From: a virus
IMG/VR virus record: IMGVR_UViG_3300025668_000036
Span: 1 to 27,867 of that record
Direction: 5' to 3' (one strand)
DNA length: 27,867 nucleotides
Shown: in pieces, positions 1-27,867 of the stretch
Numbering within the stretch: the stretch's first letter is position 1
Layout: the number at the start of each line of letters is the position of its first letter
Position numbers and translations under genes: made by a program
The notes under the pieces: model-generated
What the model saw: only the letters and a program-made list of their open reading frames with translations
Databases searched by the model: none
What the model was told of the DNA's origin: nothing

Positions 1-47
1 GGGGGGGGGGGTATTTAAACGTAACCCAATGACAATCAACACGTTAT

Positions 48-86
48 AACCGGGCTTTACCTCTTCTCGCATCGAGCCTGGTTTTT
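48..86 (+). terminator. Rho-independent terminator of an upstream gene
   Basis: A 9-bp stem (AACCGGGCT at 48-56 with AGCCTGGTT at 75-83, one G-T pair) closes an 18-nt loop and runs into a T tract at 82-86. It is more GC-rich than its surroundings. It probably ends a transcript that starts left of the window. Confidence 0.6.
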
Positions 87-113
87 CTCCCTATAGAAAA
101 CCTGTCTGATATG

Positions 114-128
114 TTGTATATGATACAA
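114..128. promoter_or_regulatory. Short inverted repeat, possible operator
   Basis: TTGTAT-ATG-ATACAA is a perfect 6-bp inverted repeat with a 3-bp centre, about 100 bp upstream of the first small gene. It could be a repressor site for that gene, but it occurs once only and no promoter core of the type used elsewhere is seen next to it. Confidence 0.25.
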
Positions 129-178
129 GCCGTATCCTCATTGCCTCTCCTGTAAAAGTGATGTAAAAGAAGATTAGG

Positions 179-201
179 TTAATACTTATACTCATAGGTT
201 A
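179..201 (+). promoter_or_regulatory. Shared upstream element, copy 1
   Basis: TTAATACTTAT-AC-TCATAGGTTA matches 19056-19078 at 21 of 23 positions. It lies 23 nt before the zinc-ribbon gene. The other copy precedes a large membrane-protein gene. Both genes also have Shine-Dalgarno-like sequences, which most genes here lack. It may be a second class of promoter or operator. Confidence 0.4.
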
Positions 202-224
202 CGTTAAAGAATAGGAGTAGTAAT

Positions 225-365
225 ATGAGACATTCAATAACAAAAACATTAATGGTATGGGTAACATGCTTTAATTGTGGGAAGAGGTGGAAGAGTAACG
301 GAGTATTCCACAAATACGAATGCCCGAAGTGTACAATGGAAGCAGAAGTGGATAATAGATTATGA
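225..365 (+). CDS. Small zinc-ribbon protein (46 aa)
   Basis: The 46-residue product carries CFNC at residues 15-18 and CPKC near residues 33-36, a four-cysteine zinc ribbon filling almost the whole protein. Such mini zinc ribbons in phages often touch nucleic acid or a host protein; the target cannot be told here. An AGGAG at 213-217 lies 7 nt before the ATG, one of the few convincing Shine-Dalgarno sequences in the window. The stop overlaps the next start as ATGA, suggesting coupled translation. Confidence 0.7.
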   Translation: MRHSITKTLMVWVTCFNCGKRWKSNGVFHKYECPKCTMEAEVDNRL

Positions 366-595
366 GAAAAATATTAATACTAATAGGTAACATATTCGAT
401 ATAGGATGGTGGGCTGATAAAATCAACTCTAAGTTAGGTATATACGAATGGGCTAAGAAATCATCTTTCCGTAAGTGGCAAGAAGGATTGACTGGATGGA
501 AGTATTGGGTATGGCAAGTAGTAGGTGGAGTAACCTTTGTATTGGTTATGGAGTATCTACTGAATAAGGTAGGTATGACAATGTTACCTTTTTAA
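362..595 (+). CDS. Small tryptophan-rich membrane protein (77 aa)
   Basis: Family not recognised. The protein is rich in Trp and Lys in its first 50 residues and has one likely membrane segment at about residues 49-66 (WQVVGGVTFVLVMEYLL). It is coupled to the zinc-ribbon gene through a 4-nt ATGA overlap, so the two are probably one transcript. A role at the host membrane is possible but unsupported. Confidence 0.6.
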   Translation: MRKILILIGNIFDIGWWADKINSKLGIYEWAKKSSFRKWQEGLTGWKYWVWQVVGGVTFVLVMEYLLNKVGMTMLPF

Positions 596-861
596 CTCTG
601 GTAATAATTGGAATAAAAGATTTTGGGTATTAGTAATAGGGTTATCTCTTTCCAGCTCACCGAAGGTTATAACCGATTCCGTTCCCTATCGTTCCCTTAT
701 CCTACAGAGGTAAGGTTTACGCTTGTTTAGGTTATAAGGGTAATAGATTAAATAGATTACCTTTATCCTTATCAGTACTACTATGATTGTTAATACTTTA
801 CTGATTTTAATCTACCTCACTTTTTTTTAGTTATCCTACACCCATTCAGGTGTTAATAACT
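596..861. other. Non-coding stretch with two hairpins
   Basis: No convincing gene is seen between 596 and 940. It holds an 11-bp AT-rich hairpin (arms 734-744 and 756-766, loop of 11) that may end the upstream transcript, though no T run follows at once. A T8 run lies near 821-828. A smaller hairpin (ACACC/GGTGT, 838-853) is immediately upstream of the TTAACA repeats of the next promoter. Confidence 0.45.
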
Positions 862-917
862 TTAACAAAGATTTAACAAGTTAGATTTGGATAGTTGGAT
901 TATTATTCGTATATTAG
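862..917 (+). promoter_or_regulatory. Promoter P1 with TTAACA direct repeats
   Basis: TTAACA at 862-867 and 873-878 (spacing 5), then 8 bp, then TTGG at 887-890, 19 bp, and TATATTAG at 910-917. The core fits the Bacteroidota -33/-7 promoter. The hexamers are 11 bp apart, one helical turn, as expected for an activator bound on one face. It drives the gene at 941. Confidence 0.75.
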
Positions 918-940
918 ATTATATTTAAAATATAGAAGTT

Positions 941-1147
941 ATGAGTTTAAGAGACAAAGTACAAGGATGGATTGATAATGGGTTTACACCTGCTCAATCT
1001 CCTTTATGTTCAAAGAGGTTAGTATTAAAGAACCTCAATCAAATCAATGAATTATTAAAAGAAGAATCTCCTTATATAGCACAACAAAGAATTGAGTTTC
1101 TTATTATGGATATAGAGAGTGGAAAGTGCGATGGGGGCAAACTATGA
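941..1147 (+). CDS. Hypothetical protein (68 aa)
   Basis: Family not recognised. The product is small, soluble and mostly helical by composition (LVLKNLNQINELLKEE and IAQQRIEFLIMDIESG). It starts 24 nt after promoter P1 and ends in an ATGA overlap with the next small gene. Nothing in the sequence points to a function. Confidence 0.65.
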   Translation: MSLRDKVQGWIDNGFTPAQSPLCSKRLVLKNLNQINELLKEESPYIAQQRIEFLIMDIESGKCDGGKL

Positions 1148-1251
1148 AAAATTGGAATTGGTTAAAGATTAAGACGTGGGGTGTTATCATTATAATATCT
1201 TCTTTATGGGGATTCATAATTATGGATTGCATAAAGAGTTTAATACAATAG
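1144..1251 (+). CDS. Tiny single-pass membrane protein (35 aa)
   Basis: A 35-residue frame begins at the ATGA overlap with the 941 gene. Its middle (VIIIISSLWGFIIM, about residues 14-27) is a hydrophobic membrane segment behind a basic Trp-containing N-terminus. The overlap and the membrane segment support it as a real gene. Function unknown. Confidence 0.55.
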   Translation: MKNWNWLKIKTWGVIIIISSLWGFIIMDCIKSLIQ

Positions 1252-1302
1252 ATTAATGGCTAGAATAAATTTGGTAGAAATTTTTCTAAAGTTCACACCC
1301 CT

Positions 1303-1330
1303 TTCCACATTTGGGTAGATGTGGGGTTGT
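1303..1330 (+). terminator. Possible weak terminator hairpin
   Basis: CCACAT (1305-1310) pairs with ATGTGG (1319-1324), with two more G-T pairs at the base, followed by TTGTTG rather than a true T run. It sits between the 35-aa gene and the next promoter, where a terminator would be expected. Confidence 0.35.
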
Positions 1331-1349
1331 TGATAAGATTGTTAATAAC

Positions 1350-1406
1350 TTAACAATTTCTTAACATTGAAAGCTTGTTTATATGGATTAGTTTCCGTAT
1401 CTTTAC
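1350..1406 (+). promoter_or_regulatory. Promoter P2 with TTAACA direct repeats
   Basis: TTAACA at 1350-1355 and 1361-1366, N8, TTGT at 1375-1378, N19, TATCTTTAC at 1398-1406. The geometry equals that of P1. GTTGATAA and GTTAATAAC lie just upstream, as also at P8 and P9. The -7 box overlaps the palindrome described in the next feature. Confidence 0.75.
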
Positions 1407-1437
1407 TATGTAGTAAAGAGGGAGTGATTAACACTCC
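1401..1437 (+). promoter_or_regulatory. Operator palindrome plus leader hairpin, copy 1
   Basis: A perfect palindrome CTTTACTATGTAGTAAAG (1401-1418) covers the end of the -7 box and the expected start of transcription. A hairpin GGAGTG/CACTCC (1421-1437) follows. The palindrome recurs unchanged at 10429 and 12736. The hairpin there reads GGAGAT/ATCTCC, so both arms have changed together. The palindrome is probably a repressor operator and the hairpin an RNA leader structure. Confidence 0.65.
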
Positions 1438-1463
1438 GAGTATGAATAGTAAATAATTAAGAA

Positions 1464-1928
1464 ATGAATAACCAACGTAAGATTAACAATCCCCTTTTAA
1501 AAATCATCGGTAACTCCGATATGATGTTAGTAGATATCCTTTCCCAATATGGGAGTGGTGAGTTCCGACATATAGTTAAAACGAAATTAGGTATGACCTG
1601 TTGTGATGCTAGAGATTTCGATAATCCACGAATGATGGAACATCCTTCATCTACAATCACCGGCTATAAGAAAGGTGTTCTCCAAACCGTTCAATTCAAA
1701 CCTGAAGGTTCTAACTTTTGGTTAACCATCTTTAGTAGAACAGGTAAGAAGGTTAAACTAATCGATGAATCTATATTGGTTGATTTGAATGTAGGTCACA
1801 TCAATGGTATGTTCTACAACACCAACCTTTATTCCAACGAACAATACAGAGCAGTTTATGCTAAGAGTTGGGCTTCAATGGCTTACAAAGAGAACGAAGT
1901 GGTAACTGAAGATTTAACAATTTCTTAA
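1464..1928 (+). CDS. Hypothetical protein (154 aa)
   Basis: Family not recognised. It appears to be a soluble mixed alpha/beta protein with no signal peptide and no obvious catalytic motif. Its promoter carries the same palindrome and hairpin as the VWA gene at 10497 and the 59-aa gene at 12804, so it is probably co-regulated with them. Its last codons (ending LTIS and the stop) are formed by the TTAACA repeats of the next promoter, so coding and control DNA overlap. A start at 1464 fits the leader length of the other two. Confidence 0.7.
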   Translation: MNNQRKINNPLLKIIGNSDMMLVDILSQYGSGEFRHIVKTKLGMTCCDARDFDNPRMMEHPSSTITGYKKGVLQTVQFKPEGSNFWLTIFSRTGKKVKLIDESILVDLNVGHINGMFYNTNLYSNEQYRAVYAKSWASMAYKENEVVTEDLTIS

Positions 1929-1969
1929 CATTGGAAGTTTGGATAATTGAAATAATATCACTATATTAG
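1914..1969 (+). promoter_or_regulatory. Promoter P3 with TTAACA direct repeats
   Basis: TTAACA at 1914-1919 and 1925-1930, N8, TTGG at 1939-1942, N19, TATATTAG at 1962-1969. The repeats lie in the 3' end of the 1464 gene. It drives the 1988 gene. Confidence 0.75.
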
Positions 1970-1987
1970 TACTGTAATAATTAAGAG

Positions 1988-2320
1988 ATGAAAAATATGA
2001 TAAATACCGAAAAACCTAAAGTGACCAAACCTTGGTCATCTGAGATGTACGATTGGAACGATAAGGTTTCCGAATTGATGAAAGCTGAAATCCAAATTCA
2101 GATAGAAAAGAATAAAGATGATTTCGATAAACTAAACCAATTGGTAACACTATGTGGTGGTACTAAGTTTGGTGATGGTTGGGAAATCGAAGAGTTGTAT
2201 GATGAGTGTTTGAAAGAGTTAGAGAATGTTCAAAACTATTGGCTGAACGAAGAGTGGGATTGGAGTGTTAAGATGGGTATCGTTACTGATTGTATTAAAA
2301 TTGATTTTGTTGGATATTAA
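1988..2320 (+). CDS. Hypothetical acidic protein (110 aa)
   Basis: Family not recognised. The protein is Trp- and Glu/Asp-rich, with likely helices at about residues 22-50 and 66-90. It follows promoter P3 directly and is the first gene of a run of closely spaced small genes (2331, 2773, 2931, 3121). An internal ATG at 1997 (M4) is an alternative start. Confidence 0.65.
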   Translation: MKNMINTEKPKVTKPWSSEMYDWNDKVSELMKAEIQIQIEKNKDDFDKLNQLVTLCGGTKFGDGWEIEELYDECLKELENVQNYWLNEEWDWSVKMGIVTDCIKIDFVGY

Positions 2321-2330
2321 AATTACAGAT

Positions 2331-2762
2331 ATGAAAAACTTAATGACTAAAGAAGAAGTTCAAAAGATTGTTGATGAGGTTTATCCTAAGATTGAGAAAC
2401 ACTACGGAACTTCTAAGTTCCATGAGTGTACTCCTTATACGGAACTACACCACAACATCTATCTACGAATCATCGGTGAAGATTTAGAAATGAACGATGA
2501 GGATTATCCAGTCGAAGTAGAAGAGTATGGGGAATGTGACCCGGCTGCAGAATTCGATAGAGAGAATAATACTATTGTTATTTATCACCCTAAGATGAAA
2601 AATAGAAAGGATGTGATTCAAACGTTGGTTCACGAATACCAACACCACCTACAATCTCCGATATGGATGAAACGATATTATGATATGGGTTATAACTATT
2701 CAACTCACCCATACGAAGTTGCGGCTACTAAAGAAGAATCTAATTGGAAAATGTTTAATTAA
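2331..2762 (+). CDS. Small HExxH zinc-metallopeptidase-like protein (143 aa)
   Basis: Residues 101-105 are HEYQH, the HExxH zinc-binding and catalytic motif, followed by HLQSP. A later HPYEVAA (E129) could supply the third zinc ligand, as in short gluzincin/SprT-like and ImmA-like domains. There is no signal peptide, so it should act in the cytoplasm. I take the ATG at 2331 rather than the in-frame ATG at 2265, which lies inside the upstream gene; 2331 leaves 10 nt after that gene's stop. Whether it is an active protease, and on what substrate, is not visible. Confidence 0.65.
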   Translation: MKNLMTKEEVQKIVDEVYPKIEKHYGTSKFHECTPYTELHHNIYLRIIGEDLEMNDEDYPVEVEEYGECDPAAEFDRENNTIVIYHPKMKNRKDVIQTLVHEYQHHLQSPIWMKRYYDMGYNYSTHPYEVAATKEESNWKMFN

Positions 2763-2772
2763 AAAATAAAGT

Positions 2773-2925
2773 ATGTTTACAGCAAAACAAATTGATAGAA
2801 TGAGTATTGAAGGAATCGAATCCTTATCTCAGATGTTAACTGAAGAACAAAGAAATGAATGGGCTGGTTGTGGTTATAGTGGTTCATCATATGTAAGAAT
2901 AACCAAAGTAAAAATTAATAAATAA
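2773..2925 (+). CDS. Hypothetical protein (50 aa)
   Basis: A 50-residue frame starts 10 nt after the HExxH gene and ends 5 nt before the next start, filling the gap exactly. An A-rich leader precedes the ATG, as for other genes here. The first half looks helical (IEGIESLSQMLTEEQRNEW), the second small and polar. Function unknown. Confidence 0.5.
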   Translation: MFTAKQIDRMSIEGIESLSQMLTEEQRNEWAGCGYSGSSYVRITKVKINK

Positions 2926-2930
2926 AAAAT

Positions 2931-3119
2931 ATGTTTAAGAAAGCTAAAAGTAAATTACTAACCTATCTATTTACAGATTGGGTAAACAATGAAGATGATG
3001 TTGAAACGTTAATGTTAACGAAACAACTAATCGATATTCAAAAGAATAAGATTACAGGCCATACCCCAATCATTGGATTCAGAACTCATTCTGATGTAAC
3101 TAAAAAGATGGGAGTATAG
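2931..3119 (+). CDS. Hypothetical protein (62 aa)
   Basis: Family not recognised. The N-terminus is basic (MFKKAKSKLL), followed by an acidic helix (NNEDDVETLMLTKQLIDI). No motif identifies a role. It ends 1 nt before the next gene's start, so the two are probably translated together. Confidence 0.55.
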   Translation: MFKKAKSKLLTYLFTDWVNNEDDVETLMLTKQLIDIQKNKITGHTPIIGFRTHSDVTKKMGV

Positions 3120-3120
3120 T

Positions 3121-3486
3121 TTGAGAAGATTGAAATTACTAATCGTATTATTGGTTGCGTGTCAATCGATGTACGGACAATTATATCAGTATGATAGATT
3201 CATATTAACCGAACCAGATAAAAGATTACACTTTGCTGCTGGAGCAATAGCAACTACTGTTGGATACGAATGGGCTTTATGGAAATATAAAGGTGATAAG
3301 AAGAAAGCATTCTTCGTAGGATTAGGAGTAGGGTTAGCTGCAGGTATAGCAAAAGAATCGTTTGATAATTGGAGACCTGGTAATTACTTTGATGAAAGAG
3401 ATGTACTCGCTACATTTATGGGAAGTTTATCTGTAACCATTCCATTATCAATATTTAGAAAACCCAAAAAGAAATATACACATTAA
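3121..3486 (+). CDS. Exported YfiM/DUF2279-like protein (121 aa)
   Basis: A hydrophobic export signal (RRLKLLIVLLVAC) opens the protein. LVAC fits a lipobox with Cys14; cleavage after SMYG, before Gln, is also typical of Bacteroidota. Then DKRLHFAAGAIATT (residues 34-47), two small-residue-rich hydrophobic stretches and a basic tail follow. The DK-x2-HF motif recalls YfiM/DUF2279 proteins; the match is from memory. A phage protein in the envelope might act in lysis or exclusion. The start is TTG, with no ATG available. Confidence 0.55.
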   Translation: MRRLKLLIVLLVACQSMYGQLYQYDRFILTEPDKRLHFAAGAIATTVGYEWALWKYKGDKKKAFFVGLGVGLAAGIAKESFDNWRPGNYFDERDVLATFMGSLSVTIPLSIFRKPKKKYTH

Positions 3487-3489
3487 TAT

Positions 3490-3520
3490 TTGGATATATG
3501 GAATTAATTTCGTATATTAG
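3490..3520 (+). promoter_or_regulatory. Promoter P4 (core only)
   Basis: TTGG at 3490-3493, N19 ending in TTTCG, and TATATTAG at 3513-3520. There are no TTAACA repeats upstream. It drives the gene at 3529, whose ATG is 9 nt downstream, so the leader is very short. Confidence 0.7.
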
Positions 3521-3528
3521 TAAATAAT

Positions 3529-3702
3529 ATGACATACATAAAAACATACGTCGCAGAATATAATGAACTGCTCAAACTAAATACAGAAGAAATAGTATTT
3601 AGATATCGTAAGTATGAATGTTTAATTGGTGATGAAAGAAGTATAGATTATATAAACAAAGTTTTAAAAGAACACTATGAAAAAAATCAAATCAATAGTT
3701 AA
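3529..3702 (+). CDS. Hypothetical protein (57 aa)
   Basis: A small basic/acidic helical protein (YVAEYNELLKLNTEEIVF) with no recognised family. It lies directly behind promoter P4, which supports it as a gene. Its last 26 nt overlap the start of the next gene. Confidence 0.55.
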   Translation: MTYIKTYVAEYNELLKLNTEEIVFRYRKYECLIGDERSIDYINKVLKEHYEKNQINS

Positions 3703-3790
3703 TCGAATCGAAAGTATAGATATAGTATTAGGAACTGCTATGTTTATCTATTTAACGTTCCTAATTATTAACCTTTCAAAACTATTTTAA
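3677..3790 (+). CDS. Tiny single-pass membrane protein (37 aa)
   Basis: A basic N-terminus (MKKIKSIVNR) precedes a hydrophobic segment (IVLGTAMFIYLTFLIINL, about residues 16-33). It overlaps the upstream gene by 26 nt and its stop touches the next ATG at 3791. The packing supports translation. Function unknown. Confidence 0.5.
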   Translation: MKKIKSIVNRIESIDIVLGTAMFIYLTFLIINLSKLF

Positions 3791-4156
3791 ATGAAGTTAG
3801 ATTTTAGAACACGTACAACGTACACCATTACTCAGGTTACAACACCTGCAACCTTCAACTCAGAAGATTTCAAAAAAGCAGTACCACCATACGAAGGTGA
3901 AACTGAAGAAGATTTTTGGAACTATATGAAGGATAACCTTTCCGATTGGGAAGCTGAAGAATACATTGGTGATAATGAAAACATACTTTCAGATGAACTA
4001 TTAGATTTGTTATATGAGGTATTTGTAGAATACCCTCAACACGAAATGTTTGATTCACGAACTAAGAGTGAAGAGATAACAATGGAAGCTGGTGAGATTG
4101 ATGAATTGTATAGTAGAGCAGGTGGGTTTAATGCTAAGTATTCAAATGATGTATAA
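3791..4156 (+). CDS. Hypothetical acidic protein (121 aa)
   Basis: Family not recognised. The first 25 residues look like beta strands (RTRTTYTITQVTTPATF); the rest is strongly acidic and helical. No catalytic motif is seen. The stop shares a base with the next start (TAATG). Confidence 0.6.
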   Translation: MKLDFRTRTTYTITQVTTPATFNSEDFKKAVPPYEGETEEDFWNYMKDNLSDWEAEEYIGDNENILSDELLDLLYEVFVEYPQHEMFDSRTKSEEITMEAGEIDELYSRAGGFNAKYSNDV

Positions 4157-4266
4157 TGCAGAGATTGATATATGATATGTATTATGCTGATGAAATCACA
4201 TTAGAAGTATGTGAGAAGTTATTAGCTCAATTAAGTAAAAGTAAACAAAATAGAAGATATTATTAA
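4156..4266 (+). CDS. Hypothetical protein (36 aa)
   Basis: A 36-residue frame joined to the upstream gene by TAATG and ending 1 nt before the next ATG. It is basic at its C-terminus (LSKSKQNRRYY). Only its packing between neighbours supports it. Confidence 0.4.
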   Translation: MQRLIYDMYYADEITLEVCEKLLAQLSKSKQNRRYY

Positions 4267-4267
4267 A

Positions 4268-4831
4268 ATGGCAAATTCAGTATATACATACATAGAGGTT
4301 GAATCAGAGAACCCTAAAGTATTTAAGAAACTACAGGAAATGTTTCCTGAATCTGATGATTGGAGAACTCAAAGTGATGGGATGTATCTATACAATAAAT
4401 TGTATGGTGAAGGTGAATATGATAGAAGTGAGTTCATCGATAGGATGGGAGCTAAGTGGTGTCATATCGAAGAGGTTGAAACTGATGAAGAGTATTTTAC
4501 ACTAAGTACTGAATCAGCATGGTACTATTGTGAAGGAGCTATTGAACAACTACATTCTATCTTATCTGAAATCGATGAGAAAGTTTGGGTTAAGTTTACA
4601 TTCGATGATGAATCATCATCACAACCATTTGGTGGTGGTGCAGTTTATATGGGTGAGTTGTGTATGAATGATGATGTGTTTGAGTCTCCTGATGAAGATG
4701 ATTTTGATACTACAGAGGAATGGGATGCAGCTTACGAAACTTATTGGGAAGAGCAAGTAGAAAAGAAAACAGACCTTAGAGATGATGCAATAGAATATCT
4801 AACAAATGAGTATGCCAACGAAGAAGATTAG
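4268..4831 (+). CDS. Acidic protein, possibly YubB/Api92-like (187 aa)
   Basis: The opening MANSVYTYIEVESENPKVFKKL resembles the N-terminal ferredoxin-like domain of plasmid and phage YubB/DUF1281-type proteins, here from memory and not firm. The centre is Trp/Tyr-rich (SAWYYCEGAIEQL, about residues 82-94) and the C-terminal 50 residues are extremely acidic. It overlaps the following membrane-protein gene by 26 nt. The role of such proteins is unknown. Confidence 0.55.
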   Translation: MANSVYTYIEVESENPKVFKKLQEMFPESDDWRTQSDGMYLYNKLYGEGEYDRSEFIDRMGAKWCHIEEVETDEEYFTLSTESAWYYCEGAIEQLHSILSEIDEKVWVKFTFDDESSSQPFGGGAVYMGELCMNDDVFESPDEDDFDTTEEWDAAYETYWEEQVEKKTDLRDDAIEYLTNEYANEED

Positions 4832-5126
4832 AACAGAATTTAAAGAAGCAAATCTGAAGGAAGTACGATATGCTATTATAGAGAATTTCTTTTTTGGATT
4901 TAGCGGAGCTATCATTGTTCCGTTCATTGCACTAAGAATGGATGTAGCAGTACTTATAGGTTATATGATACATTACTTCTATATCAGTAAAGTTATTAAC
5001 CGACCTAAATACACCACATCATTAGCTAAGTTTATTTTATTCCCTATACCAACAGCGCTTGGTGGATTCTTTGGATATAAGGTGGCTTACTTTGTTTCAC
5101 AATATTTAACACAATATATTCAATAG
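4806..5126 (+). CDS. Multi-pass membrane protein (106 aa)
   Basis: Three hydrophobic stretches are visible, at about residues 27-43, 47-62 and 74-98, the last Gly-rich (GGFFGYKVAYFV). The N-terminus is basic. Family not recognised. The start is 4806, or 4812 at an in-frame second ATG; either overlaps the upstream gene. It ends just before promoter P5. Confidence 0.6.
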   Translation: MSMPTKKIRTEFKEANLKEVRYAIIENFFFGFSGAIIVPFIALRMDVAVLIGYMIHYFYISKVINRPKYTTSLAKFILFPIPTALGGFFGYKVAYFVSQYLTQYIQ

Positions 5127-5129
5127 GAT

Positions 5130-5160
5130 TTGGATTTTAAATAATCCTTTCGTATATTAG
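5130..5160 (+). promoter_or_regulatory. Promoter P5 of the tRNA cluster
   Basis: TTGG at 5130-5133, N19 ending in TTTCG, and TATATTAG at 5153-5160, without upstream TTAACA repeats. A small hairpin (CGTTG/CAACG, 5168-5180) lies between the start region and tRNA-Leu. Confidence 0.7.
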
Positions 5161-5184
5161 TACTGTTCGTTGAAACAACGGTAC

Positions 5185-5270
5185 GCCGAAGTGGTGGAAT
5201 TGGTAGACACGAGGGACTTAAAATCCCTTGAACAGTAATGTTCGTATGGGTTCGATTCCCATCTTCGGTA
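5185..5270 (+). tRNA. tRNA-Leu (anticodon TAA)
   Basis: Acceptor GCCGAAG/CTTCGGT (first pair G-T), anticodon loop CTTAAAA with anticodon TAA, a long variable arm typical of Leu, T-loop TTCGATT, discriminator A at 5270. No CCA is encoded. It reads UUA, a frequent codon in this AT-rich phage. Confidence 0.92.
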
Positions 5271-5273
5271 CTA

Positions 5274-5362
5274 AAGAGAGGTAGTGAAGCTACAATGATA
5301 TAGAAAAAGGTAAGGGTTAACCTCTATATCGTAGTAACCCCGAAAGACCCGAAACCTCTCTT
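5274..5362 (+). ncRNA. Compact structured RNA between tRNAs, possible pseudoknot
   Basis: A 9-bp outer stem pairs AAGAGAGGT (5274-5282) with ACCTCTCTT (5354-5362). Inside, CTAC plus GATATAG (5290-5303) pair with CTATATC plus GTAG (5324-5334) around a 3-nt bulge, capped by AGGT/ACCT. The apical loop GGGTTA (5314-5319) is complementary to TAACCC (5335-5340), a possible pseudoknot. CCCGAAA occurs twice near the 3' side. It is transcribed with the tRNAs. T4 also encodes small stable RNAs of unknown role in its tRNA cluster; homology is not claimed. Confidence 0.6.
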
Positions 5363-5367
5363 CTTAT

Positions 5368-5441
5368 GGACTCGTAGCTCAGCTGGATAGAGCATCGCCC
5401 TTCTAAGGCGACGGTCGTAGGTTCGAATCCTACCGGGTTCA
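5368..5441 (+). tRNA. tRNA-Arg (anticodon TCT)
   Basis: Acceptor GGACTCG/CGGGTTC with G-T pairs, D-arm AGCTCAGCTGGATAGAGC, anticodon loop CTTCTAA with anticodon TCT, T-loop TTCGAAT, discriminator A. No CCA is encoded. It reads AGA, the favoured Arg codon here. Confidence 0.92.
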
Positions 5442-5446
5442 CTATT

Positions 5447-5520
5447 GTTCTCTTAGCTCAGTTGGTTAGAGCAAATCACTCATAATGATTAGGTCACAGG
5501 TTCGAGCCCTGTAGGGAACA
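5447..5520 (+). tRNA. tRNA-Met (anticodon CAT)
   Basis: Acceptor GTTCTCT/AGGGAAC, D-arm AGCTCAGTTGGTTAGAGC, anticodon loop CTCATAA with anticodon CAT, T-loop TTCGAGC, discriminator A, no CCA. A CAT anticodon could also be a lysidine-modified tRNA-Ile; an initiator seems unlikely because its mismatched first pair is absent. Confidence 0.88.
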
Positions 5521-5581
5521 CTTTTATGTTTTACTAAAAATATTTTAATATTTATTATTACTAACAATAAATTTATAAGTT

Positions 5582-5860
5582 ATGAATCACAAAATTGCAA
5601 GAAGGCTGTATCAGGCATTAGAATCCAAATACACCGCACAGATAATGGATGCGAGAGCACGATTATCAATCTACTTTGAATCACCTGTAGCTATAGGTGA
5701 ACATCCTCAACATACTGATGAGATAGATAAACTATTAGGTCAGTTAGAATCTGCAACTGGAAAGTTGGATACTCTATCTAAGAACTTTGGTTCTGAGTAC
5801 GGAGCTAATATCCCAACTACTCACGTTGATGAAAAAGGGAAGGAGATTCTAAAAGGTTAA
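5582..5860 (+). CDS. Hypothetical protein inside the tRNA cluster (92 aa)
   Basis: The protein is helical, with a central ESPVAIGEHPQHTDEIDKLLGQL (about residues 33-55). Similar ~80-90 residue proteins with a PVxIGEHP core occur in marine T4-like phages as far as I recall; their role is not known to me. It is embedded between tRNA-Met and tRNA-Ser and probably shares their transcript. Confidence 0.7.
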   Translation: MNHKIARRLYQALESKYTAQIMDARARLSIYFESPVAIGEHPQHTDEIDKLLGQLESATGKLDTLSKNFGSEYGANIPTTHVDEKGKEILKG

Positions 5861-5867
5861 GGAGTTA

Positions 5868-5952
5868 GGAGAGTTGTCAGAGTGGTCGATTGTGGTAGAT
5901 TTGAAATCTGCTGTACGGCAACGTACCGGGGGTTCGAATCCCTCACTCTCCG
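5868..5952 (+). tRNA. tRNA-Ser (anticodon TGA)
   Basis: Acceptor GGAGAGT/ACTCTCC, anticodon loop TTTGAAA with anticodon TGA, a long variable arm (TGTACGGCAACGTACC), T-loop TTCGAAT, discriminator G, no CCA. It reads UCA. An open frame crosses this tRNA and the next but is not a gene. Confidence 0.92.
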
Positions 5953-5956
5953 CAGA

Positions 5957-6034
<78 letters not shown>

Positions 6035-6037
6035 TTT

Positions 6038-6109
6038 GCTCCGTTCGTCTAACGGTTAGGACATTAGGTTTTCATCCTAAAAATAGGAGTTCGATTCTCC
6101 TACGGAGTA
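6038..6109 (+). tRNA. tRNA-Glu (anticodon TTC)
   Basis: Acceptor GCTCCGT/ACGGAGT, anticodon loop TTTTCAT with anticodon TTC, T-loop TTCGATT, discriminator A, no CCA. It lies 3 nt after tRNA-Ala and 16 nt before the next CDS. It reads GAA, a very common codon here. Confidence 0.92.
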
Positions 6110-6125
6110 CAAAATAAAAAACAAA

Positions 6126-6833
6126 ATGAATATAACTGATATATCACACTTACGATTAAACATAGATATTGATTTAGATAAACTCAAATCAGAGATGAGT
6201 ATTTTAAATGAATCCTATAAGTTTGAAAATTACCATTCCATATACTTTGGTGCTAAACGAAAGTATAAGAAGTCTTGGAGTGGTGTAGCATTGTACGGAA
6301 CTGATGGTAAGTTGTATGATGATTTCTATGAAGGGTTACACAATAGTGGTAAACCTATTCTACCAACTGAGTTAAAATCTAAACTACCTTATATGTACGA
6401 AGTTATAGATAAGGTATATGGTGATTCACCAACTACGATAGTTAGATTAATGAGGATTGCACCAAAGAGTTCATTACTCTGGCATTCGCATGTACAAGAA
6501 CATAAGCAGAGTGAATCTGAATTAATAATACAAATCCCTATTGAGATGCCAACTGGGTTTAAGTATTGTGTAGTTAATAAGGATGAGTTTAAATGGTGGA
6601 AACGTTTTAACAAACCAAATAGTTTTAAATCATTATCAGAATTTGAAATGGAAGAAGGTAATGCATATTACTTTAATTCGTACCACTACCACAACGTTTA
6701 TAATCCATCTAATCAGTATAGAACCGCATTAATGTTTTATGTTAATTCACAACATCCTTATGTAGATGGGTTACTAAAATCATCAATAGAAAAAGAAAAT
6801 GAAAAAAAGTTACAAAAACATTTGGTAGTTTAA
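6126..6833 (+). CDS. 2OG-Fe(II) oxygenase-like / aspartyl-hydroxylase-like protein (235 aa)
   Basis: The C-terminal half has the layout of a double-stranded beta-helix oxygenase: LLWHSHVQEH (H120, H122), an EEGNAYYFNSYHYHNVYNP stretch (H187, H189), and a following NQYRTALMFYV in which R199 could bind 2-oxoglutarate. The pattern is closest to aspartyl/asparaginyl beta-hydroxylase-like proteins, common in marine phages. Iron ligands are assigned by pattern only. The substrate could be a protein side chain or a small molecule. The gene follows tRNA-Glu and its 3' end holds promoter P6. Confidence 0.55.
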   Translation: MNITDISHLRLNIDIDLDKLKSEMSILNESYKFENYHSIYFGAKRKYKKSWSGVALYGTDGKLYDDFYEGLHNSGKPILPTELKSKLPYMYEVIDKVYGDSPTTIVRLMRIAPKSSLLWHSHVQEHKQSESELIIQIPIEMPTGFKYCVVNKDEFKWWKRFNKPNSFKSLSEFEMEEGNAYYFNSYHYHNVYNPSNQYRTALMFYVNSQHPYVDGLLKSSIEKENEKKLQKHLVV

Positions 6834-6852
6834 AATAAATGTTGTATATTTG
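6822..6852 (+). promoter_or_regulatory. Promoter P6 (core only)
   Basis: TTGG at 6822-6825 (inside the end of the oxygenase-like gene), N19 ending in GTTG, and TATATTTG at 6845-6852, the closest match here to the Bacteroidota -7 consensus TAnnTTTG. It drives the 84-aa gene and the tRNA-like pair that follows. Confidence 0.7.
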
Positions 6853-6869
6853 TATTATAAATAAGAGAT

Positions 6870-7124
6870 ATGAAATGGGATACTGTCCATATAAGTGATA
6901 AAATACATTGGTTAAAAGAAGTATTAATGAATTCAACAACCTATGAAAAGGGTGATGAGCATATTATAAACGCACTTATAACAGGTTCTAAGAATACCTT
7001 TAGTGGTGAGATGGGATTTGAGATACAACCACATCATATGAAATATATGAGAGAGTTATGGAATGAGAATATAGATACTCAGAAAGATAATTCAATCATA
7101 CTTAAATTGCGAGAGAAGAGTTAA
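6870..7124 (+). CDS. Hypothetical protein (84 aa)
   Basis: Family not recognised. The product looks soluble and alpha-helical, with HHMKYMRELW near residue 55. It follows promoter P6 by 17 nt. Its last 16 nt, including the stop, lie inside the first tRNA-Gly-like element, so processing of that RNA would cut the 3' end of this message. Confidence 0.6.
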   Translation: MKWDTVHISDKIHWLKEVLMNSTTYEKGDEHIINALITGSKNTFSGEMGFEIQPHHMKYMRELWNENIDTQKDNSIILKLREKS

Positions 7125-7180
7125 GAGAAACTCGCCGTACTTCCAGTACGGAGAAGTTGGGGCAGTTCCAACCTTTCGCT
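7109..7180 (+). tRNA. Aberrant tRNA-Gly-like RNA, copy 1 (anticodon TCC)
   Basis: A full cloverleaf folds: acceptor GCGAGAG/CTTTCGC; a D-like arm GAGTT/AACTC; an anticodon arm CCGTA-CTTCCAG-TACGG with T33, anticodon TCC and A37; a 4-nt variable region; a T-like arm GTTGG/CCAAC with a 7-nt loop; and discriminator T at 7180, usual for bacterial tRNA-Gly. The D-loop lacks GG and the T-loop is GGCAGTT instead of TTCRANN, so the normal elbow contact is missing. The six standard tRNAs nearby keep both signatures. No CCA is encoded. Confidence 0.7.
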
Positions 7181-7185
7181 CAAAT

Positions 7186-7257
7186 GCGGGAAAAGAGTTA
7201 AGAGAAACTCGTTGTACTTCCAGTACAAAGATGGTGGGGCAGTTCCACCTTCCCGCT
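7186..7257 (+). tRNA. Aberrant tRNA-Gly-like RNA, copy 2 (anticodon TCC)
   Basis: The same cloverleaf as copy 1, 5 nt downstream. Acceptor GCGGGAA/TTCCCGC, as in ordinary bacterial tRNA-Gly, D-like arm GAGTT/AACTC, anticodon arm TTGTA-CTTCCAG-TACAA, T-like arm GGTGG/CCACC, discriminator T at 7257. All three loops are identical to copy 1, whereas the acceptor, anticodon and T stems differ by paired changes (CC/GG to TT/AA; T-A to G-C). That is strong evidence for selection on the fold rather than decay. Confidence 0.72.
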
Positions 7258-7277
7258 CTAAATTAATAATTGAACAA

Positions 7278-7616
7278 ATGGATTATAAAGATATTCATAA
7301 ATTAGCAGAGATTCAATATCTAACAGGAAGATTAGATGAACTCTACAAAGGGTATGTTCCAAACCACACCTCAACAAAAGGAAGAACAGTTGATAATCGT
7401 ATATCTAAATACGAAGATAAGTTAATGAACTTAGACCCGATTGCATTCCACTTATATAAAGTACAACATACTAATGTTAAGTTAGCTAAAAGAAAATCCC
7501 AAGCTAAGATATCAGCACTACTATCTACAATTAAAGATGTATTGATTGATGAGTTTGGATGTGAAGAAGATAATAAGTTAGTACAACAAATAACCAAACA
7601 ACTAAACACATATTAA
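7278..7616 (+). CDS. Hypothetical protein (112 aa)
   Basis: Family not recognised. It is a helical, Lys-rich protein (VKLAKRKSQAKISALLSTIKDVLIDEFG, about residues 66-93). I place the start at ATG 7278, because the longer frame from 7212 reads through the second tRNA-like RNA. It begins 20 nt after that RNA's discriminator base. Confidence 0.65.
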   Translation: MDYKDIHKLAEIQYLTGRLDELYKGYVPNHTSTKGRTVDNRISKYEDKLMNLDPIAFHLYKVQHTNVKLAKRKSQAKISALLSTIKDVLIDEFGCEEDNKLVQQITKQLNTY

Positions 7617-7617
7617 T

Positions 7618-7788
7618 ATGAGCAAAACAAAACCAAACATATTTGAAGGAAGAACTAAAGAATGGGATTCTGATGAGTGGCAGGGTAGGAGTAAACGACA
7701 AGTTGATAATAACGAATTGTTATCTGCCGTTTCTGTAATGGGGTTAATAGGGTTATCTATTATACTTGCTATAATAAGTTACATATAA
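7618..7788 (+). CDS. Small C-tail membrane protein (56 aa)
   Basis: A polar N-terminal half (GRTKEWDSDEWQGRSKRQ) precedes a hydrophobic tail, LLSAVSVMGLIGLSIILAIISYI (residues 34-56), so the protein is probably anchored by its C-terminus. It starts 1 nt after the upstream stop and shares a base with the next start (TAATG). Function unknown. Confidence 0.55.
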   Translation: MSKTKPNIFEGRTKEWDSDEWQGRSKRQVDNNELLSAVSVMGLIGLSIILAIISYI

Positions 7789-7940
7789 TGAGTGAAGAAA
7801 AAGAAATAGAAGAAATCCTAATGGAAGCTCACGCTCATAATATGAGAAATGAAGTTTTGGATTTAGCTAAAAAATTAATGGATGGTGGAACTAAACGAAT
7901 ACAGTCCTACCACCAAGCGTTTAATTCTTTAATCAGATGA
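7788..7940 (+). CDS. Hypothetical protein (50 aa)
   Basis: A small helical protein, acidic at the start (MSEEKEIEEILMEAHAH) and basic at the end. It is linked to both neighbours by TAATG and ATGA overlaps, which is the main support for the call. Confidence 0.5.
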   Translation: MSEEKEIEEILMEAHAHNMRNEVLDLAKKLMDGGTKRIQSYHQAFNSLIR

Positions 7941-8071
7941 GTGATGAAGAAATAAATAAAATAGCAAATCAGATATCATTCAGATTAATGGCTACGAACA
8001 AACACCCAGACCATATGTGGTTAGTAAATATATTAAAAAAGTTTTATGAGAATAGCAGTAATAGCGCATGA
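7937..8071 (+). CDS. Hypothetical protein (44 aa)
   Basis: A 44-residue helical frame (DEEINKIANQISFRLMAT). It starts in an ATGA overlap and runs 26 nt into the methylglyoxal synthase gene, so the two are probably translated in tandem. No family recognised. Confidence 0.45.
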   Translation: MSDEEINKIANQISFRLMATNKHPDHMWLVNILKKFYENSSNSA

Positions 8072-8420
8072 TGGAAAGAAAGCCGATATGGTTTCTTTTG
8101 TAATGAAACGATTAGAGTTCTTTAAAAATAACAATGTTAACTTAGTCGGAACAGGCACAACAGGTACTATTATTGAGTATGCTGGATTAAGTGTTGATAA
8201 GGTATCATCGGGCCCAATGGGTGGAGATGCTGAAATTGGAGCAATGGTAACAAAGGGTGAGATTGATTGTGTAATCTTTTTTAGAGACCCATTAGATAAA
8301 CATCCACATGATGTAGATATTTCTATGTTAATGAGATTATGTGATGTACATAATGTACCATTAGCAACCAATTATAAATCAGCTCATATAATGATTAAAT
8401 ATTTTAAAAATAAGATATGA
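8046..8420 (+). CDS. mgsA: Methylglyoxal synthase (124 aa)
   Basis: The enzyme converts dihydroxyacetone phosphate to methylglyoxal and phosphate. The family signatures are all present in order: AHDG (H8, D9), GTGTTG (35-40, phosphate binding), SGPMGGD (55-61), FFRDPL (78-83), HPHDVD (86-91) and ATN (107-109). H8, D61, H88 and D91 line up with E. coli H19, D71, H98 and D101, so it should be active. It is slightly shorter than the ~150 residue cellular enzymes. It overlaps the thioesterase gene by 4 nt, within an operon-like run ending in thyA. The enzyme is unusual in a phage. Confidence 0.92.
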   Translation: MRIAVIAHDGKKADMVSFVMKRLEFFKNNNVNLVGTGTTGTIIEYAGLSVDKVSSGPMGGDAEIGAMVTKGEIDCVIFFRDPLDKHPHDVDISMLMRLCDVHNVPLATNYKSAHIMIKYFKNKI

Positions 8421-8818
8421 AGTATATAACGCAACACCCAATAAAGAAATCTGATTTAGGATTTCATGGAAACTTATTTGGTGGGAAACTATTAGCATGG
8501 TTAGATGCGGCAGCAGCCTCATTCGCTTGTGAGTTTTGTGATACTCCAAGAATGGTAACTAAAGCAATTGATAAATGTATATTCAATAAACCAGCTAAAG
8601 AAGGTCAACTACTAAAGATATATGGTGAGGTTGAATCCGTAGGTGGTTCATCAATACGATTGGTATTAGAAGCTCGTTCTCACAACGTTTACAATGGTAA
8701 CCAAAACTTAATTCTAAGAACAAACATAACATTTGTTAGAATAGATGAGCAGGGTGATGCTATACCAATCTCAGATAGAGTTAGAAGTAAATTACCCAAT
8801 AATAAAATATTAGATTAA
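8417..8818 (+). CDS. Hotdog-fold acyl-CoA thioesterase, YciA-like (133 aa)
   Basis: GFHGNLFGGKLLAWLDAAAASFA (residues 15-37) is the typical hotdog helix region of YciA/BFIT acyl-CoA thioesterases, with D30 as probable catalytic residue. IYGEVESVGGSSIRLVLEA and TNITFVRID form the beta sheet. Length fits a single hotdog domain, which normally acts as a hexamer in the cytoplasm to hydrolyse acyl-CoA. It is coupled by ATGA to mgsA and by TAATG to thyA. The acyl chain it prefers cannot be told. Confidence 0.85.
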   Translation: MKYITQHPIKKSDLGFHGNLFGGKLLAWLDAAAASFACEFCDTPRMVTKAIDKCIFNKPAKEGQLLKIYGEVESVGGSSIRLVLEARSHNVYNGNQNLILRTNITFVRIDEQGDAIPISDRVRSKLPNNKILD

Positions 8819-9873
8819 TGAATAAATTAGATACTCAATATAAAGAACTCTTAGACACAATACTTCAACACGGAGTAAGTAAAGATGATAGGACTGGCAC
8901 AGGTACTAAATCTATCTTCGGATATACCATCAGACATAATATGAAAGATGGATTCCCACTTCTAACAACAAAACGAGTTGCTTTCAATACAATGGTTACT
9001 GAATTGAGATGGTTCTTAAAAGGAGATACTAACATTAAGTATTTGGTGGATAATGGGTGTAACATTTGGAATGGTGATGCTTATAAGCAATATAGAAATA
9101 ATTTTGAACCAGCCCCTTATCAATATACTCCAGATACAATGGAAGAGTTTATTGATAGAATTAAAACTGATGAACGTTTTGCAAATGTATGGGGTGAATT
9201 AGGTCCTATCTACGGTAGGCAATGGAGAGATTGGACTGAATACTATGTTGAGAAATTCAATGGTGGTAATCCTATTATAGTAGAGAGAACTAAAGACCAA
9301 ATCGAAAACCTCATTGCTGAGCTTAAAGAAAATCCAGACAGTAGAAGATTAATGGTTAACGCATGGAATGTTGGAGAACTAGAAAATATGACTTTACCAC
9401 CATGCCACTACGGATTCCAATGTTATACTACAGAAATGAGTTTCAAAGAACGAATTGAATATTGGACATCCTCTATTGGTAAGAGTCTATCTTATGGAAA
9501 ACGATTTGATGATAGTGATTTAGATGAACGTAATGTCCCTAAACGAAAGTTATCTTTAATGTGGAGTCAACGTTCAGTAGATACCTTCTTAGGGTTACCA
9601 TTTAATATAGCATCATATGGGTTATTATTATCCTTACTTTCTAAAGAAGTTAATATGGTTCCTGACCAATTGGTGGGTTCTTTGGGAGATGTACATATAT
9701 ATAATAACCATATGGAGCAAGTTAAAGAACAACTCAGACGTGATTCATATGAATTACCTACAATCGATTTAGATTGTATGGATTGTGAATTCGATATCTT
9801 AGATGGTATGTTTGGTTTACAATTAACAGGGTATAAACACCATCCATCTATAAAAGGAAAGTTGAGTAACTAA
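8818..9873 (+). CDS. thyA: Thymidylate synthase (351 aa)
   Basis: It makes dTMP from dUMP with methylene-tetrahydrofolate. Clear blocks: DDRTGTGT (23-30), FPLLTTKR (46-53), GPIYGRQWRDW (129-139), DSRRLMVNAWN (174-184), LPPCHYGFQ (193-201) with nucleophile C196, QRSVDTFLGLPFNIASY (251-267) and DVHIYNNH (291-298). At 351 residues it exceeds the ~264 of E. coli. Part of the excess is an insert at about 207-243 (ERIEYWTSSIGK to NVPKRK) just after the active-site strand, part at about 98-125. The native catalytic residues are intact. It would supply dTMP for AT-rich phage DNA. Confidence 0.95.
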   Translation: MNKLDTQYKELLDTILQHGVSKDDRTGTGTKSIFGYTIRHNMKDGFPLLTTKRVAFNTMVTELRWFLKGDTNIKYLVDNGCNIWNGDAYKQYRNNFEPAPYQYTPDTMEEFIDRIKTDERFANVWGELGPIYGRQWRDWTEYYVEKFNGGNPIIVERTKDQIENLIAELKENPDSRRLMVNAWNVGELENMTLPPCHYGFQCYTTEMSFKERIEYWTSSIGKSLSYGKRFDDSDLDERNVPKRKLSLMWSQRSVDTFLGLPFNIASYGLLLSLLSKEVNMVPDQLVGSLGDVHIYNNHMEQVKEQLRRDSYELPTIDLDCMDCEFDILDGMFGLQLTGYKHHPSIKGKLSN

Positions 9874-10064
9874 TGTACATTTACTTTGGATTAGGGATAT
9901 TATTTGCATTCATCGTAGAGGTGTTAATCTGTAATGAATGGAATCCTAAAGTACCTAAACACCAACAACTATCGTTCAATCTATTAGAACGTATTCTCAT
10001 AATCCTTCTTTGGCCTATATGGTTAGTAAAGATGATTGAACGTTATATGAGAAAAAATCTTTAA
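9873..10064 (+). CDS. Small membrane protein (63 aa)
   Basis: Two hydrophobic segments are seen at about residues 2-20 and 40-55 (RILIILLWPIWLVKMI), with a basic C-terminus. It shares a base with the thyA stop (TAATG). After its stop the DNA continues in the same frame as codons for SKDLTIS, as at the end of the 12804 gene, because both end in the same promoter cassette. Function unknown. Confidence 0.6.
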   Translation: MYIYFGLGILFAFIVEVLICNEWNPKVPKHQQLSFNLLERILIILLWPIWLVKMIERYMRKNL

Positions 10065-10073
10065 TCAAAAGAT

Positions 10074-10129
10074 TTAACAATTTCTTAACATTAGAAATTA
10101 GGTTATATCAAAAAATTGTTGTACTTTAG
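10074..10129 (+). promoter_or_regulatory. Promoter P7 with TTAACA direct repeats
   Basis: TTAACA at 10074-10079 and 10085-10090, N8, TAGG at 10099-10102, N19, TACTTTAG at 10122-10129. The stretch 10065-10129 is a near copy, with no gaps, of 12960-13024 (P10). It drives the 10158 gene. Confidence 0.75.
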
Positions 10130-10157
10130 TAGGGTAATAATGATTAAGAGATATAAT

Positions 10158-10355
10158 ATGAAAAATTATCAAGCAATTTTAATGGCAGTAGTAGGAATCG
10201 GAATCAGTATCCTTACTATGAATGGAACAATTCAAAACCACATCCACTTTGCGGATGTACTTAACGAAATGGCTTTCGCAGTTATGGGGTTAATGATTGG
10301 TTTAATGGGATTAGTGGGTATCGACTACACTAAACTACTAAAGGGATTACTTTAA
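10158..10355 (+). CDS. Small two-pass membrane protein (65 aa)
   Basis: Two hydrophobic segments, at about residues 6-21 (AILMAVVGIGISILTM) and 38-55 (MAFAVMGLMIGLMGLVGI), are joined by a polar loop with HIHFAD. I choose ATG 10158: the longest frame starts at 10116, inside the promoter, and ATG 10140 would leave almost no leader. Function unknown. Confidence 0.6.
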   Translation: MKNYQAILMAVVGIGISILTMNGTIQNHIHFADVLNEMAFAVMGLMIGLMGLVGIDYTKLLKGLL

Positions 10356-10377
10356 TTGTTAATAACTTGTTGATAAC

Positions 10378-10434
10378 TTAACAATTATTTAACATTGAAT
10401 CCTTGGTAAATCGCCTAAAAAGAGTTATCTTTAC
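10378..10434 (+). promoter_or_regulatory. Promoter P8 with TTAACA direct repeats
   Basis: TTAACA at 10378-10383 and 10389-10394, N8, TTGG at 10403-10406, N19, TATCTTTAC at 10426-10434. GTTAATAAC and GTTGATAAC lie just upstream. It drives the VWA gene. Confidence 0.75.
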
Positions 10435-10462
10435 TATGTAGTAAAGAGGGAGATAAATCTCC
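10429..10462 (+). promoter_or_regulatory. Operator palindrome plus leader hairpin, copy 2
   Basis: Palindrome CTTTACTATGTAGTAAAG at 10429-10446, then hairpin GGAGAT-AA-ATCTCC at 10449-10462. The palindrome is identical to those at 1401 and 12736; the hairpin arms differ from those at 1421 by matched changes. Confidence 0.65.
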
Positions 10463-10496
10463 AAATAGTAATAGTAAAAATTTAAAAGTAAGATAT

Positions 10497-12659
10497 ATGA
10501 ATAGAGTAGAAAGAGATAGTAGTAAGTATAGTTCCTTTTGGTTAAAGGATGATTTGTTCGATGATGATGTTGATGGGTTAAACGTAGTTGAATCCAAACA
10601 TTCTAATCTGATGGCATTAGCATCTTATAAGAAATCAATTGGTAACTTTGTTAACATTGTTACTAATGATAACATCCCAGTTACATTTGATGTGAGGGGT
10701 AGTGATTCTTATACTGATGGTAAATCAGTTGTGATATCATCTAAGATGGATGATAAAGATTTTGATTCAACTGTTGGGTTGGCTCTGCATGAGGGTTCTC
10801 ATATTAAGTTAACCGATTTCACTTCTTTAGATTTGATTAACAATCACATTCAGAGTGTAGTTGGTTCTCACTTCGTTACAAAGGTAATGGAGAAACACTC
10901 TATGGATGAATGGGAAGCTAAGAACTACATCAAAGGTATCGTTAAGAACTTACTTAATGTTATTGAAGATAGAAGAATTGATTACTATGTATATTCTACT
11001 TCACCTGGTTACAAAGGTTACTACCACGCTATGTATGAGAAGTACTTTCATTCTAAGATAGTTGATAAAGGTTTACAATCTTCTGAGTATAGAGATTTAG
11101 ATTGGGAATCTTATATGTTTAGAATTATCAATATCACCAATTCAAATAGAGATTTAGATGCTCTTCCAAAGTTGAGAGCAGTATGGAATATGTTGGATTT
11201 GAAAAACATCAAACGTTTAACTGATACCAATGAGTGTATGATGTTAGCAGCAGCTGTTTTTAAACTGATTGAGAATTCCCTTCCAGCTAATCAGAAACCA
11301 ATTGAATCACCTAATGAGCAAGAGGGTGGTAGTGGTGATACTTCAGATGAAGAAACTTCTGAAGGTAGTGGTACTGGTGGTGGTGGAGATAACTCCGATA
11401 CCAATGGTACTGATAATACTGAAGGTAGTGGTGATGAACCTAAAGATGGTTCTGATGGAACTGATGATACTAAGGGTGATGCTGAAGGTGATGAGGTTAA
11501 GAAGGGTTCTTCTTCTTACAATCCTAATGGTGCCGGTGGTGATGGTTCTGATAATCAAATCACTCACAATGAAACTCCAACTACCAAAGGTAATGGGGAG
11601 ATGAGTGATAGACAAAAGAAACAATTAGATAACGCTATTGAGAAACAAAAACAATTCCAAAATGGTGAAATCACTAAGAAGAAAGTTTCTAAAGGTGAAA
11701 ATAAAAAGTTAGATACTTTGGTTAAGAGTGGTATCGAAGAGAAGTTGGCTGGTAAAGATTACCAATCTTCTTATTGGAGACAATCAAAACAAACACCTGT
11801 AATGATTGTTAGAAACTTCTCTAAACAATTAGTTGATTCAGATATGATTTCAATGTTATCTTCTTACTCTTGGAGTTCTGAAAGAAACGAAGAGTGTATT
11901 AAGAAAGGTATCGTATTGGGTACTGTGTTGGGTAAGAAACTTAAACTAAGAAACGAAGAAAGAAGTTTGATTACTCCTCGAATGAAGAATGGTAAAATCT
12001 CAGGTCGATTGTTGCATGAATTAGGTATGGGTAACACAAATGTGTTCGACCAGATTAGAATTGATAAACATAGCCCAGCGTTGGTTCACATCTCTATTGA
12101 TGCTAGTTCTTCAATGGGTGGTTCTAAATGGGAACAAACTCAAACATCAGCAGTGGCTATCGCCAAAGCAGCTTCGATGACTTCTAATTTAGATGTAGTT
12201 ATTTCATACAGAAGTATTCAACATGAAGCTAATATGTGTCAACCACTAATGTTGATTGCATACGATAGTAGAAAAGATAAGTTTTCTAAGATTCAACAAA
12301 TATTCAAATATCTTAACCCCTGTGGAACTACTCCTGAAGGTTTGTGTTTCGAAACTATCTTAGATGATATTATCAAAACTAACAAAGGTGTTGATTCGTA
12401 CTTCATTAACTTTTCAGATGGATGGCCAGGTTTCTCTAACAGAGATATTGATTATGGTGGAACTGAAGCTGTTAATCATACAGCAGCTCAGGTTAAGAAA
12501 ATCCAACAGGCCGGCGTTAAGGTTCTTTCATACTTTGTGTATAGTGGTTACGAAGGTGGTATTGATTCCTTCAAAGCAATGTATGGTAAATCAGCAACAT
12601 CTGTAGATTGTACGAATCTAATGGCGTTAACTAAAACTTTGAATAAGTTATTCGCATAA
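10497..12659 (+). CDS. VWA-domain protein with HExxH-type N-terminal domain, CobT-like (720 aa)
   Basis: The N-terminal domain has LALHEGSHIKL (HEGSH at 98-102) and NVIEDRRID (154-162), the usual pairing of a zinc-peptidase-like fold. A linker of about 265-370 is Gly/Ser/Asp/Thr-rich and low in complexity. The C-terminal VWA domain carries a full MIDAS: DASSS (535-539), GTTP (T611 or T612) and SDG (640-642). Phage proteins like this are often named CobT and occur with a CobS/MoxR ATPase, as here at 13067. Nothing else suggests cobalamin synthesis, so a MoxR-VWA remodelling pair is more likely. Its promoter carries TTAACA repeats, the palindrome and the leader hairpin. Confidence 0.8.
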   Translation: MNRVERDSSKYSSFWLKDDLFDDDVDGLNVVESKHSNLMALASYKKSIGNFVNIVTNDNIPVTFDVRGSDSYTDGKSVVISSKMDDKDFDSTVGLALHEGSHIKLTDFTSLDLINNHIQSVVGSHFVTKVMEKHSMDEWEAKNYIKGIVKNLLNVIEDRRIDYYVYSTSPGYKGYYHAMYEKYFHSKIVDKGLQSSEYRDLDWESYMFRIINITNSNRDLDALPKLRAVWNMLDLKNIKRLTDTNECMMLAAAVFKLIENSLPANQKPIESPNEQEGGSGDTSDEETSEGSGTGGGGDNSDTNGTDNTEGSGDEPKDGSDGTDDTKGDAEGDEVKKGSSSYNPNGAGGDGSDNQITHNETPTTKGNGEMSDRQKKQLDNAIEKQKQFQNGEITKKKVSKGENKKLDTLVKSGIEEKLAGKDYQSSYWRQSKQTPVMIVRNFSKQLVDSDMISMLSSYSWSSERNEECIKKGIVLGTVLGKKLKLRNEERSLITPRMKNGKISGRLLHELGMGNTNVFDQIRIDKHSPALVHISIDASSSMGGSKWEQTQTSAVAIAKAASMTSNLDVVISYRSIQHEANMCQPLMLIAYDSRKDKFSKIQQIFKYLNPCGTTPEGLCFETILDDIIKTNKGVDSYFINFSDGWPGFSNRDIDYGGTEAVNHTAAQVKKIQQAGVKVLSYFVYSGYEGGIDSFKAMYGKSATSVDCTNLMALTKTLNKLFA

Positions 12660-12709
12660 TGATTGTTGATAACTTTGTTAATAACTTTCAAAAAAAAGTG
12701 TTAAAAAGT

Positions 12710-12741
12710 TTGGTAAATCAAAAAAAAAGAGTTATCTTTAC
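12710..12741 (+). promoter_or_regulatory. Promoter P9 (palindrome type, no TTAACA repeats)
   Basis: TTGG at 12710-12713, N19, TATCTTTAC at 12733-12741. The downstream half is almost identical to P8, but no TTAACA pair is found at the expected place. GTTGATAAC and GTTAATAAC occur upstream at about 12664-12686. It drives the 59-aa gene. Confidence 0.65.
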
Positions 12742-12769
12742 TATGTAGTAAAGAGGGAGATAAATCTCC
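12736..12769 (+). promoter_or_regulatory. Operator palindrome plus leader hairpin, copy 3
   Basis: Palindrome CTTTACTATGTAGTAAAG at 12736-12753 and hairpin GGAGAT-AA-ATCTCC at 12756-12769, followed by an A-rich leader shared with copy 2. Confidence 0.65.
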
Positions 12770-12803
12770 AAATAGTAATAGTAAAAATTAAAAAATAAAA
12801 AAG

Positions 12804-12983
12804 ATGAAAAAATCAATCGGTAAGTATGAGTTAGAGTTGACAGGTTCAATGGTAACAGTTAAGGTGAATGGTGAGTTAGTAGGAGCTAGGGAAGTTAATC
12901 CCAATGAGGCTATTAGTGGGTTTAATACCATCTACAAAACATTAGAGAAAGTTTCTCTATCAAAAGATTTAACAATTTCTTAA
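12804..12983 (+). CDS. Small protein between the VWA and AAA+ genes (59 aa)
   Basis: Residues 6-30 look like beta strands (KYELELTG, MVTVKVNGELVGARE), followed by a helix (PNEAISGFNTIYKTLEK). The C-terminus SKDLTIS is encoded by the TTAACA repeats of promoter P10. Its own promoter has the palindrome and leader hairpin. Its position suggests a partner or regulator of the MoxR-VWA pair, an inference from context only. Confidence 0.6.
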   Translation: MKKSIGKYELELTGSMVTVKVNGELVGAREVNPNEAISGFNTIYKTLEKVSLSKDLTIS

Positions 12984-13024
12984 CATTAAAAATTAGGATA
13001 TATCAAAATAAAGTCGTACTTTAG
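12969..13024 (+). promoter_or_regulatory. Promoter P10 with TTAACA direct repeats
   Basis: TTAACA at 12969-12974 and 12980-12985, N8, TAGG at 12994-12997, N19, TACTTTAG at 13017-13024. It overlaps the end of the 59-aa gene and drives the AAA+ gene. Confidence 0.75.
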
Positions 13025-13066
13025 TAGAGTAATAATTAGTAAGAGTAATAATTAAAAAGTAAAATT

Positions 13067-14350
13067 ATGAGTAACAAAAGTCAAAGAAGTGTTTTCCTTC
13101 AAGCAAAGAAAAATGAGAATAAGGAGATTATCCTTATCGATTCCAATGGAACTGAGTTCTTCGTTCCACAATTAAATGAAGTTGGTTCTTCAATTTATAA
13201 GAGGTGTGTATCCGCCGCTAACAATCCAACTAAGTTCTGTATCAAAGCTAGAATTAGTGGAAACCTTTCAGATGGTTCTGTTGAGTTCAACAGAGTTCCA
13301 GGTGAGAAGTTCAATGGTTCTGAACCTGTAACAAACTTCAACAAACCGAATGGTGGGTTGGAACAATTTCAAATGAAACAAAAACCAACTATGGAAGTTG
13401 CAGATAAACCAATGGAAGAAGATTTCCTAAAGTTCATCCACAACGAATCCAAAGATTTAAAACCACAGATGTTGTTTATGAACGAACTGAAGTGGAAGTA
13501 CCTAATCAGAAACATTCTGAGAGGTAAAAATATTATGATGACTGGACCTGCTGGTTGTGGTAAAACTATGGCGGCTAAAGCAGCGGCTAACTCAATCGAA
13601 GGTTACTCTATGGAAATCTTCAACTTAGGTTCTACACAAGACCCTAGAGCTACTCTAATCGGTAACACTCAGTTCGATACTAAGAAAGGTACTGTGTTCT
13701 CTCCTTCACCATTTGTGAAAGCTATCCAAACTCCAAACACCGTTATTGTGTTGGATGAGATTAGTAGAGCACACCCTGAGGCTCACAACATTCTGATGAG
13801 TGTTTTGGATGCTGGGCAAAGATACCTCAGATTAGATGAGGCCGCTGATTCACCTGTTGTGAAGGTTGCTGAAGGTGTTTCCTTCATCGCATCGGCTAAC
13901 ATTGGTAATGAGTACACATCGACTAGACAATTGGATAGAGCTATCGTTGATAGATTTACAATCATCGAAATGGATACTCTAACTTCAGAAGAAGAAACTT
14001 CATTACTTATGATGATGTATCCTTCGGTTGATGAGGTTGTTCTTACTAATGTTGCTAAGATTACTTCAATGACCAGAAATGATGTGAAGAAAGAAGTTCC
14101 TACTCTTTCAAACTCACTATCGACTAGAACGGCTGTTGAGATTGGTTCACTACTCTATGATGGTTTCAGTTTGGCTGAAGCTGCTGAGATTACTATCTTC
14201 CCATTATTCGAAGATGCTGGTGGAGCACAATCGGAAAGAACTTTCATCAAACAATATGTTCAAAAGTTTGTTGGTTCTACTGAAGAAGAAAATCTATTCA
14301 ACGTAGAAGGTGAATCATCTGAAGAAACTGATATTTCAAACCCATTTTAA
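13067..14350 (+). CDS. MoxR/CobS-type AAA+ ATPase (427 aa)
   Basis: After about 130 N-terminal residues comes an AAA+ module: Walker A GPAGCGKT (160-167), Walker B VIVLDE (226-231), sensor 1 SAN (276-278) and an arginine-finger region QLDRAIVDRF (288-297). The tail is acidic. MoxR-family ATPases act as hexameric remodelling machines together with VWA proteins; the VWA protein at 10497 is the obvious partner. Phage copies are commonly labelled CobS, but a cobaltochelatase role is not supported here. A terminator follows at 14377. Confidence 0.88.
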   Translation: MSNKSQRSVFLQAKKNENKEIILIDSNGTEFFVPQLNEVGSSIYKRCVSAANNPTKFCIKARISGNLSDGSVEFNRVPGEKFNGSEPVTNFNKPNGGLEQFQMKQKPTMEVADKPMEEDFLKFIHNESKDLKPQMLFMNELKWKYLIRNILRGKNIMMTGPAGCGKTMAAKAAANSIEGYSMEIFNLGSTQDPRATLIGNTQFDTKKGTVFSPSPFVKAIQTPNTVIVLDEISRAHPEAHNILMSVLDAGQRYLRLDEAADSPVVKVAEGVSFIASANIGNEYTSTRQLDRAIVDRFTIIEMDTLTSEEETSLLMMMYPSVDEVVLTNVAKITSMTRNDVKKEVPTLSNSLSTRTAVEIGSLLYDGFSLAEAAEITIFPLFEDAGGAQSERTFIKQYVQKFVGSTEEENLFNVEGESSEETDISNPF

Positions 14351-14376
14351 TTATTACTCTTGATTACTCCCAAAGG

Positions 14377-14406
14377 ATTCCCACCAAATTAGGTGGGGAT
14401 TTATTT
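14377..14406 (+). terminator. Rho-independent terminator after the AAA+ gene
   Basis: ATTCCCACC (14377-14385) pairs with GGTGGGGAT (14392-14400, one T-G pair) around a 6-nt loop, followed by TTATTT. Its T run contributes to the -33 box of promoter P11. Confidence 0.7.
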
Positions 14407-14435
14407 GGAAAATCAAAATAAATTTTGTATATTAG
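14405..14435 (+). promoter_or_regulatory. Promoter P11 (core only)
   Basis: TTGG at 14405-14408, N19 ending in TTTTG, TATATTAG at 14428-14435. No TTAACA repeats. It begins where the terminator ends, so transcription stops and restarts within 60 bp. Confidence 0.7.
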
Positions 14436-14449
14436 ATAAAAATATAATT

Positions 14450-14764
14450 ATGAAAACACATAAAGACATATGTAAATTAGTAATCAACCTACTCAGAGAA
14501 GATGGATTCTTTGAGGGTGAGTGGATTGAGGAACGAAAATTCAGACCTCGCTTTTACAAAGCAACTGAACATATTAAATTTGAACGTACCGAAGAAACTA
14601 TTAATAGATTTATAGGTATGGCAGAAGTAGTTAGTAAGGAGATTGTTAAAGAAAATATAAACACTACCTTAGATGAACTACAAACTAAGGGATTAGTAAA
14701 CGAAGTTACAACGGATAATGGTAACACTGGATTTGTATTAAATAAAAACTATAAACATGAGTAA
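14450..14764 (+). CDS. Hypothetical protein (104 aa)
   Basis: Family not recognised. A helical protein with an aromatic-basic stretch (ERKFRPRFYKATEHIKFER, about residues 28-46). I start it at ATG 14450, 14 nt after the -7 box; the longer frame from 14393 would begin inside the terminator. It overlaps the next gene by 8 nt. Confidence 0.65.
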   Translation: MKTHKDICKLVINLLREDGFFEGEWIEERKFRPRFYKATEHIKFERTEETINRFIGMAEVVSKEIVKENINTTLDELQTKGLVNEVTTDNGNTGFVLNKNYKHE

Positions 14765-15170
14765 AGAGAAAATTGTATTCGATGATGGGGTGCCAGAAGA
14801 TTTTTGGACTCTCTTATCTACCGAAGAAAAAGAAGCTTTAGCAAAAGCTCAAGAAGAAGCATCAAAAGAATTTGATGGTTATGATGAGTGGGATGAAATG
14901 AATGAAGATTATTTCAATCACTTACGACAACGATTTAACAAAGGGCCTGATGATATTGGTCCTCGATTTTGGAAATCTTATCACAATAAAAACATACCAA
15001 TACAACTGATGGTTATTCCGGCAGGCAGACAGCACGATGGGGAATCTATGGTTCAATGGTATCACACTATTGTTGAGGATATGCAGCTCGGAGAATGTAA
15101 TGGGGAATACGAACTCATTTCAGAATATCAATTAACAGAAAAGTATAACATTAATTTTAATAATCAATAA
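14757..15170 (+). CDS. Hypothetical acidic protein (137 aa)
   Basis: Family not recognised. The first 50 residues are very acidic and helical; the second half is mixed and includes PIQLMVIPAGRQHDGESMVQWY (about residues 80-101). No signal peptide. Overlap with the upstream gene suggests coupled translation. Confidence 0.65.
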   Translation: MSKEKIVFDDGVPEDFWTLLSTEEKEALAKAQEEASKEFDGYDEWDEMNEDYFNHLRQRFNKGPDDIGPRFWKSYHNKNIPIQLMVIPAGRQHDGESMVQWYHTIVEDMQLGECNGEYELISEYQLTEKYNINFNNQ

Positions 15171-15186
15171 ACAAAAAAAAACAATT

Positions 15187-15387
15187 ATGAAGTATTACAT
15201 CGCAAAAGTAAAAGTAGTAACTACAGATGATAAAGGTAGACAAAAGAAAATGCAGGAACAATATTGTGTTCATGCAGTATCCGTAACTGATGCAGAAGCA
15301 AAAGTGCATGAAGAGTTTAAAAACGATGGGTTAGAGTTTGAAGTAACTCACGTTAACGAAACTAAAATTATAAAAGTTATATCTTAA
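15187..15387 (+). CDS. DUF4494-like protein (66 aa)
   Basis: The pattern MKYYIAKVKVVTTDDKGRQKKMQEQY, then VHAVSVTDAEAKVHEEF, FEVTHVNETKIIKVI follows DUF4494, a small family known mainly from Bacteroidota and their phages. Function unknown. It was assigned from memory of the family's YxxKVxYxxxDExGKxKK...Y and SVTEAEAxI patterns. It supports a Bacteroidota host. Confidence 0.6.
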   Translation: MKYYIAKVKVVTTDDKGRQKKMQEQYCVHAVSVTDAEAKVHEEFKNDGLEFEVTHVNETKIIKVIS

Positions 15388-15389
15388 TT

Positions 15390-15614
15390 ATGGATTATAG
15401 TAATGGAGATACAGTAGTTGTAAACCACTTTGGAAAAAACAAAGTGGGTACAATTACGGAACGCTTGAGGACTGTAAAGGGTAGTAGATATATAGTCGCA
15501 ACGGAAGATGGTAATGACATTGAAGATGTGTATGTTGATAGCAATGATGCAATATCATTCATAGATAGCCGATTAAGTAAATCATTTAATAAACACATTG
15601 AAAATGGAAATTGA
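15390..15614 (+). CDS. Small SH3-like beta protein (74 aa)
   Basis: DTVVVNHFGKNKVGTITERLRTVKGSRYIVATEDG (residues 7-41) has the strand-turn pattern of a KOW/SH3-like barrel, though no family is certain. It starts 2 nt after the DUF4494-like gene and overlaps the next gene by 11 nt. Confidence 0.6.
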   Translation: MDYSNGDTVVVNHFGKNKVGTITERLRTVKGSRYIVATEDGNDIEDVYVDSNDAISFIDSRLSKSFNKHIENGN

Positions 15615-15897
15615 TAAAGCAAAGTTTAAAAGATTAAAGAATAAGGTTTTAAAAAAATACCCTAACGCTTCAACTCAACAAACATCCGATGGCAAGTTTT
15701 TTGTCTCGGATGGTGTTGGGAACGAAATAATGACAGAGTATATGATACCAACTCAGAATACAGTAGCAGCGGCTTGGTATTGGTTAGCAGATACTATGAA
15801 GATACATCAGAACATAGAACGAACACATCCTAAGAGAATGGATTTAAAATCGTTTGAAGCTAAGTTTGCAAGAATATCCAAAAGAAACCGAAAGTAA
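15604..15897 (+). CDS. Hypothetical basic protein (97 aa)
   Basis: Family not recognised. Lys-rich at both ends (KAKFKRLKNKVLKKYP; KFARISKRNRK), with a central AAAWYWLADTMK helix at about residues 55-66. It could contact nucleic acid. I prefer ATG 15604 to a TTG at 15598. Confidence 0.6.
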   Translation: MEIDKAKFKRLKNKVLKKYPNASTQQTSDGKFFVSDGVGNEIMTEYMIPTQNTVAAAWYWLADTMKIHQNIERTHPKRMDLKSFEAKFARISKRNRK

Positions 15898-15917
15898 TGT
15901 GTTTTATTAAAGTTTAT

Positions 15918-15940
15918 TTAATACTTATTAGTATATAAAT
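15918..15940 (+). promoter_or_regulatory. TTAATACTTAT element and TATATAAAT box
   Basis: TTAATACTTAT (15918-15928) is the first half of the element at 179 and 19056. TATATAAAT (15932-15940) resembles the T4 late promoter TATAAATA and recurs at 17453. They lie 18-40 nt before the 15958 gene. A late promoter is possible. Confidence 0.35.
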
Positions 15941-15957
15941 CAAATAAATTTTATTAC

Positions 15958-16254
15958 ATGAAAGCATATTCAGGAAAACCAAGAGGAAGAGTTAACCAAG
16001 GTGGAGCAACTCACAAAAAAGACGCAGATAAACTAAACGCATCGTATGGTAAGAACTACAATTCAATTGACTTTGAAATGAGTGAACATCTTCGATTAGA
16101 TAACTACAAAGAAAAAACCAATCCAATTGGAACTTTAGTTGTAGGAAATCAAAGAATCGATTTAACATGGTCGGAGTGTAATAAAATATTTACTACACTT
16201 TTAGATGCACAACAAACCCATAGAAGAAAGATTCAGTTGGGATTGTTTCAATAA
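15958..16254 (+). CDS. Hypothetical basic protein (98 aa)
   Basis: Family not recognised. The N-terminus is Gly/Lys/Arg-rich and probably flexible (KPRGRVNQGGATHKKDADK). The rest is compact, with IDLTWSECNKIFTTLLDAQQTHRRKIQLGLF at about residues 67-97. It starts a new transcription unit if the upstream TATATAAAT box is real. Confidence 0.6.
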   Translation: MKAYSGKPRGRVNQGGATHKKDADKLNASYGKNYNSIDFEMSEHLRLDNYKEKTNPIGTLVVGNQRIDLTWSECNKIFTTLLDAQQTHRRKIQLGLFQ

Positions 16255-16264
16255 ACAATAACCA

Positions 16265-16672
16265 ATGAAAGCTTCAGATTTATTTAAAGAGTTAGGAATG
16301 GGTGATGAAGAAATGAGTTCAGCCCGAGAATGGGTTAACTATAAACATTTCTCTGAAACTGTTCCTGATATTCTCTCTTTAAGTGAATATGTGGATACTG
16401 TTTACAAACAAGCAGTTACAATGGATGCAAAACCTCACCAATGGTTTTCAGAACGATATATGACTGAACGATATTTACTATCAGATGTAGGTATTGATGC
16501 ATCATACATAGCTAATTTAGAAAAACGTATTATCAAAATTTTAGATAAGGGTTTTAGAGAGATGCACATTGAGAGATTCTTAGAGTTGTGTTTAACTGTT
16601 GTAAGAAAATCCTTATTAGCCCTACCCAAAGAAACTCTAATATTTCTAAATGAAATATACAAAGAAAAATAA
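16265..16672 (+). CDS. Hypothetical helical protein (135 aa)
   Basis: Family not recognised. It is almost entirely helical by composition, with no membrane segment and no catalytic motif. It begins 10 nt after the upstream stop, with an A-rich leader. Likely in one transcript with its neighbours. Confidence 0.6.
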   Translation: MKASDLFKELGMGDEEMSSAREWVNYKHFSETVPDILSLSEYVDTVYKQAVTMDAKPHQWFSERYMTERYLLSDVGIDASYIANLEKRIIKILDKGFREMHIERFLELCLTVVRKSLLALPKETLIFLNEIYKEK

Positions 16673-16694
16673 TAACCTACAATATTTATGACAT

Positions 16695-16880
16695 ATGAGC
16701 ATACACTATATAGATGAACCATACAGACAACGGATAATCGATATCCTATCAACTGATGATAGTGATGATACTAAACAGTCTAAACTTAAACTATATCTAA
16801 TTGGTGAACCTTATTTTAAACACTTCACAAGTGAACCTTCTTGGTTGACTAGAGAAATTATTAAAGATTTTAATAAATAG
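16695..16880 (+). CDS. Hypothetical protein (61 aa)
   Basis: Family not recognised. Small and polar, with an acidic stretch STDDSDDTKQSK (19-30). It is placed by its tight spacing to the next gene and the absence of any better frame. Confidence 0.5.
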   Translation: MSIHYIDEPYRQRIIDILSTDDSDDTKQSKLKLYLIGEPYFKHFTSEPSWLTREIIKDFNK

Positions 16881-16889
16881 GAGATGGTA

Positions 16890-17348
16890 ATGTCCGAATC
16901 AACATATTGGGATGAATCTGAGTTTGACTTTTTTGAAACATTGGAAGATGAAGATAAATTGTTATATCTATATGATTTAATGATTGGAGAATTGGCTGGA
17001 ATGGCTATTCATAACGAAATGGAAGCTCAAGATGCTGAAATGGAATCAATGGATGAACTTCTTAGGATGGCTGAGGAAGAAGGTTTCGGTGAAAGTGATG
17101 ATAACGATAAGTGGGATTTCGAAGAAGATAGAAACGTAGTTAAAGTTTCGTTTGAAGATGGTAAAGAAGGGGATATTATTAAAATAGTAGGCCCAACATT
17201 AGATGTTATCGTAAAAGTAGCAAATGATTTACAACTAAATGGTATGATTCTAACAGGCAGACATATAGATTTTACTAAATATGAACCTTGGGATGTGATT
17301 GTAACTTATAAATTAATCGGACAAGGACCACCAACTTCTTTAAACTGA
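16890..17348 (+). CDS. Hypothetical acidic protein (152 aa)
   Basis: Family not recognised. The first 80 residues are strongly acidic (many Asp, Glu and Met); the last 65 form a more regular alpha/beta part (VVKVSFEDGKEGDIIKIVGPTLDVIVKVAND). I start at ATG 16890 because AGGAG (16879-16883) stands 6 nt before it, while the ATG at 16884 touches the Shine-Dalgarno. Confidence 0.6.
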   Translation: MSESTYWDESEFDFFETLEDEDKLLYLYDLMIGELAGMAIHNEMEAQDAEMESMDELLRMAEEEGFGESDDNDKWDFEEDRNVVKVSFEDGKEGDIIKIVGPTLDVIVKVANDLQLNGMILTGRHIDFTKYEPWDVIVTYKLIGQGPPTSLN

Positions 17349-17390
17349 CAATCTGTCACCTTATACGTTAACTTAACTGACATTTTGTCA
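17346..17390. promoter_or_regulatory. Paired TGACA-N3-TGTCA operators before hsp20
   Basis: TGACA-ATC-TGTCA at 17346-17358 and TGACA-TTT-TGTCA at 17378-17390 are two 13-bp inverted repeats whose centres are 32 bp apart, three helical turns. A half-site-like TTGACA follows at 17410. This would suit a dimeric regulator binding side by side. The first site overlaps the 3' end of the upstream gene. Confidence 0.55.
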
Positions 17391-17452
17391 TCTATTTTGT
17401 ACAAAAAGGTTGACAAATCCCTTTGGTACACATTTGGTACTATAGATAAACG

Positions 17453-17461
17453 TATATAAAT
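17453..17461 (+). promoter_or_regulatory. TATATAAAT box before hsp20
   Basis: The same 9-mer as at 15932, 28 nt before the Hsp20 start. It is similar to the T4 late promoter, and no TTGG-N19-TAnnTT core is found in this gap. It is a candidate late or stress promoter. Confidence 0.35.
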
Positions 17462-17488
17462 GTTTAACTAAAATAAAAAGGGAATAAA

Positions 17489-17833
17489 ATGATTTATACA
17501 ATGAGTAACGCATGGAATCTGTTAGATGAATTAGCTGAAAGAGCTAAAACTAACACAACTAAACAAAACAATATGGATATTGTGGATGATGTATTAACTA
17601 TGAACTTTGATGTACCTGGTTTATCTAAATCAGATATTACAGTTAAAGTTGAGGATAGAGTTATTACATTAGAGGGAGAGAATGATAATAGAACATTCAA
17701 TAAACAATATAAGCTAAACGAAGATTGGGATATCAATCAAGCTGAAGCTAGGGTTAAGAATGGGGTTCTATCACTATCGATACCAAAGATGAAAGAAAAG
17801 AAAAAGAAAGTATTAGAAATTATCGTTAAGTAG
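17489..17833 (+). CDS. Small heat shock protein, Hsp20 family (114 aa)
   Basis: Residues 30-100 form an alpha-crystallin domain: DDVLTMNFDVPGLSKSDITVKVEDRVITLEGE at about 33-64 and the signature GVLSLSIPK at 92-100. The C-terminus LEIIVK resembles the I-x-I/V anchor. The N-terminal arm is short, so oligomers may be small. It binds unfolded proteins without ATP. Marine T4-like phages often carry such genes. AAGGGA lies 8 nt before ATG 17489; M5 (17501) is an alternative. The upstream operator pair suggests its own control. Confidence 0.9.
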   Translation: MIYTMSNAWNLLDELAERAKTNTTKQNNMDIVDDVLTMNFDVPGLSKSDITVKVEDRVITLEGENDNRTFNKQYKLNEDWDINQAEARVKNGVLSLSIPKMKEKKKKVLEIIVK

Positions 17834-17834
17834 A

Positions 17835-18020
17835 ATGTTACGAAGGGAAGTTCTAAATATCAACAACACTCTATGGATAGTTAAAAGAAGGATTCGAATC
17901 GATGATAGACCTATTGTTCAGACTTGGAAAGAACATCTCCATTGCGACAAAGTATTTAAGAAAGAACCTTATTATTATTTTTGTGAAGAAGTTACGGATG
18001 TAGAGTGGGAAGATATTTAA
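17835..18020 (+). CDS. Hypothetical protein (61 aa)
   Basis: Family not recognised. The product is basic and aromatic (WIVKRRIRIDDRP; PYYYFCEEVTDVEWEDI). It starts 1 nt after hsp20. Its stop codon lies within the TTAACA repeats of promoter P12, and the nested terminator follows. Confidence 0.55.
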   Translation: MLRREVLNINNTLWIVKRRIRIDDRPIVQTWKEHLHCDKVFKKEPYYYFCEEVTDVEWEDI

Positions 18021-18072
18021 CAATTTCTTAACATAGGGGGCTTGGTTAAGTCCCCTATTTTTCGTATATTGT
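18017..18072 (+). promoter_or_regulatory. Promoter P12 with TTAACA direct repeats
   Basis: TTAACA at 18017-18022 and 18028-18033, N8, TTGG at 18042-18045, N19 ending in TTTCG, TATATTGT at 18065-18072. It drives the UV endonuclease gene. A terminator occupies the same bases. Confidence 0.72.
18034..18062 (+). terminator. Terminator nested inside promoter P12
   Basis: A 10-bp stem (18034-18043 with 18048-18057, one G-T pair), loop GGTT, and five Ts at 18058-18062. The loop and stem include the -33 box; the T run lies in the spacer. It ends the hsp20 transcript while the same DNA starts the next. Confidence 0.75.
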
Positions 18073-18109
18073 ACCTGTATTAATAATTAATAATTAAAAA
18101 ATAACACAT

Positions 18110-19015
18110 ATGAATTTAGGTTACGCATGTATCAACATGACACTTGGCTCACAGAAGCCAAAAATTACTACCAATCGTAGTATGATTAAAAAAACCTTTT
18201 TAGAGAAAGGTATTCCTTATGCATCTGAGCTAGGAATTCAAAACGCAAGAGACTTAGTAGAGATTATCAAATGGAATCATCAGAATGGTATTAACTTCTT
18301 TAGGGTTAGTTCTGATATGTTTCCTTGGGCATCTGAGTACAAATTATCAGAGATGCCACATTACAATCGTATAAAAAATATACTAAGTGGTGCAGGTCAT
18401 CTCGCTGATAAATACAATCAACGAATCACATCTCACCCTGGCCCTTTCAACGTATTAGTTTCTCCGCGTGAGCATGTGGTAGATAACACTATCGCAGAAC
18501 TAAGTAGACATGGTGAGGTATTTGATATGATGGGATTATCTCGTACTCCATACAACAAACTCAATATTCATTGTAATGGTGTGTATGGTGATAAGATTTC
18601 TGCTATGGATAGATTCTGTAAGAACTTTGAGAGACTGCCTGAATCCGTACAAACCCGTCTGACTGTAGAGAACGATGATAAAGCTAGTATGTACTCTGTA
18701 AAAGATTTAATGTACATACATGAACGTATTGGTATTCCTATTGTATTCGATTATCACCACCACAAATTTTGTACTGGAGATTTATCAGAGGAAGAAGCTC
18801 TTAAACTTGCTGTAAGTACTTGGGGTGATATCAAACCTGTAGTTCATTATTCAGAATCCAAAGCATTGCATGAGAGTAATGATAAGTTAAAACCTCAAGC
18901 ACATTCAGATTACATCAGTAGTGTTCCTAATACTTATGGTTTAGATGTTGATATTATGGTAGAAGCAAAAGCTAAAGAATTAACCATTTTAGAATACATT
19001 CAGGCGAAAGCATAG
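18110..19015 (+). CDS. uvsE: UV damage endonuclease, UvsE/UVDE (301 aa)
   Basis: This TIM-barrel, metal-dependent nuclease nicks DNA 5' to UV photoproducts. Family blocks are complete: LGYACIN (3-9), FRVSSDMFPW (64-73), SHPGPF (108-113), NIHCNGVYGDK (152-162), VENDD (186-190), PIVFDYHHH (210-218), HYSES (246-250), HSDYI (265-269) and DIMVEAKAKE (281-290). These include the His, Glu and Asp metal ligands and the lysine modified in UVDEs. Length is normal for the family. It would protect a phage exposed to sunlight. It is transcribed from P12. Confidence 0.92.
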   Translation: MNLGYACINMTLGSQKPKITTNRSMIKKTFLEKGIPYASELGIQNARDLVEIIKWNHQNGINFFRVSSDMFPWASEYKLSEMPHYNRIKNILSGAGHLADKYNQRITSHPGPFNVLVSPREHVVDNTIAELSRHGEVFDMMGLSRTPYNKLNIHCNGVYGDKISAMDRFCKNFERLPESVQTRLTVENDDKASMYSVKDLMYIHERIGIPIVFDYHHHKFCTGDLSEEEALKLAVSTWGDIKPVVHYSESKALHESNDKLKPQAHSDYISSVPNTYGLDVDIMVEAKAKELTILEYIQAKA

Positions 19016-19035
19016 TATGGTCGTTTTGCTTGTTT

Positions 19036-19064
19036 AAGTATTAATTATTATTATTTTAATACTT
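19036..19064 (+). terminator. AT-rich hairpin after uvsE
   Basis: AAGTATTAA (19036-19044) pairs with TTAATACTT (19056-19064) over an 11-nt loop. The stem is AT-only apart from one G-C pair and no T run follows, so termination is uncertain. Its 3' arm overlaps the shared element at 19056. Confidence 0.3.
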
Positions 19065-19078
19065 ATTGTCATAGGTTA
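19056..19078 (+). promoter_or_regulatory. Shared upstream element, copy 2
   Basis: TTAATACTTAT-TG-TCATAGGTTA, 21 of 23 identical to 179-201. It lies 98 nt before the membrane-protein gene. Between them is AT-rich DNA with TAAATAAATAC at about 19128-19138. Confidence 0.4.
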
Positions 19079-19176
19079 TTAGGTTGTCTAGCAAGCTAAT
19101 TACTTATTACTTATTAATAATAGTTGTAAATAAATACAGAACTCGAAGTTAATAAAACTAATTTTAAGGAAGAAAT

Positions 19177-20331
19177 ATGAAAATTGTTAAAAACTTTTTT
19201 TCTAAGAAGAACGGATTTGGATTTCTGATGGTATTCTCAACGCTATCACTAGCAGGTACAGCAGCATACTATTCAGTATTTGGATTAAGTTCTTTATTCG
19301 CTGGTGCTAAGACTGAAGTTATCATAATGGCTTCAGCATTAGAGTTAGCTAAATTAATTGTAGCATCGTATCTACATAACCATTGGAAGAAGATTGGTTG
19401 GATTCTAAAATCATATCTTACATTGGGTGTTGGTATCTTAATGATAATAACCTCTGCAGGTATATATGGTTTCTTAACATCAGCATATCAAACAACTGCT
19501 GACCAATTAACCATTATAGATAAACAAACCAAAGTGGTTGAAATGAAAAGAGAACGTTTCTCTGAATCATTGGATGGTTATAGGATTGAACGAACTCAGT
19601 TAAACTCATCCATTACAGAACTTACTAAGGGGTTATCTAATAACACCATACAGTACAAAGATAAAGAGACTGGTGAGATTATAACAACTACATCCTCTTC
19701 AACAAGAAGAGTTCTTACATCTCAGTTAAATGATATGAAAGAACAACGTAATGGTGTATCAGTTAAGATGGAAGCTTTAACCGATTCAATTACTAAGTTA
19801 GATTTAAAAGTATTGGATATGGAATCCAATAATGAAGTAGCTGCAGAGATTGGACCACTGCGATATATGGCTGAGATTACAAACAAACCAATGGCTACTA
19901 TTGTAAATTGGTTTACGTTATTAATCGTATGTGTATTCGACCCATTGGCAATCGCTATGGTACTTGCTGTAAATAAATTCATTGGTAGAAAAGAAGAAGA
20001 TGAGGATGATTACTATATTGCTAGAAATAAGATGTTACATAAACATTCAATTATGAATGGTGAGAAGTTGAAAAAAGAAAAACTTAATCAAGAAGAAATG
20101 ATTAAGAAGAACGAACAGATTATAGCAGTAACACCCACTAATACCGATGAACTTAAAATGAATAAGAAAGAATTCTTAGAAAGTTTAGATAATGTAGAGA
20201 GCAATTTAAAAGAAGATGATAAGAAAATATATGGTGGATTCTCAAAACCATACTCCGATGGTACTGCATTAAATGAATCTGATAAAGAATCATATAATGA
20301 TTTTGATGAAGATGATATAAAAACTTACTAA
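19177..20331 (+). CDS. Four-segment membrane protein with central coiled coil (384 aa)
   Basis: Hydrophobic segments lie at about residues 14-38, 46-66, 80-102 and 241-266. Between the third and fourth is a ~135-residue polar, heptad-rich stretch that looks like a coiled-coil hairpin (about 108-220). The C-terminal ~115 residues are charged and low in complexity. The plan recalls DUF4407-like proteins, but I do not claim membership. AAGGA 6 nt before the ATG is a rare Shine-Dalgarno here. A role in the host envelope, such as exclusion or lysis control, is possible. Confidence 0.65.
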   Translation: MKIVKNFFSKKNGFGFLMVFSTLSLAGTAAYYSVFGLSSLFAGAKTEVIIMASALELAKLIVASYLHNHWKKIGWILKSYLTLGVGILMIITSAGIYGFLTSAYQTTADQLTIIDKQTKVVEMKRERFSESLDGYRIERTQLNSSITELTKGLSNNTIQYKDKETGEIITTTSSSTRRVLTSQLNDMKEQRNGVSVKMEALTDSITKLDLKVLDMESNNEVAAEIGPLRYMAEITNKPMATIVNWFTLLIVCVFDPLAIAMVLAVNKFIGRKEEDEDDYYIARNKMLHKHSIMNGEKLKKEKLNQEEMIKKNEQIIAVTPTNTDELKMNKKEFLESLDNVESNLKEDDKKIYGGFSKPYSDGTALNESDKESYNDFDEDDIKTY

Positions 20332-20336
20332 TAAAT

Positions 20337-20367
20337 TTGGTAATGTTAATTATATTTCGTATATTTA
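20337..20367 (+). promoter_or_regulatory. Promoter P13 (core only)
   Basis: TTGG at 20337-20340, N19 ending in TTTCG, TATATTTA at 20360-20367. No TTAACA repeats. It drives the ClpP-like gene and probably groES behind it. Confidence 0.7.
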
Positions 20368-20401
20368 CATAAGTTTAACAATAAAAATAGTTATAAAACA
20401 T

Positions 20402-21049
20402 ATGAGTGATTTGTATAACGATGGTAAAACATCAACAACAGCAGGAAATGTAGAAGCATCTTACGATGTTAAGGAAACGACTACTGAAAAAGATATTTAC
20501 TTTCAAGAGTTTAGAGAATTTGATTATGGTATTGATATTGAATCAAATATTATTTTAGTTCAGGATGAAATAGCACAAGGTATGGTATTTGATACAATAT
20601 CTAAAGTTAGATTACTTAGAAAAATTAATAAAGATTTAAAATCAGTAACGATTTTATTAAACTCACCAGGTGGTGATGTAGTAGAAACGTTAGCACTAAT
20701 CGATTACATTAGAACAATAAAAGATAACGAAGGGGTTGAAACGAACATTGTTTGTAGAGGTTCAGCGATGAGTGCAGCAGCACTTCTTCTAACTGCAGGA
20801 ACAGGTCTTAGAGCAGCATCCAAACATTCTAAGATTATGGTTCACCAACTTTCAACATTCAATATGGGTAAGTTAGAGGATGTTAAATCTAACGCTAAAT
20901 TCGCAGAACAATTAGAAGAAGATTGTAACACCATTATGGCTGAGTGTACGAACAAAGATAAAAAGTTTTGGAAAGAGAATCAAAGAACTGATTACTTCTT
21001 AAACGCAGAGGATGCATTGGAATTAGGAATAATCGATAAAATTATATAA
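20402..21049 (+). CDS. ClpP-like serine protease (215 aa)
   Basis: The ClpP fold is clear: TILLNSPGGDVVETLALIDYI (83-103), RGSAMSAAALLLTAG (119-133) with nucleophile S124, and KIMVHQL (144-150) with H148. The region of the third catalytic residue reads KENQRTDYFLNAEDALELGIIDKI; aligned by eye to E. coli ClpP, the Asp position is N193, so activity may be altered. The first ~40 residues are polar and may be an added tail or a prosequence. In phages, ClpP-like proteins serve as head maturation proteases or general proteases; position next to groES suggests the latter. Confidence 0.85.
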   Translation: MSDLYNDGKTSTTAGNVEASYDVKETTTEKDIYFQEFREFDYGIDIESNIILVQDEIAQGMVFDTISKVRLLRKINKDLKSVTILLNSPGGDVVETLALIDYIRTIKDNEGVETNIVCRGSAMSAAALLLTAGTGLRAASKHSKIMVHQLSTFNMGKLEDVKSNAKFAEQLEEDCNTIMAECTNKDKKFWKENQRTDYFLNAEDALELGIIDKII

Positions 21050-21060
21050 AACAAAAAGTT

Positions 21061-21369
21061 ATGGAATACAATTATAGACCTTTAGGGGATAGAGTAGTAG
21101 TAGAGATACTAAAAAGACACGATGAAAAAACCAAAGGTGGTTTATACAAACCATCAGGAGCTGATACCACAATGATGGGAACAGTAGTTTCCGTTGGTAG
21201 TGGGTTATTTACACATTCGGGTGCTAAAATCCCTATGATGACAAAAGTAGGAGATATAGTTCTATTAGAAGGAACTGGGTTCAAACACAAAAATGCTGGT
21301 AAAACTTACCACATTTATAGAGAGAGTGAGTTCTTATCTATATTAGATGAAAATGCAACTAACTCATAA
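21061..21369 (+). CDS. GroES-like co-chaperonin (102 aa)
   Basis: YRPLGDRVVVEILKR (5-19) is the Cpn10 opening. KTKGGLYKPSGADTTMMGTVVSVG (23-46) contains the mobile loop that binds GroEL, and VGDIVLLEGTGFK (63-75) completes the barrel. Length matches cellular GroES (~97). In T4 the co-chaperonin gp31 replaces GroES so GroEL can fold the capsid protein; this gene may do the same. It follows the clpP-like gene by 11 nt. Confidence 0.9.
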   Translation: MEYNYRPLGDRVVVEILKRHDEKTKGGLYKPSGADTTMMGTVVSVGSGLFTHSGAKIPMMTKVGDIVLLEGTGFKHKNAGKTYHIYRESEFLSILDENATNS

Positions 21370-21440
21370 TCAGTTAGTTACCACTATCACTATCACCCAA
21401 CTCATTGATAATCAAACACTTACAATAAAAAATAAAAAAT

Positions 21441-22214
21441 ATGATACACATTTTAGATGAAACAAAAATAACTGAGAACTATGAGAAGTTCCGAAAGTTA
21501 ATAAACCAAACATTTACAGGCGAAAGATTAGAATCTCTTAATAAGATGTACGATGTACTCGAAGATAGAATTATTCTAACCCCAGCCTCATCAACCGAAC
21601 ATTTCCACAACGCATTTGCTGGTGGATACTTAGACCACGTTCTTAGAGTTACTAGAAACGCAGTTAAAGTATTTGACTTACATACTGAGTTAGGTATTGG
21701 AGATGGTGGGTACGATAGAGAGACTGTAATCTTTACAGCACTACATCACGATTTAGGTAAGGTTGGTAATGATACTGATAGTTGGTATATTCCAAACGAT
21801 TCCCAATGGCACATTGAAAATCAAGGTAAGATTTATAAAACAAACTCATCAATGCATTGGATGAATCTAAACGATAGAACGTTTTGGATGTTAAATCATT
21901 TTGGTGTTAAGATTTCTGAAGTAGAATACTTAGGTATTAAACTTACAGATGGATTGTATGATGAGGGTAATAAGGAATACTATATTCAATACAATAAAGA
22001 TAATGCACTAAAGACTGGATTACCATATGTAATGCATCAAGCTGATATTATGGCAGCCAGATTTGAGAATGAAAGATTTCTAAAATTAAAACAGGGAACT
22101 CCTACTACTAAGAATGTTGGTGGTAGACCGGCGACTAAAAAGAAATTAGAAAACGTAGTAATGCCAAAGAAGATTGATTTCAAATCTATCTTTGGAGAAC
22201 AAACAGAGGCTTAA
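21441..22214 (+). CDS. HD-domain phosphohydrolase (257 aa)
   Basis: The HD metal ligands are visible: H66 in GGYLDHVLRV, H103-D104 in ALHHDLGKVG, then H199 and D202 in YVMHQADIMA. These give the H...HD...D pattern of metal-dependent phosphohydrolases. The C-terminal ~40 residues are basic and look like a tail. Proteins of this type are common in marine T4-like phages; nucleotides or cyclic nucleotides are possible substrates. It shares its stop with the next start. Confidence 0.8.
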   Translation: MIHILDETKITENYEKFRKLINQTFTGERLESLNKMYDVLEDRIILTPASSTEHFHNAFAGGYLDHVLRVTRNAVKVFDLHTELGIGDGGYDRETVIFTALHHDLGKVGNDTDSWYIPNDSQWHIENQGKIYKTNSSMHWMNLNDRTFWMLNHFGVKISEVEYLGIKLTDGLYDEGNKEYYIQYNKDNALKTGLPYVMHQADIMAARFENERFLKLKQGTPTTKNVGGRPATKKKLENVVMPKKIDFKSIFGEQTEA

Positions 22215-22495
22215 TGATGGAATTAATACAAATAATATTACCCACATCTATAATACTAATATTAATCTATATAGTTTGGAATCTAACTAGAAAAGTAGAA
22301 AAGCTAGAAGATGAGTTAGATACACAAGATGAATTTTTAGGTGGTTTGGATACTAAATTCAATGATGCACTCAAACGAATGCAAGAAATTGATAGAGTGG
22401 GTTCATTCGAAGCTGATGATGAAAGTGGGTTCATCTTTGAAAAGATAAAAGAAGTAATAGAGGATTTAAAAAACGAATATACAAATAGACCATAA
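22214..22495 (+). CDS. N-terminally anchored coiled-coil protein (93 aa)
   Basis: A membrane segment at about residues 5-23 (IQIILPTSIILILIYIVWNL) is followed by a coiled coil (KVEKLEDELDTQDEFLGGLDTKF, about 27-49) and an acidic tail. The start could be either of two adjacent ATGs (22214, 22217). TAATG overlaps bind it to both the HD gene and the sigma gene. Function unknown. Confidence 0.6.
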   Translation: MMELIQIILPTSIILILIYIVWNLTRKVEKLEDELDTQDEFLGGLDTKFNDALKRMQEIDRVGSFEADDESGFIFEKIKEVIEDLKNEYTNRP

Positions 22496-23217
22496 TGGCT
22501 AAAAAAAGAAGAAAAAGAAGTAAAAGATATTTTACTAAAATTACAGAGATGGCTATCAACGCATACAACGAAAGTGATGATACTGTTTTAAAGAATAAAA
22601 TTTATAATAGATTTATTCACTACCCATTTGATAAGTTATCAGAAAATGTAATTCATACCTATAAAACATATTACTTCGATGTACCTTATGAAGATGTGAA
22701 AGCAAATGTAGTAGCTTTCCTAAATGAAAAGATTCACAAGTTCAATGGGGAGAATGGTAGAGCTTTTTCTTACTTTACAGTAGTAGCTAGAAACTATTTG
22801 TTCAATGAGAATAATGCTAACTATGCCAGAATGAAATCAAAAACTGAAGTTAAGTATATTGATAGCTCTCGTAATATTACAAATGAGATTGTAGACCAAA
22901 ATAACAAAGAAGCTAAATCTGATTTTATAGACCATTTTACAAAATATATAGATTATCATTTATATACATTATTCCAAAAAGATAGAGATAGGGCAATTGC
23001 TGATTCAATAAATGAATTATTTAAAAACAGATATGATTTATATTCGTACAATAAGAAGGCACTCTACATACTTATTAGGGAGAGGACTGGAGTACACACT
23101 CAATACATAACCAAAGTAGTTGGAAAACTGAAAGGTATGTATGTAGAATTATACAGAGAGTATAATACAAAAGGTCACTTAACAGTGACTTACAAATTAA
23201 AGGATAATAATGGATAA
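22495..23217 (+). CDS. Late-transcription sigma factor, T4 gp55-like (240 aa)
   Basis: HKFNGENGRAFSYFTVVARNYLFNENN (81-107) is the region-2-like core typical of T4-type gp55, used for -10 recognition and polymerase binding. The N-terminus is very basic (AKKRRKRSKR). A C-terminal region (ALYILIRERTGVHTQYITKVVGKLK) looks helix-turn-helix-like. T4 gp55 redirects host RNA polymerase to late promoters with the sliding clamp. It lies immediately before the virion genes and overlaps the next gene by 8 nt. Confidence 0.85.
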   Translation: MAKKRRKRSKRYFTKITEMAINAYNESDDTVLKNKIYNRFIHYPFDKLSENVIHTYKTYYFDVPYEDVKANVVAFLNEKIHKFNGENGRAFSYFTVVARNYLFNENNANYARMKSKTEVKYIDSSRNITNEIVDQNNKEAKSDFIDHFTKYIDYHLYTLFQKDRDRAIADSINELFKNRYDLYSYNKKALYILIRERTGVHTQYITKVVGKLKGMYVELYREYNTKGHLTVTYKLKDNNG

Positions 23218-23578
23218 GGATACGGAATTATTTAAAGGAAAAACATTCTCAGATATAATGTCTGATGTTTACAACAATTCAAAAAAGAAGGATAGGCAAC
23301 TTAAACTTCTTATTGCTCAATTAGAACCATTGGTTAAAAATCTAAGTGATGCAACTGTTATTGTTCCTTTGATAAAAGAGTATATGGAAGTTTCCATAAA
23401 GAACGATGACCAGATTGTAAAATTAGCAGCTATAGTTCAGAGAATGATGAAAGATGCTAACTCAGGTGATGATGGCGGGTTTGGATTAAGTGATGATGAG
23501 AAAAAGCAATTAATATCAAACGCTAAAGAGATAGATAAAACTATCGAAGCATTACAGAATGTAGAAGAGGATATCTAA
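23210..23578 (+). CDS. Hypothetical helical protein before the baseplate genes (122 aa)
   Basis: Family not recognised. A mostly helical, charged protein with a small Gly/Asp-rich break (SGDDGGFGLSDDE, about 85-97). It overlaps the sigma gene by 8 nt and joins the next gene by TAATG. It may be a virion or assembly protein by context. Confidence 0.6.
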   Translation: MDKDTELFKGKTFSDIMSDVYNNSKKKDRQLKLLIAQLEPLVKNLSDATVIVPLIKEYMEVSIKNDDQIVKLAAIVQRMMKDANSGDDGGFGLSDDEKKQLISNAKEIDKTIEALQNVEEDI

Positions 23579-24582
23579 TGCCAGGTAAAGGAACGATAAC
23601 AGTAGGTACTGTACAAAAAATAACCTTAAAAGATTCTGATGTAAATGAAGTACACGCAATCCAATGCTTCAATCAAACTACAGTAAATCAACAAATTAAA
23701 GCATATCCATTTGATATGTCTATTAGAAGGATTCCATTAATCGGTGAATCTGTTATATTAATTCAAGGTACTTCTGGTGAAGCAAAGCCCGAAAAAAGAA
23801 ATTCTAATACAACATTCTATTATCTAAATCCGATATCAGTACAAAAGAATCCCCACAACAACGCATTACCAACATCCAAAACATTACTTTCAGCAGCCGC
23901 AGGAGCAGCAGGATACGCAGCAGCAGCCGCAGGTGTTCCAGGTATTAGTGGTGGTGGTTCTTCATCTAAATTAGGTAAAGGATTTTCTGAAAGAAGTGAT
24001 GTAGGTTCGGTTCAACCATTTATAGGTGATGTATTATTAGAAGGTAGATTCGGACACTCAATGAGATTTGGATATACACCCAACGGTTCGGATACAACTA
24101 AAACCCCAACTTGGAGTTCTTCAACTGATAATGACCCTATTACTATTATCTCTAATGGTAGAAAGAGTGGTGGTTCATATAACAAATTTATTATAGAGGA
24201 TGTTAATGATGACCTTTCATCTATATGGTTAGGTTCATCTCAGAAAATAAAACTAACCCCAGCACAAACTGGATTAGGTGGACTTCCTGCCCCTGGTAGT
24301 TATTCCAAACCATCAATAGTAATGAATTCCGATAGAATATTTCTAAACGCTAAAAACGAAAGTGTTATAATAGCTGCTAAAAAAGATATTATAAATGCAA
24401 CACCGGGTTGGCAGATGGAGATGGATAAACTATTTACTTTGATAGAGAAGTTAGCAAGTGAGTTAAAAGATTTAACCTCAGCAACTTCAACTTATGCAAC
24501 TGGGGTTGGACCTACAGGTCCGGCTACAAATGCTGGAAAAGTTGCCTCTATACTTAGTGATATAAAAGCAATGAAACAATAA
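23578..24582 (+). CDS. Baseplate hub/spike-like structural protein (334 aa)
   Basis: The first ~90 residues look like an OB-type beta domain (ITVGTVQKITLKDSDVNEVHAI ... PLIGESVILIQGTSGE). A linker of Ala and Gly/Ser follows (103-135). GDVLLEGRFGHSMRFG (150-165) is a motif I associate with gp5-like baseplate proteins of marine T4-like phages. SIVMNSDRIFLNAKNESVIIAAKKDI (about 243-268) resembles the repeated strands of a spike. No lysozyme domain is present, unlike T4 gp5. The context beside gp25- and gp6-like genes supports a baseplate role. Confidence 0.6.
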   Translation: MPGKGTITVGTVQKITLKDSDVNEVHAIQCFNQTTVNQQIKAYPFDMSIRRIPLIGESVILIQGTSGEAKPEKRNSNTTFYYLNPISVQKNPHNNALPTSKTLLSAAAGAAGYAAAAAGVPGISGGGSSSKLGKGFSERSDVGSVQPFIGDVLLEGRFGHSMRFGYTPNGSDTTKTPTWSSSTDNDPITIISNGRKSGGSYNKFIIEDVNDDLSSIWLGSSQKIKLTPAQTGLGGLPAPGSYSKPSIVMNSDRIFLNAKNESVIIAAKKDIINATPGWQMEMDKLFTLIEKLASELKDLTSATSTYATGVGPTGPATNAGKVASILSDIKAMKQ

Positions 24583-24583
24583 T

Positions 24584-25192
24584 ATGTCCGCACTTTGGCC
24601 CACATTCATACCAGTAGTAGGTGGTTACCTTAACTCATCTATAGAAGGAAAGACTCACGAAGAAACCGCTGAGAAGATAGCATCAGAGTATCATAAAGCA
24701 GTAAAACTTGCTAAGACATCACTCCATGCAAACCTACCATTGGTACAAGCACCATACGTTCCAATTAAGATGGCTATAATGAAAACGTTAAATGATATAA
24801 GGGAATCTGAAGGTAAACCAAAGTTACCTCACTTTTTAGATTGGGCTAACGCAACATCAACATATTGGTTATCAACCACAATGTCCCCAGCACCATTTCA
24901 TCCAGTCAATATGGGTTTATCAACAGCAACAGTTGGAGTACCTGCACCAATATCACATATCATAAATAATGGTGGGGTTATCCCAGCGTTACAAAACGAT
25001 TTGTTAACAGCATTCACACATACACAATCTGCAGTTCCATATGGTATTCCATTCGCAACAAAATTAGTAACTGCATTTAAGAATCATTTAACGACTGTTG
25101 GTGGATTACATACCGAATTAGTATTTCCAGGTTCACCTGCAACACCACTTCCACCATTTCCTTCACCACAACCTTGGGTTGGTTTGGTTTAA
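24584..25192 (+). CDS. Putative virion protein (202 aa)
   Basis: Family not recognised. It begins hydrophobic (LWPTFIPVVGGYL), has a helical region (30-80), then Ala/Pro/Gly-rich stretches and a Pro-rich end (SPATPLPPFPSPQPW). It has no catalytic motif. It is flanked by baseplate genes, 1 nt after the hub-like gene, so a structural or assembly role is likely. Confidence 0.6.
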   Translation: MSALWPTFIPVVGGYLNSSIEGKTHEETAEKIASEYHKAVKLAKTSLHANLPLVQAPYVPIKMAIMKTLNDIRESEGKPKLPHFLDWANATSTYWLSTTMSPAPFHPVNMGLSTATVGVPAPISHIINNGGVIPALQNDLLTAFTHTQSAVPYGIPFATKLVTAFKNHLTTVGGLHTELVFPGSPATPLPPFPSPQPWVGLV

Positions 25193-25241
25193 ATTGGTGT
25201 AAAACGAAAGTTTTTAATATTTATATATAAAGTACACAATT

Positions 25242-25721
25242 ATGAAAGCAAAAGAATTAGCACAATTATTGGAATTAGTAGTAAGAAAGGTTGTTCGTGA
25301 AGAACTTAAACCTATCATTACGGAAGTTAGAAATGCTTCTAAGCCAATTATCAAAGAAGTAAAAGTTAAAAAAAGAATAGTTGAAAAAGACCCACTAGAT
25401 ATTAATTTATCAGAACTTCTTTCTGAAGATAGTGGAACACCTAAAACAGAACAAAAAACATTTATTAAGAATCCAATGTTAAACGATATGTTAAATGAGG
25501 TAGCTGATAGTGGTGAGTGGAGAAATCTCAATGATACTCAATTCTCATCTAATCAAGCTCAATCATTTATGCAAGGTGGTTCTACTTCAGTAGCACCAAC
25601 CGTTGATATAGATGGTAGACCAATTGATACGAGCAATCCAGAAGTAGCAAATGTAATGGGAGCTATAACTAAAGATTATTCTCAATTGATGAAAGCGATT
25701 GATAAGAAGAAGGGTAGATAG
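25242..25721 (+). CDS. Putative baseplate-associated protein (159 aa)
   Basis: Family not recognised. The N-terminal 50 residues are a charged helix (LAQLLELVVRKVVREELKPIITEVRN); the rest is polar and probably extended. It starts after a 49-nt gap containing TTTATATATAAAG, a possible late promoter, and shares its stop with the gp25-like gene. Confidence 0.6.
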   Translation: MKAKELAQLLELVVRKVVREELKPIITEVRNASKPIIKEVKVKKRIVEKDPLDINLSELLSEDSGTPKTEQKTFIKNPMLNDMLNEVADSGEWRNLNDTQFSSNQAQSFMQGGSTSVAPTVDIDGRPIDTSNPEVANVMGAITKDYSQLMKAIDKKKGR

Positions 25722-26161
25722 TGATGGCTAAAGAGAGAAAAGAATATTTCTACAATCCTATAGACTTTAAAAAGGATGTTGCTGTTGGCATTAAACTACC
25801 ATTTGGGAAACCAAACGGATTGTTTACACTAAGTTATACAACTGAAGAGCAAGCAGTATCTAATTTGAAGAATCTATTATTGACTAAAAAAGGTGAAAGA
25901 CCATTTCAACCATTATTTGGTTCAGATGTGTACGCTCAACTATTTGAAAATATAGATTTGAACCTTAGTGATAGGATTTCAGAAACTCTCTCGAAAGATA
26001 TAAAATTTTGGTTACCTTATATAGTTATTGACAATATAGATATTGAAACAGAACCCGACAGAAATTTTGTAAGAATAAAATTAAGATTTAGGGTAACGGA
26101 GCAGGGTGCAAATAGACAAATAATAATATTTGTTGATTCAGCTGGAAGCGTAATAGAATAG
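25721..26161 (+). CDS. Baseplate wedge protein, gp25-like (146 aa)
   Basis: NLLLTKKGERPFQPLFGSDVYAQLFE (51-76) is the gp25/GPW signature around the conserved Glu-Arg, shared with type VI secretion TssE. The domain fills the protein, as in T4 gp25 (~132 residues). It nucleates sheath assembly in the baseplate wedge. Start at 25721 or the adjacent ATG at 25724. The gp6-like gene follows 9 nt later, as expected for a wedge module. Confidence 0.85.
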   Translation: MMAKERKEYFYNPIDFKKDVAVGIKLPFGKPNGLFTLSYTTEEQAVSNLKNLLLTKKGERPFQPLFGSDVYAQLFENIDLNLSDRISETLSKDIKFWLPYIVIDNIDIETEPDRNFVRIKLRFRVTEQGANRQIIIFVDSAGSVIE

Positions 26162-26170
26162 GTTAAAGAT

Positions 26171-27867
26171 ATGGCAAATAAAAAGAAATCAGATTTAGTA
26201 CAAAAGGATGTATCGTTAGTCGGTAGAGATTTTGGAGAGTTTAGAAAAAACCTAATTGAGTTTTCTAAAAACTACTTCCCAAATACTTACAATGATTTTA
26301 ACGAATCATCTCCTGGTATGATGTTTATGGAAATGGCATCGTATGTGGGTGATGTGTTATCATTCTATACAGATACACAATTAAGAGAATCGTTACTAAG
26401 TACAGCCGAAGAGAATGTAAACTTATTTAATATAGTAAACTCTTTAGGATATAAACCTAAGAATATTATTCCAGCATCAGTAACAATGGATGTATTTCAA
26501 TTAGTACCAGCAACTGGGGTTGGTGATAATGTAAAACCTGATTTTGATTACGCTATGACAGTTGGGGCTAATATGATTATTGGTTCTACGGATTATTCAG
26601 ATGTAGAGTTTACAACTATAGCTCCTATTGATTTTGCGTTCTCATCATCATTTGACCCAACAGAAATATCAGTATATCAAATAGATGAAAATACAAATGT
26701 ACCAGTTTACTATTTGTTAAAGAAACAAATTAAAGCTACTAGTGGTAAAGAGAAGGTAAAAACCTTTAATTTTACATCACCTAAGATATACGATAAGATT
26801 AAGATAGAAGAAGAAAACTTAGTTAGAATAAAAAACATTAAAGATTCAGATGGGGATACTTGGACTAGAGTTCCTTACTTAGCACAAGATACTGTATTTG
26901 AACAAATAGATAACAACGAAGATAACTCAACATACCTACACCAATACAGTGGTGATACACCATACCTCTTAGAACTTAACAGAGTTCCTAAAAGATATAC
27001 AACAAACTTTGAAGATGATGGTATAATGGTTATTGGGTTTGGAGCGGGTATATCATCTAATGCAGATGAAGAGATAATTCCTAATCCCGATAACGTAGGT
27101 TCAGCACTTTATGCAGAAAATCAGAATTTAGATACAACATTAGACCCATCTAACTTCTTATATACAAAAACCTATGGTGTTGCACCACAAAATACAACTC
27201 TTACTGTTACTTACTTAATAGGTAATGGTATTGTAGATAATGTTCCAGCTGGAGATTTAGTTAGTGTTGTATCAAGTAACACTATTTTCAAAAACGAAAT
27301 AAATTTAAACAAAAACTTAGTTTCATTTTGTAAACAATCAATAGCATGTTCAAATCCAAACGCAGCTGTTGGTGGTAAAACAACAGAATCTCAAGAAGAA
27401 ATTAGACAGAATGCTATGGCATTCTTCGCCGCTCAAAATAGAACTGTAACGAGAGAAGATTATGTAATGAGATGTTACGCACTTCCACCTCAATTCGGTT
27501 CAGTAGCAAAAGCATATTTAGTTCAAGACTATCAATTGGAAAATTCAAAAGTAGATGGTCAGTATATCAATACTGAGATTCCAAACCCATTAGCATTAAA
27601 TTTATATACTTGTGGTTATGATAATCAGAAAAACCTAACGGCTTTAAATCCAGCAACAAAGTATAATTTAAAAACTTATATATCATATCATAGATTGTTA
27701 ACAGATGCAGTTAATATTAAAGATGCACATGTTGTAAATATTGGTGTAAACTTTGAAATTGTAGTTTTACCTGAGTATAACTCTAACGAAGTTTTATTAA
27801 GAGCTATTGATAGATTAAAAAGTTACTTTGATATTGATAATTGGAGAATTAATGAACCAATTAATCT
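26171..27867 (+). CDS. Baseplate wedge protein, gp6/baseplate J-like (partial, 565 aa seen)
   Basis: The frame runs without a stop to the right edge. The N-terminus (SPGMMFMEMASYVGDVLSFY) matches the start of gp6/J-type wedge proteins. CSNPNAAVGGKTTESQEEIRQ, followed by an NRTVTREDYV motif, lies at about residues 395-440 and is the classic baseplate J region. T4 gp6 is ~660 residues, so roughly the last fifth is missing here. With the gp25-like protein it forms the wedge core. Confidence 0.85.
   Translation, partial: MANKKKSDLVQKDVSLVGRDFGEFRKNLIEFSKNYFPNTYNDFNESSPGMMFMEMASYVGDVLSFYTDTQLRESLLSTAEENVNLFNIVNSLGYKPKNIIPASVTMDVFQLVPATGVGDNVKPDFDYAMTVGANMIIGSTDYSDVEFTTIAPIDFAFSSSFDPTEISVYQIDENTNVPVYYLLKKQIKATSGKEKVKTFNFTSPKIYDKIKIEEENLVRIKNIKDSDGDTWTRVPYLAQDTVFEQIDNNEDNSTYLHQYSGDTPYLLELNRVPKRYTTNFEDDGIMVIGFGAGISSNADEEIIPNPDNVGSALYAENQNLDTTLDPSNFLYTKTYGVAPQNTTLTVTYLIGNGIVDNVPAGDLVSVVSSNTIFKNEINLNKNLVSFCKQSIACSNPNAAVGGKTTESQEEIRQNAMAFFAAQNRTVTREDYVMRCYALPPQFGSVAKAYLVQDYQLENSKVDGQYINTEIPNPLALNLYTCGYDNQKNLTALNPATKYNLKTYISYHRLLTDAVNIKDAHVVNIGVNFEIVVLPEYNSNEVLLRAIDRLKSYFDIDNWRINEPIN

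What the first reader, a model, noticed from the sequence alone, without database searches (positions are those of the whole stretch)
7109..7257. Tandem tRNA-Gly(UCC)-like RNAs without normal D- and T-loops
Two adjacent 72-nt cloverleafs share all loops (anticodon loop CTTCCAG, T-loop GGCAGTT, D-loop without GG) but differ in acceptor, anticodon and T stems by compensatory pairs. Selection therefore keeps the fold, the UCC anticodon and the odd loops. Six normal tRNAs nearby keep GG and TTCRA. Staphylococcal non-proteinogenic tRNA-Gly(UCC), which feeds cell-wall peptide synthesis, also departs at these elbow positions. A phage RNA of this type might be charged with glycine but avoid EF-Tu or the ribosome, or act as a decoy.
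Basis: partly seen in the sequence, partly recalled or inferred. Interest (0 to 1): 0.87.

Follow-up and report, generated by a model that had tools for sequence, protein, structure and literature searches.

The report
Glycine tRNAs partnered with DNA-modifying Mom
This virus of bacteria carries two odd glycine tRNAs that look chargeable with glycine but poorly suited to protein synthesis, and relatives of these tRNAs sit beside or inside the gene for Mom, an enzyme that adds a glycine-like group to viral DNA, which suggests that a charged tRNA supplies the building block for a DNA modification.

Summary
Window 7109-7180 and 7186-7257 are two 72-nt cloverleafs (22/22 pairs each) that ARAGORN and Rfam miss. 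About 80 distinct relatives in viral contigs keep the fold through heavy compensatory change. They also keep the glycyl-tRNA-synthetase determinants G1-C72, C2-G71, C35, C36 and U73. They do not keep what decoding needs: U33 is absent in 41 of 79 (6 of 213 for canonical tRNAs in the same loci), position 34 drifts, and the usual elbow sequences are gone. So they look charged but non-decoding.

Following relatives led to Mom, the phage enzyme that puts a carbamoylmethyl (glycinamide-like) group on adenine. All 7 relatives of this phage longer than 120 kb carry 2-3 mom genes. In other phages the tRNA lies inside the 3' end of the mom reading frame or within 2-64 nt of its stop. Of 80 loci chosen by Mom protein alone, 18 of the 19 closest (the 19th truncated) carry it at the same place.

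I propose that these are dedicated glycine donors for Mom-type DNA modification, a donor long assumed to be an acyl-CoA. No biochemistry exists. Some phages have the tRNA without Mom (Mosig), others Mom without the tRNA (Mu), and the window itself stops short of any mom gene.

The parts
7109..7180 (+). non-decoding tRNA-Gly-like RNA, copy A (T stem GUUGG/CCAAC), U73 at 7180
   Evidence: 22/22 pairs; model R1 96.1 bits; an A-type copy is found in most relatives
7186..7257 (+). non-decoding tRNA-Gly-like RNA, copy B (T stem GGUGG/CCACC), U73 at 7257
   Evidence: 22/22 pairs; model R1 97.3 bits
7140..7146 (+). anticodon loop of copy A, CTTCCAG; C32 and G38 can pair, C35 and C36 are glycine identity bases
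   Evidence: sequence; C32-G38 replaced by T32-A38 in one relative
7217..7223 (+). anticodon loop of copy B, CTTCCAG
   Evidence: sequence
7161..7167 (+). T-loop of copy A, GGCAGTT instead of TTCRANN
   Evidence: sequence; GGC[AG]G kept in relatives found without constraining the T-loop
7238..7244 (+). T-loop of copy B, GGCAGTT
   Evidence: sequence
6821..6852 (+). Bacteroidota-type promoter-like site TTTG-N20-TATATTTG ahead of the small ORF and the tRNA pair
   Evidence: sequence; in many relatives a similar site lies about 10 nt before the first tRNA itself
6870..7124 (+). 84-aa ORF of unknown function that runs into copy A and stops in its D arm; same arrangement in several relatives
   Evidence: no Pfam or PHROG match

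Best explanation
The two RNAs are dedicated glycine-carrier tRNAs. Host glycyl-tRNA synthetase charges them (inferred from conserved identity bases). Loss of U33 in many members, a C32-G38 pair that shrinks the anticodon loop, and a remodelled elbow keep them away from EF-Tu and the ribosome (inferred). A phage Mom-family GNAT enzyme takes the glycyl group from them and transfers it to the N6 amino group of adenine in phage DNA, giving the known Mom product N6-(carbamoylmethyl)adenine or a close variant (inferred). A chemically simple route would be N6-glycyladenine followed by an intramolecular N-to-N shift of the Smiles type; this is my suggestion only. The modification would protect phage DNA from host nucleases. 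Shown here: the fold, its conservation and covariation, the identity bases, loss of decoding features, and tight genetic linkage to mom in several arrangements. Not shown: charging, use by Mom, and the presence of mom in this very phage, whose contig is too short.
For: Identity bases: G1-C72 and C2-G71 (44/44) and U73 were not part of the first search patterns, and C35/C36 stay invariant when the anticodon loop is left free. These are the GlyRS determinants measured in the literature: bp 1 11-43x, C35 105-1500x, C36 21-41x, U73, with base 34 hardly read (PMC9908026). Non-decoding: U33 missing in 41/79 against 6/213 canonical tRNAs, Fisher p 1e-21. Canonical tRNA-Gly genes sit in the same loci. 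Mom: all 7 records over 120 kb with the tRNAs in the first set carry 2-3 Mom genes. 25 of 44 further tRNA records have Mom, and in 21 of these the tRNA lies inside the mom ORF end or 2-64 nt after its stop. Reverse test from Mom protein alone: 18 of the 19 closest loci carry it at the same spot, plus L211 (upstream) and L221 (downstream), whose elbows are normal but whose base 33 is C or A. The window is collinear with a Mom-bearing relative. The Ser124 that is mutated in the 'inactive mutant' Mu Mom structure 8bv8 is kept in 45/47 Moms, and the CoA-binding motif [QR]xxGx[GA] is absent in 44/47. The published acyl-CoA donor is an assumption (PMC7824862).
Against: Twelve of 13 tested records that hold such a tRNA stay Mom-negative with a broader Mom profile (the 13th, G033, was a known positive), among them the complete Pelagibacter phage Mosig and 135-195 kb contigs. 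Mu, P12002L, Melnitz, Y8A, an Edwardsiella phage and Listeria LP-114 have Mom without the tRNA, so it is not essential for Mom. In the Bacteroidota phages Mom lies about 66-70 kb from the tRNAs. The window and its longer twin L006 (56 kb) contain no mom. The adjacent examples are phylogenetically clustered. By fold, the nearest non-Mom structures are CoA-dependent GNATs, not tRNA-dependent transferases.
Confidence: 0.62

Rival explanations
1. Glycine carriers for a different, unidentified phage acyl- or peptidyl-transferase; Mom is only one of several users.
For: Mosig and several large contigs keep the tRNA without Mom; many of these have the CTTCCAA loop with U33 retained.
Against: No FemAB in the 31 tRNA-bearing records; the only recurrent neighbour found is Mom.
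Confidence: 0.15
2. Cis-acting tRNA-like element in mom mRNA (processing, stability or regulation by GlyRS), not a free tRNA.
For: In GC-rich phages the mom frame reads through the element.
Against: In Bacteroidota phages it is about 70 kb from mom, often behind its own promoter-like site. U73 and often an encoded CCA are kept. L039/L042 and L128/L139 place it after the stop codon.
Confidence: 0.08
3. Ordinary supplementary tRNAs for translation with an unusual elbow.
For: They follow a cluster of normal tRNAs in the window; anticodons read glycine codons; both window copies keep U33.
Against: U33 lost in half of the relatives, position 34 drifting among U, C and A, C32-G38 pairing, normal tRNA-Gly genes present alongside in many relatives.
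Confidence: 0.07
4. Decoy or resistant substrate against host anticodon nucleases or GlyRS-dependent defences.
For: Phage tRNAs are known to counter tRNA-cleaving defences (established knowledge); the anticodon loop is altered.
Against: Does not explain linkage to mom, conservation of charging determinants, or free variation at 33/34.
Confidence: 0.05

Closest known systems
Staphylococcus aureus non-proteinogenic tRNA-Gly(UCC) feeding FemXAB
   Same: Glycine tRNA with GG18-19 replaced, thought to escape EF-Tu, donating glycine to a GNAT-fold transferase (PMC4052509; fold from established knowledge)
   Different: Bacterial and feeds peptidoglycan; here phage-encoded, U33 often lost, different T-loop, linked to a DNA-modification enzyme and not to FemAB
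Phage Mu Mom (PF25680, PDB 8bv8) DNA modification
   Same: The partner enzyme is a clear Mom homologue that keeps the Ser124 mutated in the inactive 8bv8 form
   Different: Mu has no such tRNA; the donor in the literature is assumed to be acyl-CoA (PMC7824862); here a dedicated tRNA-Gly accompanies mom
Aminoacyl-tRNA-dependent transferases (FemX, MurM, Leu/Phe transferase)
   Same: Principle of using charged tRNA as amino-acid donor by a GNAT-like fold (from established knowledge)
   Different: Acceptors there are peptides or proteins, not DNA
Phage-encoded supplementary tRNAs
   Same: Same genomic setting, next to six ordinary tRNAs
   Different: Not detected by tRNA finders and, as a family, lacking decoding features

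Membership tests
Canonical (elongator) tRNA | cloverleaf of 7/4-5/5/5 pairs | tested here: met
   22/22 pairs, strong covariation
Canonical (elongator) tRNA | U33, G18G19, T54 T55 C56 and A58 conserved | tested here: not met
   U33 is present in the window copies but missing in 41/79 relatives; no G18G19, T-loop GGCAG in the window copies and in relatives found without constraining the T-loop
Canonical (elongator) tRNA | recognised by ARAGORN / Rfam RF00005 | tested here: not met
Glycine tRNA (GlyRS substrate) | G1-C72, C2-G71, C35, C36, U73 | tested here: met
   invariant in the main set; two Mom-linked relatives have A73
Glycine tRNA (GlyRS substrate) | is glycylated | not testable with these tools
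   needs a charging assay
Staphylococcal-type non-proteinogenic tRNA-Gly | GG18-19 replaced, tRNA-Gly identity kept | tested here: met
   D-loop AAGAGA; identity bases kept
Staphylococcal-type non-proteinogenic tRNA-Gly | partner FemXAB transferase | tested here: not met
   PF02388 absent from 31 records; many are fragments
Mom-associated tRNA (proposed) | mom gene in the same genome | tested here: inconclusive
   7/7 long relatives yes; window contig too short; 12 tRNA-bearing records stay negative with a broader profile
Mom (PF25680), partner in relatives | profile match and Ser124 (Mu) | tested here: met
   E 1e-35 to 1e-59; Ser124 in 45/47

The most novel reading that the evidence does not exclude
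Phages carry tRNAs specialised as amino-acid donors for DNA base modification: Mom glycylates adenine from glycyl-tRNA, the first aminoacyl-tRNA-dependent modification of DNA that I know of, and some phages evolved a private non-decoding tRNA-Gly pair for it.
Probability: 0.6. Interest if true: 0.95.

Novelty: categorically new. Interest (0 to 1): 0.9.

Why it matters
As far as I know and could find, the donor of the glycinamide-like group that Mom adds to adenine has not been demonstrated. A dedicated glycine tRNA genetically tied to mom makes that question directly testable and would link aminoacyl-tRNA metabolism to DNA modification. It would also add a new class of phage tRNA, one that does not serve translation, and explain why standard tRNA finders overlook it. 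The library searched holds only open-licence papers, so a recent report on the Mom donor may exist outside it.

Tried and rejected
FemAB partner: absent from 31 records. Rfam families at lax threshold: only a spurious group II intron match. BLAST of the pair against annotated phages: no hit. Host chromosomes: a pattern scan of 84,980 species gave three matches, of which the two inspected lack the cloverleaf and look like chance, so the family looks phage-borne. Staphylococcal-like cell-wall role: no partner found. Structure search for tRNA-dependent transferases as nearest folds: not the case; the nearest are Mom itself and CoA-type GNATs. Hidden Mom in tRNA-only genomes: a broader profile found none in the 12 Mom-negative records searched. 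Several literature searches linking Mom with tRNA gave nothing relevant.

Full report
OBSERVATION. Window 7109-7180 and 7186-7257 fold into two 72-nt cloverleafs, each with 22 of 22 pairs. The copies share every loop. Five stem pairs differ by changes on both sides and one by a G-U/G-C change. ARAGORN and Rfam see six ordinary tRNAs nearby and neither copy. The record is an IMG/VR virus of 27,867 bases.

RELATIVES. Pattern scans of viral contigs found about 40 contigs of the same phage type and, with a looser pattern, about 60 more from very different phages, GC-rich ones included. All printed examples are cloverleafs. In the first set nearly every pair is kept (99.8% of cells; 174 cells changed on both sides; no shuffle of 500 as good on cells paired, both-side cells or covariation score). 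In the broad set 96.8% of cells pair and the covariation score is 0.83 against 0.20 for shuffles. Among 31 records of the first set, 23 have two copies, two have three and six have one. The copies usually fall into an A type (T stem GUUGG) and a B type (GGUGG).

WHAT IS CONSERVED. G1-C72, C2-G71 and U73 are invariant in the first set although the patterns did not ask for them. C35 and C36 were in the first patterns, so I repeated the scan with the anticodon loop free. It returned the same contigs, and 36 of 36 distinct copies have C35, C36 and A37. These are the glycyl-tRNA synthetase determinants measured in E. coli: base pair 1, base pair 2, U73, C35 and C36, with base 34 barely read (PMC9908026). 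In contrast, position 33 is U in only 38 of 79 distinct copies, against 207 of 213 canonical tRNAs in the same loci (p 1e-21; sequences are related, so the p-value overstates independence). Position 34 is U, C or A. C32 and G38 form a standard pair that changes once to T-A. The D-loop lacks GG, and the T-loop is GGC[AG]G in most copies; the looser searches required GGGGC.G, so that part of the broad-set invariance is by construction, and L202-L204 show GTCAG. Canonical tRNA-Gly(GCC), and in L147/L149 also canonical tRNA-Gly(UCC), are present beside them. The pattern is that of an RNA selected to be charged with glycine but not to decode.

PARTNER. FemAB, the cell-wall user of such tRNAs in staphylococci, is absent from 31 records. 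Annotating the 173-kb relative G009 showed two proteins of the Mom family. Mom of phage Mu puts a carbamoylmethyl group on N6 of adenine (established knowledge). In the first set all seven records above 120 kb hold two or three Mom genes, about 66-70 kb from the tRNA pair where both ends could be placed, which explains their absence from shorter contigs. In the second set 25 of 44 records have Mom, and in 21 of these the tRNA is at the end of mom: inside the reading frame in GC-rich phages, 2 nt after the stop in L039/L042, 17-64 nt after it in L139/L128. A reverse search started from Mom protein only. Eighteen of the 19 closest loci carry the tRNA at the 3' end of mom and the nineteenth ends before it. 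Two more distant loci carry a tRNA-Gly directly upstream (L211) or downstream (L221) of mom; their elbows are ordinary, but base 33 is C or A and base 73 is A. The other loci of the 80, mostly marine, have none adjacent. A Mom tree places linked Moms in two deep clades. The window is collinear with G009 over 26 ORF matches of 35-70% identity, so this phage belongs to a Mom-bearing family, but its own mom, if present, lies beyond the contig.

ENZYME. An AlphaFold2 model of a G009 Mom (pLDDT 82) matches Mu Mom 8bv8, 'inactive mutant S124A', best (E 1e-13), then CoA-dependent GNATs. The serine corresponding to Ser124 is present in 45 of 47 homologues, and the pyrophosphate-binding motif [QR]xxGx[GA] of CoA-using GNATs is absent in 44 of 47 in the expected region. 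The literature assumes an acyl-CoA such as glycyl-CoA as donor (PMC7824862). I found no paper that links Mom to a tRNA; the library holds open-licence papers only.

EXPRESSION. In most first-set relatives a Bacteroidota-type promoter-like site lies about 10 nt ahead of the first tRNA. In the window the site (6821-6852) precedes a small ORF (6870-7124) that overlaps copy A.

MECHANISM. The best account is a private glycine carrier for Mom: charged by host GlyRS, excluded from translation, consumed by Mom to make the glycinamide-like adenine. Charging, exclusion and consumption are inferences. N6-glycyladenine followed by an intramolecular shift would give the known product; this is a suggestion without data. 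Mu and others lacking the tRNA could use host glycyl-tRNA.

LIMITS. Mosig (complete) and several large contigs have the tRNA but no Mom even with a broader profile. Either another enzyme uses it there or Mom was lost. Adjacent cases are clustered in a few lineages, so counts overstate independence, though at least five gene arrangements exist. A cis-acting role in mom mRNA is possible where the frames overlap but does not fit the distant, promoter-driven pairs.

Noticed in passing
L002 10082-10176 (-), L008 1648-1742 (-), L012 5721-5845 (+), L037 11653-11742 (-), L021 between its two copies: A second conserved RNA of 60-115 nt often lies between the two tRNAs: long outer stem, inner hairpin with loop ATAAAACCG, and downstream ACCGGTTAT that could pair with the loop (ACCG/CGGT replaced by GCCG/CGGC). 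No Rfam match in the one locus tested.
   Followed up: partly
L012 5445-5516 and L001 4964-5035: Intermediate forms: L012 has a normal T-loop, encoded CCA and an 8-nt anticodon loop; L001 has T-loop TGCGATT. They hint at descent from an ordinary tRNA-Gly.
   Followed up: partly
L184 3283-3353 (Pelagibacter phage Mosig 7782-7852, -): The tRNA-like gene in the complete Mosig genome is overlapped by an annotated protein of unknown function (Mosig_000011); the phage has no Mom.
   Followed up: partly
G013, G010, G030, G039: Phages with three Mom paralogues each; two paralogue families parallel the A and B tRNA types in the Bacteroidota phages.
   Followed up: no
window 10497-12659 and 13067-14350: Protein with weak similarity to cobalamin-biosynthesis phage proteins followed by a MoxR/CbbQ-like AAA ATPase, a pair conserved in the relative G009.
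   Followed up: no
window 6126-6833: Aspartyl/asparaginyl beta-hydroxylase-like protein between the tRNA cluster and the small ORF before the tRNA pair.
   Followed up: no
L048 8045-19929 and L049: Large sugar-nucleotide and glycosyltransferase cluster with NeuB, carbamoyltransferase and epimerases in phage G009.
   Followed up: no
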